This document shows positions 1 through 64,000 of a stretch of DNA of 64,000 nt, piece after piece; within the stretch, counting starts at the first letter, position 1, and the number at the start of each line of letters is the position of its first letter. The notes beneath the pieces are model-generated. The model searched no databases. It was not told the DNA's origin and worked only from the letters and a program-made list of their open reading frames with translations. Position numbers and translations under genes: made by a program. The stretch spans positions 1,116,001 through 1,180,000 of the forward strand of contig CAVYHJ010000002.1 in assembly GCA_963768165.1 (NCBI GenBank), written 5' to 3'. Source of the DNA: CAVYHJ01 sp963768165 [NCBI: uncultured bacterium]. Lineage in GTDB: Bacteria > UBP4 > UBA4092.

Positions 1-252
1 TCCTATGGTGAACGCATTTCGCAAGACCATATCTATGAAGAGATGATGGCATGGGCATCAGCAGGGTACCCGTTAGTTGGTGCCATGTCTGACCCGCTCA
101 GGTTTGCTGCTGCTTCAAATGCTACCGACGTTTCAGTTTTGCCGCAGGGGACAGTAAAAGTAACTTGGAACGGCAAGTGGTTTAATTTAATTGTACTGAT
201 TGTAATATATGTGGTATGGCGGCAACAACGAAGGAAGAGATCAGATGGATAG
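1..252 (+). CDS. 3' end of a gene for a protein with a C-terminal membrane anchor (5' truncated by window)
   Basis: Frame 1 is open from the first base to the stop at 250-252, so this is the last 83 residues of a longer protein. The tail ends with a hydrophobic stretch (WFNLIVLIVIYVVW) followed by RRKR-type basic residues, the pattern of a single C-terminal transmembrane helix with a short cytoplasmic tail. The extramembrane part is probably outside the cytoplasm. I do not recognise a family. An internal ATG at 43 is not needed as a start because the frame is open upstream. It ends 45 bp before a tRNA-like 17-bp repeat, so it probably belongs to the older chromosome rather than to the accessory stretch that follows. 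Confidence 0.6.
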   Translation, partial: SYGERISQDHIYEEMMAWASAGYPLVGAMSDPLRFAAASNATDVSVLPQGTVKVTWNGKWFNLIVLIVIYVVWRQQRRKRSDG

Positions 253-297
253 CAAGTCGTAAATACAGTAACATTTTGTCTACGCAGCAGCATGGGA

Positions 298-314
298 TGG
301 TGCCGAAGCGGGGA
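298..314. repeat. 17-bp copy of the tRNA-Leu 3' end (candidate att site, distal)
   Basis: The 17 bases are identical to 7273-7289, the complement of the CCA end, discriminator base, acceptor stem and first T-stem bases of the tRNA-Leu gene. After base 314 the match stops, so this is a detached tRNA 3' end and not a second tRNA gene. Such displaced fragments are typically left when an integrase inserts DNA into a tRNA 3' end and rebuilds the gene. Confidence 0.6.
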
Positions 315-977
315 TTCGTTTAAGAATCCATTGCCCCTGCAGAACTAGTGTCAGTGCTGATAAATAAGGTTATCAAAACGAAGAAAAATGTATCAAAATG
401 TGAGTTTCCTGTACAGGAATTATATCCCGGTTGGAGGAATTTTCTGACCAGGATTCTTTTTTAAAAACACAATCCTCGATCATTCCGATAGCTCAACTGG
501 ACACCTTTCAACGACCAGCAAGGTTTCAATATAAGCCTAGATATCCTATCTCATACTTCAGTATCATTACTTAAAATAGTCCAAATCATATTCAAAAGTC
601 TGTAATGCCATATAAATGACGCACAAAATTTATCTGTAGGACGTATAAATCAACTATCCTATATGATTCCATACTGAATTTTGTTAGTTTTATAATCCAT
701 AACATGGACAAGAACTTCGGAGTAAGATTGCACCGAACCCATGAATGCCATCGAGTTTCTCTTCAGTGTCATTCGACTATACATCAATGCTGCTTCAAGA
801 AGACGAAACAGGCTTCATAGCCCTTCTCCAATCCTTGATAAAAATTATTCGGACAGTTCTGAAACGAAGACCATAAGTATTGATTTTTTTCCTATAGGGT
901 TATAAAATTGTCCCCATTGTTAACCTGCATTTTTATAAGATTTATATTGACCATTCCATGCAAGTGATGAGTTATTT
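315..977. other. 663-bp AT-rich stretch with no recognisable gene
   Basis: No convincing coding frame on either strand. There is no clear terminator, RNA gene or insertion-sequence end. It sits just inside the left att-like repeat and may be decayed sequence. No strong ribosome binding site precedes the gene that starts at 978. Confidence 0.4.
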
Positions 978-2048
978 ATGAATATACGGTTTTCTTATGA
1001 AGACTGGGAACGAATTGTACATGATTGGGATTTATTCCTTGCCGGTGAACTGAAACGACCATTGGTTTGGATCCAGGTTTGGAACCCTCTACACAAACCG
1101 GTTTTGGAAAGAAAAGGATTTCTTCCTCAGTACCCTTCATCCATGAGTCCCAATCAAATTATCGAAATTGAGACAAAGTACCTGAACGGGTTTCATTTTG
1201 TCGGAGATGCTTTCCCAAAATTATTCCTCAATTTCGGTGCTGGTAGTTCTGCCGTCTATTTCGGTTCAAAACCTAACGTTAAAAACGATACCATTTGGTT
1301 TGAACCGATACATAAAGAATTACAGGATATTCACATTGATCTTAACCGCGATAATGATTGGTTCCATAGAATCCAGGCTATTCAACAGGCTGCCTTGGAT
1401 TTATGGAAAGGACAGGTCTTGATTAGCTTGTCCGATATCGGGGGTAATCTCGATATCCTCGCCTCCCTTCGCGGTACTCAGGAATTACTCATGGATTTCC
1501 TGGAATATCCGGAATGCGTGGAGAAATTATCCCGCCAAATTACTTCTGTTTGGCTCGAAATCTATAATGAAGAAGCTGAAAATGTCCTCGGAGTCTGCCG
1601 GGGGACTACACCCTGGGCTTCCGTATTTTCCCCACGTAAAACCTATATGCTTCAAAGCGATATCAGTTATATGATCTCACCTAAAATGTTTGAACAATTT
1701 GTTCTGCCTGACCTGACTACTTGTTGCAATTTCCTCGATGATGGGTTCTATCATCTCGATGGAAAAGGTCAGATCCCTCATCTGGATTTACTCCTTTCAA
1801 TTAATAAACTTAAAGGTGTCCAGTGGATCCCGGGCGATGGGCAACCGGAACCCCAATATTGGCACCATGTCTTATCTAAAATCCGAAATGCGGGAAAATT
1901 ATGTCAACTTTATGTTTCACCTCAAGGCGCACTTCAAATTAAAAACGAATTTGGCGGTGAAGGCTTTATTTTCCATATCGTAACTTGGGAAGAACCTTGG
2001 ACGTTGAATGATGCAGTCGACTTATACCACCAATTAACTCGTTCTTAA
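978..2048 (+). CDS. Uroporphyrinogen decarboxylase (URO-D) superfamily protein
   Basis: A 356-residue soluble protein whose sequence resembles the URO-D/MtaA-like TIM-barrel superfamily, in the divergent branch often annotated uroporphyrinogen-III decarboxylase-like. Features include the central D-I-G-G-N-L-D stretch and the late H-L-D-G-K-G-Q ... G-V-Q-W-I-P-G-D-G segment typical of this branch. Members act either on porphyrins or as corrinoid-protein methyltransferases. No other heme-biosynthesis gene is nearby, so a true HemE role is unlikely and the substrate is unknown. There is no signal peptide. The ATG at 978 lacks a strong ribosome binding site. Family assignment is fairly sure; function is not. 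Confidence 0.7.
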   Translation: MNIRFSYEDWERIVHDWDLFLAGELKRPLVWIQVWNPLHKPVLERKGFLPQYPSSMSPNQIIEIETKYLNGFHFVGDAFPKLFLNFGAGSSAVYFGSKPNVKNDTIWFEPIHKELQDIHIDLNRDNDWFHRIQAIQQAALDLWKGQVLISLSDIGGNLDILASLRGTQELLMDFLEYPECVEKLSRQITSVWLEIYNEEAENVLGVCRGTTPWASVFSPRKTYMLQSDISYMISPKMFEQFVLPDLTTCCNFLDDGFYHLDGKGQIPHLDLLLSINKLKGVQWIPGDGQPEPQYWHHVLSKIRNAGKLCQLYVSPQGALQIKNEFGGEGFIFHIVTWEEPWTLNDAVDLYHQLTRS

Positions 2049-2312
2049 TCCTTATCCTTATTTCTATTATCTTAATCTTACTAAAACGATTGATTTTATT
2101 ATCATTACATATCGTTTATTAGGTATATGCACAGGACTCAAGTAACTGCTGAAGATAGTGATTCGTTAACACATGCCAAGAAAGATGGTTAGCCCTTTTT
2201 TCCACACTACGGGTATCAATTTCTTGATTATGATTATTCCAATGATACATAACTCTTTCTTTATAAAATATTTATCGAGTTGGGTGTATTAAGACTCAAC
2301 AAGGAGTGATCA

Positions 2313-3830
2313 CTACGGGCGTTGAATTCTAATACCATAGACATCTTCGAAATGTATTTTCCCGGTAAAATCGTAAGTGGCATTTGTCTGCATCTGATAT
2401 TGATTAAAATAAATGTTTGGAATCATTGGGTTCAATTTTTTAACTAAAAGTTCTAGTTCGTGGGCGGTTGTAGAATCGTCGCTTGGTTTAATATCATCGA
2501 GAAATTTTCCTGAATTCAAATTACTCAGTGCCTTGAAAGCTTTCATTTTCGTAGTATCGAATTCTATCGGTGAGTAAAAACTAATTCGTATTGAAGTGTC
2601 ATTAGGATATATCTCGTGGATCAAAAGATAATCGTATTTATCATGACCTTGATCAAATAATACGTTATCAACATCGTTATCATCTTCATAATAGAGTAAG
2701 TCAAACGGTTTTGAAGTATCCTCTATTGATACTTCACGGATTACATAATTTTTATTTGTTGTTACTATACTTGATGTTACTAATGAAATTGAATTACCAC
2801 TAATGTCATAGATTCTAGTCGTGCTAGTACTGCAAACGAAGTATACAGAATTTGTTCCTCCACGGGCCTCGTTATATTTACCCCTTACACGATAAAGTGA
2901 AATTAAGCGATTCCCTGCAGGATACCATATACAAAATAGATTTCTCTCGATATCGCATTGATTCGCCAATAGCGGTTTATAAGAGCTAATATCTCTGTAA
3001 TTCTGATTGTCCTCAACGTCCTCCTGTGAAAAAATAAAATCCGCCGGATTTGCTTCGTGTATTGAACCCAGTAAATAAGCGATTGGGAATTTATCGTTGA
3101 AAATCACACCCTTAGAATTCGTTACATCCTTAGATTTATTAGCTGATCCACCGATTTTCGATGTCCCTCCAGATATCTTGATTGACGAAGACTCTTTATC
3201 GTAACACTCATAGTTATATCCCGTCGCATAAAAAATACCACATATGATCTTATCCTTTGGTTTAGCCAATTTATTACTTACAAAAGTACTTACAGTTGAA
3301 TTTGTAATGGTACTAGTGAGATAGTCAATTAACTGTTCTTTGTCAAGTCGCTGTTCAAAAACTGAATATAGAGATAAAGTACAATATTCTACATTTGAGT
3401 TGGCTATGCTTATATTGGCATATGTAAGGAAACTAAGACCGCCACTAATATCATTAGTGCTACTATACGAACTATACAGGGTAATACCTCCTGGGTCATG
3501 ACTTCCCGAGTCATGAGAAATTAGGTCACGAGAAATTGGCTGCAAATAAGTCGTTAACATGTCGCAACTATTGAGGCTTCCAATGCGCGCGAGAATCGCA
3601 TCGTCATCACTAACCTCAACGATATCCCCTAGTTTTAAATTGAACAATGGATTATCAGCTTTCTTGTAGCCCATAGCACTCATGTCCTTCTCAAGGGAAT
3701 GATAGGAATTAATAAATAAGCCACTTTGCAAACTGTTTTTTGAAGCAGTGGCACATCCGGTCAATACTGCTACAAGTGCCACACCTATGTGAAAACATAT
3801 TAACGACAGAAATCTCTTACTTGATCGCAT
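2313..3830 (-). CDS. Large lipoprotein of unknown function
   Basis: About 505 residues. The N-terminus has a basic start (MRSSKRF), a hydrophobic core and a lipobox L-T-G-C around residue 25, so it should be exported and lipid-anchored. I place the start at 3830 rather than at the upstream in-frame codon at 3887, because a strong GGGAGGA ribosome binding site precedes 3830 and the signal peptide then begins properly. The mature part is rich in Asp, Ser and Asn with no motif I recognise. It lies within the tRNA-bracketed stretch and is divergent from the AraC-like gene at 4264. It is hypothetical in function. Confidence 0.7.
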   Translation of the reverse strand: MRSSKRFLSLICFHIGVALVAVLTGCATASKNSLQSGLFINSYHSLEKDMSAMGYKKADNPLFNLKLGDIVEVSDDDAILARIGSLNSCDMLTTYLQPISRDLISHDSGSHDPGGITLYSSYSSTNDISGGLSFLTYANISIANSNVEYCTLSLYSVFEQRLDKEQLIDYLTSTITNSTVSTFVSNKLAKPKDKIICGIFYATGYNYECYDKESSSIKISGGTSKIGGSANKSKDVTNSKGVIFNDKFPIAYLLGSIHEANPADFIFSQEDVEDNQNYRDISSYKPLLANQCDIERNLFCIWYPAGNRLISLYRVRGKYNEARGGTNSVYFVCSTSTTRIYDISGNSISLVTSSIVTTNKNYVIREVSIEDTSKPFDLLYYEDDNDVDNVLFDQGHDKYDYLLIHEIYPNDTSIRISFYSPIEFDTTKMKAFKALSNLNSGKFLDDIKPSDDSTTAHELELLVKKLNPMIPNIYFNQYQMQTNATYDFTGKIHFEDVYGIRIQRP

Positions 3831-4263
3831 TGTTGTATCCTCCCATCTTATGACTATCTGAATGTTTGATTGATCATAAAGCCACACTGAAAATGTCGTT
3901 TAAAAACGACTACACCAAGAGCTTAACAAGCAAAATTATCATTGTCAATCATATAATTGTCTCAAAATGGGAAGTCATAGAAACTTCTTGATTTGATCAA
4001 AGCCCCAACATTTATAGTGAGCAGGATTGGCACATATACATAATAATAATGTGGTTCTGGAGTCCAGACTCATCAAACCCCAGGAAACCTCTAAAGTATG
4101 CGGGTAAGACAGGCACTTATCCCTGTCTCAGAGGAAAGAATATAAAAGCTGTCTCAGAATGGGAAATATTACATAAATTGGTATTGTTTTTGAAATTTTT
4201 GTTATTTTATGAAATTATATCATTAGATAACACACTTACCGTAAAGAGATTAAGGATAGATTG
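3831..4263. other. Divergent intergenic region
   Basis: Separates the leftward lipoprotein gene from the rightward AraC-like gene. It contains a possible short frame from 4049, but with no ribosome binding site or family resemblance, so I do not call it. It very likely holds both promoters. I could not single out convincing -35/-10 boxes. Confidence 0.4.
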
Positions 4264-4590
4264 ATGGCATTAGAGATAAAGAAAGTAACTCAATATATCA
4301 AAGAACACGTTAAACCGGGTCTCCGTAAGAAAAAGAAGGTCACTGTCCAAAGAGTAGCACGGCATTTTAAGGTCAGCCGTCGGTGGTTGGCCGAATTCTT
4401 CCAACGGGAGAAAGGGATGACACCAAAGCACTATATTCATCAAGTTCAATTTCAGTCTATTGAGCGGTTGTATAAGTGTAATAACCGTTCTAGTATATTT
4501 GCTATGGCCAGCAAGGTGGGTCTGCTGCGAGCTACCTATTACCGGTTGGTTAAGAAAATGACCGATGAAGCACCGGGTAGACGGTACTGA
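4264..4590 (+). CDS. Solitary AraC-type DNA-binding domain protein (paralog 1)
   Basis: A 108-residue basic protein that consists only of a two-part helix-turn-helix like the AraC/XylS C-terminal domain. The first HTH is around V-A-R-H-F-K-V-S-R-R-W-L; a second helical part lies around G-L-L-R-A-T-Y-Y-R-L. No sensor domain is present, so it may be a constitutive regulator or a DNA-binding factor of a mobile element. The start is set at 4264, not the TTG at 4261, because AAGGA at 4252-4256 gives 7-nt spacing. Close relatives are encoded at 4689-5024 and 44044-44394 in this window. Its target is unknown. Confidence 0.65.
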   Translation: MALEIKKVTQYIKEHVKPGLRKKKKVTVQRVARHFKVSRRWLAEFFQREKGMTPKHYIHQVQFQSIERLYKCNNRSSIFAMASKVGLLRATYYRLVKKMTDEAPGRRY

Positions 4591-4688
4591 AAATTCAAAA
4601 AGAAATAGGCCTTATTGAAAGATAGCGGTCTACAGTGGAGTTGCTACCACTTATCCTTCTCTAGGCAATACAAATTAGAGATATCACG

Positions 4689-5024
4689 CTAACAAGCATT
4701 CGAGGGGGTTGGTGAATTAATGACCATATGTTCTTTGTTGAATTTGTATATTCGCCGATAATAAGTACTTCGGGATATTCCGAGTTCAGGAATTACCTTT
4801 TTCAGGGGTTCCTGGCATTTTAACGTAAGGCATTTCTGCCAATACATATTTTCGCGCTGATGGATATATTCATGCGGGGTGCAGTGGAGTTCCATTTGAA
4901 AGATACTGCTGACCCACCGCCGGGTAATGTTAAAGTGTTTCGCTACTCTGTCCACGGCAACTTTTTTTCCCAATTCGACTTGTTCATCAATGAATCGAAT
5001 AATTTCCTTAATATTTACCTTCAT
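4689..5024 (-). CDS. Solitary AraC-type DNA-binding domain protein (paralog 2)
   Basis: 111 residues, converging on paralog 1. It shares the plan I-x-x-F-I-D-E-Q-V ... V-x-R-V-A-K-H-F-N-I-T-R-R-W-V ... Y-I-H-Q-R-E, then a second HTH around E-L-G-I-S-R-S-T-Y-Y-R-R. No ligand-binding domain. The start is well supported by GGGAGG about 7 nt upstream. Sequence divergence from paralog 1 is large, so the duplication is old or the two were acquired separately. Likely a DNA-binding regulator; no target can be named. Confidence 0.65.
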   Translation of the reverse strand: MKVNIKEIIRFIDEQVELGKKVAVDRVAKHFNITRRWVSSIFQMELHCTPHEYIHQRENMYWQKCLTLKCQEPLKKVIPELGISRSTYYRRIYKFNKEHMVINSPTPSNAC

Positions 5025-5867
5025 CCTTTACCTCCCATAGTGCTATTTTATATCTTAATTTTTTACCCCCTTCTACTATAGGAGACTATAGAATGCATTA
5101 TTTCCTTACAAAAAATTTTTCTATCTCTTTAACTCTTTTAATATAAGAGATTTGAAAACTGAATACTTCTGGATAAGAGGAGCAAGTTCACTATCCATAT
5201 TCATAATAGGGCCTTCTTAATAATATGTTTCTAAGTTATCGTAGCTGTCATTTCTGTTGATACAATACTGGATTAATTAGAGATAAGTTATTCCGGAGTG
5301 TTATTGATTGTTGTCTGGATTGTATGTCTTCAGGTTCACTTGAACAATTGAGCTAAAAATATTTTACACTCTACCCTGGATTTGTGTAGGTTTTAGCATC
5401 TAGCAGATCGTACAGCTTTCCCCGTAGGTGGGTCAGTATCTCTTAGCCCTCTGGGTTCGTAAAACCTCCACCTTTCATCCCGCCTACACCAGGTTGGGGA
5501 AAATATTCTCCAAGGCTTCACCTGGCGATACCCTTTCTTTTTACCCGACAACTTCCAGTCTTCTCAGTCCAAAGTAGTCGCCGAATAGTGACCGATAAGC
5601 TCTTCCATTGAGATGGAATTTTGTAAAAATAGTCGGTTTTTTCACCTTCTAATCCAGATGAATCCGATTAATGCACAGTCACTTTAGTGTCATTTTTTAC
5701 AGAATCCATTTTGTGGGTCCGTTCCTTCTTATAAAGCAAGTACGCCAGTATCATGGACATGAGAATGTTCTCCACTGTTTTGAGTATGATACTCTACGTG
5801 GAATAGTGTATCGTAACACTACTGCATCTGGATGCCTTCCTTTGACATCCGTACAAACTTTATGGAT
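5025..5867. other. 843-bp gene-poor stretch with a candidate structured RNA at about 5395-5545
   Basis: Mostly AT-rich with no convincing gene. A G+C-richer block at about 5395-5545 stands out. Read on the minus strand it can form GTAGGCGGG pairing with CCCACCTAC (one mismatch) across about 50 nt, a neighbouring CCAGGT/ACCTGG helix, and a GGAGAAT/ATTTTCC hairpin. It matches no RNA family I know and could equally be a remnant of a mobile element. Forward frames in 5671-6056 overlap the DUF2628-like gene and look spurious. Confidence 0.35.
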
Positions 5868-6365
5868 TTACATTCCAATGAATACAATCATTACCACCAA
5901 ACAGATAATCATAGCCATCACACTCGTACCACCTGTTTTTTCAATCTTCTGTCTCTCCAGAAAGGATTCCAGTTTCTCCTGTTTGATCCTTTGAATGGTC
6001 TTGGTAGCGTGAGTAAAATACAGATGATTGCCAAAGAAACCTACGAGAAAATATAGCAGGATCGATAAGTCTGGATAAAGATACATTTCCGCAACTGTCG
6101 AAATAATAAGACTCGCCAAAATGTAATACAGGATATACGGATACATTTTTCTATACGCCATCCACACGACACCACCACCAAGGGCGTACCAATTGATTCG
6201 ATAATCATCTTTTTTTACTTGCCACTGTTTGTATCGGTTTATGTAGTAGCACTTTATCTTATTTGATGGATCTTGTAAACAATTCGGTTCACCGAAGAAG
6301 AGACTTATTTCTTCATCAGTGATGCCGCGATCATGGGAGTCATTTTGTTTAAAAGTCAAATCCAT
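5868..6365 (-). CDS. DUF2628-like integral membrane protein
   Basis: 165 residues. An N-terminal soluble part is followed by the signature I-N-W-Y-A-L-G-G-G-V-V-W-M-A-Y-R-K-M-Y, which resembles the N-W-x-A-F-F-F-G-x-x-W-x-x-Y-R-K-M core of DUF2628. Two or three transmembrane helices follow (about residues 75-93, 97-115 and 147-164). Members are small inner-membrane proteins of unknown role. No strong ribosome binding site precedes the ATG. It lies 46 bp downstream of the O-methyltransferase gene on the same strand and may be co-transcribed. Confidence 0.55.
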   Translation of the reverse strand: MDLTFKQNDSHDRGITDEEISLFFGEPNCLQDPSNKIKCYYINRYKQWQVKKDDYRINWYALGGGVVWMAYRKMYPYILYYILASLIISTVAEMYLYPDLSILLYFLVGFFGNHLYFTHATKTIQRIKQEKLESFLERQKIEKTGGTSVMAMIICLVVMIVFIGM

Positions 6366-6411
6366 CTTAAGGGCTTTATATATAAAAACGATCTAATAGG
6401 ACGGTTATAAA

Positions 6412-7101
6412 CTACGGATGCTTGTTTACACGTACGATAGCAAAACCATCATACCCTTTGATGCCTACCGTTTGGATTTCTATGGCATTCACCTTTGGTT
6501 CCGCGGCCAGTAATTCATTCAAACGACGCACTCCTTTGACACCAGGATCGTCACTTTTGGCATCTATGACCTCTCCGTGGCGAATGACATTATCGATGAT
6601 AATCAGAGTACCCAGACGGGAGAGTTTGAGCGCCCACAAGAAGTAATCCGAAATGTTCGCTTTGTCGGCATCAATAAAGATAAGATCAAATGGGCTTCCA
6701 CCCTCGGCAACAAGTTTGGGAAGCGTCTCCAGCGCCGGTCCTAACCGTACCTTTACTTTGGAAGATAAACCCGCACGCCTAATATTGTCTCGGGCGATTT
6801 TCGTATGTTTTGGATTGACTTCCAAGCTGATGAGATGTCCATTGGCTGGTAGCGCACGGGCGAGCCAGATCGTACTGTAAGCACCTAATGTACCAATCTC
6901 CAAAATGTTCTTTGCACCTTGAATCTGCGCCAATATTTGGAGCAATTTGCCCTGGGTCGGTGAAACATTATAACCCGGAAGTCCTACCGCATCGCTTACC
7001 TTGAGAGCCCTTTCCAAAATGGAATCGGATGGTACGAATAGATCGGCAATGTAGTTATCGACGGCAGTCCATAGTTTTGGGTTCACAATCTTCTTTTTCA
7101 T
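6412..7101 (-). CDS. O-methyltransferase, family 3 (SAM-dependent)
   Basis: 229 residues, normal length for the caffeoyl-CoA/catechol O-methyltransferase-like family. SAM-binding motif I is I-L-E-I-G-T-L-G-A-Y-S near residues 66-76. The metal/substrate part shows F-D-L-I-F-I-D-A-D-K-A-N, followed by I-I-I-D-N-V-I-R-H-G-E-V. These supply the acidic and Asn residues that bind the divalent metal in relatives. It should transfer a methyl group from SAM to a small hydroxylated substrate, which I cannot name. Soluble, cytoplasmic. The start is supported by AAGGAAG upstream. It is the gene nearest the tRNA-Leu, at the right end of the bracketed stretch. Confidence 0.85.
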   Translation of the reverse strand: MKKKIVNPKLWTAVDNYIADLFVPSDSILERALKVSDAVGLPGYNVSPTQGKLLQILAQIQGAKNILEIGTLGAYSTIWLARALPANGHLISLEVNPKHTKIARDNIRRAGLSSKVKVRLGPALETLPKLVAEGGSPFDLIFIDADKANISDYFLWALKLSRLGTLIIIDNVIRHGEVIDAKSDDPGVKGVRRLNELLAAEPKVNAIEIQTVGIKGYDGFAIVRVNKHP

Positions 7102-7272
7102 AAACTTCCTTTCATAATATTACACTCACTGATTATCAGATATCTTTATTAAACTCAGATAATATAGTTTATCAAAAAACATCAATTTAATTTGACAAAT
7201 TTAGTGCACCCTGAGTGTACAAAGTTTGCAATAGTGTCGTAGACCATTGATTTTCAATGGTATTGAAAGAGG

Positions 7273-7289
7273 TGGTGCCGAAGCGGGGA
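7273..7289. repeat. 17-bp tRNA 3'-end repeat (candidate att site, tRNA-proximal)
   Basis: Exact partner of 298-314 in direct orientation. It lies inside the tRNA-Leu gene and covers CCA, discriminator, acceptor stem and part of the T-stem, the portion tyrosine integrases commonly use as a crossover site. Confidence 0.6.
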
Positions 7290-7359
7290 GTTGAACCCCG
7301 ACGGTCATACGACCACTACACCCTGAATGTAGCGCGTCTGCCAGTTCCGCCACTTCGGC
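7273..7359 (-). tRNA. tRNA-Leu (anticodon CAG)
   Basis: On the minus strand an 87-nt cloverleaf is visible: acceptor GCCGAAG/CTTCGGC, D-arm with GG, anticodon stem CTACA/TGTAG enclosing loop TTCAGGG (anticodon CAG), a long class II variable arm typical of tRNA-Leu, T-stem CGGGG/CCCCG with loop TTCAACT, discriminator A and an encoded CCA. Its 3' end (low coordinates) carries the 17-bp sequence repeated at 298-314, so it may be an integration target. Confidence 0.95.
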
Positions 7360-7577
7360 ATAATTTAAACAAGTAGGTTGAGTACCCCCATAAAGGGTTT
7401 ATCCCCGTATCTAAAAATACCCTTCCATCCTAGCGAAGTCAAGGAATGAAATCAAATCCCAGTACATCCTTAAAAGGTTACGTTGGTCAGTGATTGAAAA
7501 TCACTTCTATGATTCTACCATACCATTTGACCGGAAAGGATAAAAGGAATACAATCTGCTGAAGAGAGATTATCCGA

Positions 7578-8087
7578 ATGTGGTTTCAATCCAAAGAAAA
7601 AAACAGAGAACAGGCGGACAAGTTGCTCGAGAAAGCCCGTCAGGCACGGGAAAAGGAAAATATATTAGAGGCATTAGAGTCGGTAGAAAAGGCTATTCAT
7701 CTGGATAAAGAATATGCTACTTCCTATGGGGAATATGGGATTGTCCTGGCGTTGGAGAAAAACAATTTCGAGCGCGCGGAATATAACGGTCAACTGGCGG
7801 TTATCAAGGATTCTAAAAATGCCGTTCAATGGAGAAATTTGGCGCATACCTATTATTTATTGGGGAAATATCAAAAAGCATTTGTTACCATTCTTGTGGC
7901 GGAAACCCTTAACCCCCAATTGGAGAATGTACAGAAATTGAAATCTTTGATTAAAGCGATTATGAACGCGGAACAATTGAAAACCTTGGATATCATTGAA
8001 GAAAAAACCAAACAGGTCTTTTCCAAATTTCAAAAGGAAGATGTCATTATGCCAGACCTGTTTCTTCAGGAAACGCTAAATATCTGA
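7578..8087 (+). CDS. Tetratricopeptide-repeat (TPR) protein
   Basis: 169 residues with no signal peptide or membrane segment. Three TPR-like helix pairs can be seen at about residues 9-42, 46-80 and 83-116, with the usual small and aromatic positions (A-L-E-S-V-E-K-A-I-H-L-D, Y-G-E-Y-G-I-V-L, W-R-N-L-A-H-T-Y-Y-L-L-G-K-Y-Q-K-A). The C-terminal third is a charged helical tail. TPR proteins bind partner proteins; the partner is unknown. A GAGAG-like ribosome binding site lies about 8-9 nt before the ATG. The OLD-family gene follows 115 bp downstream, so a functional link is possible but unproven. Confidence 0.7.
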   Translation: MWFQSKEKNREQADKLLEKARQAREKENILEALESVEKAIHLDKEYATSYGEYGIVLALEKNNFERAEYNGQLAVIKDSKNAVQWRNLAHTYYLLGKYQKAFVTILVAETLNPQLENVQKLKSLIKAIMNAEQLKTLDIIEEKTKQVFSKFQKEDVIMPDLFLQETLNI

Positions 8088-8202
8088 AAAAATAGGAGTG
8101 GAGAGAACGGGAATCTAATGATAATTTTATTGTTGTATCAGGATACAATTCTGATTGGATATGCTATTATACAAAACCGTAAATTAATATATAGGGTTAC
8201 AT

Positions 8203-9921
8203 ATGCTAAATGAAGTGACTGTTGAATACTTTAAAAGATTTCAAAAAGAGTCGTTTGATATTTCTGGAAATATTGTTTTAGCTGGTCCCAATAATATTGG
8301 GAAAACGACAGTAATCCAAGCCATTGCAGTATGGAATTTAGCCTTACAGAAGTGGATAGCAGATCGTGGTCCAGAATCGGGTTCAAAAGCGAAAAAATAT
8401 ACGGGTGTTGGAATCACCAGAAAAGATTTTACTGCAATACCATTACGTGAAATGAATTTATTATGGAATAATTGCTCTACTGCACTTTCAAGAGGCGAAT
8501 TACAAGAAAAACAAAAACTTGGGACACCTCGTATTCTAAAGATAAGATTAGCCGGAAATAAAGACGCTGCACCTTGGAAAGTTTGCTTTGAATTTACTTA
8601 TCGATTTCCCGAATTAATTTCTGCTAAGCCTTCAGCCGATACAGATAAAAGCCAAATTAATTTGTTAAAAAATGATTTAAGGGTTGTACATGTGCCTCCA
8701 TTTTCCGGGATTGGTGCAGAAGAAACTCGCTACGATAAACCATATCAAGATCATCTTATTGGACAAGGTAAGCCGGGTGATATTCTCCGAAACTTATTAG
8801 TCGAAGTATTTGAAGGCAAGGAAAACCAATGGGAAAAGTTATGTAATGATATTGAAGAAATATTTAATATGAAATTATTACCGCCGGTTTATGTAGGGCG
8901 ACCTTTTATTGTATGTGAATATCAATCTTTAAATAAGACAGGCGATCGTGAAAGAAGTTCTACAAAACTAGATATTGCTTCAGCTGGTAGCGGCATGCTT
9001 CAAGTCCTTATGTTACTTGGTTTTTTTTATGCTAGACCAGCAACAATTTTATTACTTGACGAACCGGATGCTCATTTACATGTTATTTTACAGAAACAAG
9101 TATACGATAGGTTAAGGAATGTTGCAGATCGAAATAATTGCCAGTTAATTATTGCTACACATTCAGAAGTTATTGTTGAGAGCACTTCACCAAATCAAAT
9201 CATATCTTTTTTTAGGCACCCTCATAGATTACTTGAAGATACTGAAAAAGATCAGGTTCGTGAGGCTTTGAAAAGATTGACTAGTTTAGATATTCTTTTA
9301 GCAGAGCAGTCTCCGGGTGTATTGTATGTTGAAGGAGAAACAGATTTGAATTTACTTCGGGAATGGTCTCGTATACTAAAACATCCAACTTGGGATTTTC
9401 TTTCTAAAAATCTATTCTGGCATGATAATAGAGGTGGGCATCCACGAGAATCACGTGCGCATTTCTTTGCGCTTAAATCTGTAAGACCTAATTTAAAAGG
9501 TATACTTCTTCTCGACGGTGACAATCGAAAATTACCGGATCGTGAAATATCTACTGAAGGGCTTAAAATCATCCGATGGAAACGTTATGAAAGTGAAAAC
9601 TATTTGATTCATCCTAAGGTTCTTTCTCGTTTTGTGCAATCAAAAACATTTGAATTGTTTGCTGAAGAACGGATGAAACAGGGATTAGATTACCTAAAAG
9701 ATCAATTACCGCCTGCTGTATTTAACAATCCTTTAGAAGAACATGATTATCTAAACGTAACGCCTGCAAGTAAAACTCTTTTACCGGTTTTTTTGAAAGC
9801 AGTAGATATTCCCTTAACAAAAAATGAATATTATCAAATAGCCGCTCAGATGAAAATAGAAGAAATCCCAGATGAAGTTGGAGAAAAATTAGACATTATT
9901 AAAGATACTTTTGAATCTTGA
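8203..9921 (+). CDS. OLD-family ATP-dependent nuclease (AAA ATPase with Toprim domain)
   Basis: 572 residues. The N-terminal ABC/SMC-type ATPase has Walker A G-P-N-N-I-G-K-T at residues 28-35, an S-A-G-S-G signature-like stretch, Walker B L-L-L-D-E-P-D-A-H-L-H and the H-loop I-I-A-T-H-S. A Toprim domain follows: V-E-G-E-T-D (acidic Glu) and L-L-L-D-G-D-N (D-x-D), which bind the metals for DNA cleavage. This is the OLD overcoming-lysogenization-defect plan. Gabija GajA has the same plan but is paired with a UvrD-like GajB, and no helicase gene is adjacent here. It fits a stand-alone class 1 OLD enzyme, possibly for phage defence. Only a weak GGG lies before the ATG. AT-rich codon use suggests transfer. 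Confidence 0.85.
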   Translation: MLNEVTVEYFKRFQKESFDISGNIVLAGPNNIGKTTVIQAIAVWNLALQKWIADRGPESGSKAKKYTGVGITRKDFTAIPLREMNLLWNNCSTALSRGELQEKQKLGTPRILKIRLAGNKDAAPWKVCFEFTYRFPELISAKPSADTDKSQINLLKNDLRVVHVPPFSGIGAEETRYDKPYQDHLIGQGKPGDILRNLLVEVFEGKENQWEKLCNDIEEIFNMKLLPPVYVGRPFIVCEYQSLNKTGDRERSSTKLDIASAGSGMLQVLMLLGFFYARPATILLLDEPDAHLHVILQKQVYDRLRNVADRNNCQLIIATHSEVIVESTSPNQIISFFRHPHRLLEDTEKDQVREALKRLTSLDILLAEQSPGVLYVEGETDLNLLREWSRILKHPTWDFLSKNLFWHDNRGGHPRESRAHFFALKSVRPNLKGILLLDGDNRKLPDREISTEGLKIIRWKRYESENYLIHPKVLSRFVQSKTFELFAEERMKQGLDYLKDQLPPAVFNNPLEEHDYLNVTPASKTLLPVFLKAVDIPLTKNEYYQIAAQMKIEEIPDEVGEKLDIIKDTFES

Positions 9922-10088
9922 TTTTTAAAGCACTCCGATTTTATCTCTGCGATACTTCCCAAAGCCATCAGCTATTAGTTTTTAGTAAATGCTTAAATTT
10001 GAATCCTCTAGTCAAGATAGGGAATAGTAAAATATAATTTTCCTTCTGCAATTCTCACCTTCCAACATTTTATGTTTTAATAACAGGT

Positions 10089-10505
10089 ATGAAAAAGAAA
10101 AATAAAATCGTTGGTGGGAGTTATGTTTTGGTGATTGAAGTAAAACGGTAAACGCGGGTGAGAGTTGGGAGGATGGGGGAGTGGGTCTTTCCGAAGGGGT
10201 TTTATAGTTATGCGGGGAGTGCGATGAGGGGGTTGGAGAAAAGAGTGCGGAGACATTGTTCAAAAAGGAAAAAGTTGCATTGGCATATAGATTATTTATT
10301 AGCGGGACGTGGCGTCCGAATTCGCAAGGTGTTGACCTATCCGAGCCGGTATAAAAACGAGTGCCGGATTAATCAGGGATTGAAAAAGTCCGGTGAAGCG
10401 CAAGTCTTGATACCGGGATTTGGGTCATCGGATTGCAGGTCGGGATGTGGAAGTCATTTGTTGTATTGGGGGAAAAGAGTTATCCACAACTTATTACACC
10501 TGTAA
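10089..10505 (+). pseudogene. DUF123 (GIY-YIG-like) protein gene with an in-frame TAA
   Basis: The DUF123 core is clear: V-G-R-M-G-E-W-V-F-P-K-G-F-Y-S-Y-A-G-S-A-M, then H-W-H-I-D-Y-L-L, and Cys residues near the C-terminus. The family normally begins with a strand such as Y-V-L-V-I-E-x just before R-x-G-R-x-G. Exactly that is encoded from an ATG at 10089 (M-K-K-K-N-K-I-V-G-G-S-Y-V-L-V-I-E-V-K-R), but a TAA at 10149-10151 interrupts the same frame. A GTG at 10158 could start a protein lacking the first strand, but has no ribosome binding site. I therefore read this as a nonsense-mutated gene, or a base error. Family members are small nuclease-like proteins sometimes fused to endonuclease III. 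Confidence 0.7.
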
Positions 10506-10528
10506 AAATATTCCACAAAAATGTTTGG

Positions 10529-10556
10529 AAAACTTTCTACAATTGTAGAAAGTTTT
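10529..10556 (+). terminator. Perfect 12-bp hairpin after the DUF123 gene
   Basis: AAAACTTTCTAC and GTAGAAAGTTTT pair around a 4-nt AATT loop 23 bp after the DUF123 stop. The 3' arm ends in TTTT, and because the arms are complementary it could work in both directions. Confidence 0.55.
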
Positions 10557-10623
10557 ATCTTCAATAAAATCAATCCTTTTTCAAAAGTGGTATGGACACT
10601 GTCCGCACTTTTCTTACATTTTT

Positions 10624-10640
10624 GGGTAGTGGTACAGTTT
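10624..10640 (+). repeat. Left terminal inverted repeat of the IS1-like element
   Basis: 17 bases starting GGGTAGTGG, an exact inverse match to 13366-13382. It is preceded directly by ATTTTT (10618-10623). Confidence 0.85.
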
Positions 10641-10643
10641 GAC

Positions 10644-10672
10644 TTGACAAATAGAAAAGTTTCGCCTATATT
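10644..10672 (+). promoter_or_regulatory. Sigma70-type promoter at the left end of the IS1-like element
   Basis: TTGACA at 10644-10649 and TATATT at 10667-10672, spacing 17 bp, starting 3 bp after the left inverted repeat. It would drive the passenger genes from a start near 10679, giving a leader of about 30 nt before the GTG at 10711. Confidence 0.65.
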
Positions 10673-10710
10673 CACCATATTCAAGAAATTCAATTCCAAA
10701 GAGTATTATT

Positions 10711-11841
10711 GTGAATTTACAAACCCGTGTTGATTTATACAATCAATTAGAGGATGAGCGTAAACATCCTTTAATAGTTTATGTGACTTCTCAAAGAAAT
10801 GGAGCCCCCGGCTTTATGTCGGCGGATACCCCAGATGAATTAATTGACCAAATTGAGTGTATTTCTTCATCGGAAAAGGAAATTGATTTACTCATTGAGT
10901 CAAAAGGTGGGGATGGTTTAGTTGCATGGAGAGTTATATCTTTTCTTAGAGACCGTTTCAATAAAGTTAATATAATTGTCCCTCATGCTGCGTATAGTGC
11001 AGCGACAATGCTTGCATTAGGTGGCGATACAATCCTAATGGGTAAATATGGGATTCTTGGTCCAACTGACCCGCAAATACAGCTGGTTCAAAAGGATGGA
11101 ACAATACAAAATTTTGGTTATGAAGATATTACTGCATTTTTGGAATTTGTAAAAAAAGATGCTGGCTTGACAGAGCAAGCTCATATTGATAGTGCATTTA
11201 AAACCTTGTGTGGTAATGTAGAACCATTAGTATTGGGTGGTGCAAGCAGGGCTTCATCTTTATCAATTAGTATCGGTGAAAAATTGCTTTTAATGCACAT
11301 GACGGAGCCCGAACAAAAGGCAAAAGCGGCTGAAATATCGAGAAAATTAAATAAGAATTTCTTTAGTCATGGACATTCATTGGATAGAAAAGAAGCAAGA
11401 GATATAGGGTTGAAAATAGAAATACCGAAACCAAAAGTCGAGGATATTATTTGGAAAATACATCAAAGTTTTGAAAAGGAATTAGAGGGTCGTAAACCTT
11501 TTAATCCTATTTCAGAATTTCTTTCAGACCCTGGAGCGGGTGCATATACAGCATCTCCACCACCAATTACTATTCCTCCACAACTTAATCAACAAATGGT
11601 GATGCAGGTAATAGAGCAATATATACAGGCTCAAATGAATGCAACAACTCCAAATGTTATAAGGGAAATAAAGCACGCCTTTGTTGAAAGCAATCGTTTG
11701 GCTACAGTTTTTATTGCTAAATATAAAATTATATGCATGAGAACGGCAGATATGAAATTTATGGGGAATTGTATAAAGCTGGATGAATACTGGAAAAACA
11801 TTGAAATTCCGAAAATTGAAAAAAGTGATACCGTTAAATAA
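10711..11841 (+). CDS. Serine dehydrogenase proteinase-family (ClpP/crotonase fold) passenger protein
   Basis: 376 residues from a GTG start. The first 230 residues resemble the SDH/SppA-like serine protease family. A glycine-rich oxyanion segment E-S-K-G-G-D-G lies at residues 63-69; the likely nucleophile is Ser96 in P-H-A-A-Y-S-A-A-T-M; the L-G-P-T-D-P-Q stretch at 116-122 is typical of the family. No signal peptide, so it should act in the cytoplasm, unlike SppA. The last ~120 residues (proline-rich, then helical) are not a domain I know. It is the first gene of the IS1-like element behind a good promoter. Its target is unknown, and a link to transposition or host takeover is only inference. 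Confidence 0.75.
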   Translation: MNLQTRVDLYNQLEDERKHPLIVYVTSQRNGAPGFMSADTPDELIDQIECISSSEKEIDLLIESKGGDGLVAWRVISFLRDRFNKVNIIVPHAAYSAATMLALGGDTILMGKYGILGPTDPQIQLVQKDGTIQNFGYEDITAFLEFVKKDAGLTEQAHIDSAFKTLCGNVEPLVLGGASRASSLSISIGEKLLLMHMTEPEQKAKAAEISRKLNKNFFSHGHSLDRKEARDIGLKIEIPKPKVEDIIWKIHQSFEKELEGRKPFNPISEFLSDPGAGAYTASPPPITIPPQLNQQMVMQVIEQYIQAQMNATTPNVIREIKHAFVESNRLATVFIAKYKIICMRTADMKFMGNCIKLDEYWKNIEIPKIEKSDTVK

Positions 11842-11862
11842 TTACTTTAAAAAATACTTAGA

Positions 11863-12078
11863 ATGGAGTATACTATAGGTATGGTTACAAATAATAACAA
11901 TTCAAGATATTTCGCTTCTCCCTATGTGATAGATATGCCGAATAAATTTCAAGGGAAAGTTTTTAAATCAGATTTGATCGAATCAAAGCAAGAAATGTTT
12001 AAAGGTTCTGAGTTGCAATTTGATAATAATAAAGCGAGAAATATTTCTTCACTCATTCCTTGCCAACCAAAGAAATAA
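11863..12078 (+). CDS. Small protein of unknown function inside the IS1-like element
   Basis: 71 residues from the ATG at 11863, or 65 from the ATG at 11881. The GGAG at 11865 lies too far before 11881 to settle the choice. It is polar and Asn-rich with no membrane helix and no known motif. It follows the protease-fold gene by 21 bp on the same strand and the pair was probably transcribed together. It could be a substrate, partner or inhibitor of that protein; nothing in the sequence decides this. I am unsure that it is translated. Confidence 0.45.
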   Translation: MEYTIGMVTNNNNSRYFASPYVIDMPNKFQGKVFKSDLIESKQEMFKGSELQFDNNKARNISSLIPCQPKK

Positions 12079-12087
12079 TTTTTTTGC

Positions 12088-12116
12088 TTGACATATTAGT
12101 AGTTATAACATATAAT
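12088..12116 (+). promoter_or_regulatory. Consensus sigma70 promoter for a leaderless gene
   Basis: TTGACA at 12088-12093 and TATAAT at 12111-12116 with an ideal 17-bp spacer. Transcription should start near 12123, the A of the ATG of the HTH gene, so the mRNA would have no leader. Confidence 0.75.
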
Positions 12117-12122
12117 ATTTAT

Positions 12123-12314
12123 ATGAGTAAAATAAAGTATTTGAATGTAGCTAATAGCGCGGATTATCTTACGGTTGACGAAGTATCAACTGAAACAAAT
12201 CTTAGACCGGAGACCATAAGAAATTATTTGAATCTTGATAGGCTTACTACTTATAAATTCAAAACCCTTACCCTTATAAGTAGGGAAGAAATAGAAAAAT
12301 TAGAGAAAAAATAG
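12123..12314 (+). CDS. Small helix-turn-helix (MerR/excisionase-like) protein
   Basis: 63 residues. The part Y-L-T-V-D-E-V-S-T-E-T-N-L-R-P-E-T-I-R-N-Y looks like the winged-HTH of excisionase/MerR-type DNA-binding proteins, followed by an I-S-R-E-E-I-E-K-L-like end. I choose ATG 12123 over the TTG-like extension at 12060 because a consensus promoter places the transcript start at 12123. It lies between the passenger genes and the transposase and may control transposase expression or bind the element ends. Assigned by pattern only. Confidence 0.6.
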   Translation: MSKIKYLNVANSADYLTVDEVSTETNLRPETIRNYLNLDRLTTYKFKTLTLISREEIEKLEKK

Positions 12315-12507
12315 AAGGAGTTTTTTTTGCCCATGAATATTATAATTTATAATATATCACAAAGTAGAGCACCACCAAATAAAAAAGCCTTTACAGTGCT
12401 TGAACACCGCAAAGGCTAGTAACTCTTAGTAAGTCCGAAGGACTAACCAAAAGTAGACCACTTTCAGGATAAGTCCTTCGAGGAAAAAAGTCAATACCGG
12501 AGGATTT
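12315..12507 (+). ncRNA. Structured leader region upstream of the IS1-like transposase (candidate)
   Basis: 193 bp without a gene but rich in inverted repeats. A 13-bp imperfect hairpin pairs AGCCTTTACAGTG with CACCGCAAAGGCT (about 12390-12418), and AGTCC/GGACT encloses GAA at about 12432-12444. A later AAGTCCTTCGAGG (about 12472-12484) can compete for the same GGACT sequence. This could be an attenuator-like control or a separate RNA. No promoter of its own is obvious. The transposase ribosome binding site (CGGAGGA) follows. Confidence 0.35.
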
Positions 12508-13332
12508 ATGAACATATTATCAAAGGAACAAAAAATACAAGCAATCAATGCACTATGTCAAGGAATGAGTTTAAGAGCGGTTACACGATTAGTAGGCGTA
12601 CATCGGACTACAGTAATGAAATTGATGGTAAGGGTAGGGCAACACTGCGAAGATTTAATGGTTCAGCACATGAAAAGCCTTGACTGTCAACGATTAGAAG
12701 TGGACGAAATATGGAGTTTTTGCGGTAAAAAAAGATTGCATTTAACACCCGAAGAAAGACTTAACCCGAACGTGGGAGACCAGTATATATTTTATGCCAT
12801 TGACCCGATAACAAAAATCATACCCGCTTTCTTAATCGGCAAAAGAACAAGGGAAAATGCTTTTGAGTTTATGGTAAGACTGAAAAGCTCTCTCAATGGT
12901 TGTCGTCCGCAAATATCCACTGACGATTTTAATTCTTACCCTGATGCCATTTCTTCGGTATTTCGTTCTAATGTGGATTATGGACAAATCACTAAAAAAT
13001 ATGGTCAAGAGGATTCTGGACGTGGTCGGTATTCTCCACCATGTGTCATCGGCACAAAGAAAGAGGTTATATCAGGAAATCCTAACCGTCGGCATATATG
13101 CACTTCGATAATTGAGCGTAGCAATCTAACTATCAGGACGCTCCAGAATCGCTTTACAAGGCTATCAATAGGGTTTAGTCGTAAACTGGATAATATGAAG
13201 GCTTCCGTAGCCATTCATTTCGCCTATTATAATTTTTGTTGGATTCATAGGACGATAGGAACTACACCTGCTGTAAGACACGGTTTAACTGATAAGGTTT
13301 GGAGTATTGCAGACTTGATAGGAGATTGCTAA
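12508..13332 (+). CDS. IS1-family transposase
   Basis: 274 residues in one continuous frame, so no IS1-style frameshift is needed. The N-terminal HTH is around M-S-L-R-A-V-T-R-L-V-G-V-H-R-T-T-V. The DDE catalytic core shows V-D-E-I-W-S-F (first Asp), S-T-D-D-F-N-S-Y (second Asp) and I-I-E-R-S-N-L-T-I-R (Glu), followed by the H-F-A-Y-Y-N-F-C-W-I-H-R end common in these enzymes. It cuts and joins the element ends. CGGAGGA precedes the ATG. All key residues are present, so it looks active. Confidence 0.85.
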   Translation: MNILSKEQKIQAINALCQGMSLRAVTRLVGVHRTTVMKLMVRVGQHCEDLMVQHMKSLDCQRLEVDEIWSFCGKKRLHLTPEERLNPNVGDQYIFYAIDPITKIIPAFLIGKRTRENAFEFMVRLKSSLNGCRPQISTDDFNSYPDAISSVFRSNVDYGQITKKYGQEDSGRGRYSPPCVIGTKKEVISGNPNRRHICTSIIERSNLTIRTLQNRFTRLSIGFSRKLDNMKASVAIHFAYYNFCWIHRTIGTTPAVRHGLTDKVWSIADLIGDC

Positions 13333-13365
13333 ACTTGGCACATATTATGCGTATGCCATTATTTG

Positions 13366-13382
13366 AAACTGTACCACTACCC
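13366..13382 (-). repeat. Right terminal inverted repeat of the IS1-like element
   Basis: Exact reverse complement of 10624-10640, followed directly by ATTTTT (13383-13388), which repeats the left flank. Confidence 0.85.
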
Positions 13383-13395
13383 ATTTTTGTCGGTT

Positions 13396-13428
13396 TTCAA
13401 AGTCGCACAGGACGACTTTGAAATTTTT
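13396..13428 (+). terminator. Rho-independent terminator right of the IS1-like element
   Basis: Perfect 10-bp stem TTCAAAGTCG/CGACTTTGAA with a 7-nt loop, then ATTTTT. It is placed to end rightward transcription leaving the element. Confidence 0.75.
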
Positions 13429-13588
13429 ACCCAATAGAAATAATCTATCTCCCATAAAATCAATGATTTAATAAATTATCACTAATAGTTGAGGAATTCT
13501 CGCATTTGCCAGTAGGAGTGGAGTTGAAAATAACAATTCCAGTCCTCCCCCGGTTTGTCATGTCTTAAAATATTTGGAAAAAATAGTG

Positions 13589-15118
13589 TTAGGCAGAGGG
13601 GCGGTAGGGTGCATGGAGACCCAAATCCATCATTTTGACAGGGAGGTCAGGAATCCGGCTTAAGGCTCGTTTTCGGAATGGACTGTAAAACAATTTCATT
13701 AAATCCGTAATCTTCATGAATCTACTAAAGGTGCGAAGAAGACGGAAGGTCTGAATCGGACGGAAGAAAAAGCGCTGAAAGAATAATAATCCATATCCCT
13801 TCATACGAATACTATTGAGTTTCTCACTCGGCAAAATGGTTGGGTCAATATCCGAGCACTTGAACCATTTATTCCAATCTTTCGCATCGTCAATGATTCC
13901 CCGATTGACATATTCCTTCCACAACGGCGTACCCCTGTAGGCGCACAAGCGATTAAAGCCAAAGGTATCCAATTTGAGCCGGGCGGCAAACCGGAAACTC
14001 TCCATAATTTCCTGCTCGGATTCATCGGGAGAACCAATCAGGAAAAATCCATGCACCCGTTCAATCCCCTGCTTTTTCGCTTCCTTGACGGCATTTTCAA
14101 TTTGCGCGAGGGTTTGATGTTTTTTCAGGCGGTCGAGTGTCTTCTGCGAACCGGATTCAATTCCAAACATAAGTAAAGCGCAGTTTGCCTTGCTCATATT
14201 CGATAATTGGTCAACCGCAATAGAATCCACCCGGCCTTCGCAACCCCATTTGAATTTAAGTTTACGTTCGATGATACCGTTGCAAATATCGGAGATTCGT
14301 TTGCGTTTCAGAAGGAAATGGTCGTCGGTCAGATAGATGGTACGAAAACCCATATCGCTCAATTCCTGCATTTCACCCAAGACATGTTCCGGTGAACGGC
14401 TGCGCCATTTGGATGCGGAAAGAGACGGAATATCACAATAGACGCACGGGTAGGGACAACCCCGCGAGGTTTGCATGGTACAAAATTTATCCAGAGAAAG
14501 AACCGCGGGTACATCCAAAGGAAGCGATTCGATAAAATCAATCGGAAGACTGGTGCGGTCGGGATAAGGGAATTGGTCGAGGTCCCATTGCAGGGGACGC
14601 GGGGCATTCTCGACAATTTTATCGCCATCCCGCCAGACAAGACCCAACACATTGCCGGGAGTTTTGAGGTTGTTTAAATAATCCGGGAGAAGTTCTTCGC
14701 CCTCGCCTACTCCGACAGAATCAATATCTAGACAATCCAATAAAATATGGTCAGAATTCATGGTCGCAAAGGGACCTCCGACAATGATGGGAATATTGGG
14801 AACTGCCGTTTTCAATTGTTTGGACATTTCTTTAGTATTGGGATAGGTGGTGGTGGAAAGAAAAGAAAGAGCAATGAGATCGGGATTCTCTTCCCGTGCG
14901 GCTTGAACGATATCCTGTATTTTCATCTGCGGGTGACAGGTATCGAACATGTGTACTTGATGACCCTTTTGCCTTAGGACTGGGGCGATAGTCTGGATGC
15001 CTAAGGGCGGAAACCCCATGACTTTAACTCGATTACCGCCGGTATTTTCTTGGTTAAGTCTTTCGGGAAGAAGTTGGTAATAGTTCTCGTCTTCGACGTA
15101 GATTAAAAATACCTTCAT
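13589..15118 (-). CDS. B12-binding domain radical SAM protein
   Basis: 509 residues from the ATG at 15118, chosen over an in-frame start at 15172 because GAGGTG stands upstream and the protein then begins with the M-K-V-F-L-I-Y strand of the cobalamin-binding fold. Residues 1-150 form a B12-binding Rossmann-like domain. Cys221, Cys225 and Cys228 (C-P-Y-P-C-V-Y-C) bind the 4Fe-4S cluster that cleaves SAM. The C-terminal part is helical. Related proteins (BchE-like class) do methylations, ring formation or unknown chemistry. The substrate cannot be told. It is flanked by unrelated genes and is probably a single-gene unit. Confidence 0.88.
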   Translation of the reverse strand: MKVFLIYVEDENYYQLLPERLNQENTGGNRVKVMGFPPLGIQTIAPVLRQKGHQVHMFDTCHPQMKIQDIVQAAREENPDLIALSFLSTTTYPNTKEMSKQLKTAVPNIPIIVGGPFATMNSDHILLDCLDIDSVGVGEGEELLPDYLNNLKTPGNVLGLVWRDGDKIVENAPRPLQWDLDQFPYPDRTSLPIDFIESLPLDVPAVLSLDKFCTMQTSRGCPYPCVYCDIPSLSASKWRSRSPEHVLGEMQELSDMGFRTIYLTDDHFLLKRKRISDICNGIIERKLKFKWGCEGRVDSIAVDQLSNMSKANCALLMFGIESGSQKTLDRLKKHQTLAQIENAVKEAKKQGIERVHGFFLIGSPDESEQEIMESFRFAARLKLDTFGFNRLCAYRGTPLWKEYVNRGIIDDAKDWNKWFKCSDIDPTILPSEKLNSIRMKGYGLLFFQRFFFRPIQTFRLLRTFSRFMKITDLMKLFYSPFRKRALSRIPDLPVKMMDLGLHAPYRPSA

Positions 15119-15378
15119 ATCGGGCACCTCGCTACTTAGATATATCACCCAAAAGCTAAAAGCGAAATGCACTCTTTCTACTTTGAGTGAGAATTATTTT
15201 TCCTTTCTGGAACAGTCCAGTCAAGTCAGTGTAGAAAGCACCCGAGAGAACTACTATAAATTATAACATGGTTAACTAAATTACGACACAATTATTTTAA
15301 GTCCGATCTTAATTAAAGTAAGGGATCAAGTTTTCGTATTTTAGGTTGGTTTGTAGGGGATTGAGGCATCAAGCCTGT

Positions 15379-15412
15379 TTGTTCGTCATTCTCAACTTGG
15401 TTGAGAATCCAG
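15379..15412. repeat. Dispersed hairpin repeat (GGATTCTC family)
   Basis: CATTCTCAAC...GTTGAGAATCCAG forms a short hairpin. Relatives occur at 18281-18310, 18336-18369, 18426-18455 and 44530-44560, always between genes, with a conserved CTGGATTC(T/C) edge and varying stems. Confidence 0.6.
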
Positions 15413-17500
15413 TTATTTATTTATCTTTTTACGTTTCTTTTTGATTTGAGTATCATCAAAGGGGGCGGTAATTTGTTGATAGAGGTTAAAGAGAAATTCG
15501 ACTCTTTCCCTGTCGCTATGGAAGGCTTCTCCCCGATAACATTTTTCTACCGCTTTATCCAGTTTTTGATGGGCTTTTAGGAGATCGGCGGGCATATATA
15601 ATGGGTCATATAAATCTGCTAATGTTGAAATGGAAAACTTTGTTCTAACATCCAAGACTTCCTTTGACGCTTCTTCTACATTTTTAATTTGTTTTTCTTT
15701 AGGATTCAGAGGCCAAGGGTAATTATTGTAAACAAGATTTCCAGAGTAACGATACCTTGATTCCAATCTTCCACAAAGTTGTCTCATCCAAGCCATGTGC
15801 ATAGAAGAAGTTAATATACCAAAATGGTAAAGGTTAGGATTTAAAATCACCGAACATGTATCTCCAACAATATAATTTTGGTCAAAGAAAGCCATGGGAA
15901 TATATTGCCGATTCTCTGAAGTGACTCTTGGTATTAAGATATAAGAGGATGTTGGTTGCCGTATTTCTCCGAAAAGCATGGAAAGATTTGCTATATTTCT
16001 TGTTTGGCTTTTTTTACTAGCTAATCTAAATGCTTTTACTGCTGCTAATCTTCTGCGGATTTCCTCATTATGACGATATTCTTCAGGAGGAATATCCTTT
16101 AACCAAAAACACCATTTTTTTAAACCATTAAGGAATTCGACCGCACCTAAAAAGGGTTTGATAAACTCCATGATGCTTGGATTCTCTGCTTCCAGTTTTC
16201 TTTTTTCTTGATCATCTAATAAAAGATACCCACCGTCAGTAGGCTTATTTCCATAATAGAAGAGTGGTACATCACAGATAGGATTTGTTCTATCTGGTAT
16301 CACAATATTTTTTCCATCTATCAAATAGTTGTTGATATTCGTAGCCGTGATAATACTCATTTTATTTGTTTTAGGTTCATAGTCATAAATACGTTTATTA
16401 GAAACATCTTTTAAACTAAAACCAATAATAACGACATGAACATGAGCTTTCCCTCTTGCTTCACTTTCCCATGCAAAAGTCCGATGAGCAAAATGGATTT
16501 TCAAATTATTGGGAAAGAATAATTTGTATGCCAGAACCGGAACTTGCTCACCTTGTGTAATTGAATTTGTAGAAACAAATGCACAACGTATATCCGTACC
16601 TTGGATATATTCTGCCGCCTTTTTATACCAGCATGTAACATAATCCAGATTATTGATTCCCCCGTCTGTCATTCCCCATGCAATCCCCATATCCTCTTTT
16701 TGCTGAGGTGTCATTAAATGCTTACCCACAAAGGGAGGATTCCCTAAAACATAACTACATTCCTTCGCTGGAAGAATAGTTTGCCAATCCAATCGCAGAG
16801 CATTGCCAACCTGAATATGCGGAGATTTCTTTAAGGGTAAGCGGACAAAATAAAGATGAAATGCCTCGGCTAGTAATTTATTCATTTGATGGTCCATCAG
16901 CCAAAGGGCGACTTCGGCAATGCGGGCGGGCCATTCTCCAATTTCAATCCCATAGAAATTATCCACGTCAATGACAGATAAAGTAGCTATATTTTCTACT
17001 TGTTCCGGGATAGTAATCTCTTTTAATAAATCAGTTTCCAGTTTACGAATTTCCCGGTACGATATAACCAAGAAGTTACCACAACCGCATGCCGGGTCAA
17101 GAAATTTTAAAGATGCCAGTTTCTTATGAAACCTTTTAAATTGAACGAGTCTTTGGGGTACAGAACGGATAGTTTTAATATGTTCAAATTCTGTTTTCAG
17201 GTCGTCCAGAAATAAAGAACCAATTAGTTTCAGGATGTCCCGCTCACTGGTATAATGCCCCCCAATTTGTCTGCGCTCTTTATCATCCATGACCCCTTGA
17301 AACATGGAACCAAAAACTGCCGGGGATACTTTTGCCCAGTTAAAATGGCAACATTCCAATAAAGCACTTCGCATGTCTTTATTAAAATCCGCAAACCGTA
17401 GGCGTTCACCAAATAAATCCCCATTGACATAAGGAAAAGCGTTTAAATCCTCATCCAAATTCCGTTGGCGTTTGTCCAAAAGGCGTATCCAATACCTCAA
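15413..17500 (-). CDS. MmeI-like type IIG restriction-modification protein, C-terminal part (frameshift-separated)
   Basis: About 690 residues forming the larger part of a protein whose N-terminus is at 17451-18233. It holds the methyltransferase core: motif I L-D-P-A-C-G-C-G-N-F-L, motif IV N-P-P-F, and the F-V-S-T-N-S-I-T-Q-G-E-Q stretch. A target-recognition region and a helical C-terminus (L-Y-D-P-L-Y-M-P-A-D-L-L-K-A-H) follow. It would methylate adenine in DNA. The apparent first residues (about 17470-17500) are out of the ancestral frame; the true sequence enters at D-K-R-Q-R-N-L. The enzyme is normally one chain of about 900-950 residues, so it is broken unless the shift is an error or is bypassed. 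Confidence 0.8.
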   Translation of the reverse strand: MRYWIRLLDKRQRNLDEDLNAFPYVNGDLFGERLRFADFNKDMRSALLECCHFNWAKVSPAVFGSMFQGVMDDKERRQIGGHYTSERDILKLIGSLFLDDLKTEFEHIKTIRSVPQRLVQFKRFHKKLASLKFLDPACGCGNFLVISYREIRKLETDLLKEITIPEQVENIATLSVIDVDNFYGIEIGEWPARIAEVALWLMDHQMNKLLAEAFHLYFVRLPLKKSPHIQVGNALRLDWQTILPAKECSYVLGNPPFVGKHLMTPQQKEDMGIAWGMTDGGINNLDYVTCWYKKAAEYIQGTDIRCAFVSTNSITQGEQVPVLAYKLFFPNNLKIHFAHRTFAWESEARGKAHVHVVIIGFSLKDVSNKRIYDYEPKTNKMSIITATNINNYLIDGKNIVIPDRTNPICDVPLFYYGNKPTDGGYLLLDDQEKRKLEAENPSIMEFIKPFLGAVEFLNGLKKWCFWLKDIPPEEYRHNEEIRRRLAAVKAFRLASKKSQTRNIANLSMLFGEIRQPTSSYILIPRVTSENRQYIPMAFFDQNYIVGDTCSVILNPNLYHFGILTSSMHMAWMRQLCGRLESRYRYSGNLVYNNYPWPLNPKEKQIKNVEEASKEVLDVRTKFSISTLADLYDPLYMPADLLKAHQKLDKAVEKCYRGEAFHSDRERVEFLFNLYQQITAPFDDTQIKKKRKKINK

Positions 17501-18233
17501 ACAATTGGGCGATTTTAATCCCTAAATCAGAGCCATCAGGAGAAGTGTGGTTTTCAATATACGAGGTAAATAAATTAGGTTCAAAAATAGTCGTATCTTC
17601 CGCAAAGAGGCAGAAAAGAATACGCACTAGAAAACGTTCCAAGTCATGTCCCTTAAAGCCACCTTCTTCCAAAGCATCATGGAGGTTAGCCATCTTGAGG
17701 GCGGCATCAACGTTTACAGGGTCTTCGGGATTTAATTTGAGAGCTTTTTCCCCTTTAATAAAGGCGAACTCGCGGACATGATCAACTAATTCTTGTAAAG
17801 GAAACTCCTTGGAATATACTCTACGACCACAAAAAATAGGTAATTCATATTCTTCATCTGGTTCCAAGTCATAAAGAGCTATCTTTTTAAAATCTGAAAC
17901 AATCACATATTGCGGTACTTCATCAAGACGTTTTTCATTGATTAAATATTGAATATAATCAAACGCCTCAGATTTTGCTTCTCCCAAATCTTTACCGGTG
18001 GACTTATGCTCGACCAGCAGTTTGCCTTTCCAAAATAAATCTATAAAGGAATAATTCTTACTAAGGTTACGGACAGGTTCTTCAAAGGTTGCTACGACCC
18101 GTCTTTTTATGCCAAAGACTTCAAAGAATTCATTCCAGAAAGTTTGTTTTTCCGCCTGCTCACTGGTTTCCCCAGCCCAGTCTTTGCTAAATTGACGGGC
18201 GCGATTTTTTACTTCATTCCACGATAAATTCAT
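17451..18233 (-). CDS. MmeI-like type IIG restriction-modification protein, N-terminal nuclease part (frameshift-separated)
   Basis: 260 residues. The PD-(D/E)XK-like nuclease core is seen as F-I-D-L-F-W-K-G-K-L-L-V-E-H-K-S; the E-H-K triad is typical of MmeI-like enzymes. The following helical spacer (F-L-V-R-I-L-F-C-L-F-A-E-D) also matches. The frame runs into T-P-F-G-Q-T-P-T-E-F-G and stops, whereas the family continues with T-P-x-D-K-R-Q-x-N-L-D. Removing one A from the AAAA run at 17478-17481 (plus strand) restores a single chain. A TATAAT lies 10 nt before the ATG and there is no ribosome binding site, so its transcript may have almost no leader. Confidence 0.8.
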   Translation of the reverse strand: MNLSWNEVKNRARQFSKDWAGETSEQAEKQTFWNEFFEVFGIKRRVVATFEEPVRNLSKNYSFIDLFWKGKLLVEHKSTGKDLGEAKSEAFDYIQYLINEKRLDEVPQYVIVSDFKKIALYDLEPDEEYELPIFCGRRVYSKEFPLQELVDHVREFAFIKGEKALKLNPEDPVNVDAALKMANLHDALEEGGFKGHDLERFLVRILFCLFAEDTTIFEPNLFTSYIENHTSPDGSDLGIKIAQLFEVLDTPFGQTPTEFG

Positions 18234-18629
18234 AAGCGTTGTTATTATAGCAGGAAGTATTAGAAGAATCAGAATAGAAAAGACTGGATTCCGGCTTTCG
18301 CCGGAATGACGGGTGAAAAGGAAGAAAGGCTGGATCCTCGGTCAGAGCTGAGGACAGTCAGGAATGACGGGGGTGAAGAGGGAGAAACGAGGTTGCCGCA
18401 CCTTCGGCTCGAAATGACAAAATTAGAAAAGACTGGATTCTCAATCAAGTTGAGAAAGACACGCAAGAAGAACAATTATGAATTAAAAAAATAAATAGAG
18501 AAGATAAAGGGGCGTCGGGAAAGAAGAAAAAGCGTTTCATTCCCGTCGCAGTTTAGCTATCATAATCAGACTGCATTTGGAAAACATTATACTTTCTCCT
18601 TTTTAGGTTTGATATTAAAAATTATTCTC
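18234..18629. other. Repeat-rich intergenic region with a remnant gene start
   Basis: Holds three copies of the dispersed GGATTC hairpin family (18281-18310, 18336-18369, 18426-18455) and one copy of a ~50-bp repeat (18473-18522). On the minus strand at about 18606-18571 it has a near copy of the ribosome binding site and first codons of the kelch protein gene (M-F-S-K, then diverging and stopping after about 16 residues). This looks like the stump of a deleted paralog. Confidence 0.55.
18473..18522. repeat. ~50-bp direct repeat, copy 1
   Basis: Differs by only about 3 positions from 22152-22201. The two copies bracket the kelch/SBBP gene. A GCGTCGGGAA...TTCCCGTCGC pairing starts at its end and resembles the terminator stem at 61173-61207. 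Confidence 0.7.
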
Positions 18630-21600
18630 TTAATTTGATGGGAAAATTATATCTTGATCAAATAGTTCCCAAGGGATTCGAACGTCGGTGGTAGAAGCAT
18701 GAGTATGAGTAAAGCTTATTTTGGTTATAAAAGACTGACCATTGGGTCCGACGGTACTTGGATTAATTGCAGGATTCGCGACCAAGACATGGGACGCGCT
18801 CGGAATATCAGGCAGGGAGGACGCTAATCCAGCGACATAGACATTTCCGAAAGAGTCTATAGCAACCGCAGGATAATTTGCGTCACCCGCCAGTCGTGAC
18901 CATAAATAAGTGGAATAGACGAGGGAAGTCGTACCGGAGGAATTCGTATTAATAGCACTGAAATATGCAGCACCATAATCCGCCCAATTTGGATCAACTA
19001 TAAGGGCGGCATCGGGTGTAACCGGAAAATCCGCAGAACTGGTAGGTCCCGTGATATAGGCATTGCCAGAGGGGTCTACAATTATACCTGAATAGCTAGG
19101 GCGATCACCATAGTAGGAAGTTGTATTTCCATTTGGATATCCAGTTCCACCTAGAAAAGTGGAATAGAGTAGAGTTGTGGTACTCGATGAATTTGTATCT
19201 ATTTTAGTTAGAAAAATATTACTACCCACTGACGTTGTATTATTATTGATGGTCTGGAACGCACCGGATGTAACTGGAAAATCTGGAGATGCTGTATTTC
19301 CTGTGATATAGATAAAACCAGCAGTATCTACTGTAATTCCATAACCATCATTATAACCACTTCCACCTAAACCATTTCCTCCTAAAAATGAGGAATAGAT
19401 AAGAGATGAAGCACCGGATAAACTGGTATTTATCTTACTGATAAAAACAGTTACAGTTCCCATAAGGGTTGTACTAAACGCATTGGACGTAACCGGAAAA
19501 TCTGGAGATGATGTTTCACCTGTGATACAGGCATTACCTTCTGAATCTATTACAATTGCATTGCCTTCATCATTCTCGTTTCCGCCTAAAAGGGTGGAAT
19601 AAACCAGAGAAGAAGAACCGGATAAAGTCGTATTAATCTTGCTCAAAAAGACCTTTACGTTACTTTCAAAAGTTGTACTAAACGCATTGGACGTAACCGG
19701 AAAATTACTAGATTCTGTATAACCCGTAATATAGGCATTACTCGCGGAATCCAATGCCACCGCCAACCCGTCCTCAAATACACTTCCACCCAGATAAGTG
19801 GAATAGAGTAGGGAAGAAACACCGGATAAACTGGGATTGATTTTGCTCAAATAAGCATTATAACCCGCGCTCCTATTAAACGTCTGAAAGGCGCTGGAAG
19901 TAATCGGAAAATCCGTTGACGACGTATATCCACAAATATAAATTATACCTGCAGAATCTATGGCGATATGCCCCCCCTGATCATTTCCGCTGCCACCCAA
20001 ATAAGTCGAATAGACTAAAGAAGCAGTGCCAGAGGAAATATTAATAATACTTACAAAAGCATTAGCACCACCGGTGCTATTAAGTTTTGTCTGAAAGGCA
20101 CCGGGAGTAACCGGAAAATCAGTAGAATACGTATATCCCGAGAGATAAACATCCCCCCTTGAACCAACAGCTATACTCCAAATATCACTATAACCACTTC
20201 CCGCATTGAAGGGAATATATGTTACCTGGGCAGAGGATCCAATAGAATTGGTATAAAAATTAGCCGCGACATTCTTAGGACCATTCATGGTCACATTCTT
20301 TGGATTCGCTGTTCCACTCAAAGCTCCACTCCATCCGATAAATTGAACACCACTATTGGGATAGGCTTGGCAGGATACAGTGGCACCGTTGTTATACCAA
20401 CCACTGGATGGACTTACGTAACCATCATTACTGGGACTGGCTTGAGTCGTCAAATAATATTGGGTATTAAAGTTTGCGGTATAGGTCGTACTGGAAGTTG
20501 GACAAACTTGATGGGTTAGACTTCCAGCATCGCTCCAAGAGGCGAAATTGGATAGAGTTCCGGTTGACGACTCAATGGAATAGGCTCCAATATTGAAACA
20601 AGCACCGGTTGTCGTACTAAACGTATAGGGGGCTGTATAATTTGTCCCATTTACTTGAATCTGTTGTCCAGGGGGATTGGAAGTTAGTGTGATAGAAATT
20701 GAAGATGGCAATATTCCGCCATTCGCCGTGCTGAGCACCCAGACATCGTTCAGTAAAGTGCTAACAGCACCAAAAGTATTACCATTATCACCTCCAAAGA
20801 TAATCATCCGATTATTTACAGCATCATAAACCGCCGTATGACCATTTCGCGTTGTCGGGTCACTCCCAGTCGGCAAAAGTTGTGTCCACGTGGGCGTTCC
20901 TCCCAGTCCATTGGCATTGCTAAGTACCCACACGTCATTCAGATCACTGCTTACACTACTACTGAACCCTCCAAAGATCGTCATCCGATTATTGGTAGGA
21001 TCGTAGACCGCTGTAGGGCTATATCGCATCGCCGGGAGACCATATAGAGGATCGGGAGTCGGAGAGAGTTGTGTCCAAGCGGGCGTTCCCCCCAATCCAT
21101 TGGCATTGCTAAGTACCCAGACATCATTCATGGTACCGACATAATCACTATATCCCCCAAAGATGGTCATCCGATTATTGGTAGGATCGTAGACAGCAGT
21201 ATGATAATATCGTCCTGTCGCGAGACCATATGTAGGATCAGGGTTCGGATTGAGTTCTGTCCAAGCGGGCGTTCCCCCCAGTCCATTAGCCGTACTGAGA
21301 ACCCACACATCATTAAAAGAACTATTACCTCCATCATACCCCCCAAAAATAATCATCCGATTATTAGCAGCATCATAGACTGCAGTATGATTGACTCGCG
21401 TTATCGGAGCGCTCCCGGTCGGAGAGAGTTGAGTCCAAGCGGGTGCTCCCCCCAGTCCATTGGCATTGGTTAACACCCATACATCATTCAGAAAACCAAA
21501 ATTGTCTTGCCCCCCAAAGATCGTCATTCGATTATCTATATTATCGTAGACTGCAGTATGACCGAATCGCGCTATGGTAGAGTTACTCCCGGTCGGAGAG

Positions 21601-21869
21601 AGTTGTTTCCAGGTAGGCGTTCCTAGTCCATTGGCCGTGCTAAGTACCCACACATCGTTCGGATAACTACTACCATTATACCCCCCAAAGATCGTCATCA
21701 AATTATTTGTAGTATCATAGATTGCAGTATGTTCATATCGCGTGGTCGGGGCACTCGGGCTGTTTCCATTCGAAATGAGCCCTATCCAACTCTGTGCGTG
21801 TGTTACGTTGGTTAATGAGAGAAAAAAGATGGAAATAGCTATTACAATCGCTTTGCGTTTGGAAAACAT
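18630..21869 (-). CDS. Secreted kelch-repeat and SBBP beta-propeller protein
   Basis: 1079 residues from the ATG at 21869, which has a good GGAGAG site and starts a clean signal peptide (M-F-S-K-R-K-A..., cleavage near H-A-Q). An in-frame start at 21938 would spoil it. Residues ~30-390 hold about seven kelch-type repeats of ~60 residues with N-R-M-T-I-F-G-G and N-D-V-W-V-L-S. Next is a bacterial repeat of the InlB B type (F-I-G-W-S-G). The C-terminal ~520 residues are SBBP repeats (Y-S-T-Y-L-G-G, G-Y-T-S-S-T-D-F-P-V-T). Both repeat types fold as beta-propellers. It is probably a surface or secreted binding protein; the ligand is unknown. No sorting signal is visible at the C-terminus. Confidence 0.85.
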   Translation of the reverse strand: MFSKRKAIVIAISIFFLSLTNVTHAQSWIGLISNGNSPSAPTTRYEHTAIYDTTNNLMTIFGGYNGSSYPNDVWVLSTANGLGTPTWKQLSPTGSNSTIARFGHTAVYDNIDNRMTIFGGQDNFGFLNDVWVLTNANGLGGAPAWTQLSPTGSAPITRVNHTAVYDAANNRMIIFGGYDGGNSSFNDVWVLSTANGLGGTPAWTELNPNPDPTYGLATGRYYHTAVYDPTNNRMTIFGGYSDYVGTMNDVWVLSNANGLGGTPAWTQLSPTPDPLYGLPAMRYSPTAVYDPTNNRMTIFGGFSSSVSSDLNDVWVLSNANGLGGTPTWTQLLPTGSDPTTRNGHTAVYDAVNNRMIIFGGDNGNTFGAVSTLLNDVWVLSTANGGILPSSISITLTSNPPGQQIQVNGTNYTAPYTFSTTTGACFNIGAYSIESSTGTLSNFASWSDAGSLTHQVCPTSSTTYTANFNTQYYLTTQASPSNDGYVSPSSGWYNNGATVSCQAYPNSGVQFIGWSGALSGTANPKNVTMNGPKNVAANFYTNSIGSSAQVTYIPFNAGSGYSDIWSIAVGSRGDVYLSGYTYSTDFPVTPGAFQTKLNSTGGANAFVSIINISSGTASLVYSTYLGGSGNDQGGHIAIDSAGIIYICGYTSSTDFPITSSAFQTFNRSAGYNAYLSKINPSLSGVSSLLYSTYLGGSVFEDGLAVALDSASNAYITGYTESSNFPVTSNAFSTTFESNVKVFLSKINTTLSGSSSLVYSTLLGGNENDEGNAIVIDSEGNACITGETSSPDFPVTSNAFSTTLMGTVTVFISKINTSLSGASSLIYSSFLGGNGLGGSGYNDGYGITVDTAGFIYITGNTASPDFPVTSGAFQTINNNTTSVGSNIFLTKIDTNSSSTTTLLYSTFLGGTGYPNGNTTSYYGDRPSYSGIIVDPSGNAYITGPTSSADFPVTPDAALIVDPNWADYGAAYFSAINTNSSGTTSLVYSTYLWSRLAGDANYPAVAIDSFGNVYVAGLASSLPDIPSASHVLVANPAINPSTVGPNGQSFITKISFTHTHASTTDVRIPWELFDQDIIFPSN

Positions 21870-22233
21870 TTTACTCTCTCCTTTTTTGGGCATGACCTCG
21901 CTTGATAATAAACGAGACTTTATAACATAATTAATCAATTGTCAAGTTTTTTTGATAAGTTGTTACAAACTTAGACGACGGTGTCTCACCAATTCAGCTT
22001 CCCTCGGTCGGAGACCTTCGGCTAAGAAAACATAATTTTAAGTTCATAGTTTGAAATATCAAATCCCTGATCTCTGGTTTCAAGTCTCTGGTTTCTGGAA
22101 CAAGTTATATTAAAAATTATTCTAAAATTTGAGAAGATTTTCTTAATGATGAATTATGAATTAAAGAAATAAATAGAGAAGATAAAGGGGGTGTCGGGAA
22201 AATTCTTTTTGTGTAATTCTAGAGGTAATACAG
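21870..22233. other. Intergenic region with heptamer repeat and ~50-bp repeat copy 2
   Basis: Contains the likely promoter region of the kelch gene. A short palindrome GGTGTCTCACC (about 21980-21990) recurs at 49731. A degenerate heptamer array (TGATCTC TGGTTTC AAGTCTC TGGTTTC) lies near 22068-22098, and the ~50-bp repeat at 22152-22201. No gene seen. Confidence 0.5.
22152..22201. repeat. ~50-bp direct repeat, copy 2
   Basis: Partner of 18473-18522 in the same orientation; shares AATTATGAATTAAA and AAATAGAGAAGATAAAGGGG blocks. It lies just after the stop of the nonaheme cytochrome gene. Confidence 0.7.
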
Positions 22234-23538
22234 TTATTTTTCGAGTTGGCGGACTTTGAGATAGAGTAATAAGGCAACTATCAGGGCAACGAGGACAAAT
22301 AGCGCCAAACCAATATAACGATACTTCAAATCCACGGTGGCATCTTTATCCACCTGGACCGCTTGAAGGGTTGAGGCTTCCGCGGGTGCGACAACTTTAT
22401 CCAATTTTTCAGGTGATACTGTGTGAACGAGGGTGCGTCCAATAATCAACGCATCTTGCGCTTCTTTGATTTTCATAGTAGCGACACTGACATCGCGTCC
22501 ATAGTTGGCGGTTTTTTTAGTTTCCAGTTCCGCGTTTTGGATATTGGATTTTAACTGGTCAATACTGGACGCCATCATTTGAGCGGCGAGATACCCTTTA
22601 TCCCCAGCTTTGTGGCATTGAATACAAGTGGCGCCCACGCCGACTCCCAACATCGCATCGGTGGGATGTTGAATTCCGTGGTTTGTATGGCACACGATAC
22701 AAGCGCCTAATTTATTTTTTTCAAAAGCGGCTTTATGTGGGCTGGAATTATATAAATCCTGATTTTGCGCATGGCATTGTCCACAAGCAAAGATGACGGA
22801 ACTAAGACCCGGCGGTGCGGCACCATGACTCCCGTGACAACTATTACACGCCGGAGCAGATCGCACCTCGCCTTTTTGCAATAACGCGATCCCATGAACA
22901 CTATGAGTATATTTATCATACTGGTCGGTAGGAATTTTATATTCTTTCATATAATTGGCATCGGCGTGGCATTTCGCGCAGGTTTTGGGTACATTGGTTG
23001 GGTACACGGGAGATTGGGGGTCATCCACAGAGAGTATCCCATGATAACCATGACAACTAATACATTGCGCGACTTTCACATCTCCTTTGGCAATCCGTAT
23101 CCCATGAATACTGGTTTTATATTGTTCCAATTGGTCGGTACGAAGGGAGGGATTATATTTTTTCATATAGGCGGCATTGCCATGACATTTGGCACAAAAT
23201 TGACCGATTTCAGAGGGTTTAGGTTTTCCGATGTATCCTTTTTTCTTATCCATCGACATGGCATAATCCATTTCTTTAAAACCAACGGTTGGGTCGCCGC
23301 CGTGACAATCCGCACAGGATAATCCTTTCTGGCCATGAATATCATGCAACATGGCGTTCACCGGTGCCGCCAATCTACCTTCCAGGACTTTATGACACTG
23401 GACACAGGTATCCACTTTTTCAGTGGTATCCGTACTTTGAGAAAATCCACGACCTGACAGGAGAATACAGAAAACCAAAGTGAAAATTAAATACAGGATG
23501 TTTGAAATATTATGTTGGATTCTATGTATTTTTTTCAT
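22234..23538 (-). CDS. Nine-heme c-type cytochrome with C-terminal membrane anchor
   Basis: 434 residues. A signal peptide or anchor is at the N-terminus (L-Y-L-I-F-T-L-V-F-C-I-L-L). Nine C-x-x-C-H motifs follow in order: CVQCH, CADCH, CAKCH, CISCH, CAKCH, CNSCH, CGQCH, CIVCH and CIQCH. A helical region then leads to one transmembrane helix (I-G-L-A-L-F-V-L-V-A-L-I-V-A-L-L-L-Y) and a short basic tail. It should sit on the periplasmic face and carry electrons along a heme chain. It is the last gene of the Rieske/cytochrome b operon, 18 bp after cytochrome b, so it probably takes electrons from that complex. I do not recognise a catalytic heme. Confidence 0.88.
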   Translation of the reverse strand: MKKIHRIQHNISNILYLIFTLVFCILLSGRGFSQSTDTTEKVDTCVQCHKVLEGRLAAPVNAMLHDIHGQKGLSCADCHGGDPTVGFKEMDYAMSMDKKKGYIGKPKPSEIGQFCAKCHGNAAYMKKYNPSLRTDQLEQYKTSIHGIRIAKGDVKVAQCISCHGYHGILSVDDPQSPVYPTNVPKTCAKCHADANYMKEYKIPTDQYDKYTHSVHGIALLQKGEVRSAPACNSCHGSHGAAPPGLSSVIFACGQCHAQNQDLYNSSPHKAAFEKNKLGACIVCHTNHGIQHPTDAMLGVGVGATCIQCHKAGDKGYLAAQMMASSIDQLKSNIQNAELETKKTANYGRDVSVATMKIKEAQDALIIGRTLVHTVSPEKLDKVVAPAEASTLQAVQVDKDATVDLKYRYIGLALFVLVALIVALLLYLKVRQLEK

Positions 23539-23556
23539 TTGAATTCCTAGTCTCTC

Positions 23557-24672
23557 CTATTTCATAGGACTTGGACGATATGCCATGAATGTCATTACAC
23601 TAATATAAATAACAATAATCCATCCTATCCAAGCAACCCAGATATTTTTTTGTTCCCGGCTGGACTTTCTATCCCAAAAGGGAGTTAAAGTCCATAATAA
23701 AAATCCTAATCCAAACGCCATAATACCCAGCAAGTCCCCGTCTATGGAGAAGATTTTCGCCGGGATATATTTCAGAGTCTGAAACATATAAGTAAAATAC
23801 CATTCCGGTTTAATACCCGCAGGAGCGGAGGAAAACGGGTCGGCTTTTTCACCGAGTTCCCAGGGAAATATCGTAGCGAGAGTGATTAAGACACAAAATA
23901 CCAAAAGCCAAACAATGCTTTCCCGTAAAATGAAATTGGGAATAAAGGGAATGGTGGTTTTCTTTTTTTCTGAAGGAGTGTCCGATATTTTGTTTGCATC
24001 TTCGATAGGTTTACTCATCCCGTGCATTTGAACGAATAATAAATGCGCTCCCAAAAGTAGCGTAACGATAGCTGGCAGGATTCCCACATGAATGGCAAAA
24101 AAACGAGATAATGTCGCTCCCGTTACATCTTCACTTCCCCGGAGAAATAGTAATATCCATTTCCCAACAAATGGAGTAACACCAGCGATTTCCGTTCCCA
24201 CTTTGGTAGCAAAAAAAGCCAGGGTATTCCAGGGTAGAAGATAACCGCTAAATCCAAAACCTAAAACAATAAAGAACAAACCCATACCGGATAACCAGGT
24301 TAATTCTCTGGGTTTCCGGTATGCTTTGGTAAAGAAAACGCTAAACATATGAATGAACATGGCACCAATCATCATATTGGCGGACCAGCTATGAACACTC
24401 CTGACCAACCATCCAAAGCGCACCTGGGTCATGATAAATCGAACACTTTCATAGGCGGAGGAGGGTGTTGGTTGATAATAGAAAAGCAGCAACAAACCGG
24501 TAGCCACTTGGACAGCGAATAAAAACAAAGTGGCTCCCCCAAAATAGTACCAAAGAGAGTGTTTATGAACCGGTACAGATTTCTCGGTTAAAAAGGGCAG
24601 TGATTTTTCAATCGGTGCCCTCTCCTGAACCCAATCGGTGATTACTTTTTTAAATTGTGATATGGATTTCAT
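23557..24672 (-). CDS. Cytochrome b of a bc-type quinol oxidising complex
   Basis: 371 residues with about eight transmembrane helices. Heme-ligand His pairs are seen in V-R-S-V-H-S-W ... F-I-H-M-F and F-F-A-I-H-V-G ... L-G-A-H-L-L-F. The quinol-site P-E-W-Y motif is present as K-P-E-W-Y-F. The N-terminal four-helix and C-terminal parts are fused in one chain, as in bc1-type rather than split b6/subunit IV complexes. It oxidises quinol and moves electrons to the Rieske centre and back across the membrane. It overlaps the Rieske stop by one base (TAATG), a sign of translational coupling. Confidence 0.93.
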   Translation of the reverse strand: MKSISQFKKVITDWVQERAPIEKSLPFLTEKSVPVHKHSLWYYFGGATLFLFAVQVATGLLLLFYYQPTPSSAYESVRFIMTQVRFGWLVRSVHSWSANMMIGAMFIHMFSVFFTKAYRKPRELTWLSGMGLFFIVLGFGFSGYLLPWNTLAFFATKVGTEIAGVTPFVGKWILLFLRGSEDVTGATLSRFFAIHVGILPAIVTLLLGAHLLFVQMHGMSKPIEDANKISDTPSEKKKTTIPFIPNFILRESIVWLLVFCVLITLATIFPWELGEKADPFSSAPAGIKPEWYFTYMFQTLKYIPAKIFSIDGDLLGIMAFGLGFLLWTLTPFWDRKSSREQKNIWVAWIGWIIVIYISVMTFMAYRPSPMK

Positions 24673-25151
24673 TACGCTGACGTCTTGGTAATAACGATAT
24701 TATCCCCTTGTACAATAACTTTGTAAGGTTCGAGAGGTCGAGGGGGTGGTCCGGCTACATTAATCCCATGTTGATCATAATATCCATTGTGACAGGGACA
24801 CCAGATTCGTTGTGAATTGGAATCGTAACGCACGGTGCATTGTAAATGGGTACAAATGGCGGTAAAAGCACGAATATCTCCATCGACGGTTTTGATAAGA
24901 ATACCGGGTTTATCTCCAAATCGAAAAATAATACCGGAATTCGGAAGTAGAGTACTTACTTTCCCCGCCACAACGGAAGTGGGAGTTGGTTCAGCAATTT
25001 TTGGGGGAATAATATACCGAATTAGGGGATACAGTACCTGGCCAAAAAGCACCAATAACCCGCCTCCCAGTAAAAGGTTTAAAAAAGAACGTCGTGTTGA
25101 CTGGGAATTCTCATACTCAGCAGGTTTTGCCAAGTCTATATTTTTTGGCAT
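24672..25151 (-). CDS. Rieske iron-sulfur protein
   Basis: 159 residues. The N-terminus has S-T-R-R-S-F-L followed by a hydrophobic helix, a Tat-like membrane anchor as in Rieske proteins. The cluster ligands are C-T-H-L-Q-C and C-P-C-H-N-G, with C-x-H and C-x-x-H pairs and the two disulfide Cys all present. A P-P-R-P-L loop follows. It takes electrons from quinol at cytochrome b and passes them to a cytochrome c. It is the third gene of the operon, 27 bp after the monoheme cytochrome. Confidence 0.95.
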   Translation of the reverse strand: MPKNIDLAKPAEYENSQSTRRSFLNLLLGGGLLVLFGQVLYPLIRYIIPPKIAEPTPTSVVAGKVSTLLPNSGIIFRFGDKPGILIKTVDGDIRAFTAICTHLQCTVRYDSNSQRIWCPCHNGYYDQHGINVAGPPPRPLEPYKVIVQGDNIVITKTSA

Positions 25152-25178
25152 AGAGAATCTTTAGTTCAAGCTGTATGG

Positions 25179-25619
25179 TTACTTCGTATTTTGTTTTGCA
25201 GGAAGACTGAGTATATATGCTATGACAGCATTCATATCATCATCTGAGAAATTGTATGCTTTCATATCACTTTTTGGGTTAATTTTTTTAGGATCGGTGG
25301 TTGCGAGTTTAATTTTATCCGCTGATATCTTATTAGATAAGCCATCAAACGGATCCCCTTTTTTTCCACCTTTTCCATCAATCATATGGCAAATCATGCA
25401 AAGATTAGAGCGCACAATGGATTTGCCTTTTTCAATAACTTTGGAATCACTCGTCATTGCGGAATATACCGAATCAGTAGACAAAGTAGGACCTGTAGTT
25501 GAGGAGCCAAGCGTTGGTTCGACAGCCTGAGCAGTTCCCATTTGTCCGGTTAACAAGAGGCATACGAGGCATACATAAAGCCCCAAAATCAATGAAACGA
25601 TTATAAAAAAATTACGCAT
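25179..25619 (-). CDS. Monoheme cytochrome c
   Basis: 146 residues. The signal peptide or anchor spans about residues 1-30, then a Thr/Ser-rich linker. The class I heme motif is C-M-I-C-H and the likely distal ligand is Met in the last third (D-D-D-M-N-A-V-I-A-Y-I-L-S-L-P), the usual cytochrome c end helix. It is periplasmic and probably the electron acceptor or carrier of the Rieske/b complex. It is the second gene of the operon, 26 bp after the porin-like gene. AGGAG lies just before the ATG. Confidence 0.88.
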   Translation of the reverse strand: MRNFFIIVSLILGLYVCLVCLLLTGQMGTAQAVEPTLGSSTTGPTLSTDSVYSAMTSDSKVIEKGKSIVRSNLCMICHMIDGKGGKKGDPFDGLSNKISADKIKLATTDPKKINPKSDMKAYNFSDDDMNAVIAYILSLPAKQNTK

Positions 25620-25645
25620 ATTCTCCTCTTTTTATTGTAAAGGTT

Positions 25646-27190
25646 TTAAAATATAAATTGTAAATCCAGGGTTACCTGATGATTATCCTTACCGCTGTAT
25701 AAAGTTTCACTATTATCACGCGTATATTGATATTCTCCGGATAACCGGCCATGTTCCATAATTGCCCAGACCAGCCCGACAGTGCCGGAGTGAATATCTG
25801 TATTACTCCCGGTGGTATTATTGGGATTAAGATAATCGTATCTGGCTAAAGCCCACAATGCATCTTTAATTTGTTTATCACATTCGAGAAACGCACCTTT
25901 ACTTTCAATACTGGTTCCGCTTCCATGGTCATTACCATAAACCAGTGCGGCCATGACATCCAAAGAAACCGGGACAAAGGTATAATTGCCTCCTAATGCG
26001 ACACGTTGGTAGGTATCATTGCCAGGGAACAGGTTATTAATTTGCATTCCATGATAATAATACAGGGAAAGACTACTACCGGACTCGTTAAAGATATGTT
26101 CGATTCCCAAACTGAAATCCTTGGCATTATCATTACTAGGGAAAGCAGTTCCATCTCCCGTGGAATCCACCCCATTGACCCCCGTCAGTATGACCCGGGT
26201 TTTATCGAAATTATAATATCCTTGAACCCCTATTTGAGGAGCATCAAGAGAAAACGCACTGGTATTGGGATAGCTGGCTGTGAGTGCCAAGGGTGAACTA
26301 ATTCCAATGGATCGATCAAACGCCCCAAACCCATCTTCGTAAATCGGATGCATTTGACCCACCCGTAATGCAAAATAATGCGTGGAGTCATTATAGAAAT
26401 TATACTGGAGTTTGGCTTCTTCCAATTCAGATGTTGCTCCCTGGCTGGCAAGCGTTTCATGTACAAAGAAACTGAGGTTATGGGTGGCTTCCCCGGCATA
26501 AAATAAATCCACTTCGCCCACACTAAAATTATTACTATTGCCTGAACCGGAAGTATTCATATAAGAATATTGAAATTCCCCTTTTACGGAAAGTACATTC
26601 GAAATATTGGAGATTTTTTCCAGCATACTTTGTTCCGGTGTAGGTTGTGGTGCTGCAGGAGCCGGGGTTGCTTGCGCTGTTGCTTCCGCTTTTTTCTTTT
26701 GTTCCAATTCAGCCACTCGTTTTTGGAGTAAATCGATGGCCTTTTTTAATTGGCCAATTTCACTAGTATCTTCCGATTCGGTGGGTGGATCTACTGCAGG
26801 CCCCTGAAGGGCGGGCGTTTTTTCTTGAGATTTTTCAGTATCCGTAATAGTGGGAATTAAGTCTGTAGATGATTTATGAGAAGACATTAACTGATTGAGT
26901 TTATCATCCGGTGACTTTTTATTATCTTGCAAGGATTGTTTGGAGTCATTTTTTTTGGATTTATCTGATTTTCCAGACAGATAATCTTCGACTTCAAAAG
27001 GGAACCGATACCCCAGTTTTCGGAACTCCTGTCCGGTCGCGTTTAGTTTGGGATAGACTGCATGACATGCCGTACAAGACAATCCATATTTTCTGGCAAA
27101 AGCAGGAATTGACTGACCTTTAATAGGGATTAAAACAAAAATTAAACCCAACAATAAAAACACGGGCAAGGACTTCACATAACTTTGCAT
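25646..27190 (-). CDS. Outer-membrane porin-like protein with an N-terminal heme-binding motif
   Basis: 514 residues. A signal peptide is followed by one C-T-A-C-H heme motif in F-A-R-K-Y-G-L-S-C-T-A-C-H. Next is a charged linker, a coiled coil (about residues 140-165, I-G-Q-L-K-K-A-I-D-L-L-Q-K-R-V-A-E-L-E) and a Pro/Ala-rich hinge. The last ~320 residues alternate polar and hydrophobic residues and end in L-Q-F-I-F, the terminal-Phe signature of outer-membrane beta-barrels. It may place a heme at the inner mouth of a barrel, as in outer-membrane electron conduits. It is the first gene of the redox operon with a strong GGAGAGG site. Confidence 0.8.
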   Translation of the reverse strand: MQSYVKSLPVFLLLGLIFVLIPIKGQSIPAFARKYGLSCTACHAVYPKLNATGQEFRKLGYRFPFEVEDYLSGKSDKSKKNDSKQSLQDNKKSPDDKLNQLMSSHKSSTDLIPTITDTEKSQEKTPALQGPAVDPPTESEDTSEIGQLKKAIDLLQKRVAELEQKKKAEATAQATPAPAAPQPTPEQSMLEKISNISNVLSVKGEFQYSYMNTSGSGNSNNFSVGEVDLFYAGEATHNLSFFVHETLASQGATSELEEAKLQYNFYNDSTHYFALRVGQMHPIYEDGFGAFDRSIGISSPLALTASYPNTSAFSLDAPQIGVQGYYNFDKTRVILTGVNGVDSTGDGTAFPSNDNAKDFSLGIEHIFNESGSSLSLYYYHGMQINNLFPGNDTYQRVALGGNYTFVPVSLDVMAALVYGNDHGSGTSIESKGAFLECDKQIKDALWALARYDYLNPNNTTGSNTDIHSGTVGLVWAIMEHGRLSGEYQYTRDNSETLYSGKDNHQVTLDLQFIF

Positions 27191-27229
27191 GGCTACCTCT
27201 CCTCTACCATTGAAATTATTATTTCATGA

Positions 27230-27259
27230 ATTAAAGCACAACATATACCAACCTGTCAA
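27230..27259 (-). promoter_or_regulatory. Candidate promoter of the redox operon
   Basis: On the minus strand TTGACA (27254-27259), an 18-bp spacer and TTTAAT (27230-27235). An inverted repeat TGAAAT-TATT-ATTTCA at 27211-27226 lies just downstream of the -10 and could be an operator. Confidence 0.45.
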
Positions 27260-27660
27260 TAAGGTATGGAATGTTAAGGAAATTGATAATTTTACATATT
27301 TAAATGCATTTTTTGTTATGATTCTCTACAACAAAACCAATTTTTTTGTAACAAAAACAGGTCCATTCTTTTTCTTTTGTATGATTGATATTATTAATGC
27401 TAGTGTAAAAGTCTTTTTTAGACACAGTGTATTTATTTTAAACGATTATTTTTAAAACAAATATTATTTTATTGCCATTAAAAGAAAGTCTCAAGTCTCA
27501 ACCCTCCTATGACAGCTATAGTATTATATTCTTATATTACTGTTTACAATAGTGGTTTGGGTATAAAGCATAAATCACCTTTAATCTCCGTATAAAGAGC
27601 ATACTCCGATAGGAGAACAGGTGATTTATGCCCATTTCTTGATACGAAGACTCCTTAAAC
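27260..27660. other. AT-rich intergenic region with a long-range inverted repeat
   Basis: No gene seen. A perfect 13-bp inverted repeat (GCATAAATCACCT at 27568-27580, AGGTGATTTATGC at 27619-27631) encloses a 38-nt loop with CTCC/GGAG pairings. It is possibly a folded mobile-element end. Confidence 0.4.
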
Positions 27661-28404
27661 GCAAAAAGCCCAAAGTTAAGATGACAGCCTAAATACCCTG
27701 AAAAAAAATCCCCCCGCCGCCTAAAAGCCCTGAAAAAGACCCGAATCAGATTAAAAAGAGAGGTGAATAAGTGACGGTGCAAATACGGCCTTGATACGGA
27801 GACAATGTGTAGATGGGTTTACAGTTTTTAACCCCATATTAGTAATGGTTATTAAGATGAAATTATTTTAAAATTACCCATTGACAAGTCATTTTTTATA
27901 CTATATGCGTTGGTTTGAATTACCCAACATTCTGTTGGGAAAAAAACTGACAGCGAGCTCGATTCATTCCTTAGGAGTTTAACTCCTCTAAAGAAGACTG
28001 AGCCTTGCGGGTCGACGTTAAAGTTATGGTGCCTTGGAGCCCGAATAGGAGAATCGTTCATTTACCCGCGTGGTAAATAGAATCAATAGTTTTAGGTGAC
28101 TTAACGTATGACGCATGTTGACAGTTCTTGTTAGCTTGGTTTGAATCGAAGCCGGTTTTATTGGAGGTTTTATTAAATCGAAAAAACCCGAAGTAACAAT
28201 CGGGGTACAGACATACGAGCAGTATAGAAAAGAAGTTGAGTTAGTAGCTCAAATTCCTAATGCCGAATTTGAGCAATTTCAACCGGAAAAAATAATCCTA
28301 CCCTACGGCATCGGGATCGATATGCATTTTCGCTTTATCCAAGGCTGTGTCTTGTTCACCACACCTTCCGCTATGGGGCTGTCATCTTAACTTTGGCTTT
28401 TTGC
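27661..28404. mobile_element. Decayed mobile-element segment bounded by ~28-bp inverted repeats
   Basis: 27661-27689 and 28377-28404 are inverse copies with a single one-base gap (arms contain AAAGTTAAGATGACAGCC). The 690 bp between them holds a structured, G+C-richer non-coding block (about 27920-28140) and a short open frame resembling the start of an IS110 transposase. The right arm cuts into that frame, so the structure is rearranged rather than an intact IS. Confidence 0.5.
28143..28390 (+). pseudogene. IS110-family transposase, N-terminal fragment (tentative)
   Basis: An open frame without a clear ATG encodes about 80 residues. The last part, Y-G-I-G-I-D-M-H-F-R-F-I-Q-G-C-V-L, resembles the first catalytic strand of IS110 DEDD transposases (G-I-D-x-H). 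The frame stops right at the inverted-repeat arm, leaving no other catalytic motif. It is surely non-functional if the reading is right. Confidence 0.4.
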
Positions 28405-28474
28405 AATCCGTCTTCTCTCTGCTCGAGGGCATGGTTTCAGAATTCAAGTTAAAAACAAGAAATAGTTAAATTTG

Positions 28475-28632
28475 CGATTTAAGGGGGTTAAAATGTTACG
28501 AAATTGGGTGGGGGTTGTCTCCCTACCATCTCCGTATCAACACCGTACTAACTCCCATTGAAGAAAAGTGAAGAATCGGTTCAGGACTATATTATTAAGA
28601 CTCTTTTAGGTGAGTTTATTGTTTATAAGAAA
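28475..28632 (+). repeat. ~155-bp dispersed repeat, copy 1
   Basis: Similar to 44596-44750 in the same orientation. Best conserved is GCGATTTAAGGGGGTTAAAATG followed by GAATTGGG-like sequence, then GGTTGTCT, and later GACTCTTTTAGGTG. Both copies start like a ribosome binding site and ATG, yet both frames stop within about 20 codons. Confidence 0.6.
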
Positions 28633-28681
28633 ACGTATGTGGATTGGTGAAGGTTTTAGAAGGGGCGGCGATAAAAACCCA

Positions 28682-28716
28682 GTTTTGAGTTTAGAGTTTC
28701 GGGTTTAGAGTTAAAG
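28682..28716. repeat. Degenerate heptamer array (5 units)
   Basis: GTTTTGA GTTTAGA GTTTCGG GTTTAGA GTTAAAG in perfect 7-bp phase. Similar arrays lie near 22068-22098 and at 48581-48612 and 62467-62504. Confidence 0.65.
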
Positions 28717-28767
28717 GATAGGAAAGAGCGGAGTGCATAGGGAATCATAGTGAGTGTGCAGGGGAAA

Positions 28768-28935
28768 CTACAATGAGTTCCCAATTTTATATCCCAACCA
28801 AATACCTAAAATTCCACCCAGGAATGTAAAGAAAAGACCGGAGAGAGAGACCAGGTCGCCGCCCCACAGAGCCGGGACGAATCCGCCAATGGTGGAACCC
28901 ACGAACAACCCCAACCAGATAAATTTTTTTTCCAT
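28768..28935 (-). CDS. Small glycine-rich membrane protein (55 residues)
   Basis: M-E-K-K-F-I-W-L-G-L-F-V-G-S-T-I-G-G-F starts a protein with two transmembrane helices containing regular glycines (G-G-I-L-G-I-W-L-G-Y). It resembles small glycine-zipper hypothetical proteins found in many bacteria. The ATG is only 4 bp after the stop of the sugar-binding protein gene, so it is co-transcribed and probably translationally coupled. It could assist a membrane transport complex, but no permease gene is in the window. Confidence 0.7.
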   Translation of the reverse strand: MEKKFIWLGLFVGSTIGGFVPALWGGDLVSLSGLFFTFLGGILGIWLGYKIGNSL

Positions 28936-28939
28936 AGTC

Positions 28940-30250
28940 TTATTTCAGATTAGCGTCTTTGAGAAGTTTTTCAATTTTAGGTTGAATTTTCATAATGGTA
29001 TCGCGAGGGGATTGTTTTCCCAACCACATCAAATCCATATCAGGTTTCATGGTATCCCCGATGGTACTCATGATGGGATTGGTAGGAGACGGTTTGGAAT
29101 AGGGAACTCCTATGGTAAAAGCTTGTGCATTCATCGGAGGAAGAATGGCCGCTTTCAGGAAATGGTCGGACTCCGCGATGGACTTGATACTGGGAACCGC
29201 CTGACCGGATTCCGCCGTGGCGGTTTCCCCATCCGGTCCGGTAAGATATTTGATAAGTTCCCAGGATTCTTTCGGATGTTTGGAAATGGCCGAAACGGCA
29301 TAACAGACTGTAAACAAAGTCGACGCTCTTTTTTTATTGGTAGGAAGGACGGATACGTCCCAATGGAAATTAAGGGTTTTGAAATCCATACACGCCCACC
29401 GGCCATAAGTGCACATCGCTACTTTACCTGTTTTAAAAAAGTCCATGGTACCCAAATCGTTGGTCACGCTCGGACCGGGCGCCACCGGTTTTTTCCCAAA
29501 CATCAACCCTGTTAAAAATTCAAATGCCTGCACGTTATTATCAATATATTTCGGGTCGCCCAATAACCATTGGGTTCCGTCTTCGCTCATAACTTCGCCG
29601 TTATTTTGCCAGACCCAGGGAACCCATTCCCCGATCCAGGTTTCCACGACAAATCCGTATTGGCCGATTTTATCCTTCCCGGTGATGGTTAATTTTTCCG
29701 CCGCCTTCCGGAAATCCTGCCAGGTCCATTGGTCGTTGGGATAAGCGACTTTCGCTTTATCGAATAAATCCTTATTGTAATAGAGCACCAAGGTTGTGAA
29801 ATCTTTGGCGACGCCATAAAAATGTCCGTTATATTTGAATTGATTCAACAGGACGGGATAATAGTCGTTCACATGAAAGTCCTTGTCATTATCAATATAC
29901 GGTTGTAAATCGAGAAATGCACTATTATGAGCATAGCGGGGGAAATCTTCCGCACCCATATACATCACATCGGGAGGGGTTCCACCAGCGATCATGGTTT
30001 GTAATTTGGGTGGATAATTTATGGCCGGGACATGGATTCTTTGGATTTCAATTTCGGGATGTTTTTTTTCAAAGGATACAAGATATTGTTCAACGGTTGC
30101 TTTTTCTTCGGGAGTTCCCCAATACATGAACACTACTTTGGTTTTCCCGGCACTGCCGGAGGATCGACCTTCCGGACTACCAACCGTGCAACTGATAACG
30201 AATAGGACTATGAGACAGACCGCCAAGACTACTACAAGCTTTTTATACAT
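28940..30250 (-). CDS. ABC transporter sugar-binding lipoprotein (extracellular solute-binding protein family 1)
   Basis: 436 residues. Lipoprotein signal with lipobox V-I-S-C near residue 21. The body follows the family 1 periplasmic binding protein plan: V-V-F-M-Y-W-G near the start, F-E-K-K-H-P-E-I-E-I, G-G-T-P-P-D-V-M-Y-M, L-V-L-Y-Y-N-K-D-L-F and W-T-W-Q-D-F. These proteins bind mono- or oligosaccharides and deliver them to MalF/MalG-type permeases. The gene lies downstream of two secreted amylase-type enzymes on the same strand, so malto-oligosaccharide is the likely cargo (inference). Permease and ATPase genes are absent here. The ATG has AGGGGA upstream. Confidence 0.9.
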   Translation of the reverse strand: MYKKLVVVLAVCLIVLFVISCTVGSPEGRSSGSAGKTKVVFMYWGTPEEKATVEQYLVSFEKKHPEIEIQRIHVPAINYPPKLQTMIAGGTPPDVMYMGAEDFPRYAHNSAFLDLQPYIDNDKDFHVNDYYPVLLNQFKYNGHFYGVAKDFTTLVLYYNKDLFDKAKVAYPNDQWTWQDFRKAAEKLTITGKDKIGQYGFVVETWIGEWVPWVWQNNGEVMSEDGTQWLLGDPKYIDNNVQAFEFLTGLMFGKKPVAPGPSVTNDLGTMDFFKTGKVAMCTYGRWACMDFKTLNFHWDVSVLPTNKKRASTLFTVCYAVSAISKHPKESWELIKYLTGPDGETATAESGQAVPSIKSIAESDHFLKAAILPPMNAQAFTIGVPYSKPSPTNPIMSTIGDTMKPDMDLMWLGKQSPRDTIMKIQPKIEKLLKDANLK

Positions 30251-30412
30251 AATTAATTCCCCTTTAAATTATTGTGTGCAATATTCAATCAATAGTATAC
30301 AGCGCGCGAAAAAGAGTTTCTAGTTTTCAAGTTAAAGGTGGCAATGGAAATAGAGATCCTTCGCAGACTCAGGATTTCGCTGCGCTCAAATTCCCGATGC
30401 ACTTTTTTAAAT

Positions 30413-33400
30413 TTAAGGATATAGAGTCGGGTCGCCGTAATTCGGGTCGTCCTGATCCCGGTCAAGGTCTACATTGGAAACAGTTACTATACCCGGCAAA
30501 TCACTGCGTACCCCGAATTGCATTTGATAATATCCATTGACCGCTTGTGCAACTGTCCGATAAGTTCCCCCAAGCAATATACCGACTCCCGCGGCAGCTA
30601 TCAGGTTACTGGGCACGGAACCAATATTTTGCTCACCGGCAGTCTGTACACCATAGGCAGCAACCAAAATAATACCCAGGGAATTGAAATCACCGGTCTG
30701 GATACTGACTGTGGCGCGAACGCCGACTTCCCGATTCGAAATAGTCGGAAAAGTCGCGGCATTTGACCCGCCATTATTGGCTGTCCATTTAAGCCCAATT
30801 TCGTTCCCCGAAGTGGCTCCCGTAAAATTCAGTTGTAAGGCGTTATTCACCACAGAAATAATTGGACTGGTGGATGCACCGCTATATATTTCCTGTCCCC
30901 AGCCGGTAGTTTCGCTGCCCGCAGTGAAATTACCATACGGATAAAACAAGCGGGTATTACTACGGTTGGAGTCAACAAGGGTTGGCACGCTATTGATAAT
31001 TTGAATTTCATCAATATAGACATTCCCCGATGCAGATGCTTTAAATTGGAATTGCGGATAACCCGAAGTACTATTCCCATGAACCAACAGGGGAGTTTCC
31101 TGCCATGTCCAGACGGTAGGAATTCCGAAGAGGATATTGGCAGCGATATCTGTTTGAAATCCTTGTCCCACCCAATTATTATATCCAAATAAAATGGATT
31201 GATGAGTATTGGGTTGATCAGCAACAACACGCATTCGCATGGTATACCATTGTCCAGTGGACATGCCTATCCAAGTTGAAGTTACGGGGGTAGATTTAAC
31301 ACCTGCATTGGAATTAGCGAAATTAAATTGCCACACGCCGGTGGCTTGTGTTCCGGCGGAATCGGTATAACTGCTCACCCAACTTTGCGTCGCCAGTACA
31401 GTCCGGTTAGGAGCTAATTCCAACGGAGCCCATATCGTCGTATCATTGGCTGTACTGAAAGTGCTGTGGGCAAGAATATTGGGATAGACTTGAATTCGTT
31501 CCTTATCTATATCAACACCATAGGGTGGGGCTGACAGCGGAGAAGCGATTACGTCCACTTCAGCAGGTGAGTTAAATGAAGCAAATGAAACCACTCTGAC
31601 AATGGTACTTCCCACCCAATACGCGGTAATTTCGCTTAAATCGCTGATGATTAGAGAATTGTTATTTCCAAACGAAGGCGGAGGTAATGCGGCACCTGAA
31701 CTAATAGTATAACTTGCCACATTCACGTCCCATGATGAACCCGCGGTTAGACCGACTTTGGGTAATTTCTGAATTTTATAAGTAGAATATTTCACGGTAT
31801 TGGTGGACGTATTGGAACCGAAAATATCTGATATTAGATAGCTATTGATTCCCACAGTCGCCTGACTATATGCCGATTGGTCAACTTCACTACCGATGAC
31901 CGAACTCAATCCGAGGAAACTGTTCGCGCTGGAATAACCTGTAGGAGAACCATAGGTCACATATTCAGACAAATCAAACGCAGAATTCAATCCTTGATTG
32001 GTGAATAGTTTTAAACTTGGTAAGGACGACTCCAAGGTCGCCGCCGTTCCGGTTACATAAATCAAATTCGGGTATGAAACGGTGGATGCACCGAATGCAT
32101 TACCAACAATTAACTGCACAAGATAGGTTGTGGGTGAAGTCACCGCGGCATACATATGACTGGTACTTTGGAGACTGCCGGTTCCACCATCGCCGAAATT
32201 CCACGCCCAAGTTGTGGGATTACCGCCGGTCGTATCCACAAAACTTACGTTTAAAGGACCAATTCCACTAGTTGGAGTGGCATAGAATCCCAGACCTGTA
32301 CCATTGGTTCCGGGAGGCGGTTCAGATACCGTAATTAAGTTCGGAGAAATAATTGTTGCTGCGCCATAGGAATTACTGACAATCAATTGTACCGTGTACG
32401 AAGTCAAGGTATTCACGACGGAATAAATATGATTGGTGCTTTGGAGACTGCTGGTACTACCGTCACCAAAATTCCAAGCCCATGTACTAGGATTGCCACC
32501 CGTCGTATCTATAAAAGTTACATTCAACGGGCCATTTCCACTGGTCGGTGAGGCAGTAAATCCCAAGCCAGTACCATTGCTCCCCGGAATGGTTACTGTG
32601 TTCCAATTGATGATAGAAAGATTCGAAGTTTGGATAGAAGTAAGTCCAGTTCCTTGATTTCCCGAAGCTCCTATCGCTTGAATGAGATAAGTTCCATTTC
32701 CAACTTGGACGCCAGGGCTACCCGGATTATTAGGGTCTGATAGTTGGCCGGTGATTGTTATTGTTGTTTGCGCACTAGAAACAACCAATAATTGCGGAAT
32801 ATCCACTTCTCCCAATAAATTAAGTATACCGGTGCTGTCATTCATGTAAGCTTGAATCGAATGAGCGGTACTATCTACCTGGACTTGTACAGAAACGGTT
32901 CGAGGATCAGAAACGGTCGTTCCCGATAGTGGAGAAAGAATTGTGAGTGCCGGACCGGGAGTAGAGTTGGGTACATTAACCGTTGCGCCAACAGAATTTG
33001 GGCTGGTGGTTTGTGGATTCAAATGAGCGTGCGCGGTAAACGTGTGATCTCCTGACGAATACCCTTCCCAATATAATCTAAACTCATCGTAGTAATCTCC
33101 AAAATATCGCCTGTTTTGAACCAAGTTGTTAATGGGGGGTAATAATGCAGGATTATAAGCTACTGCAACATAAACAGCTGTATCAATTTGCAAGTCAACA
33201 TAATAGTCACCATTGGCAAATGAATATAAAGTTGAGGAATCCTTATACGTATTTACACGAACAACAATATCGCCAAATTCATCGGTGTTAATTTGCGAAG
33301 GCATGGATACGAAATTTACGCTACTTGCACTTAGTGATTCGTCAAAAACCAATTGCATCTGTGGCAACTCGAGCACCGCATTGATATTAGTAAATGTAGT

Positions 33401-35758
33401 TACACTGGCATTTCCCGTTTGTTCATAAGCGAGAATATCAAGAGTATGATTGCCATTGGTGATATCCTGCCAATTCCAAGTAAAAGTAGTTCTATCTGTC
33501 CAAGTCGCCTGGTTCGAGTTATTAAGTGCGGCCTCCAATGCGGCAACCGTATGGGGACCCGTCCAATCGGGAAAGACATAAACCGAATTTGCCGTCAAAT
33601 CAGGGTTGGTCAGCGTTACTGTAACACCTTGCGTAGTCACATCGCTGCTGCCGGTATAGGTCGGTGAAATCAAACTCATTACAGGGCCATTTTTATCAAC
33701 ATAGAATACCTGTTTGAAAGTATTAAAGCAGGGAGGTGATCCGGCGGGTCTTTCAAGGAATGCAATATAAGTAAAGTAATGTATTCCTTGAGACAAAATA
33801 GAGGTTGGAATATTGACTGTGTAGGTTCCTGTTCCCCCGGTAGTTCCCACTGATTTGGTAGCTGTAACGTAGAGACCGGAGGTCACTTGTTGAAAACCTG
33901 AAAAGTTGCCCGTTAAAATCAATCCTCCTGCCGGGGATGTATCTCCCGTTACCAAACTGGCGTAACCGTCATCCAGCTTGTAGATTACATTGTTTTCTGT
34001 ACTATCCGTTTGCAGAGTCAGTGTGACCGTTGCAGTCGTGATAACGGGAATGGGCGTAATTCTCCGAATTCCATCCCAGACGGTTGTATCGTCCGGAGGA
34101 ATAATCGAATTCACAGAACTGATGGTTAAAGTACCTTGCGGATTGCGCAACCCATACATGACATATCCCCGCATGAGATTGCTTCTTGGAATATTGATGG
34201 GAATATTTCCGTTGCCGTCCACGGTGACCTGTGTAAAAACTGCTCCCCCTTGATTATAAGTTGAATCGGCGGCATTTCCGGTGAGTTCAACCAAGACACT
34301 TCCAGTAGGGAACAAGGTATTTACTGTCACGGCGTCATATCCTGCATTTTGCTGTAAATCCAGCGCTACGATTAATGAAGTTGCCCGTTCAAAGACATAA
34401 AAAGTTGCATTGCTACCGTTGTTATATTGATTATTTACCCATCGTTGAATCATGGGTCCCTGCGCGTATTGATTGGATATTGCGACCAAGCTGGTAATCT
34501 GATTTCCATATATTCCGCCTAATGCATCACCCCGACCGGGAATCGGGAAACTACTTCGGCCAGTACCAAATTCTTGGGCATTAAAATAAACAATAGGCCG
34601 ACCGGGCCGGGTAAGAATATAGGCATACGCCAAGTTATCATTCGCGGGAGGAGAAATACCGCTATCATGGCATGACACAAAGGCCATACCTACTCCATTG
34701 GTTCCAAAATCGCCTCCATCTACACTGGCATTGATAAAACTCTTAAAATCACCATAACCATTCGCGTTGAGAGCACTGTACATTGGGAAATATAACGGAA
34801 AATCTAGAACAAGACGATTGGCTGCTAGATTGGTATAGCTATAAGCCAATGAGGAACTGCCGTCGTAGACTTCGCAAAATTGCAAAGGGTTTGACGGTGA
34901 ACCATCCCGATTGGGGCGTCCTCTTCCTTCCACCGAATAATCTAAAAACGAACTAAAAAACCAAGGGAATATATTTTTGGCAGCATCTAATCGGAAACCG
35001 TCCGCATCATTCACATCGAGCATCCATTTGGCATATCGGAGTAGTAATCCTGTCGCATTTTCCGCTACAGGCACTCCACGATAGGGATGTGTTAAATTAA
35101 ACCCGTCTCTCGTTGTGGCATCCCCTGGGAGAGGGCTTGGATCGGAAAAAAAGCGTGCAAAGGTAGTATCCACCCACATTCCCGGCAGGTTATTGACGGA
35201 ATCTACTGTAATCGGCTGCCGAATATACACATCATCATTTTCCTGGGCGATATCAACCAATCCGGAAATTTGCGTATACCAATCACCGGTCGCGCTATAA
35301 TCATGGAAATCTCCCCATGTAGCATCCGGTCCGCTCGGAAATGTTAAGGCAAATCCAGGGTATCCCGCAAACCCGGTAGTATATTTATTCCGAAACCCAT
35401 CGTGATTGAAAATAGTATCCGGATAAATTTTAATATCGGTAGAGTGAGCCGCATAAATCAGTCCACGCAAATATGCTTCCGTACCATAGAGTGTAGGATC
35501 GGACGGATTCCCAAGATCAAACCGGTCATAACAGTCATAACCAACCGATTGATTTCCCGAATCCGCCCGGTTGGTCGGTGGAATCCAGATACCGTCGTAT
35601 CCTGCCATGAACAAATCCGGCATACGTTTCTCAATCGTATGATATTGCGACTCAAAATACTCTATTACCACCGTGCCTTGACTAAAAGAGCAAGGAAGAA
35701 CAATAGAAGTAATTATTAAACACAAGGTGCATAATTGTTTGATAAACCGACCCGACAT
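30413..35758 (-). CDS. Secreted GH13 alpha-amylase-like enzyme with PKD domains and shared C-terminal module
   Basis: 1781 residues with signal peptide (about 1-27). The GH13 barrel fills the first ~450 residues with all conserved regions: region I ending N-H-D (118-120), region II D-G-F-R-L-D-A-A-K with nucleophile Asp258, region III C-E-V-Y-D-G with acid/base Glu296, region IV V-S-C-H-D-S with His364-Asp365. It should cut alpha-1,4-glucans outside the cell. Beta-rich domains follow, then two PKD domains (both W-A-W-N-F-G-D-G). The last ~540 residues (30413 to about 32030) match the end of the gene at 38876-42962. It follows the GH57-like gene by 56 bp. AAAGGAA stands before the ATG. Confidence 0.88.
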   Translation of the reverse strand: MSGRFIKQLCTLCLIITSIVLPCSFSQGTVVIEYFESQYHTIEKRMPDLFMAGYDGIWIPPTNRADSGNQSVGYDCYDRFDLGNPSDPTLYGTEAYLRGLIYAAHSTDIKIYPDTIFNHDGFRNKYTTGFAGYPGFALTFPSGPDATWGDFHDYSATGDWYTQISGLVDIAQENDDVYIRQPITVDSVNNLPGMWVDTTFARFFSDPSPLPGDATTRDGFNLTHPYRGVPVAENATGLLLRYAKWMLDVNDADGFRLDAAKNIFPWFFSSFLDYSVEGRGRPNRDGSPSNPLQFCEVYDGSSSLAYSYTNLAANRLVLDFPLYFPMYSALNANGYGDFKSFINASVDGGDFGTNGVGMAFVSCHDSGISPPANDNLAYAYILTRPGRPIVYFNAQEFGTGRSSFPIPGRGDALGGIYGNQITSLVAISNQYAQGPMIQRWVNNQYNNGSNATFYVFERATSLIVALDLQQNAGYDAVTVNTLFPTGSVLVELTGNAADSTYNQGGAVFTQVTVDGNGNIPINIPRSNLMRGYVMYGLRNPQGTLTISSVNSIIPPDDTTVWDGIRRITPIPVITTATVTLTLQTDSTENNVIYKLDDGYASLVTGDTSPAGGLILTGNFSGFQQVTSGLYVTATKSVGTTGGTGTYTVNIPTSILSQGIHYFTYIAFLERPAGSPPCFNTFKQVFYVDKNGPVMSLISPTYTGSSDVTTQGVTVTLTNPDLTANSVYVFPDWTGPHTVAALEAALNNSNQATWTDRTTFTWNWQDITNGNHTLDILAYEQTGNASVTTFTNINAVLELPQMQLVFDESLSASSVNFVSMPSQINTDEFGDIVVRVNTYKDSSTLYSFANGDYYVDLQIDTAVYVAVAYNPALLPPINNLVQNRRYFGDYYDEFRLYWEGYSSGDHTFTAHAHLNPQTTSPNSVGATVNVPNSTPGPALTILSPLSGTTVSDPRTVSVQVQVDSTAHSIQAYMNDSTGILNLLGEVDIPQLLVVSSAQTTITITGQLSDPNNPGSPGVQVGNGTYLIQAIGASGNQGTGLTSIQTSNLSIINWNTVTIPGSNGTGLGFTASPTSGNGPLNVTFIDTTGGNPSTWAWNFGDGSTSSLQSTNHIYSVVNTLTSYTVQLIVSNSYGAATIISPNLITVSEPPPGTNGTGLGFYATPTSGIGPLNVSFVDTTGGNPTTWAWNFGDGGTGSLQSTSHMYAAVTSPTTYLVQLIVGNAFGASTVSYPNLIYVTGTAATLESSLPSLKLFTNQGLNSAFDLSEYVTYGSPTGYSSANSFLGLSSVIGSEVDQSAYSQATVGINSYLISDIFGSNTSTNTVKYSTYKIQKLPKVGLTAGSSWDVNVASYTISSGAALPPPSFGNNNSLIISDLSEITAYWVGSTIVRVVSFASFNSPAEVDVIASPLSAPPYGVDIDKERIQVYPNILAHSTFSTANDTTIWAPLELAPNRTVLATQSWVSSYTDSAGTQATGVWQFNFANSNAGVKSTPVTSTWIGMSTGQWYTMRMRVVADQPNTHQSILFGYNNWVGQGFQTDIAANILFGIPTVWTWQETPLLVHGNSTSGYPQFQFKASASGNVYIDEIQIINSVPTLVDSNRSNTRLFYPYGNFTAGSETTGWGQEIYSGASTSPIISVVNNALQLNFTGATSGNEIGLKWTANNGGSNAATFPTISNREVGVRATVSIQTGDFNSLGIILVAAYGVQTAGEQNIGSVPSNLIAAAGVGILLGGTYRTVAQAVNGYYQMQFGVRSDLPGIVTVSNVDLDRDQDDPNYGDPTLYP

Positions 35759-35814
35759 AGGTATTCCTTTCTTACAATAATTAATTATAAACCATCAAAC
35801 GCGGTGAAAAAAGT

Positions 35815-38664
35815 CTAATTTTTATGTCCTGTTTCCGATGTACTTCCATAAAGTTCCCATGAATCAACAAAGACCGGTTGATTCAAAGTATATTGAACAA
35901 ATTCTAAGGGATCTATGTTTCCATTGCCATTACCCGGAGGGGCCTGATTCGCCAAATTAGTACTGTTTGCCGTGGGATAACTGGCTGCCATCAGATACAC
36001 AGATGTGGGAATCGAACCGTAGAGTGACTGTAAATCAATTACGCCTTCCAAATACGGACCGGCGGATGAAGAAAGAGTGCTATAGGTACTGGCATACGAC
36101 CATGTCGCAGGTGCACTGTTTGAATTATTAAACCACCAGGATCCACCATTATCATTTTCATTTCCAATAAATGCATCCCATCGCATGACCTCACCGTTTT
36201 TCGCCCAAAATGCGGTGGTCAATACCCCGTTCGTTGTACTTTGCGCCATAATGATAAACTTATCAAAACCCCAACCCGATTTTTCAGTAGCCAAATAGAG
36301 TTGCAACCCATTCCATGCGGCATATAAATGCATAGTGCTGTCCGCGCTGGTCGCAATCAATTGCGCTGTCGAATCCAAATTCCCATCCAATATAAAAGTT
36401 GTTGTAGGGTTTGAAGTGCCGGATGTGGAAGTACTGGTTGAAAACACTGTCACATTCCAATTCTGGCTGTTATTATTGTCCCAATTTCCTCCGCTGGTTC
36501 CCGGAATATTCGCAAATACAAAATTGAGTGAAGTTGCGTTACTGGGAATTGAATAATTATATCGCCATGCTCCCGTACTCGAATCATAGGTCATGGTTGG
36601 GTTAGGCGCAAGAATCGTAGCCCAACCGTTATACCCCAGATGAATATAGACAGGATCGGTGGTGGAAGGTAATGTACCTTGCAGTAAATTATAATATATT
36701 GAAACATTTTGTCCGGTAGTTGGTGTCGAAGGAATCCAAAATGCCTGACTTCCACTACTTCCTCCGCTGGTTCCGTTCGCAAAAGATCCCACCCAAACAT
36801 GCCGTATATTCGACTTACTCACATTCCCTTTATTATCTGTTGCTGTAATGTAATAATCATAATTGGTGTTGAGTAAACCCGGTACATAATAATAATATTG
36901 CCAGGCTTGATAGGTGGGTGATACAGATGCTTCCGATGCTTGAAACGAACTCGACATCTCTACGGTCACCCAAGAACTAACACTCGGTCCGCCGGTATAA
37001 GTTTCATTATCCGAAGTTAGTGTTTGACTGGTGCTCGTCCGGTAATTTAGATTGACCGATGCCAATCCGGAAACATCATATACGAAACTCCAAACTTGGA
37101 ATGTGGTGGATTGAGGAATAGCCCATTCATCTCCACCGGGATTCCAAGGTTCCCGTTGGGGAGGAAAAATGGTAGGTCCGGTACTGTCTCCCGACCCTCC
37201 GCCAATAACCGTATTGGCATAAGGCACCGCTAAATTCGCTGCCCGGGTCGGATGTCCATCCCAAGTGGACGGATTCGGTTCCCAATATTCATAATCGGAA
37301 GCCTGCCCCACTAGAAAATTGGCATAGGCACTTGATGAATTGGAACTGGTGGGAGAAATCTGGTTAGCGGTGTCAATCCTGTTTTTGGCAGCGACCAGTA
37401 TACTCTGCGAATTTCGGTCTGGGGAATATCCCGGAGGAGTGGAATTGGCATATCCATTATAGGACCCCGTCGCAGGTTCTCCGTCCCATTCCAAAAATTG
37501 TGGGTCACCGTTATCCGCACCCGACCATGACCCGTCTTCCGTATAAATTACATCCGTCGTATCCGGTGGAAATTGATCTAAGTAATCCTGGATGGTGGTA
37601 CAAACAAACCGGCTGGAATTCGCTTGCAACCACGAAACAAAACTTTCGAAATTACTGTGATAATAGGAATCTGTCCCCCCGCCATAATTGTCTCCGTCAT
37701 GAGCGAGCACTACCAGCAGCGGATGTGAAGCATCTGTATTATAGGGCGCTAGTTGGCTCATCACGGCATCGTATTCCAAGGCGCCATATCCGCCCCGACC
37801 ATCTTCCACACCCATGTACCTGTCTCCCGGCACAGCAATTATTTTCGACACTTGACCGGTGGATGGATTGGTATATTGTACATAATGGGGACGATGCCCA
37901 AAATCGCCGGAAATCAATGTTGGCGCCCAGACATTATCCAGTTGCACCCAATCGCCCGGATTGGGATTCTGCTGATCGGAAGGATTGGGCTCATAAACAT
38001 TCCCACCGGAATTCCAGGGATACCCCTTACAAGCCCGGTCAAAATGAATATTGTCTACAATCACCCATTGAATACTCTCATCCGCCAACGCCGGAATAAT
38101 CCGTGGCGAAAAAGCATTCTCTGCCGGGAAAAAACCTTTGGAATTCGCTACACTGGTCCCAAAATGTGCCGCAACCGCCGCTTTATGCAATTCGATTTGT
38201 TTACGGATATCCGTATAATCAATCAGGGGATTGATGGGATGATAATAGGCAAAATTGATTAAATCCAACCTTGGATTTCCACCCGATGTTAAATAATTCC
38301 TGCCAGTGATCCAACGGCTCGTCCACCCTGAAAAACCAGACCCGTTCGCTTCCATATTATCCAGATTTTCCATTAAAGAACCTGTGAAACTTACCGAGGC
38401 ACCCAGATACGAAAGGTCTATCCCTTCTTCAATTGCATCCGTTGGATAGGTGGTATAATCGCCAGTGCGGTCCAGAAAAACCTGATTTACATCAAAACTA
38501 TATTCCCCGGAATTTTCTGTTTGTGTTTCCGTTTGACCCGGCCAATAAATCGGTTGATGCATGTGCCATAGAAAAGCGATATATATGGGCGGATTGGCTT
38601 GCAGATTGCAAATTAGCGTAAAAAAAGACAAAAAAATAATCGTTTTAAAACTTGATTTCTTCAT
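35815..38664 (-). CDS. Secreted GH57 glycoside hydrolase with starch-binding (CBM25-like) domain
   Basis: 949 residues with signal peptide (about 1-23). The GH57 start F-L-W-H-M-H-Q-P is at residues 31-38. Further matches are G-F-F-P-A-E-N-A-F-S and V-V-L-A-H-D-G-D-N-Y-G-G-G, the segments that carry the catalytic Glu/Asp in relatives. A CBM25-like domain is visible around residues 645-740 (V-Y-I-H-L-G-Y-N-G-W ... W-D-N-N-N-S-Q-N-W). The C-terminal ~200 residues look like a DOMON/CBM9-type beta-sandwich. It should degrade alpha-glucan outside the cell; amylopullulanases show this plan. It is first of four same-strand genes with the GH13 enzyme, the sugar-binding protein and the small membrane protein. 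Confidence 0.85.
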   Translation of the reverse strand: MKKSSFKTIIFLSFFTLICNLQANPPIYIAFLWHMHQPIYWPGQTETQTENSGEYSFDVNQVFLDRTGDYTTYPTDAIEEGIDLSYLGASVSFTGSLMENLDNMEANGSGFSGWTSRWITGRNYLTSGGNPRLDLINFAYYHPINPLIDYTDIRKQIELHKAAVAAHFGTSVANSKGFFPAENAFSPRIIPALADESIQWVIVDNIHFDRACKGYPWNSGGNVYEPNPSDQQNPNPGDWVQLDNVWAPTLISGDFGHRPHYVQYTNPSTGQVSKIIAVPGDRYMGVEDGRGGYGALEYDAVMSQLAPYNTDASHPLLVVLAHDGDNYGGGTDSYYHSNFESFVSWLQANSSRFVCTTIQDYLDQFPPDTTDVIYTEDGSWSGADNGDPQFLEWDGEPATGSYNGYANSTPPGYSPDRNSQSILVAAKNRIDTANQISPTSSNSSSAYANFLVGQASDYEYWEPNPSTWDGHPTRAANLAVPYANTVIGGGSGDSTGPTIFPPQREPWNPGGDEWAIPQSTTFQVWSFVYDVSGLASVNLNYRTSTSQTLTSDNETYTGGPSVSSWVTVEMSSSFQASEASVSPTYQAWQYYYYVPGLLNTNYDYYITATDNKGNVSKSNIRHVWVGSFANGTSGGSSGSQAFWIPSTPTTGQNVSIYYNLLQGTLPSTTDPVYIHLGYNGWATILAPNPTMTYDSSTGAWRYNYSIPSNATSLNFVFANIPGTSGGNWDNNNSQNWNVTVFSTSTSTSGTSNPTTTFILDGNLDSTAQLIATSADSTMHLYAAWNGLQLYLATEKSGWGFDKFIIMAQSTTNGVLTTAFWAKNGEVMRWDAFIGNENDNGGSWWFNNSNSAPATWSYASTYSTLSSSAGPYLEGVIDLQSLYGSIPTSVYLMAASYPTANSTNLANQAPPGNGNGNIDPLEFVQYTLNQPVFVDSWELYGSTSETGHKN

Positions 38665-38875
38665 GAATTACATTCCTTCGCCAATATCGCAGTAGACCGG
38701 TTTACAAGTTTAGTATAATGCAGCCCAGAACCCGTGTCAATAAAAAAATTTAGTCGTAAATTCCAGATTGAAGTATCACTCAACATATTAAGGAAGACAT
38801 CGGGAAAGAGCAGAACTAATATTCCCGACGCTGCAAGTAGCAATATTTACAATAATAACCCGGGGGGGTTATCAA

Positions 38876-39519
38876 TTAAGGGAATAACGTAGCATTCCCG
38901 AAATTGGGACCATCATGGTCTGTATCCAAATCAACATCTGTCACAGAGAGGATACCCGGTTGGTCGGAGCGGACTCCAAATTGGAATTGGTAAAAAGGAT
39001 TTACGGCAGTGGCAACCGTGCGATAAGTGCCGCTGGATAGCACGCCCACTTCTGCAGAGGCGAGAAGATTACTGGAAGAGACGGCAATAGTTTGTTGACC
39101 ACTGGTCTGGACCCCAAAAGCCGCTACTATAATAATACCCAACGAATTGAAAGTACCGGATTGGATATTGACAGTTGCTCGTACTCCGACTTGCTGACCT
39201 ATAGTGACAGGAAAGGTAGCTGCACCAACTCCTTCAACACCATTGTTCGCAGTCCATTTGATTCCTTGTTGTCCTGTGCCAGAGCTGGCTCCACTGAAGT
39301 TTAATTGTAATGAATTATTCGACACAGAAATCCCTGGTGTCCTCCCCGCGCCATAATAAACTTGTTCTCCCCAACCGGTTGTATACGTACCATGATCAAA
39401 ATTACCATAGGGATAATACACTCGAGTATTGTTTCGGTTGGCATCTACTAATGTTGGGGCACTGTTGATAATCTGAATTTCATCTATATAGATACTTCCA
39501 GCCGTTGAAGCTTTCTTTG
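38876..39519 (-). pseudogene. C-terminal end of the kelch/FnIII protein, out of frame
   Basis: From about 39519 this frame encodes the last ~210 residues of the shared C-terminal module (I-Y-I-D-E-I-Q-I-I-N-S ... T-L-F-P). These match residue by residue the end of the GH13 protein. It is in the +1 frame relative to the upstream gene (39480-42962). One extra base near the TTTCTTT run at 39512-39518 (plus strand) explains the break. No start codon or ribosome binding site is placed to translate it on its own. Confidence 0.75.
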
Positions 39520-42500
39520 AATATAAATTGCGGATAGCCGGTTGTTGTAGAGGAATGAACCAACAAGGGAGTCTCTTGCCAAGTCCATGTAATTGGAATA
39601 CCGAATAACATGTTAACAGAGATATCTGTCTGTATTCCTTGGCCAACATAGTTATTGAAACCGAATAAGTTAGATTGATGGCTGTTTAGTTTGTCGGCAA
39701 CAAGCCGCATTCGAAGGGTATACCATTGACCCGTAGCCATGGGAAGCCAAGTGGAAATCTTGGGTGTAGATTTCACTCCACTATTGCTATCGGCAAAGGA
39801 TAATTTCCAGACACCGTTGGCTTGAGTCCCTGCACTATCGGTATACGTGCTTATCCAGCTTTGAGTGGCTAAGGTTGTACGTCCAGGAGCGAGTTCAAAA
39901 GGCATCCAGATACTCGTGTCATTGGAGGTACTGAAAGTGCTATGGGTTAATAAGTTGGTGTAGACCTGGATGTCTTCCATGTCTACGTCAGTGCCATAGG
40001 GGGAAGTAACATTAGGAGAAGCGGTTACATTAACTTCAACTGGACCGGAAAATGCTTGTAAAGAAGTAAGTTGGATTGCTGTGTTCCCTAACCAAGTGGC
40101 AGAGACTAAGGTTGTGTCACTCACACTGATTGCATCGGGATTACCGAAAGAAGGGGGGATTTCTAAACCTGAGGATGAATAGGTATAGTTGGCAACATTC
40201 ACGTTCCAAGAAGAACCCACGGTTAAACCAACTTTAGGAAGTTTACAAATCTTATAGGTAGAGTATTTGACTTGGCTATTCGCTGTGCTGGCACCCATGG
40301 TGTTGCTGGCAATAAACGTGTTTGTCCCGACTGTAAAAGACCCATACGCTCCTTGACTTTCCGTGCTTCCGTTCAAGGTAGCCAAACCTGCGAAATTATT
40401 TAACATGGAATATACAGTTGCAATGTCACTGGTATTATAATCTTCCAAATAGAAGGCATTATTAATAGACTGATTACTGAATAATTTTAATGATGGTAAA
40501 TAATTGAATTCAGGTATAAGAGGATTCATAAAGAAACCTTTATTGAAATAGACATGGGGATATTGGGATCTTCCATCAATCCAAACACAATAAACGGTAT
40601 CATTGAGAAAAGTCATTCCTTTTCGTCTAAAATCTATATCGGATAAACCCGTGTCATCAATCCTTGAGATAGCACTGAAGGTTTTCCCGCCATCCATAGA
40701 ACCGGTAATATATATATATGCATTCTGAGCAGTAGTATCTTTCCAAGCAATCCCAACATCATTATTATTAACTGACAAAGCGATTTCAGGCATAAAGTTA
40801 ATTTCTTGCGCAAGCGTCATTATACTGTAGAAAGATTGTGCCATGTAGGTTGAACGGCGAAATAGAATTGACCAAGTACTATCAGGCATTAAGGTAGGCC
40901 ATGCTACATAAGCTGTATTATTCGATATGCCAACCGCCGGGAGTGGTGTTTGAGCACTGATATTTCCAAATGTTCCCAGTATATAGGGGGAAGTTTGATA
41001 GGCGTCAGGAAAATATGTTTGACCGAAATCTGTTGATAAAGTGAAAGTAACATTATTTCCCAAGGCATAGATTATCCCTATAAAACCGGATTTATCCATT
41101 GCAATATCATGCTCCCCACCATTATTTTCTTCACCTTCCGCTAAAGTGGGAAAAGTGACTCCAAAATCATTTGATATATCAATAAACAATTCAGCAGGAG
41201 TTTGAGGATAAAAACTGTTTATAGCCCAAATAACGACTACATGCCCGTTCTGGTCTGTACACATTTCCGTTGGAGTTGTAGGTGGATTCATATAGATGAA
41301 TTGGTTCGTTGGGTAGACCCAAATTGCTGGAGTCCAACTATCTCCTTGGGTGGAAGAACACGTTAAAAGAGGTCCTTGTTCGGCTGTCCAATCGAGAGTA
41401 TCGAACGACTCATGATTAATGACATACAAAAAGGTAGTGTCTGCGGCAGCGCGAATATTATCTATTGTAAAATTAGCAACATTTAAAGAAGTATCGGAAG
41501 TTTGCCAAGTTTGTCCCCAGTCACCAGAGTGATTGAGAAATACATTGCTTTGAGGAGAATCCTCATCCCAAGTCACATAAAAAATTGTGTTCCCATCGTA
41601 GACTATTTGGGTATTGGATAATTGGGCTAAAAACGAGTGGTCAATCTGTTGGCTTGGAGTAAATATGCATGTTGAAATTTGAACATTTAATGGGGGTCCC
41701 TCAGGAATGGCTTGAACCTGATTGGAATAACCACCTTCAGTAAGTGAAGTATCCACTGCACTAATTTGGTAAGTATAGGTCAGCCCATTTTCTACAGTTG
41801 TGTCAAGATAATTAGTGCCTTGAATGGGAACGGAATTTATTTTGGTAAAGATGGGAGAATTATAACTAAAGAGATAACGATACACATTATATCCCGCCAA
41901 ATCAGATTCAGTATTGGAATTCCACGTGAGATTCACCTGGCTGTTGCCGGCTATGGCATTCAATCCAGTTGGAGCGGCGGGCGGGATGTCTTGTGAAGTA
42001 AAAGGGAGTGCCAGATATTCCACGATATTTCCGCCACCTACAGCGTATAAATACGCTGTATCTGCTGAAATGCCATAACCTGTTCGCGGATAAACAAAAC
42101 TATGGGCAATGGTGGTTCCTTGACCTAGAGTTCCATCGCCATTGATATGTGCCACCTGTACCACACCTGTACTACTGACGCAATACAGCCAATCTCCAAT
42201 CACAACCACTTGGCCTGTTCCAACAGGAGATGAACCGAGAACTGTCCACGGGTTTAAACTTCCATCCGTTTGAATTTGTGCTCTTTCAATCGTGTCATTT
42301 CCTAAAGCATATAAATAACCTTTTGCTATCCATGAATACACTCCTCCGTTATGAGCAACCATAGGATAAGTTAACGACCAACCTGCCAGTCCGTTTGACT
42401 GAATGGGACTGAATTCCACAGAATTATAGCTGGCACTAATTGTTTGCGCGGCATCATTCAAATAATTTCCGCCCAAGGCATAGATATAACTGGAAGAAAC

Positions 42501-42962
42501 CGAAAGACCCATGCTATATAGTGGTGTACTCAGGCTGGCAGCTGACTGAAATGAAGTTAGAATTCCAAAGGTTAGAAGTTGCGCATATTCGATATTTGAT
42601 AGAGTATCATAGTAATTATCCCACCCAGCTTGTACATAAATTAGTCCTCCCACGACATATAGATTATCTCCTATATTCGTGACACCATACCCTGTAAAGT
42701 CTTCACCAGAGAATGGTAGAGTAATTCCAGAAATGACTGACCATGTCCCCAAAGTTCCATCAGGATTTATTGGGGAGCTTTCGATAGTCCCTGAATAATC
42801 TCCCCCAACGGCATAAATGTATCCATTGTTAATCACACTTTGGGCACCTGAACGTGAATTAACTAAAGAGGAGGTTGTATTCCAAGACACTTGGGCATTT
42901 GCATAAAATACAAAGGAGGTAAAAAGTAAACTTGCTATTAAGAATTGGCGTATTGTTTTCAT
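39480..42962 (-). CDS. Secreted kelch/FnIII/BNR-like protein with shared C-terminal module (frameshifted near its end)
   Basis: 1160 residues as read, about 1360 before the frameshift. Signal peptide M-K-T-I-R-Q-F-L-I-A-S-L-L, cleaved near A-N-A-Q. Residues ~25-330 are kelch-type propeller repeats (I-Y-A-V-G-G, L-Y-V-V-G-G). A fibronectin III domain follows (A-P-T-G-L-N-A-I-A-G ... L-T-W-N-S). About 350 residues resemble sialidase-type BNR propeller sequence (S-T-D-F-G-Q-T-Y). The shared module begins at L-P-S-L-K-L-F-S-N-Q, at about 40502. It is likely surface-exposed with a binding role; no catalytic residues are recognised. The last ~20 residues are out of frame. Confidence 0.75.
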   Translation of the reverse strand: MKTIRQFLIASLLFTSFVFYANAQVSWNTTSSLVNSRSGAQSVINNGYIYAVGGDYSGTIESSPINPDGTLGTWSVISGITLPFSGEDFTGYGVTNIGDNLYVVGGLIYVQAGWDNYYDTLSNIEYAQLLTFGILTSFQSAASLSTPLYSMGLSVSSSYIYALGGNYLNDAAQTISASYNSVEFSPIQSNGLAGWSLTYPMVAHNGGVYSWIAKGYLYALGNDTIERAQIQTDGSLNPWTVLGSSPVGTGQVVVIGDWLYCVSSTGVVQVAHINGDGTLGQGTTIAHSFVYPRTGYGISADTAYLYAVGGGNIVEYLALPFTSQDIPPAAPTGLNAIAGNSQVNLTWNSNTESDLAGYNVYRYLFSYNSPIFTKINSVPIQGTNYLDTTVENGLTYTYQISAVDTSLTEGGYSNQVQAIPEGPPLNVQISTCIFTPSQQIDHSFLAQLSNTQIVYDGNTIFYVTWDEDSPQSNVFLNHSGDWGQTWQTSDTSLNVANFTIDNIRAAADTTFLYVINHESFDTLDWTAEQGPLLTCSSTQGDSWTPAIWVYPTNQFIYMNPPTTPTEMCTDQNGHVVVIWAINSFYPQTPAELFIDISNDFGVTFPTLAEGEENNGGEHDIAMDKSGFIGIIYALGNNVTFTLSTDFGQTYFPDAYQTSPYILGTFGNISAQTPLPAVGISNNTAYVAWPTLMPDSTWSILFRRSTYMAQSFYSIMTLAQEINFMPEIALSVNNNDVGIAWKDTTAQNAYIYITGSMDGGKTFSAISRIDDTGLSDIDFRRKGMTFLNDTVYCVWIDGRSQYPHVYFNKGFFMNPLIPEFNYLPSLKLFSNQSINNAFYLEDYNTSDIATVYSMLNNFAGLATLNGSTESQGAYGSFTVGTNTFIASNTMGASTANSQVKYSTYKICKLPKVGLTVGSSWNVNVANYTYSSSGLEIPPSFGNPDAISVSDTTLVSATWLGNTAIQLTSLQAFSGPVEVNVTASPNVTSPYGTDVDMEDIQVYTNLLTHSTFSTSNDTSIWMPFELAPGRTTLATQSWISTYTDSAGTQANGVWKLSFADSNSGVKSTPKISTWLPMATGQWYTLRMRLVADKLNSHQSNLFGFNNYVGQGIQTDISVNMLFGIPITWTWQETPLLVHSSTTTGYPQFIFKESFNGWKYLYR

Positions 42963-42979
42963 AGAATCTGTCTTTTTTT

Positions 42980-43007
42980 AGTATAGCACTCAGGGTTAAC
43001 CTGTCAA
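42980..43007 (-). promoter_or_regulatory. Promoter of the kelch/FnIII gene
   Basis: On the minus strand TTGACA (43002-43007), a 16-bp spacer and TATACT (42980-42985), about 17 nt before the ATG. The IS481-like element begins about 14 bp further upstream, so the insertion just spared the -35 box. Confidence 0.6.
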
Positions 43008-43020
43008 GCGAATTGGGTAA

Positions 43021-44017
43021 TGTGTACAGACATATGGCGGGTTTTTTAGAATGAGGAGATGTCTATACGTATGGCAACGACGATTCAAGAGGAACGATTA
43101 CGCTGGGTATTACCTATAATAAAGAAAGAGATACGGTTAAAGGAGGTGTGTAAGATTTGTCCACACAGCCAACGAAGTTTGGAGCGATGGGCGGCGGCGT
43201 ATCGGAAAGGAGGAGAGAAGGCTTTGGAGCCGCAATCCACCCGACCCAAAACTTGTACAAAAGAAACCACTCTCCGAGTGAAAGAGAGAATTCTGGAAAT
43301 CCGGAAGAAAACGAAAAAGTGCGCTCTAAAGATCCATTGGCACTTGGCCAAAGAAGGAGTGAGGATTCATGCACGGACTATCGGGAAGATCTTGAAGAAA
43401 GAAGGGTTGGTGAGGAAATATCGGGTGAAGAAAATGAAATACAAGTATTTGAAAGCACCACGATCGGTCGGTGAACTTCTAGAGATCGATGTGAAGTATG
43501 TTCCCGGAAAGGTAGCGGGACAACGCTATTATCAGTATACCGCCATTGATCTGGCGTCCCGCTGGAGACATTTGGCGGTCTATGACGAACAATCCAGTTT
43601 CCACTCTCTCCGGTTTTTAAAAGAGGTCCTGGATCGTTTCCCTCATAGAATACAAGCGATTAAAACTGACAACGGGGTGATCTTCACCAACTACTACACC
43701 GGCGTAAACAAACGCCGTGATCGAACCCTGAAAACCCTTCACCCGCTGGATGTCTTTTGCCAAGAAAGAAATATAGTGCATTATCTTATTGATCCGGGAA
43801 AGCCCGCGCAAAATGGAACCGTCGAACGAAGTCACCGGGAAGACCAGGAGAAATTTTATGACCAAAACACCTTCCAGAACTTCCAAGACTTGCAAAATAA
43901 ATTGAAACGCTGGAATATAGAATACAATCATCTGGAACATTGCGGCTTACTGGGCAAATCACCCAATGAGTTCATGGCACAATACCAAAAACCTAAACCG
44001 CCAAATGTTCGTACCTA
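43021..44017 (+). mobile_element. IS481-like insertion sequence (~1.0 kb)
   Basis: Ends are recognised as imperfect inverted repeats. GTACAGACATATGGCGG from 43024 and GTACGAACATTTGGCGG (minus strand, ending at 44014) match at 14 of 17 positions. The right repeat overlaps the last codons of the transposase. Exact outer limits and a target duplication cannot be fixed by eye. Confidence 0.7.
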
Positions 44018-44018
44018 A
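43071..44018 (+). CDS. IS481-family transposase
   Basis: 315 residues from the ATG at 43071; an ATG at 43059 directly abuts the GAGGAG ribosome binding site, so the later start is more likely. Two N-terminal HTH parts precede an rve-type DDE core: L-E-I-D-V-K-Y-V (first Asp), K-T-D-N-G-V-I-F (second Asp) and N-G-T-V-E-R-S-H-R-E (Glu). The end L-G-K-S-P-N-E-F-M is typical of IS481. The frame is complete, so it could be active. It catalyses cut and join of the element ends. Confidence 0.85.
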   Translation: MATTIQEERLRWVLPIIKKEIRLKEVCKICPHSQRSLERWAAAYRKGGEKALEPQSTRPKTCTKETTLRVKERILEIRKKTKKCALKIHWHLAKEGVRIHARTIGKILKKEGLVRKYRVKKMKYKYLKAPRSVGELLEIDVKYVPGKVAGQRYYQYTAIDLASRWRHLAVYDEQSSFHSLRFLKEVLDRFPHRIQAIKTDNGVIFTNYYTGVNKRRDRTLKTLHPLDVFCQERNIVHYLIDPGKPAQNGTVERSHREDQEKFYDQNTFQNFQDLQNKLKRWNIEYNHLEHCGLLGKSPNEFMAQYQKPKPPNVRT

Positions 44019-44043
44019 AACAATTGGTCAAAATGAAATATCA

Positions 44044-44394
44044 TCATACCCTACCAAACTGCGCCCGAATATATAACAAATCCCGGTAATTCCTGGGATT
44101 ATGACAACTGAATTTCTTTATCCGCCGGAAAAAAGTACGGGGACAGGCACCCAACTCCTGATAAATTTGATTTAACCCACGGTCTCTGTTTTGTGCCAGA
44201 TAATGTTTCCAGTAAAGAAATTCCCGTTGTTCGATATATTTTTTGGGAGAGACATGGATTTCTCTTCTGAAATTATTGGCAAATTGTTGGCGGGATAAAC
44301 CAAAATGTCGGGCGGCCTCCCGAACCGTCACCTTCATTTTCAATTCTATTTGTTTATCAATGTAACTTAGGATATCTCGTGTCTCGACGCTCAT
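44044..44394 (-). CDS. Solitary AraC-type DNA-binding domain protein (paralog 3)
   Basis: 116 residues from the ATG at 44394, set by a strong GGAGGT 5 nt upstream; an in-frame codon at 44457 has no such signal. It has the layout of the proteins at 4264 and 5024: I-L-S-Y-I-D-K-Q-I ... V-R-E-A-A-R-H-F-G-L-S-R-Q-Q-F ... Y-I-E-Q-R-E-F-L-Y-W, then a second HTH at L-G-A-C-P-R-T-F-F-R-R-I. No sensor domain. It lies 26 bp from the IS481-like element, convergent with its transposase. The regulated genes are unknown. Confidence 0.65.
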   Translation of the reverse strand: MSVETRDILSYIDKQIELKMKVTVREAARHFGLSRQQFANNFRREIHVSPKKYIEQREFLYWKHYLAQNRDRGLNQIYQELGACPRTFFRRIKKFSCHNPRNYRDLLYIRAQFGRV

Positions 44395-44918
44395 ATTTAC
44401 CTCCAAAATAGTTATGGTTTTTATGTATCTCTCTACCATAACAGTGGGATCTCGCAACCAATTCCTTACAAAATCTTTTTATAACTTTACAAATCATTGA
44501 AGAATAAAGAGTTAGTGTAAAGATAGACAATACTGGATTCTCGGTTATAACCGAGAATGGTGGGGAGAGGAGGACAATTTGGCATAGCTAAAAATGCGAT
44601 TTAAGGGGGGTTAAAATGTTTCTGAATTGGGTATGGGTTGTCTTCGCTTTGTCTCCGTTTTAACTCCGCTTTGGCTTCGCTTGAAAAAAAGTGAGGATTT
44701 GGTTCGGGACAAGATTTGAGATTCTTTTAGGTGGGTTCGTTATTTATAGGTCAATTTTGACAGGTTTCTGATGATTTTAAAAGTGGAGTGTATTGTTTTA
44801 GCAAAAGATGCGGGATTGTGTTCGTACATACAATGGGATTAACCAAGTTTTTATTTGCCGGATAATGTCTCCCAAACCGGTTCAATACATATTCTGTATT
44901 TAAGCTCTCCGGTCAGGT
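44395..44918. other. 524-bp intergenic region with two dispersed repeats
   Basis: Carries one member of the CTGGATTCTC hairpin family (about 44530-44560) and the second copy of the ~155-bp repeat (44596-44750). No gene seen. Probably contains the promoter of the AraC-like gene. Confidence 0.5.
44596..44750 (+). repeat. ~155-bp dispersed repeat, copy 2
   Basis: Counterpart of 28475-28632, same strand. The GCGATTTAAGGGGGG block and the ATTCTTTTAGGTGGGTT block are best conserved, with several small differences between. Confidence 0.6.
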
Positions 44919-46418
44919 TTAGGTTCTAGATTCCGCAGTAGGGTTTTTTGGTACAAAAAGGCAAACGATCAGATGATAGGGGGTAAGCACGACTATTGTA
45001 ACCGGTTTGCCATATTTTTTAACCATATTTTCTTCCAATTGTTCCCGCTGTTGTAGAGAAAGTCTCGCAGGATTCATCACCAGCCAAACCCTCTGCTCCA
45101 GACTTGGAGAGAGATTTGGATTTCCCACGGATTTCTCCAGTTGCGGCAGGACACGAAGATAATAGTAAAAAAAAGAATCGCTCATGGCGGACGGGATAAA
45201 TTGAACGGTATCCTGGGGTCTGCCAAATTTTCGAATATACTGAGCCACTTCTTGTAATCCCAATTTGCTATAGCCCGTATGATTCTGATAATCGATGGCT
45301 AGAAACAGTACAACCAGTAATAAAATTGCACTGCCTTTCAACCACGACTTCCAGAGTAAAAAACAGGCTTGCACCAAAAGCAGGAGAAATGCCGGCAAAA
45401 GGATAAACAGGTAGCGATGAGAAAGATAAATCGGTTGCAGGGTCAGAGAAATAACTGTAAAAAGGAATACCGGAATCAAGAATAAAAGCCAGAGAAAAAC
45501 GCTTTTCGTCAAAGGATATTCCAAATCTATGACCGAACTTTTTTTGTTTTTCCATTGCCTGATATGAAAATGCATCATTATCACAAACAATAAAAGCACC
45601 AAACCGATACCCATGCCAATTATCAGTTCTGTCTGAAATCGCTGCACGCCAAAGACCAGACAAAAAAAAGTATCCCAATAATTTCCAAGCCTGAACGGAT
45701 CAATCCAACCTATCAGATATTTTGTTTTTGAAAAACAAACCAACCGAATATAGAGCAAGGGTAAAAGACCGATGAAGACCATCCACTGTCCCCGGAAGTT
45801 TTTCAAAATTTCTTTTAAAGACTTTTCTCTCTTTCCGAAATAGAACACTTGAAAAACGACCAGTCCCACCCAAATAAACGAAGAATAAAAATGAGCGTAA
45901 ATAGCCAATGTCATGAATAGGGAATATCCCCAAGTGACCCATTTTTCCCGGTGTTTAATGGAATCTATAAAGAATCCCATTGCCAGAATGAGTAATAGGA
46001 GTTGGAGAATATATACCCGGGTCTCCTGGGAGTAATAGATATTCCACGGGGAGACTGCTATTAACAAGGCAGCGGCCAATCCCTGTTTCCAATCAAAAAG
46101 ATTCCATCCCAAATAAAAGATGGCGGGAATGGTCAGGACACCAAAAACCACCGACAACATCCGAACGGCGGTGGGCAAGTCTCCAAAGAACTGAATCCAG
46201 ATTTTTAGAATTGAATAATAAACGGGTGGATAATTAGTGACATCTGTATTCGGAGTTATGTAAAAAAGTTCTTTCCAGGTTCCTTCCGCAGTTCGGATAC
46301 TGACGGCTTCGTCCGCCCAGATACCATCCTTGGTTAAACAATACAACCTCACCACGCATCCCAATAGCATGATGGCCAGCAATATCCCTATCGCTATGGA
46401 TGGCAAACTTTTTGGCAT
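44919..46418 (-). CDS. GT39-type membrane glycosyltransferase (ArnT/PMT-like)
   Basis: 499 residues with about ten transmembrane helices. The first periplasmic loop has I-W-A-D-E-A-V-S, the D-E pair that is catalytic in the dolichyl/undecaprenyl-phosphate sugar transferase family. It is followed by N-Y-P-P-V-Y-Y-S-I-L-K and the Y-Y-S-Q-E-T-R-V-Y loop. Such enzymes move a sugar from a polyprenyl-phosphate to a lipid, glycan or protein on the outer face of the inner membrane. The acceptor is unknown. GAAGG stands before the ATG. It is a single gene downstream of its own promoter. Confidence 0.82.
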   Translation of the reverse strand: MPKSLPSIAIGILLAIMLLGCVVRLYCLTKDGIWADEAVSIRTAEGTWKELFYITPNTDVTNYPPVYYSILKIWIQFFGDLPTAVRMLSVVFGVLTIPAIFYLGWNLFDWKQGLAAALLIAVSPWNIYYSQETRVYILQLLLLILAMGFFIDSIKHREKWVTWGYSLFMTLAIYAHFYSSFIWVGLVVFQVFYFGKREKSLKEILKNFRGQWMVFIGLLPLLYIRLVCFSKTKYLIGWIDPFRLGNYWDTFFCLVFGVQRFQTELIIGMGIGLVLLLFVIMMHFHIRQWKNKKSSVIDLEYPLTKSVFLWLLFLIPVFLFTVISLTLQPIYLSHRYLFILLPAFLLLLVQACFLLWKSWLKGSAILLLVVLFLAIDYQNHTGYSKLGLQEVAQYIRKFGRPQDTVQFIPSAMSDSFFYYYLRVLPQLEKSVGNPNLSPSLEQRVWLVMNPARLSLQQREQLEENMVKKYGKPVTIVVLTPYHLIVCLFVPKNPTAESRT

Positions 46419-46435
46419 ATTTTGCCTTCGTTACG

Positions 46436-46465
46436 ATTATAGTTTTGCGCAATTTAGTATGTCAA
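46436..46465 (-). promoter_or_regulatory. Promoter of the GT39 gene
   Basis: On the minus strand TTGACA (46460-46465), an 18-bp spacer and TATAAT (46436-46441), 17 nt before the ATG at 46418. Confidence 0.65.
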
Positions 46466-46491
46466 TCAAAAGTAGTCTAAGTCGGATATTC

Positions 46492-46932
46492 TTATAAAAC
46501 ACGCTCCACTTGAATAGCGTTGGGAGTCTGGGAAATATAGAGGGGAATGATGGTGAGATGAGGGAATTCCGACAGGAGTCTGGATTTGGCGGATAATAGA
46601 TCTGTCAGGTGAACTTGTTTTTCAGCCTCAGGACTATGAAAACCAGACCTGTCCCCATACCCGCCGCAATCTGTATGGTTGGCCATCACAAGGGTATGGA
46701 ACTGATGACGGTTATGCAAAAATCGGATTTTCTCTAAAAACAGTTGCGCACCGGATAAATCCCTGCACAGGTTGGCGGCGCTCCCCGGATAACACAATAT
46801 ATCAAAGGTGGCTATCTTCAAATCTTCAATCATGTAATTAAACGCCACCCGCCAGAACCGAAAATCGCTGCAATAAATCAATAACCCATCGCACTTTACT
46901 TCTGCCGCTTGATGATGTTGTTGTTGGCTCAT
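46492..46932 (-). CDS. Beta-carbonic-anhydrase-like protein
   Basis: 146 residues from the ATG at 46932 (GAGGG upstream); an in-frame TTG at 46956 is less likely. The zinc site of beta-carbonic anhydrases is complete: C-S-D-F-R (C-x-D-x-R) early and H-T-D-C (H-x-x-C) in A-N-H-T-D-C-G-G-Y-G. A P-G-S-A-A-N-L stretch stands where the family has G-N-A-G-N. It is shorter than usual (about 200) and His-rich near the start. It may hydrate CO2 or bind zinc for another task. No bicarbonate-related genes are near. Confidence 0.65.
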   Translation of the reverse strand: MSQQQHHQAAEVKCDGLLIYCSDFRFWRVAFNYMIEDLKIATFDILCYPGSAANLCRDLSGAQLFLEKIRFLHNRHQFHTLVMANHTDCGGYGDRSGFHSPEAEKQVHLTDLLSAKSRLLSEFPHLTIIPLYISQTPNAIQVERVL

Positions 46933-47087
46933 AGCACCCTCTACGAATTCTATCAATGCGCTATATTCTAAATTATCTTACTGAAATAGCAAAGTCCCAC
47001 TGATTTTGTTGAAACCATCTTCCACTAGGTCTATAATAAATTAGAGGTAATATTCGGTCGGTTACCATTCATTGCAAGGAGCAATCC

Positions 47088-48578
47088 ATGAAACAACTGT
47101 CTAAAACTATCGGCGAATTAAAAAAATCCGGCTATCGGGTTCTGAGTGTCAAAGAGGAAATGAGAAAAAATCTCATCCGCATGATTCAAAATAAAGAACC
47201 TCTTTTCCCAGGTATTGTCGGATATGACAAAACTGTAATTCCCGGTTTGCGCAACGCGATTTTATCCAAACACGATTTCATTTTACTGGGATTGCGCGGT
47301 CAGGCGAAATCGCGGATATTACGCGGACTTATCCAATTTCTGGATGAGATGATTCCCGTTATCGCCGGATGCGAAATCAATGACAATCCCTATGATCCCG
47401 TCTGCAAAGCCTGCAAAAAGAAAATTCGCGAACTGGGCGATGCCGTGGAAATTCGCTGGGTGCCTCGCGAGGAACGTTACCGCGAAAAATTGGCGACACC
47501 GGATGTGACCATCGCGGATTTAATCGGAGATGTGGACCCCATTAAGGCGGCGACTGAACGATTGTTTTATTCGGATGAAGAAGTCATTCATTATGGTATT
47601 ATCCCGCGCAGTAACCGGGGGATTTTTGCCATCAATGAATTGCCCGACCTTCCGCCGAGAATTCAAGTCGGCTTGTTAAATATCATGGAAGAAAAAGATA
47701 TTCAGATTCGGGGATTTCCGATTCGGATTCCGTTGGACATCGCGATGGTCTATTCTGCCAATCCCGAAGATTACACCAACCGGGGGAATATCATTACCCC
47801 GCTCAAAGACCGGATTGATTCGCAAATCATGACCCATTATCCGGAAACGATTGATGAATCCATTTCGATTACGGATCAGGAAGCCTGGGTTCAGCGGGAT
47901 GGCGAATTTCAAATTACTATTCCCAAATATTTCAAAGAAATCGTGGAAGAGATTGCCTTTTCCGCGCGCAAATCGGAATTTGTTGACCAGAAATCCGGTG
48001 TGTCCGCCCGTATGACCATTAGCTTAATGGAAAATATTATCAGCAATGTGGAACATCGCGGGTTACTGATTGATGAGAAGAAAATGTATCCCCGAATTTG
48101 CGATTTGCAAATCGCCTTAACCGCCATGACCGGGAAAATGGAACTGGTGTATGAAGGAGAACAAGAGGGGTCGGTGTTGGTGTCTCGCAAAATTATCGGG
48201 CTGGCGATAAAAAAAGTCTTTAAGAAATATTTCCCGCCGCCCCATAAAAAGCAAAAAACGAAAAACGCTCCTTTGGAAGAAAGTCCCTATCAATCGATTG
48301 TGGACTGGTTTGCCGATGGGAAAACCGTGGAAATCACCGATAGCCTTTCGTCCAAAGCCTATTTTGAAATGTTGGATAAAGTTACGGGTTTACGGGAAAT
48401 AGCGACGGAACATATGGATGCCGCGACTCCCGGAGAAATAGCTCTAGCAATGGAATTTCTCCTGGAAGGATTGCATCAAAATTCCATGTTAAGTAAACGC
48501 GATATTGACAGCACAACCTCCTATCGCGATATGTTGAAAGCTATGTTAGACCAGGTCACGGACGACCGGAAAGATTAA
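47088..48578 (+). CDS. MoxR/ChlI-like AAA+ ATPase
   Basis: 496 residues. Walker A is G-L-R-G-Q-A-K-S. The Walker B-like part reads G-I-F-A-I-N-E-L-P-D-L, with Asn-Glu in place of Asp-Glu. Sensor sequences follow in S-A-N-P-E-D-Y-T-N-R-G. An insertion with several Cys (about residues 101-112, C-E-I-N-D ... C-K-A-C) may bind a metal. It resembles the magnesium-chelatase-subunit-I-like group that works with a VWA protein, here the next gene 39 bp downstream. The pair likely remodels a protein or inserts a metal, using ATP. The start has AAGGAG at 6 nt. No chlorophyll genes are near. Confidence 0.82.
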   Translation: MKQLSKTIGELKKSGYRVLSVKEEMRKNLIRMIQNKEPLFPGIVGYDKTVIPGLRNAILSKHDFILLGLRGQAKSRILRGLIQFLDEMIPVIAGCEINDNPYDPVCKACKKKIRELGDAVEIRWVPREERYREKLATPDVTIADLIGDVDPIKAATERLFYSDEEVIHYGIIPRSNRGIFAINELPDLPPRIQVGLLNIMEEKDIQIRGFPIRIPLDIAMVYSANPEDYTNRGNIITPLKDRIDSQIMTHYPETIDESISITDQEAWVQRDGEFQITIPKYFKEIVEEIAFSARKSEFVDQKSGVSARMTISLMENIISNVEHRGLLIDEKKMYPRICDLQIALTAMTGKMELVYEGEQEGSVLVSRKIIGLAIKKVFKKYFPPPHKKQKTKNAPLEESPYQSIVDWFADGKTVEITDSLSSKAYFEMLDKVTGLREIATEHMDAATPGEIALAMEFLLEGLHQNSMLSKRDIDSTTSYRDMLKAMLDQVTDDRKD

Positions 48579-48580
48579 TT

Positions 48581-48612
48581 AACTAGGAACTAGAAACTCG
48601 AAACTAGGAACT
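48581..48612. repeat. Degenerate heptamer array between the ATPase and VWA genes
   Basis: AACTAGG AACTAGA AACTCGA AACTAGG AACT in exact 7-bp phase. It fills nearly the whole 39-bp gap and provides the AGGAACT sequence that may act as ribosome binding site for the next gene. Confidence 0.65.
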
Positions 48613-48617
48613 GAATT

Positions 48618-49706
48618 ATGAAATGGCGCTATTCCAAATGGGACGAAGAATTGGCGAAAGCCTTAAAGGATTTCTCCGATTTGGTGACCATGTTCAATTA
48701 TCTCCTGTTGCAAGCCAACGGAAATATTGACGAAGTTCTCAAATGGATGAAATATCTCCAACAGCGTGGATTTATTGATCCCAATGTGGACTTGGATGAG
48801 TTTCGCAAAAATCTGGAAGAAGAAAATATTATCGAAAAAGTCGGGGAAGCCTATCAATTGACCGCCAAAGGGGAACGCAAAATCCGGCAGGATTCTCTCA
48901 ATCAGATTTTTAACAACTTACATAAATTCGGTATCGGCCAACATCGCGTTCCTCATGCCGGGGAAGGCGGAGAACGGTTGACGGAAACCCGCCCTTATAT
49001 TTTTGGCGATTCACCAACCAATATTGACACCCTCGAATCCATCAACAATGCTATTAAACGCGGTGGCATTGAGGAAATTCGGTTGAAGGAAGAGGATTTT
49101 CGAGTCTATGACACGGAACATTTGGCATCCTGTGCCACGGTACTAATGGTAGACATCAGTCATTCCATGATTCTCTATGGCGAAGACCGCATTACGCCCG
49201 CCAAGCAAGTCGCGCTCGCGTTAACAGAACTCATCACAACCCGTTATCCCAAAGATAGTTTGCATGTGGTGACGTTCGGAGACGATGCGCAGGAAATTGA
49301 AATTAAAGATTTGCCTTACGTGAGCGTGGGTCCTTATCACACCAATACCAAAGCGGGATTGCAATTGGCGCAACAAATCCTGCGCCACCAAAAACATTTG
49401 AATAAACAAATTTTTATGATTACTGACGGGAAACCCTCCGCCATATTTGACGGGGGACGGTTATACAAAAATCCTTTTGGACTCGATCCCAAAATTATTA
49501 ACCGGACTTTGGACGAAGCCGCTATCTGCAGAAGAAATAAAATCGTCATCACCACTTTCATGATTGCCCAAGACCCGTATCTAGTGGATTTTGTCGAAGA
49601 ATTCACCAAGACCAACAAAGGCAGAGCCTACTATACTTCCCTTGAAAATCTCGGTGAATCCATCTTCGTAGACTACATCAAAAATCGCAGAAAACGCCTG
49701 CATTAA
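48618..49706 (+). CDS. VWA-domain protein, partner of the MoxR/ChlI-like ATPase
   Basis: 362 residues. The N-terminal ~170 residues are helical and charged. The VWA domain (about 175-360) has the MIDAS motif D-I-S-H-S, a later Thr in N-T-K-A-G and D-G-K-P-S, so it should bind Mg2+. ATPase-VWA pairs (MoxR-VWA, ChlI-ChlD) act as chaperones or metal chelatase subunits. It follows the ATPase gene directly and both form an operon. The client protein is not evident. No signal peptide, so the complex acts in the cytoplasm. Confidence 0.82.
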   Translation: MKWRYSKWDEELAKALKDFSDLVTMFNYLLLQANGNIDEVLKWMKYLQQRGFIDPNVDLDEFRKNLEEENIIEKVGEAYQLTAKGERKIRQDSLNQIFNNLHKFGIGQHRVPHAGEGGERLTETRPYIFGDSPTNIDTLESINNAIKRGGIEEIRLKEEDFRVYDTEHLASCATVLMVDISHSMILYGEDRITPAKQVALALTELITTRYPKDSLHVVTFGDDAQEIEIKDLPYVSVGPYHTNTKAGLQLAQQILRHQKHLNKQIFMITDGKPSAIFDGGRLYKNPFGLDPKIINRTLDEAAICRRNKIVITTFMIAQDPYLVDFVEEFTKTNKGRAYYTSLENLGESIFVDYIKNRRKRLH

Positions 49707-49809
49707 AATATACACAAAATCTTATGTGAAGGTGTCTCACCGAACAACTACGTGGTGAAGTGTTTGAAGAATTCTGTCAATTTTTTTGACTTAATTTAAG
49801 CTTATTTTA

Positions 49810-49838
49810 TAGACAACATTCACCACTTCGGATACACT
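49810..49838 (+). promoter_or_regulatory. Promoter of the HNH-like gene (leaderless)
   Basis: TAGACA (49810-49815), 17-bp spacer, TACACT (49833-49838), then 6 nt to the ATG at 49845, so the transcript should start at the ATG. An alternative TTGACT/TATAGA pair lies about 20 bp upstream. Confidence 0.5.
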
Positions 49839-49844
49839 ATCCTT

Positions 49845-50771
49845 ATGCTAGGAAAATGTTTATTCTGTGAACAAGAAAAAGAATTACAAGATAGCCATGT
49901 CATTTCTAAATTTGTTTATGATTGGCTTAAAGAATCATCTGCTACGGGTCATCTACGATCTGGCATTACTCCTAATCGTAGGGTTCAAGACGGTTATAAA
50001 GATTATCTGTTTTGTATTGACTGCGAAAAACTTTTTGCACCATTTGAAAAGAAATTTTGTGAAGAGATATTTAAGCCACTCAACAAGAGTAAAGGTCAGA
50101 CTAACAGATTTACTTACAATAATTGGCTTATAAACTTTTCTATCTCCATATCATGGCGCGTACTAAAATATCTACAATATATGGGAGATCTTGATGAATA
50201 TCCTGCGAATATAAAATTATCTATTAATAATGCCCTTGATACATGGAAACTTTTTCTTAAGGATGAAAATAATTCAATTGGCAAATATGAGCAACACATG
50301 TTTTTTATGGATTTAATTGATCAATGGAATGGACCTGATCTCCCACCCAATATAAATAGATATATTCTACGAAGTATCGGCATGGATGTAGCATATACAA
50401 ATACAACTGCTTATGTGTATACCAAAATGTGCAGAGTATTTCTTATTGGGTTCATTGAAATTCCACATCCTGAACAATGGATAGGGACTAAAATTCAGAA
50501 TAATACTGGAACTATTGGAGGGAATTGCAAATTGCCAATTGAATTAGGCAATTTTATATTCTATCAAGCTGGAAGAGAAGCAGATGTTTTAAAATCAACA
50601 TCTAAGAAACAATGGGATAAGATTGATAAATCTTATCGGAAAAATCAAGTTAGCGCAATAAATTCTGAAACATGGGATGCAATGTCTCATGATGTAAAAA
50701 TGTTTGGTGACAAAGCCTTTAAATTTACACAATGTAATAAAGATAAGAACGATAAAGGAAATAATACATAG
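49845..50771 (+). CDS. HNH-nuclease-like zinc-binding protein of unknown function
   Basis: 308 residues. The first 60 residues show C-L-F-C, then D-S-H-V-I-S-K-F, then C-I-D-C-E, a treble-clef arrangement like that of HNH nucleases and of a group of hypothetical defence-associated proteins. The rest is alpha-helical with no clear second domain. The central His of an HNH active site could be the one in S-H-V. It may cut nucleic acid, but catalytic proof is lacking. AT-rich codon use differs from the VWA gene upstream and hints at transfer. It stands alone between two strong hairpin/promoter signals. Confidence 0.55.
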   Translation: MLGKCLFCEQEKELQDSHVISKFVYDWLKESSATGHLRSGITPNRRVQDGYKDYLFCIDCEKLFAPFEKKFCEEIFKPLNKSKGQTNRFTYNNWLINFSISISWRVLKYLQYMGDLDEYPANIKLSINNALDTWKLFLKDENNSIGKYEQHMFFMDLIDQWNGPDLPPNINRYILRSIGMDVAYTNTTAYVYTKMCRVFLIGFIEIPHPEQWIGTKIQNNTGTIGGNCKLPIELGNFIFYQAGREADVLKSTSKKQWDKIDKSYRKNQVSAINSETWDAMSHDVKMFGDKAFKFTQCNKDKNDKGNNT

Positions 50772-50789
50772 TGATTCTATTGTAGATAA

Positions 50790-50813
50790 AACTTTGTACG
50801 TTCGTACAAAGTT
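50790..50813. terminator. Perfect 11-bp hairpin after the HNH-like gene
   Basis: AACTTTGTACG/CGTACAAAGTT with a 2-nt loop, 18 bp after the stop. It has no strong T-run, but its position suits a terminator, possibly for both converging genes. Confidence 0.5.
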
Positions 50814-50864
50814 GCCTATCTCCTTTTGGAAATATCGGGCATGTTAATTTATCTCGTTTTGGTT

Positions 50865-51218
50865 TTAATTATAGAACGCTTCCCAGCCCTCTTTCTCTTC
50901 ACTAGGGCCAATCTTTCGTTGCAGTTTTTCAATCACATATTCATGTTCTTTGCTCACCATCTCCCGCTCCGTTTTTCTATGAGAAATTTCCTCTTCCCCT
51001 TCTTCCGTTTCTTCCTCTACCTGGTTGGCAACTCTTCGTGGTTCGTTGTCCTGCGCGATAACGCCATACCGGTAGGCCATCCGTGCCGCCTCTTCTTCTA
51101 AATTAAAGGCTGGCAGACGTTTTCCTCCAGCTATTACCAAAACCGCTGGTTCCTTCGTTTTATGGACTGGTTTAACGGGTCGGGAAACAATTTCTCTAAC
51201 TTTTTTTGTTTTTTTCAT
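50865..51218 (-). CDS. Small charged protein of unknown function
   Basis: 117 residues from the ATG at 51218 (GAGGT upstream); an in-frame codon at 51278 is less likely. It begins with a Lys-rich stretch (M-K-K-T-K-K-V), has a short ordered-looking part (A-V-L-V-I-A-G-G-K ... E-E-E-A-A-R-M-A-Y-R-Y-G-V) and then a Glu-rich, probably disordered or coiled tail. The A-R-x-A-Y segment faintly recalls DUF2934, but I would not assign it. It diverges from rpmH. Confidence 0.45.
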   Translation of the reverse strand: MKKTKKVREIVSRPVKPVHKTKEPAVLVIAGGKRLPAFNLEEEAARMAYRYGVIAQDNEPRRVANQVEEETEEGEEEISHRKTEREMVSKEHEYVIEKLQRKIGPSEEKEGWEAFYN

Positions 51219-51378
51219 ACGACGTACCTCACTCTTTCTACTAGGAATATATCTCGCCCATAATAAGTTTGTTGACATATCCCAGCCGCTTTACAGATAT
51301 TTTACAATAAATTGACCGATTTAGTCAAATGGGAAGGAGAAAAACTTTAAAATAAAGCTGATTTATAAAGGTTTTATT

Positions 51379-51408
51379 TGACAGAACCAGTCTTTCTTCC
51401 CTACAATA
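51379..51408 (+). promoter_or_regulatory. Promoter of the rpmH cluster
   Basis: TTGACA (51379-51384), 18-bp spacer, TACAAT (51403-51408). Transcription would start near 51415, leaving a leader of about 30 nt with an AAAGGA site before rpmH. Confidence 0.65.
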
Positions 51409-51445
51409 GTTGTTCTGCTAAATTTAAGAAAGGACTTTATTTCGC

Positions 51446-51592
51446 ATGAAACGTACCTATCAACCGAGTAAAATACGCCGGAAAAGAACCCATGGGTTCT
51501 TGAAACGAATGAGTACACCGGGCGGACGGGAAGTACTCAATGCCCGTCGCCGCAAAGGCCGTAAACGACTGACCCCCGGTGTCAGCCGGTAA
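51446..51592 (+). CDS. rpmH: Ribosomal protein bL34
   Basis: 48 residues, [18 protein letters not shown] ... R-R-R-K-G-R-K-R-L, the invariant bL34 sequence plan. Part of the large ribosomal subunit. It starts the conserved rpmH-rnpA-yidD-yidC-jag order; rnpA begins 22 bp after its stop. dnaA, often upstream, is not here. Confidence 0.97.
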
Positions 51593-51614
51593 TTCCGTCT
51601 CCGCGAGGGTTCCC

Positions 51615-51989
51615 ATGACTCGTTTTCGGTTCACCCGAACTCAGAGGATTACCCGGAAGGTGGAATATCAGGCCATTTATTCCAAAGGGAAAAGTGTCAG
51701 TACCACGGGTCTAAGGGTTTATGGATTGGCTCAAACATCCGAGTTGAAACCCAAACTGGGTATTTCTATCAGTAAGAAAGTTGGAAAAGCTACCGTGCGC
51801 AACCGGTTAAAACGTTATTTTCGGGAAATCTTTCGGTTACATCAGTACGATATTAAACTGGGAAGCCAGATTGTCATCGTTGCCAAACCGGAATGTGTTG
51901 CTTTAACCTATCAGGAATTGGAACAAAGAATAATGCAAGTATTGGAAAAATTGCGCGTGTTAAGAGTTATGGAATCTACTCATGGCTAA
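51615..51989 (+). CDS. rnpA: Ribonuclease P protein component
   Basis: 124 residues from the ATG at 51615, which has GAGGG just before it; the GTG-like frame extension to 51579 overlaps rpmH and is rejected. The RNA-binding RNR motif is present (V-R-N-R-L-K-R-Y-F-R-E), with the F-R-F ... Y-x-A-I-Y and G-I-S-I-S-K-K-V-G-K-A parts of the fold. It binds RNase P RNA to process the 5' ends of tRNAs. Its end overlaps yidD by 8 bp. Confidence 0.95.
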   Translation: MTRFRFTRTQRITRKVEYQAIYSKGKSVSTTGLRVYGLAQTSELKPKLGISISKKVGKATVRNRLKRYFREIFRLHQYDIKLGSQIVIVAKPECVALTYQELEQRIMQVLEKLRVLRVMESTHG

Positions 51990-52188
51990 ATTATTTATTT
52001 TCTTAATCCGGGTTTATCAGGTTTCTCTATCGCCCTTATTACCCCATTCCTGTCGGTTTTATCCTTCCTGTTCGCAATACGCCATTGATGCGTTCAAGAA
52101 ATACGGCTTTTTTAAAGGATTCTATCGCTCGATTCGACGAATTTTATGCTGTCACCCATTTCATCCCGGTGGTATTGACCCCGCGTAA
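51982..52188 (+). CDS. yidD: Membrane protein insertion efficiency factor YidD
   Basis: 68 residues with the family pattern Y-Q-x-x-L-S-P ... C-R-F-Y-P-S-C-S-Q-Y-A ... R-I-L-C-C-H-P-F-H-P-G-G-I-D-P. The conserved Cys residues are present. It is a small peripheral membrane protein that helps YidC-dependent insertion. It overlaps rnpA by 8 bp and precedes yidC by 39 bp, the standard order. Confidence 0.95.
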   Translation: MAKLFIFLIRVYQVSLSPLLPHSCRFYPSCSQYAIDAFKKYGFFKGFYRSIRRILCCHPFHPGGIDPA

Positions 52189-52227
52189 GAACATTTTCAG
52201 TCGAAACAAATATTTTCGTGTAAAACT

Positions 52228-54129
52228 ATGCAAAAACAACAAATTATAGGTTTTGTTTTAATGACCCTGATTTTATTTTTATATATCGGGGTTATTCTAC
52301 CTAAATATGCTCCACCTCCCAAACCCGTTCCTAAAGGGACCTTGGCGCAGGAGACAACCGCCCGTACTTTGTTATCCGGGGATACTACGCAATCCTCCAT
52401 CAAGCCAATCTCGAGCATGGATTCAACGCTCCTAGCCAAAATTCAGGAAATCACCGTCAATACGGATTTATATTGCGCTAAATTCACCACCTTGGGCGGT
52501 CGTCTCACCAGCTTCCGTCTCAAAAAGATTGCCGTGGAAAAGTTCCTCGATCCCACCCTTCTCGAAGACCAATTGAAACAAGCAATTCAGAAAAATGATG
52601 GAACGCAAATCGAAATACTCCAGGCGGAACTTAATAAACTTCATACCCAACAAGATTTGTTAAAAAAAGAACAGGAAGCAAAAAAACAAAATGATACCGC
52701 CAAGGCGAAGGAATATGCGGATCAAATCGCCGGATTGGATTGGGTGGAACTGGTCTCTGCCAATGACGCGCTTCCCAAACCGCTGGAACTGGATTTCAGT
52801 GGAATGCTCAATCCCGATAAAACCACCCTCTATACCGTTTCCACGAATAATCTGAATCTCGATAAAAGCAATCCTAACGGCCAAATTGTTTTGCGGGGAA
52901 TCCTCAGTAATGGGTTGGTCGTCGAAAAAACTATCGGGTTTACCAATGATAGTTATGTTCTGCCCCTCAATATTAAAGTAACCAATGATTCCAACAAAGA
53001 TATCCGGCTCTCGGAAGACGGTGTCGGGATGAAAATTAATCTGGGCGTGGGTATTGGTGATTTACAATTGAAAACCCAGTCGCGCTATGACGTTGGAGTA
53101 CAACCTACCGTGAAAATTAATCAAAAAGTTCAAATGATTTCCCTCACTGTCGCAAAACCGGAAGATAAACAGACCGGCGATATTAGTTGGGCTGCCATCC
53201 AAACCAACTATTTCTTTAAAGGATTGGTTCCGCAAGTCAGTTCCGCGACTTCGGTCGAAGTGCAGCTTGTCCAAACCGGAAAAATTTATAATCCCTCCCT
53301 GGCTGTGGAAATTCCTACCCTCGATTTGCCGGTGAAAGATGAAACCAAACAGTCTTTCTTGTTCTATATCGGACCCAAACAATCTGAAAAATTAGCCGCA
53401 CTCAAAGTGCCTGTGGAAGATATTCTTTTTTATCATTGGTCGCTTTTTTCCTGGTTAAAAACCCTTGATTACTGGATACTCATTCTGTTGAAATGGTTTT
53501 ATGCAATGACGAAAAATTACGGTGTTGCCGTTATTTTAATCTCCATCTTTTTTAGAGTTCTCACGTTCCCCTTAAACCATTACAGTTTCAAATCCATGAA
53601 AGCGATGCAGGCTCTCGCGCCGGAACAAAAAATGATTTCGGAAAAGTTCAAGGATGACCCCGCCCGCCAACAACGCGAAGTTATGGCTCTTTATAAAAAA
53701 CATAAAGTAAATCCGGTGTCAGGTTGTCTCCCCATGCTGATTCAAATGCCGATTTTATACTCGTTCTATGCCGTATTAGGTAAATCCATTGAATTGCGCG
53801 GTGCGCCTTTTTTTGGATGGATTACCGATTTATCCAAACCGGATACCGTGGCAACAGTCGCGGGTTTCTCTATTAATATCTTACCTATTTTAATGTCCGC
53901 TACAATGTGGGTTCAACAAAAAATGTCCCCCACTTCGCCCGACCCAAAAAACGCCATGATGAGCCAGATGATGACCGTCGTTTTTCTTTTCATGTTTTGG
54001 AATATGCCCTCCGGTCTGGTACTATATTGGTTCGTTTCGAATATATTATCAGTATTGCAGCAACATTACATTAACAAACAAGTGATTCCAGTGCATTTAC
54101 CTCATGCACATTCTGACACGACGAAATAA
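52228..54129 (+). CDS. yidC: Membrane protein insertase YidC (60 kDa type)
   Basis: 633 residues. An N-terminal transmembrane helix (about 5-25), a large periplasmic domain to about residue 400, then the five-helix insertase core with M-K-A-M-Q-A-L-A-P-E-Q, G-C-L-P-M-L-I-Q-M-P-I and F-W-N-M-P-S-G-L-V-L-Y-W. The periplasmic domain marks a diderm bacterium. Unusual is a Gln/Lys/Glu-rich coiled-coil insertion near residues 112-168, including L-L-K-K-E-Q-E-A-K-K-Q. It inserts and folds inner-membrane proteins with or without Sec. No clear ribosome binding site, so it may rely on coupling with yidD. Confidence 0.95.
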   Translation: MQKQQIIGFVLMTLILFLYIGVILPKYAPPPKPVPKGTLAQETTARTLLSGDTTQSSIKPISSMDSTLLAKIQEITVNTDLYCAKFTTLGGRLTSFRLKKIAVEKFLDPTLLEDQLKQAIQKNDGTQIEILQAELNKLHTQQDLLKKEQEAKKQNDTAKAKEYADQIAGLDWVELVSANDALPKPLELDFSGMLNPDKTTLYTVSTNNLNLDKSNPNGQIVLRGILSNGLVVEKTIGFTNDSYVLPLNIKVTNDSNKDIRLSEDGVGMKINLGVGIGDLQLKTQSRYDVGVQPTVKINQKVQMISLTVAKPEDKQTGDISWAAIQTNYFFKGLVPQVSSATSVEVQLVQTGKIYNPSLAVEIPTLDLPVKDETKQSFLFYIGPKQSEKLAALKVPVEDILFYHWSLFSWLKTLDYWILILLKWFYAMTKNYGVAVILISIFFRVLTFPLNHYSFKSMKAMQALAPEQKMISEKFKDDPARQQREVMALYKKHKVNPVSGCLPMLIQMPILYSFYAVLGKSIELRGAPFFGWITDLSKPDTVATVAGFSINILPILMSATMWVQQKMSPTSPDPKNAMMSQMMTVVFLFMFWNMPSGLVLYWFVSNILSVLQQHYINKQVIPVHLPHAHSDTTK

Positions 54130-54141
54130 AGGAGACCGACT

Positions 54142-54795
54142 ATGCAAACAGTTGAAAAATCAGGGAAGACCGTGGATGAAGCTATCGCCGCGGCGCTCGA
54201 CGAATTGAAATTACCCCTCGCGGATGTCAAAGTCGAAATACTTGACGAAGGTTCACGAGACGAATCCGAGGCAAAAGTCCGGGTTTCACAAAAAGTTAAA
54301 TCCGAAATCGGCGTGAAATCCGCGGCACTCTTGAAAGAATTGTTAGCCAAAATGGGAATGGCCAGCGAAGTGGTGGTACACGAGGAGGGAAACACCATGC
54401 GGTTGGAAATTCATAATAATCATGATAGTGCCATCCTCATCGGGTTTCGCGGGAAGACCCTGAATTCACTCCAATATCTTGTCAGTCAAATGCTTTGGAA
54501 AAACATTTCGGACGGGGAACAACGCTATGATATTGAAGTAGATCTTCAGGAGTATCGCGCCCGGCGCAGAAAGTTATTAACTCGCATGGCGGAAGAAGCC
54601 ATTGGAAAAGTCGATCTCATCGGCAAACCTATAGACCTTGAACCTATGAGCGCCTATGACCGGAAATTTATTCATATGATTGTCCAAAAAGAAGAAGGGT
54701 TCACCAGTAACAGTGTCGGTGAAGGCCAAGACCGTCATATCGTCATTGCCAAAGGAAACTACGAGTTTGAAGAACAACCGGTAGACAGCGAATAA
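54142..54795 (+). CDS. jag: RNA-binding protein Jag/KhpB
   Basis: 217 residues. The N-terminal Jag-N domain (about 1-55; V-E-K-S-G-K-T-V-D-E-A-I) is followed by a KH domain (L-I-G-F-R-G-K-T-L-N-S-L-Q) and an R3H domain (R-x-x-x-H motif seen as R-K-F-I-H, then G-E-G-Q-D-R-H-I-V-I). It binds RNA and in other bacteria acts with KhpA on cell-wall and division genes. The gene starts 12 bp after yidC with GGAG at 6 nt. Confidence 0.93.
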   Translation: MQTVEKSGKTVDEAIAAALDELKLPLADVKVEILDEGSRDESEAKVRVSQKVKSEIGVKSAALLKELLAKMGMASEVVVHEEGNTMRLEIHNNHDSAILIGFRGKTLNSLQYLVSQMLWKNISDGEQRYDIEVDLQEYRARRRKLLTRMAEEAIGKVDLIGKPIDLEPMSAYDRKFIHMIVQKEEGFTSNSVGEGQDRHIVIAKGNYEFEEQPVDSE

Positions 54796-54835
54796 AAAAG
54801 TACCTTCGGTAATAATATTTACGATTAATTTGCGT

Positions 54836-54841
54836 TATAAT
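54836..54841 (+). promoter_or_regulatory. TATAAT -10 box 6 nt before the ATG of the next gene
   Basis: Consensus -10 at 54836-54841 and ATG at 54848. The matching -35 region is poor. The expected start is the A of the ATG (leaderless). Confidence 0.5.
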
Positions 54842-54847
54842 AGAATC

Positions 54848-55612
54848 ATGAATAGGTTATCCTCCCAATTCATGATTCTTCTATTTTTGAGTTTTATATT
54901 CCTCTTCTCATCAAGCCCCGCCGCTGTGGGCGGATTGACCGGACAAATTCGGACAGTGCCTGGATTATCCAAAGATTCCAGCGCCGCGGCATATTCCCAA
55001 CGCGTGGAATTAATTGACCGGGTTTGCGAAGTCATCGAAACCATGTTGTATGCTCAGGATGGGAAGGAACAAGCCTATCAAGAGGGAAGACGGATTTTTA
55101 AAGATTACAAAAATGGCACCATTACTGTCGTAGATACCAAAGAAAATCAATTAAAAGTCAGCGATTATCTGGATCAATTAAATAATGTCGTTACCGAGAA
55201 TAGTCATTCCTACTACTCTCAGCCGCGCAATAAAATAATCATCCTTCATCATGCCGACCCTAATAATTTACGCAATGTCATCAATCAGATTGTTCAGGAA
55301 TCGCACGCGGGGACTGCGGGTACCGGGAGTTCTAACGTAGGTAATTATGTTACTGGAGTCATCACATCCGGTGCGGGGAATGGGTTGACTTTTTTAGACG
55401 TGACCGTGGAGTTGATAACGGTTACCGGGTCTACGACCAATCCTTCCGCCCGACTCTATATCTATACTCCGACTCGGGATAGGGAAGTCACCTTAACCGT
55501 CGGTAATAGCGAATTGGTTGACCAATATCGTGTTCGACTGATTAGTGCCAACTCCCGCAGCCAAGAAGCTGAAGTCGAAATCCGCCTTGCCTCTACCGCC
55601 GGGTTACCATGA
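54848..55612 (+). CDS. Exported protein with a secretin-like N-domain segment (function unknown)
   Basis: 254 residues from the ATG at 54848; a TTG-led extension from 54830 overlaps the -10 box and is rejected. Signal peptide M-N-R-L-S-S-Q-F-M-I-L-L-F-L. The segment N-K-I-I-I-L-H-H-A-D-P-N-N-L-R-N-V-I-N-Q-I-V resembles the ring-forming small domains of secretins, in which a strand is followed by N/D-A-x and a helix. A Gly/Ser/Thr linker and a beta-rich C-terminal half follow, with no secretin pore domain. It might be a periplasmic partner of a type IV pilus or secretion system; the pilin gene at 57856 is near. Weakly supported. Confidence 0.5.
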   Translation: MNRLSSQFMILLFLSFIFLFSSSPAAVGGLTGQIRTVPGLSKDSSAAAYSQRVELIDRVCEVIETMLYAQDGKEQAYQEGRRIFKDYKNGTITVVDTKENQLKVSDYLDQLNNVVTENSHSYYSQPRNKIIILHHADPNNLRNVINQIVQESHAGTAGTGSSNVGNYVTGVITSGAGNGLTFLDVTVELITVTGSTTNPSARLYIYTPTRDREVTLTVGNSELVDQYRVRLISANSRSQEAEVEIRLASTAGLP

Positions 55613-55921
55613 CCCACCCAACTTCTCCTTAACTCCAAGATTCCAAAGTCGTAAAAACCATTTGAAATAAATCAATTAAAGACACTCAAAAAAACCCTAC
55701 ATTTTTGTTGTGTTTAACCAAGCAACTGTAACCCTAGTTTTTCATGTTGGCTGATTTATCGACGAAAATAATCCCTAGAATATTCAACTAAATTGTTGAA
55801 TTAATAATGGTTATGATTATTTTTATGGAATAAAGAGTAATGGCATTTGTTTTGCAAGTTTCTACAATATATGAACATACTAGTGAAAGGAATATGAACA
55901 AAATTAGAAAGAGGAGAAAAA
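55613..55921. other. Upstream region of the 8-repeat protein, similar to the pilin upstream region
   Basis: 309 bp without a gene. The stretch about 55724-55850 resembles about 57655-57790 upstream of the pilin gene: AACTGTAA...ATTTATC...AATATTCAA...TTGTTATGATT-like blocks in the same order, ending in a shared TAATGGCAT/TTATGGCAT edge. A duplicated promoter/leader is likely. Confidence 0.5.
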
Positions 55922-57373
55922 ATGATTGCGTTTAAAAGATTGGTTTTGATTCTTGGTGTATTAATTTTCGGTTTATCTCACTCCCATCTCATGGCTTGGT
56001 CCACAATCAATGGTATCACCATCTGTACCGCCGCAAATGGACAAGTATTTCCCACGATGGTGAGTGATGGGTCGGGTGGCGCCATTATTACGTGGACAGA
56101 TTACCGTAATGATACTACTGGCAAAAATGGCGATATCTATGCCCAGCGAGTTAATTCCATGGGAAACGCACTCTGGACCAGCAATGGCGTGGTCATCTGT
56201 AACGCTGGAAATGACCAAGACTCTCCCACGATAGTGAGTGATGGGGCGGGTGGCGCCATTATCACTTGGGAGGATCGACGCAATGCAAATTACCATATCT
56301 ATGCCCAGCGAGTGGATTCTACGGGAAACACTCTCTGGACTAGCAATGGCGTAGCTATCTGTACCGCTACAGGTAGCCAAAACTTTCCCGTGATCGTGAG
56401 TGACGTGTCTGGTGGAGCCGTTATCATCTGGTACGATTCCCGTAACGGGAATCAAAATATCTATGCCCAGCGGGTAAATTCCATGGGAAGTGCCCTCTGG
56501 ACTACTAATGGTGTAGCCCTCTGTACTCTCGCAGGTAGACAATGGAGTCCCGCTCTTGTGAGTGACGTGTCAGATGGAGCCATTATCACCTGGTATGATT
56601 ACCGCAATGGGAGACCTAATATCTATGCCCAACGAGTGGATTTCACAGGAAACACTCTCTGGACACCTAATGGCATAGCCATCTGTACTGCTGGTGGTTA
56701 TGGCCAATCCTATCCCACGATAGCCAGTGACAATGCTGGCGGGGCCATTATTACTTGGATGAATCAACGCAATGGATTAGATATCTATGCCCAACGGGTC
56801 AATTCCATGGGAAGTACCCTCTGGACTCCCAATGGCGTTGCCATCTGTACTGCCGCAAATGACCAGGACTATCCCACGATAGTGAGTGACGGGACGGGCG
56901 GGGCCATTATCGCTTGGCAGGATGATCGCAGCAACGTGTACGGAAATATTTATGCCCAGCGGGTGAATTCCACAGGAAACACTCTCTGGACTCTCAATGG
57001 AGTAGCCATCTGTACTGCCGCAAATATCCAAAACGGTCAAACGCTTGTGAGTGACGGATCGGGTGGGGCCATTATTACCTGGCAGGATGACCGCAATGAT
57101 ACTACCGGTCAATATGAAAATTGGGATGTTTATGCTCAGCGAGTCAATTCCCTGGGAAAAACCCTCTGGACCGCCAATGGCGTAGCCATTTGTAACGCCG
57201 CCAATGACCAAGAATCTCCCAAAATCGTGAGTGATGGATCGAGCGGAGCCATTATCACTTGGCAGGATTTCCGCAATGGGTCAACCTATAATATCTATGC
57301 CCAATCAATAAACGGTGGGGTTTTTGTTCCTGTAGAACTTTTTGTATCAAAGTTGGAGAAGATGGGAAAATAA
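55922..57373 (+). CDS. Secreted protein with eight propeller-like repeats
   Basis: 483 residues. The signal peptide (M-I-A-F-K-R-L-V-L-I-L-G-V-L-I-F-G-L, cleavage near L-M-A-W) matches that of the protein at 58373. Then come exactly eight repeats of ~54 residues: N-G-V-A-I-C-T-A ... P-T-I-V-S-D-G-x-G-G-A-I-I-T-W-x-D-x-R-N ... I-Y-A-Q-R-V-x-S-x-G-x-x-L-W-T. The strand pattern and repeat number suggest an eight-bladed beta-propeller. The C-terminus ends in F-V-P-V-E-L-F-V-S-K. Ribosome binding site AGAGGAG. Likely surface exposed with a binding role; no enzyme residues are recognised. Confidence 0.75.
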   Translation: MIAFKRLVLILGVLIFGLSHSHLMAWSTINGITICTAANGQVFPTMVSDGSGGAIITWTDYRNDTTGKNGDIYAQRVNSMGNALWTSNGVVICNAGNDQDSPTIVSDGAGGAIITWEDRRNANYHIYAQRVDSTGNTLWTSNGVAICTATGSQNFPVIVSDVSGGAVIIWYDSRNGNQNIYAQRVNSMGSALWTTNGVALCTLAGRQWSPALVSDVSDGAIITWYDYRNGRPNIYAQRVDFTGNTLWTPNGIAICTAGGYGQSYPTIASDNAGGAIITWMNQRNGLDIYAQRVNSMGSTLWTPNGVAICTAANDQDYPTIVSDGTGGAIIAWQDDRSNVYGNIYAQRVNSTGNTLWTLNGVAICTAANIQNGQTLVSDGSGGAIITWQDDRNDTTGQYENWDVYAQRVNSLGKTLWTANGVAICNAANDQESPKIVSDGSSGAIITWQDFRNGSTYNIYAQSINGGVFVPVELFVSKLEKMGK

Positions 57374-57408
57374 TATACCTAAATCAAATTAGAAAGGAGG
57401 AAAATATA

Positions 57409-57663
57409 ACGGAAATATTAAGAAATAAAAGAGGTTTTACGTTACTGGAGATTCTGCTCGTAGTGGCGATCATCGGAATATTGATGGCTATCGCTATTCC
57501 GAACTTTATCAGGTCTTGAACTCAATCCATTGTCAAGGCTTGCGTCAATAACCTTACACAAGTAACCGGTGCTAAAGCAAGGATTGCATTTAGGTACATG
57601 AGATATAATGTTGCTATCTTAATTTTGATATTCTCATGTTGTAGTTGTATTCAAAACAAATAA
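57409..57663 (+). pseudogene. Decayed type IV pilin gene copy
   Basis: It aligns to the intact pilin at 57856 from the first codon: E-I-L-R-N-K-R-G-F-T-L-L-E-I-L-L-V-V-A-I-I-G-I-L. The start codon is ACG where the intact gene has ATG. A TGA at 57517-57519 stands where the intact gene has an Arg codon after F-I-R. Similarity continues to V-T-G-A-K-A, then diverges, and the frame ends with TAA at 57661. The ribosome binding site AAAGGAGG is still intact. Confidence 0.85.
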
Positions 57664-57855
57664 CTGTAAACAAGGCTTTACATATTGGCAAATTTATCTA
57701 GGATTACAATTCCCCCCAATATTCAATTAGATGATTGATTATATTATTGTTATGATACTTCTTGAAAATGATAAGGTTATGGCATGAGGTATGCGGATTT
57801 ATAGCGTACAATTTAAAAAATATACCTAAATCAAACGAGAAAGGGGGGATTTACA

Positions 57856-58230
57856 ATGAAGATATTAAGAAATAAACGTGGTTTTACGTTAGTAGAAATT
57901 ATGATCGTCGTGGCGATCATCGGAATCTTGGCGGCTATCGCCATTCCGAACTTTATCCGGGCGCGAATTCAATCCAATGCCAAGGCGTGCGTCAATAACC
58001 TTAAGCAAGTAACCGGTGCCAAAGCGCAATACGCCTTGGAATACAAACTGACAGGTTCCAATTCCGTTAGCCCGTTTGCCAACCTGACCGTGTATCTGTT
58101 GAATCCGAATGCGACAGCCTGCCCCACCAATGGATCCGCCTATACCGGCGATGTAGTTATTAGCAATGCCGTGGTCTGTCCGAACTTTGCTTCAACTGAT
58201 CCAGAATTTTCACTGCATTACTATCCGTAA
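57856..58230 (+). CDS. Type IV pilin / pseudopilin
   Basis: 124 residues. A short basic leader M-K-I-L-R-N-K-R-G precedes the cleavage site G|F-T-L-V-E with Glu5 of the mature protein, then the hydrophobic helix I-M-I-V-V-A-I-I-G-I-L-A-A-I-A-I-P-N-F. A Cys pair in the C-terminal part (A-T-A-C-P and V-V-C-P) may form a disulfide. A prepilin peptidase should cut after Gly. Assembly genes are not in the window. It may be a major-type pilin or pseudopilin; the short length fits the latter equally. Strong GGGGGG site upstream. It lies between the 8- and 16-repeat secreted proteins. Confidence 0.88.
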   Translation: MKILRNKRGFTLVEIMIVVAIIGILAAIAIPNFIRARIQSNAKACVNNLKQVTGAKAQYALEYKLTGSNSVSPFANLTVYLLNPNATACPTNGSAYTGDVVISNAVVCPNFASTDPEFSLHYYP

Positions 58231-58270
58231 ACCGGGAAGAAGGCGATTGTATCTAATAAGGATTTATCGT

Positions 58271-58305
58271 ACCAAGGTGCCCTTGAACGCCAAGGGTGCC
58301 TTGGT
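58271..58305 (+). terminator. Strong hairpin after the pilin gene
   Basis: ACCAAGGTGCCCTTG/CAAGGGTGCCTTGGT forms a 15-bp stem with G-U pairs and a 5-nt loop. It lacks a T-run, so it may act as an mRNA-stabilising 3' end as much as a terminator. Confidence 0.55.
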
Positions 58306-58372
58306 AATCGGTTTAATGCGAAAACCAGTGATAGTGAAATGAACAGTAATTTACTTTATTAGAAAAGAAAAA

Positions 58373-61159
58373 ATGAATACATTTAAAAAATTAATTTTGG
58401 TTTTGGGTGCAATTATTTTCAGTTTGACTTATACCCATCTGATGGCCTGGCCGGTCATCAATGGAGTAGCTATCTCTACAGCTTATATTCCCCAGGGGGA
58501 CCCACAAATAGCCACCGATGGACATGGGGGTTCGATTATCACCTGGCAGGATTCTCGAAATGGATTTAACGATCTCTATGTCCAAGATATGGATAGTACC
58601 GGAGCCGTGAAATGGACTCAGGGCGGTGTGGCTATCTGTACCGTTTCCAGTAACAAAGTAAATCAAAGAATCGTATCGGATGGGCTAGGGGGAGTTTTTA
58701 TTGTGTGGCAGGATGAACGATCCAATCATTTTTATCCCCAACTCTATGCCCAAGCCATAAGTAGTACCGGAACGTTGAAATGGGCTCTCAGTGGAGTAAC
58801 TATCTGTACAACTAGTTGGAACCAAGCCTATGGCCAGATCAATCCAGAACTGGTCTCGGATGGTCAAGGAGGAGCCATTATTACCTGGGAGGATTATCGC
58901 AACGGTAACTATTATGATATCTATGCCCAAGATATTAATAGTGCCGGAACCGTGAAGTGGACTCTCAATGGAGCAGCTGTCTGTACAGCTGGTGGAGGTG
59001 ATTCCAATCCAGAATTGGTCTCGGATGGTCAGGGTGGAGCGATTATGACCTGGCAGGATTCTCGCACTGATGCGAATGATATCTATGCCCAAGACATTAA
59101 CAGTACCGGAACTGCGAAGTGGGCTCTCAATGGAGTAGCTATCTGTACGGCTGGTGGGGGCGATTCCAATCCAGAACTAGTCTCGGATGGTCAGGGTGGA
59201 GCGATTATGACATGGCAGGATTCTCGCACCGATTGGGGTGATATCTATGCTCAAGCCGTTGATAGTACCGGAGCAGTGAAGTGGACTCAAAATGGAATAG
59301 CTATCTGTACGAGTGAGGGACCCGATTACAATCCAGAACTGGTCTCGGATGGTCAAGGGGGAGCCATTATTACTTGGGAGGATAATCGAAACGGTAACTT
59401 TTATGATATCTATGCCCAAGCCGCCGATAGTACCGGAGCAGTGAAGTGGACTCAAAATGGAGTGACTATCTGTACAGCTACTTCAATTTTGGTTACTGCG
59501 TCGTTCAATCCAGAACTGGTCTCGGATGGTCAAGGAGGCGCTATTATTACCTGGCAGGATTATCGAAATGGTCATTATTATGAGATCTATGCCCAAGCCG
59601 TTGATAGTACCGGAACCGCGAAGTGGACTCTCAATGGAATAGCTATCTGTACGGGTGAGGGACCCGATTCCAATCCAAAACTGGTCACGGATGGACAAGG
59701 AGGCGCCATTATTACCTGGCAGGATAATCGAAACGGATTTGATGCTTTTATCTATGCCCAAGCCACCGATACTGCCGGAACCGTGAATTGGACTCAAAAT
59801 GGGGTAGTGATATGTCCGCCTGTTTCTAATCAGAACAATCCAGAACTGGTCTCGGATGGTCAAGGAGGAGCCATTATTACCTGGCAGGATAATCGTGGAA
59901 ATATTAACAATTACTACAATATCTATGCCCAAGCCATTGATAGTACCGGAGCCGTGGAGTGGGATATTCCCTATGGAGTGAATATCTGTACGGCTTCTTC
60001 GAATCGGTACAATCCACAGATTGTCTCGGATGGACAAGGGGGAGCGATTATGACCTGGCAGGATGGTCGAAGCTGGACGGATTGGGATGTCTATGCTCAA
60101 GCCATTGATAGTACCGGAGCCGTAAAATGGACTTCAAATGGAGTGGGTGTCTATGTGGGGAATACAACTTCTGTTCTGTATACCAACCAACAACTCGTCT
60201 CGGATGGACAAGGAGGCGCTATTATTGCCTGGCAGGATGATCGTAACCATGGTGTTCCCTATATCTATGCCCAAGCAATTAATAACTCTGGAACGGTGCA
60301 ATGGACTCATAATGGAGTAGCCATCTGTACTACAGTGAATAATTTCAACTCAAAGTTAGTCTCGGATGGTCAAGGGGGAGCTATTATTACCTGGCAGGAT
60401 AAACGAAGAGGTTCTAGTTTTTATGATGTTTATGCCCAAGCCATTGATAGTACCGGTGCGGTGAAATGGACTCAAAATGGAGTAGTTATCTCAACAACCA
60501 CTGCAATATTTTCTTTGCCAACCAATCCACAACTGGTTTCGGATGGACAAGGGGGAGCCATTATTACCTGGCAGGATTATCGAAATGGTCATTATTATGA
60601 GGTTTATGCCCAAGCCATCGATAGTACCGGAACCGTAAAGTGGACTCAAAATGGGGTGGCTATCTCTATCGCTTCTACAGCTTCGTCTCCCCAACTGGTC
60701 TCGGATGGTCAAGGGGGAGCTCTTATTACCTGGCAGGATTATCGAAACGATACGGGAGATATCTATGCTCAAGCCATCGATAGCACTGGAACCATAAAGT
60801 GGACTCAAAATGGGGTGGCTATCTCTATCGCTTCTACAGCTTCGTCTCCCCAACTGGTCTCGGATGGTCAAGGGGGAGCCATTATTACCTGGCAGGATGA
60901 TCGTAACGATAGCCATGGTGATATCTATGCCCAGTATGTGGATTCCAGTGGTTTCTCTCTTTGGACCACAAATGGAGTAGCTATCTGTACGGCTTCTAAT
61001 TACCAGTCCAGTCCAGAACTCGTCTCGGATGGTCAAGGAGGCGCCATTATTACCTGGCAGGATTATCGAAACGGTACCAATTATGATATCTATGCCCAAG
61101 GCATTAATATGAATGGGATTGAACCTGTTGAAATGTCCCAATTCTATATTGAACCTTGA
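58373..61159 (+). CDS. Secreted protein with sixteen propeller-like repeats
   Basis: 928 residues. Signal peptide M-N-T-F-K-K-L-I-L-V-L-G-A-I-I-F-S-L, cleavage near L-M-A-W. I count sixteen repeats of ~54 residues, the same type as in the 55922 gene: N-G-V-A-I-C-T ... P-E-L-V-S-D-G-Q-G-G-A-I-I-T-W-Q-D-x-R-N ... I-Y-A-Q-A-x-D-S-T-G-x-x-K-W-T. That is twice the other protein's number, fitting two eight-bladed propellers. Repeats 4-5 and 14-15 are nearly identical, also in DNA. It ends with P-V-E-M-S-Q-F-Y-I-E-P. It is probably a surface protein. Only a weak purine-rich stretch precedes the ATG. Confidence 0.75.
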   Translation: MNTFKKLILVLGAIIFSLTYTHLMAWPVINGVAISTAYIPQGDPQIATDGHGGSIITWQDSRNGFNDLYVQDMDSTGAVKWTQGGVAICTVSSNKVNQRIVSDGLGGVFIVWQDERSNHFYPQLYAQAISSTGTLKWALSGVTICTTSWNQAYGQINPELVSDGQGGAIITWEDYRNGNYYDIYAQDINSAGTVKWTLNGAAVCTAGGGDSNPELVSDGQGGAIMTWQDSRTDANDIYAQDINSTGTAKWALNGVAICTAGGGDSNPELVSDGQGGAIMTWQDSRTDWGDIYAQAVDSTGAVKWTQNGIAICTSEGPDYNPELVSDGQGGAIITWEDNRNGNFYDIYAQAADSTGAVKWTQNGVTICTATSILVTASFNPELVSDGQGGAIITWQDYRNGHYYEIYAQAVDSTGTAKWTLNGIAICTGEGPDSNPKLVTDGQGGAIITWQDNRNGFDAFIYAQATDTAGTVNWTQNGVVICPPVSNQNNPELVSDGQGGAIITWQDNRGNINNYYNIYAQAIDSTGAVEWDIPYGVNICTASSNRYNPQIVSDGQGGAIMTWQDGRSWTDWDVYAQAIDSTGAVKWTSNGVGVYVGNTTSVLYTNQQLVSDGQGGAIIAWQDDRNHGVPYIYAQAINNSGTVQWTHNGVAICTTVNNFNSKLVSDGQGGAIITWQDKRRGSSFYDVYAQAIDSTGAVKWTQNGVVISTTTAIFSLPTNPQLVSDGQGGAIITWQDYRNGHYYEVYAQAIDSTGTVKWTQNGVAISIASTASSPQLVSDGQGGALITWQDYRNDTGDIYAQAIDSTGTIKWTQNGVAISIASTASSPQLVSDGQGGAIITWQDDRNDSHGDIYAQYVDSSGFSLWTTNGVAICTASNYQSSPELVSDGQGGAIITWQDYRNGTNYDIYAQGINMNGIEPVEMSQFYIEP
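60635..60880 (+). repeat. Recently duplicated ~160-bp unit within the 16-repeat gene
   Basis: About 85 bp at 60635-60720 recur almost unchanged at 60796-60880 (both hold GCTATCTCTATCGCTTCTAC), a period of about 160 bp equal to one protein repeat. It indicates recent unequal exchange between repeats. Confidence 0.7.
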
Positions 61160-61172
61160 TTTTTAACTTTCA

Positions 61173-61218
61173 GCGTCGGGAAGTGCTCTTTACGGATTTC
61201 CCGACGCCTTCCTTTTTA
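61173..61218 (+). terminator. Rho-independent terminator after the 16-repeat gene
   Basis: Stem GCGTCGGGAA/TTCCCGACGC (10 bp) with a 15-nt loop, then CTTCCTTTTTA. Confidence 0.8.
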
Positions 61219-61389
61219 TTCTATACCATCCTTTCTTCTCCGACACCCATCTTTCCAGTACGGATTACCTACGGAGCAGCTCCCAAGAGGGTCTGACCCT
61301 CCTAGGTTACTCTCCACTCTTGAATAAAGAGAAGAACTTCTTCGTTGTGGGTTATGCGGTAATCCGATAGAATAATGGACTAGCTACTT

Positions 61390-62820
61390 ATGCCCACGGG
61401 TTCAAAATTATTTAATGATACCATCGCCGCGATTTCCACCCCTTTGGGAGAAGGGGGAATCGGGATTGTGCGCGTTTCTGGAAATGAGGCCTTTGGGATT
61501 ATGGAGAAGGTGTTTATATCAGATAACCTGCAAACTAAAATCTACGATTTAAAATCTCACACCCTGCATCATGGATTTATTGTTGACCCGCAAACGAACG
61601 AACGGTTGGATGAGGTCATGGTTGCCCTTTTGCGTGCGCCGCGTACCTACACCACCGAGGACATGATTGAAATCAATGCTCATGGGGGAATGTTGCTTGT
61701 CCAGCGAATTCTCCAACTGGTTTTGAAACACGGCGCGCGGTTGGCGGAACCGGGTGAATTCACCAAGCGGGCGTTTTTGTCGGGACGGATTGATTTGGCG
61801 CAGGCGGAAGCTGTCGTAGATTTAATCCGCTCACAAACGGATTTGGCGGAACGGTGCGCCCTCCAACAATTGACCGGGGAATTATCGAAAGAATTAAAAT
61901 CCATATCCGACCAACTATTGGATGTACTGGCGGAACTGGAAGCGCATATTGATTTCCCGGAAGAGGGATTGCCGGAACATACCCATCAGTCTATGCAAAT
62001 TCGCATCGGTGAATCAAAAGATAAAATCAATCGTTTATTACAATCCGCTAAATTTGGTAAAGCCATTCGTGAAGGTGTGCGCGCCGCCATTGTCGGTAAA
62101 CCCAATGTCGGCAAATCCAGTTTGTTAAATATTTTACTCAATGAACCGCGCGCCATCGTCACCCCTCACCCCGGCACCACCCGGGATACTATTACCGAAT
62201 CTGTGAATATTTCCGGTATCCCGTTCTTGTTCACCGACACCGCCGGTTGGCGCGACACTGATGACATCGCCGAACAGGAAGGCGTCCGCCGGACACAAAC
62301 CGCGATTGTCAATTCCGATTTACTAATTTTAGTTTTGGATTCATCCAATCCATTGACGATAGAAGATGAAAATATTATCGAACAGGTAAACAATGTTATA
62401 AAGCAACAAAAAGAAAAAATTTCCTTGGTTGTTGCTCTGAATAAGTCCGATTTATCTTCACAAATAAATCTGAAATCTGAAATCTACAATCTACAATCTA
62501 CAATAATTATTTCTATTTCCGCATTGACCGGGGCGGGAATCGAACAGCTGAAAGAATCGTTAGTGGCGCAAGTGAAAGAAGGGAATGTGTCGGATTCCAC
62601 CTCCGGGCTGGTCGTGACCAATGTGCGCCATGCGGAATTACTGCGGAAAACCATATTGGTTCTGGATCAGGTCACCGAAGAACTCAACAAGAAAATGGAA
62701 CCGGAACTTATTTCCATGACTTTGCGCGAGGCGATGTATTCTCTCGGCGAAATTACCGGTGCTAATATTACCACCGATTTATTGGACCGCATTTTTTCGA
62801 GGTTTTGTATCGGAAAGTAA
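61390..62820 (+). CDS. mnmE: tRNA modification GTPase MnmE (TrmE)
   Basis: 476 residues, complete. The N-terminal formyl-tetrahydrofolate-binding domain begins D-T-I-A-A-I-S-T-P-L-G-E-G-G-I-G-I-V-R-V-S. The inserted G domain has G1 G-K-P-N-V-G-K-S, G3 D-T-A-G and G4 N-K-S-D, then S-A-L-T-G. The C-terminus is F-C-I-G-K with the conserved Cys. With MnmG it makes the cmnm5 group on U34 of certain tRNAs. After N-K-S-D-L a loop contains I-N-L-K-S-E-I-Y-N-L-Q-S-T-I, encoded by a heptamer array. Its 3' end overlaps the convergent GGDEF gene by 42 bp. Confidence 0.95.
   Translation: MPTGSKLFNDTIAAISTPLGEGGIGIVRVSGNEAFGIMEKVFISDNLQTKIYDLKSHTLHHGFIVDPQTNERLDEVMVALLRAPRTYTTEDMIEINAHGGMLLVQRILQLVLKHGARLAEPGEFTKRAFLSGRIDLAQAEAVVDLIRSQTDLAERCALQQLTGELSKELKSISDQLLDVLAELEAHIDFPEEGLPEHTHQSMQIRIGESKDKINRLLQSAKFGKAIREGVRAAIVGKPNVGKSSLLNILLNEPRAIVTPHPGTTRDTITESVNISGIPFLFTDTAGWRDTDDIAEQEGVRRTQTAIVNSDLLILVLDSSNPLTIEDENIIEQVNNVIKQQKEKISLVVALNKSDLSSQINLKSEIYNLQSTIIISISALTGAGIEQLKESLVAQVKEGNVSDSTSGLVVTNVRHAELLRKTILVLDQVTEELNKKMEPELISMTLREAMYSLGEITGANITTDLLDRIFSRFCIGK
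62467..62504 (+). repeat. Heptamer array inside mnmE
   Basis: AATCTGA x2 then AATCTAC x3 and AAT, in exact 7-bp phase, within the G-domain loop after G4. Loss or gain of one unit would shift the frame. Confidence 0.8.
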
Positions 62821-64000
62821 ACTTTCCTGTTTATTGGAATCGGCAATACATACCCGGTTCCGTCCCAATTCTTTGGCCTCGTACAAGGCCTGGTCCGCTT
62901 TTTTCAATAAATCCTGCGGGTTGGCTCCGTGGTCGGGATACACCGCAATCCCGATACTCACGGTAATATTTCGCGGGGCTTTATTCCCCAAAAATGACAA
63001 ATCAATATTCTCCGTGGCTTCCCGAATCTTTTCCGCGGTCTCCCTGGCGCCTTTCAAATCCGTCCCGGCTAACACTATACAAAATTCTTCTCCCCCATAG
63101 CGGGCAACAAGATCGCTGGCGCGGACGGTCGTGACCAAGGTCGAACCGAAACTCTGTAATACCTGATCTCCGATTTCATGACCGAAATTATCGTTAAATG
63201 TTTTAAAATGATCCAAATCCAGCATCAGGAAGGACATGGGAGTTTTCACATTGTTTTGCTGCCGTTTCAAAATTTGAAATTGTTTCGTTAAATGCTCACT
63301 GAGAAACCGGCGGTTGTGAACCTGGGTCAACTGATCGGTCGTCGCCCGTGTTATCTCCTGCGCCATTAACCGTAAATTACTCACCGCCGGGGCTATTCTC
63401 TCCGCAAATGCGGAAATCATCCGGTGTTTATCGTCGTCCCAATAGTTTAGCTGCGCGGATTCCAAATGGACCAAACCTAAAGTTTTTCCGCCCATCATCA
63501 AGGGTTGACAGAGATAACTGCCTTGTTTGGGCACCAGTAATTCACAAGAACAAAGGACATCTTTTTGCAAATCCTGCACGACAATATCTTTCCCGGTGCG
63601 AATGGCACGGCATTGGGCCGGTTCGTCCAAAATCGGCAACTGCCTTTGCTTTGGGGTTAGAGGATTTAACGTAGCGACGATTTCCATAAAATCCGTATCC
63701 GAGTTCTTTTGTAAAATTAATACCTGCGATAAATTGAAATGCTGGTTGATTTCATTCAAAAATAATCGGTAGATTTCATCCTCCGTTATACTCGAATCAA
63801 TATGTTTAGAAAAGGTATTTAGGGCTTCCAATTCTTTTCTTTGCTGTTCCGCCTTCTGGTAGATGCGCGCGTTTTGAATGGCAATCGCCGCTTCATTGGC
63901 GATTAATTTATACGTCTCTACATCCCCCGCCGAAAATTCCCGCCGCGTAAAAGTACAAATCTCCAAACAACCCAACGTTCCCCGCATAGATAAATTCAAC
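62779..64000 (-). CDS. GAF-GGDEF diguanylate cyclase (5' part outside the window)
   Basis: At least 406 residues; the frame is open to the window edge and the first in-frame TTG near 63999 is not a credible start. The visible part begins in a GAF domain (A-N-E-A-A-I-A-I-Q-N-A-R-I-Y), then a second GAF-like domain (about residues 70-215) containing C-S-C. The GGDEF domain is complete: D-L-D-H-F-K-x-F-N-D and active site G-G-E-E-F. The product-binding inhibitory site R-A-S-D lies five residues before it. It should make cyclic di-GMP from two GTP. The C-terminal tail overlaps mnmE in opposite direction. Confidence 0.9.
   Translation of the reverse strand, partial: LNLSMRGTLGCLEICTFTRREFSAGDVETYKLIANEAAIAIQNARIYQKAEQQRKELEALNTFSKHIDSSITEDEIYRLFLNEINQHFNLSQVLILQKNSDTDFMEIVATLNPLTPKQRQLPILDEPAQCRAIRTGKDIVVQDLQKDVLCSCELLVPKQGSYLCQPLMMGGKTLGLVHLESAQLNYWDDDKHRMISAFAERIAPAVSNLRLMAQEITRATTDQLTQVHNRRFLSEHLTKQFQILKRQQNNVKTPMSFLMLDLDHFKTFNDNFGHEIGDQVLQSFGSTLVTTVRASDLVARYGGEEFCIVLAGTDLKGARETAEKIREATENIDLSFLGNKAPRNITVSIGIAVYPDHGANPQDLLKKADQALYEAKELGRNRVCIADSNKQESLLSDTKPRKNAVQ

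What the first reader, a model, noticed from the sequence alone, without database searches (positions are those of the whole stretch)
10624..13382. IS1-like element carrying a serine-protease-fold protein and two small genes
Seen: exact 17-bp ends, ATTTTT flanks, complete IS1-type transposase, and 1.7 kb of same-strand cargo with its own promoters. Ordinary IS1 elements are about 0.8 kb with only transposase genes. The cargo is a cytosolic SDH/ClpP-fold protein with an intact nucleophile region, a 71-residue unknown and an excisionase-like HTH. Cargo that is not a resistance gene could serve transposition control, host protease hijack or defence. This is the best candidate for an undescribed system in the window.
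Basis: partly seen in the sequence, partly recalled or inferred. Interest (0 to 1): 0.75.

Follow-up and report, generated by a model that had tools for sequence, protein, structure and literature searches.

The report
IS1-like transposon carrying a protease module
This is a small jumping DNA element related to the well-known IS1, but it carries extra genes, including a ClpP-fold protease, and it belongs to a widespread lineage whose members swap different extra genes, several of them resembling anti-phage or toxin-antitoxin genes.

Summary
It encodes an IS1-family DDE transposase, an SDH/ClpP-fold peptidase with an intact Ser96 region, a 71-aa unknown and a 63-84-aa HTH protein. It is not a one-off. 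Of 84 loci with related transposases, 69 have both ends under my criteria, 62 of them with an exact 8-bp duplication; sizes are 1.35-5.6 kb. Passengers are the rule and are exchanged: two Nitrospira elements share ends and transposase but not cargo. Recognisable passengers include RosmerTA-, PD-Lambda-2- and CapP-like proteins, restriction-modification and toxin-antitoxin genes. SDH-type peptidases occur in 4 of 71 elements, needing 4 changes on the transposase tree. A small left-end gene occurs in 57 of 71. Best reading: a passenger-carrying IS1 lineage whose cargo is often a small defence or addiction module, the protease module being an uncharacterised one. That function is inferred. IS with passengers (tIS) are known, so this is a new variant of a known kind.

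The parts
10617..10624 (.). left copy of the 8-bp target-site duplication CATTTTTG
10625..10640 (+). left terminal inverted repeat GGTAGTGGTACAGTTT; first 18 bp identical to the end of the Planctomycetaceae element L009
10644..10672 (+). sigma-70-like promoter TTGACA-17-TATATT (11/12), just inside the left end, ahead of the peptidase gene
   Evidence: consensus match only
10711..11841 (+). SDH/ClpP-fold serine peptidase, 376 aa; Ser96, Asp120 and His220 invariant in alignments A3 and A5
11863..12078 (+). ORF of 71 aa (or 65 from the second Met), no match; possible small partner of the peptidase
12060..12314 (+). small HTH protein (84 aa from TTG; probably 63 aa from ATG at 12123); HTH_17/excise-like below cut-off
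   Evidence: start read from the sequence
12088..12116 (+). perfect sigma-70 consensus promoter TTGACA-17-TATAAT, ending 7 nt before ATG 12123 of the HTH gene
   Evidence: consensus match only
12508..13332 (+). IS1-family DDE transposase in one open frame, 274 aa; D66, D139, E203 invariant in A1
13366..13381 (-). right terminal inverted repeat
13382..13389 (.). right copy of the 8-bp target-site duplication CATTTTTG

Best explanation
A passenger-carrying IS1-family transposon (a 'tIS'). Well supported by anatomy: the single-frame DDE transposase goes with GGTAGTG-type ends and 8-bp target duplications, and most of the lineage has a fixed frame (left end, usually a small KGG-motif gene, exchangeable cargo, transposase, right end; some have cargo after the transposase too). 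Inferred: the cargo pays for its passage by protecting the host from phage or by making loss of the element costly. In this copy the cargo is a stand-alone SDH/ClpP-fold serine peptidase, a 71-aa candidate partner and an HTH regulator with its own promoter. I think the peptidase is most likely the switchable part of a defence or toxin-antitoxin module, cutting a partner or target protein under stress, by analogy with ImmA-type proteases in RosmerTA, with the HTH protein setting expression.
For: Ends and duplication are exact. 69 of 84 related loci have both ends under the criteria; 62 of the 69 have an exact 8-bp duplication, lengths 1,350-5,598, median 3,173. A separate Pfam sweep of 247 genomes gave 6 further lineage members: 4 had both ends, 4 of 4 carry passengers, 3 of 4 have the duplication. 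Relatives outside the lineage (at most 31% identity, or no detectable match) for which a convincing pair of ends was seen are short: 1,286, 1,202, 1,294 and 759 bp (L192, L194, L206, L187) and 1,178 bp (L180). Cargo exchange: L065 and L086 share about 240 bp of left end (79%) and 853 bp with transposase and right end (85%) and nothing between; L072 and L078 share 158 bp at the left and 914 bp around the transposase, nothing between. Of 137 passenger ORFs scanned: RmrA 10, CapP 11, PD-Lambda-2_B 8, CapH 4, RmrT 2, MTase_II 2 (overlapping matches; 25 of 253 families shown); M78 13, PemK 2, PIN 2, Tsp45I 1, Zeta 1 (25 of 66 families shown); MmeI in L035; HicB L053, Clp L031, NYN L072. SDH in 4 of 71 elements, 4 changes on the tree. 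SDH relatives also lie antisense between holin and antiterminator-Q genes in an E. coli plasmid of prophage type, and antisense to the flanking ORFs in 7 similar viral contigs.
Against: The window's peptidase and 71-aa protein match no PADLOC model up to E 0.01, and the HTH only mad1 weakly (1.8e-4); the SDH proteins of relatives that were scanned have none either, apart from a weak Orf5 match of one L058 piece. Many passengers have no assigned function: of 30 passengers scanned singly, mostly chosen because nothing was known of them, 20 have no Pfam family. M78/XRE proteins are common on many mobile elements (recalled), so 'defence' is partly a label of the library. The 23 best SDH-subfamily places in 591 genomes of two phyla (132 genomes had any match) show no such transposase in the DNA fetched around them, and of the loci L087-L155 checked only those of the L045 and L058 elements themselves do; so this SDH type is not tied to the element. 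The window row is a long branch on the tree, its place flagged as unsure. No function has been measured for any of these passengers here.
Confidence: 0.55

Rival explanations
1. The cargo controls the element itself: the HTH protein represses the transposase region and the peptidase removes it under stress, as ImmA does to ImmR on its conjugative transposon.
For: A perfect promoter and the HTH gene lie directly upstream of the transposase, and an imperfect inverted copy (85% over 20 bp) of the promoter region lies at 12333-12352, between the HTH gene and the transposase (I3). The ImmA precedent is described in PMC10440598 (passages).
Against: Transposase and ends are kept while cargo changes completely (L065/L086; left end and transposase for L072/L078), and the sister L009 has other ORFs, among them a methyltransferase-like one that clusters with an ORF of L007. 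A control system would be expected to follow the transposase.
Confidence: 0.2
2. An ordinary passenger-carrying IS already filed in ISfinder (ISMhu11 subgroup of IS1); the cargo is a neutral hitchhiker.
For: tIS are a recognised category (PMC7986276, PMC3129680, PMC11891212; passages). I recall, from no call, that ISfinder lists ISMhu11 elements up to about 4.6 kb.
Against: Neutral hitchhiking does not readily explain the return of the same cargo kinds: SDH scattered over the tree with 4 changes, M78 proteins in 13 of 137 passengers, and one 251-286-aa unknown family in 4 elements. No formal comparison with random host genes was made.
Confidence: 0.2
3. A chance capture of chromosomal genes by an IS1 element in this one genome.
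For: The exact three-gene cargo was found only here, and the SDH type occurs without such a transposase in other genomes.
Against: Other lineage members carry SDH or Clp-type peptidases (L002, L045, L058, L031), and no bare copy was seen among the 71 surveyed elements, apart from the doubtful 1,350-bp L036.
Confidence: 0.05

Closest known systems
IS1 family (IS1 and single-ORF relatives)
   Same: IS1 transposase models, DDE residues, ends starting GGTAGTG, 8-bp duplication
   Different: One open frame instead of the insA/insB' frameshift (recalled); 2.76 kb instead of the 759-1,294 bp of the out-lineage relatives whose ends were seen here; passengers between left end and transposase
Transporter IS (tIS), for example ISNha5 of the IS1595 family
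   Same: IS with passenger genes unrelated to transposition; regulators and methyltransferases are reported passengers (PMC11891212 passage)
   Different: No IS1595 model among the matches listed at E up to 0.1; here passengers are the rule in the lineage, peptidases recur, and a small KGG-motif gene recurs
RosmerTA / ImmA-type protease modules
   Same: A protease plus HTH plus small partner; RosmerTA-like genes ride on other elements of the lineage
   Different: The window protein is an SDH/ClpP-fold serine peptidase, not an M78 metalloprotease, with no PADLOC match
SDH/SppA/NfeD-type ClpP-fold peptidases (1510-N, PDB 2deo/3bpp)
   Same: Shared core with the serine region; best solved relatives of the SDH profile by sequence, E about 2e-5
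   Different: Long extra C-terminal part, no NfeD family listed for the window protein, below the Clp_like_SDH equivalog cut-off (68.2 of 250 bits)

Membership tests
IS1 family | IS1-type transposase | tested here: met
   PF03400 over its cut-off; NF033558 1.4e-16 but 61 of 100 bits
IS1 family | DDE triad | tested here: met
   D66, D139, E203 invariant in the 5 rows of A1; that these are the catalytic ones is recalled
IS1 family | ends GGnnnTG and 8-9 bp duplication (consensus recalled) | tested here: met
   GGTAGTG ends, 8-bp CATTTTTG
IS1 family | two frames joined by frameshift (classical IS1) | tested here: not met
   single 274-aa frame; single-ORF members are recognised (recalled), so this excludes only classical IS1
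ISMhu11 subgroup of IS1 | transposase clusters with ISMhu11 | not testable with these tools
   no ISfinder sequences at hand; 0 papers hold at least 2 of ISMhu11, ISMhu, IS1 family
IS1595 family | IS1595-type transposase model | tested here: not met
   no IS1595 model among Pfam and NCBIfam matches up to E 0.1; that both libraries hold such models is recalled
tIS (IS with passengers) | genes unrelated to transposition between the IS ends | tested here: met
   three ORFs between left end and transposase
SDH_protease (PF01972) | profile match with the serine region | tested here: met
   66.2 bits, residues 11-124; Ser96 invariant in A3 and A5
SDH_protease (PF01972) | proteolytic activity | not testable with these tools
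   needs an assay; the structure model had mean pLDDT 37.7 and was not used
RosmerTA | M78/ImmA antitoxin and a toxin | tested here: not met
   no such match in the window proteins
excisionase | score over the excise model cut-off | tested here: not met
   17.1 of 28.8 bits

The most novel reading that the evidence does not exclude
A lineage of IS1-family transposons, in genomes labelled with about 15 phyla, is a dedicated vehicle for small anti-phage or addiction modules dropped into a fixed frame (left end, KGG-motif gene, exchangeable cassette, transposase, right end). Its SDH/ClpP-fold peptidase with small partners is an undescribed module of that kind. If so, unknown passengers of this lineage are a ready list of candidate defence systems.
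Probability: 0.35. Interest if true: 0.8.

Novelty: new variant of a known kind. Interest (0 to 1): 0.58.

Why it matters
IS elements are usually thought of as transposase-only. Here an IS1 lineage carries cargo as a rule and exchanges it, and much of the recognisable cargo resembles phage defence, restriction-modification or toxin-antitoxin genes. If true, elements of about 3 kb with exact ends become a clean place to look for new minimal defence modules, and explain how such genes hop between replicons without large islands.

Tried and rejected
Close relatives of the window peptidase and of the transposase in viral contigs by single-protein patterns: none. Nucleotide relatives of 10000-14000 in plasmids: none. 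RNA family at the gathering score in 10500-13500: none. A structure model of the peptidase from a 6-row alignment had mean pLDDT 37.7, so no fold search was made. Solved relatives of the transposase: none up to E 0.1. A conserved small partner next to SDH genes: small ORFs often follow, but only those of L160 and L161 proved related (the near-identical viral contigs were left out of that comparison), so the 71-aa ORF stays an unproven partner. A claim of 'protease enrichment' was not pursued, because M78 proteins are explained by RosmerTA/CapP-like modules. IS1595 membership was considered and not supported.

Literature: ten searches showed me no paper on defence or peptidase passengers in IS1-family elements; for only part of the listing was shown. 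The library lacks most subscription papers, and neither the 2009 IS1595 paper nor the 2014 IS review is held, so I do not claim that this is absent from print. Of the papers cited I saw passages only.
Full report
Observation. The inverted pair GGTAGTGGTACAGTTT at 10625-10640 and 13366-13381 is exact and the only such pair in the window. Reading outward, both ends are followed by CATTTTTG, an 8-bp duplication. The element is 2,757 bp.

Genes. The transposase (12508-13332) matches PF03400 over its cut-off and transpos_IS1 at 1.4e-16, below that model's cut-off, and no IS1595 model up to E 0.1. The 376-aa protein (10711-11841) matches SDH_protease at 66.2 bits. Ser96, Asp120 and His220 are invariant among the 5 sequences of A3 and the 6 of A5 (four of the six in A5 are near-identical); that they form the active site is inference. 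The closest solved sequences are the 1510-N/NfeD proteases. A perfect promoter ends 7 nt before ATG 12123, the likely start of the HTH gene, and an 11/12 promoter stands just inside the left end.

Relatives. 69 have both ends under the criteria and 62 of those an exact 8-bp duplication; lengths are 1,350-5,598, median 3,173. The 15 without a pair include L006, whose ends were seen; L073, with divergent ends and an 8-bp duplication; L075, with an end motif on the right and a weak left match; and 12 others that show one recognisable end motif; several lie near contig ends. Adding the window and L006 gives 71 elements for the cargo survey. L057 and L060 are probably one locus split over two contigs, and L068 holds a duplicated segment, so counts are slightly redundant. 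L036 (1,350 bp, no duplication, two short doubtful ORFs) may be bare or decayed. Hosts carry 15 phylum labels in the tree printout; most are metagenome bins, so single labels may be wrong.

Separate check. PF03400 was sought in 247 genomes of one phylum. Of 30 loci returned, 7 belong to the lineage (one is L007 again). Of the other 6, extended, 4 have both ends, all 4 carry passengers and 3 have the duplication; 2 showed no pair, one of them cut by its contig end. Of the 23 loci outside the lineage, 4 had convincing ends within the 1.5 kb or less held on each side: 759 bp (the only one with a duplication), 1,202, 1,286 and 1,294 bp. L195 had a weaker pair at 853 bp and L202 a long pair 1,960 bp apart, both without duplication; the rest showed no convincing pair, so their sizes are unknown. 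Of five more distant plasmid relatives, one Deinococcus element (about 24% identity) has ends 1,178 bp apart, without duplication; the other four gave no convincing pair.

Cargo. The 306 ORFs (open frames of 45 aa or more chosen by length, not gene calls; some are surely spurious) fall into families. The most frequent is a small protein, mostly 63-121 aa, with a GGxKGGxARA...IAxxAAxARW motif. A profile built from 36 members finds it in 57 of 71 elements, on the + strand in 54, with a median start 2% into the element (partly circular, since the profile comes from the same elements). The window element lacks it. Of 137 passengers of 125 aa or more (window genes and one antisense family left out), M78 matched 13, P63C 5, SDH 3, PemK 2, PIN 2, proteasome 2, with Tsp45I and Zeta once each. 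PADLOC gave CapP 11, RmrA 10, PD-Lambda-2_B 8, CapH 4, mad2 4, RmrT 2; one protein can match several of these. Of the 30 passengers scanned singly, mostly chosen as unknown, 20 have no Pfam family; an MqsA match in L086 is below its cut-off.

SDH. Four of 71 elements carry it: the window, Acidiphilium L002, a Rhodospirillales bin L045 and Scalindua L058, where it lies in two frames. L031 carries a Clp-type peptidase. On the transposase tree the SDH label needs 4 changes, both among all rows and against the XRE-M78 rows, where starred branches force at least 3; shuffled labels need 3.8 on average, so SDH is not clustered. The window row and its sister L009 are long branches, the window's flagged as unsure, though their shared 18 terminal bases agree with the pairing. 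Outside elements, 132 of 591 genomes of two phyla have some SDH match (one of them is the genome of L058). The 23 best places, fetched with up to several kb around (some cut by contig ends), have no such transposase; with 1.5 kb around in most cases, none of the loci L087-L155 does except those of the L045 and L058 elements. In an E. coli plasmid of prophage type the SDH gene lies antisense between holin and antiterminator-Q genes, and in 7 similar viral contigs it lies antisense to the flanking ORFs, save for one 77-aa ORF in L095.

Exchange. L065 and L086 align over about 240 bp at the left and 853 bp through transposase and right end, with nothing between; L072 and L078 over 158 bp at the left and 914 bp around the transposase, with nothing between (the right end of L078 was not found). 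The window and L009 share 18 of 18 terminal bases but no other nucleotide match.

Reading. That this is a passenger-carrying IS1-family transposon is well supported. That its cargo is a defence or addiction module rests on the company it keeps and on the prophage location of relatives. The roles of the 71-aa and HTH proteins are guesses. Passenger-carrying IS are a known category (passages), and RosmerTA proteases are described as antitoxins of anti-phage systems in PMC10440598 (passages), so I file this as a new variant of a known kind.

Noticed in passing
window 15413-18233 (-): MmeI-type restriction-modification gene split over two overlapping frames, 3' of the element (MmeI_N and helicase spacer in one ORF; methyltransferase, target recognition and C-terminal domains in the other).
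   Followed up: partly
window 8203-9921 (+): AAA_15/AAA_21 ATPase (the AbiEii-like AAA class) just upstream of the element, so defence-like genes lie on both sides.
   Followed up: partly
57 of 71 elements, for example L026 4706-5005: Small KGG/ARAxxL...IAxxAAxARW protein at the left end of most lineage members; no Pfam match for the two examples scanned. Its role is unknown.
   Followed up: partly
L035 5099-6112 and L039 4159-5121 (-): Proteasome-family passengers on two elements, one beside an MmeI-type gene; L027 6061-7128 fell in the same loose cluster and looks similar but has no Pfam match.
   Followed up: partly
L058 5796-6724: The SDH gene of the Scalindua element lies in two frames, so it may be decayed or a sequencing error.
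   Followed up: no
L070, L032, L044, L218: A passenger family of 251-286 aa without PADLOC match (tested singly on L044) recurs in four elements.
   Followed up: no
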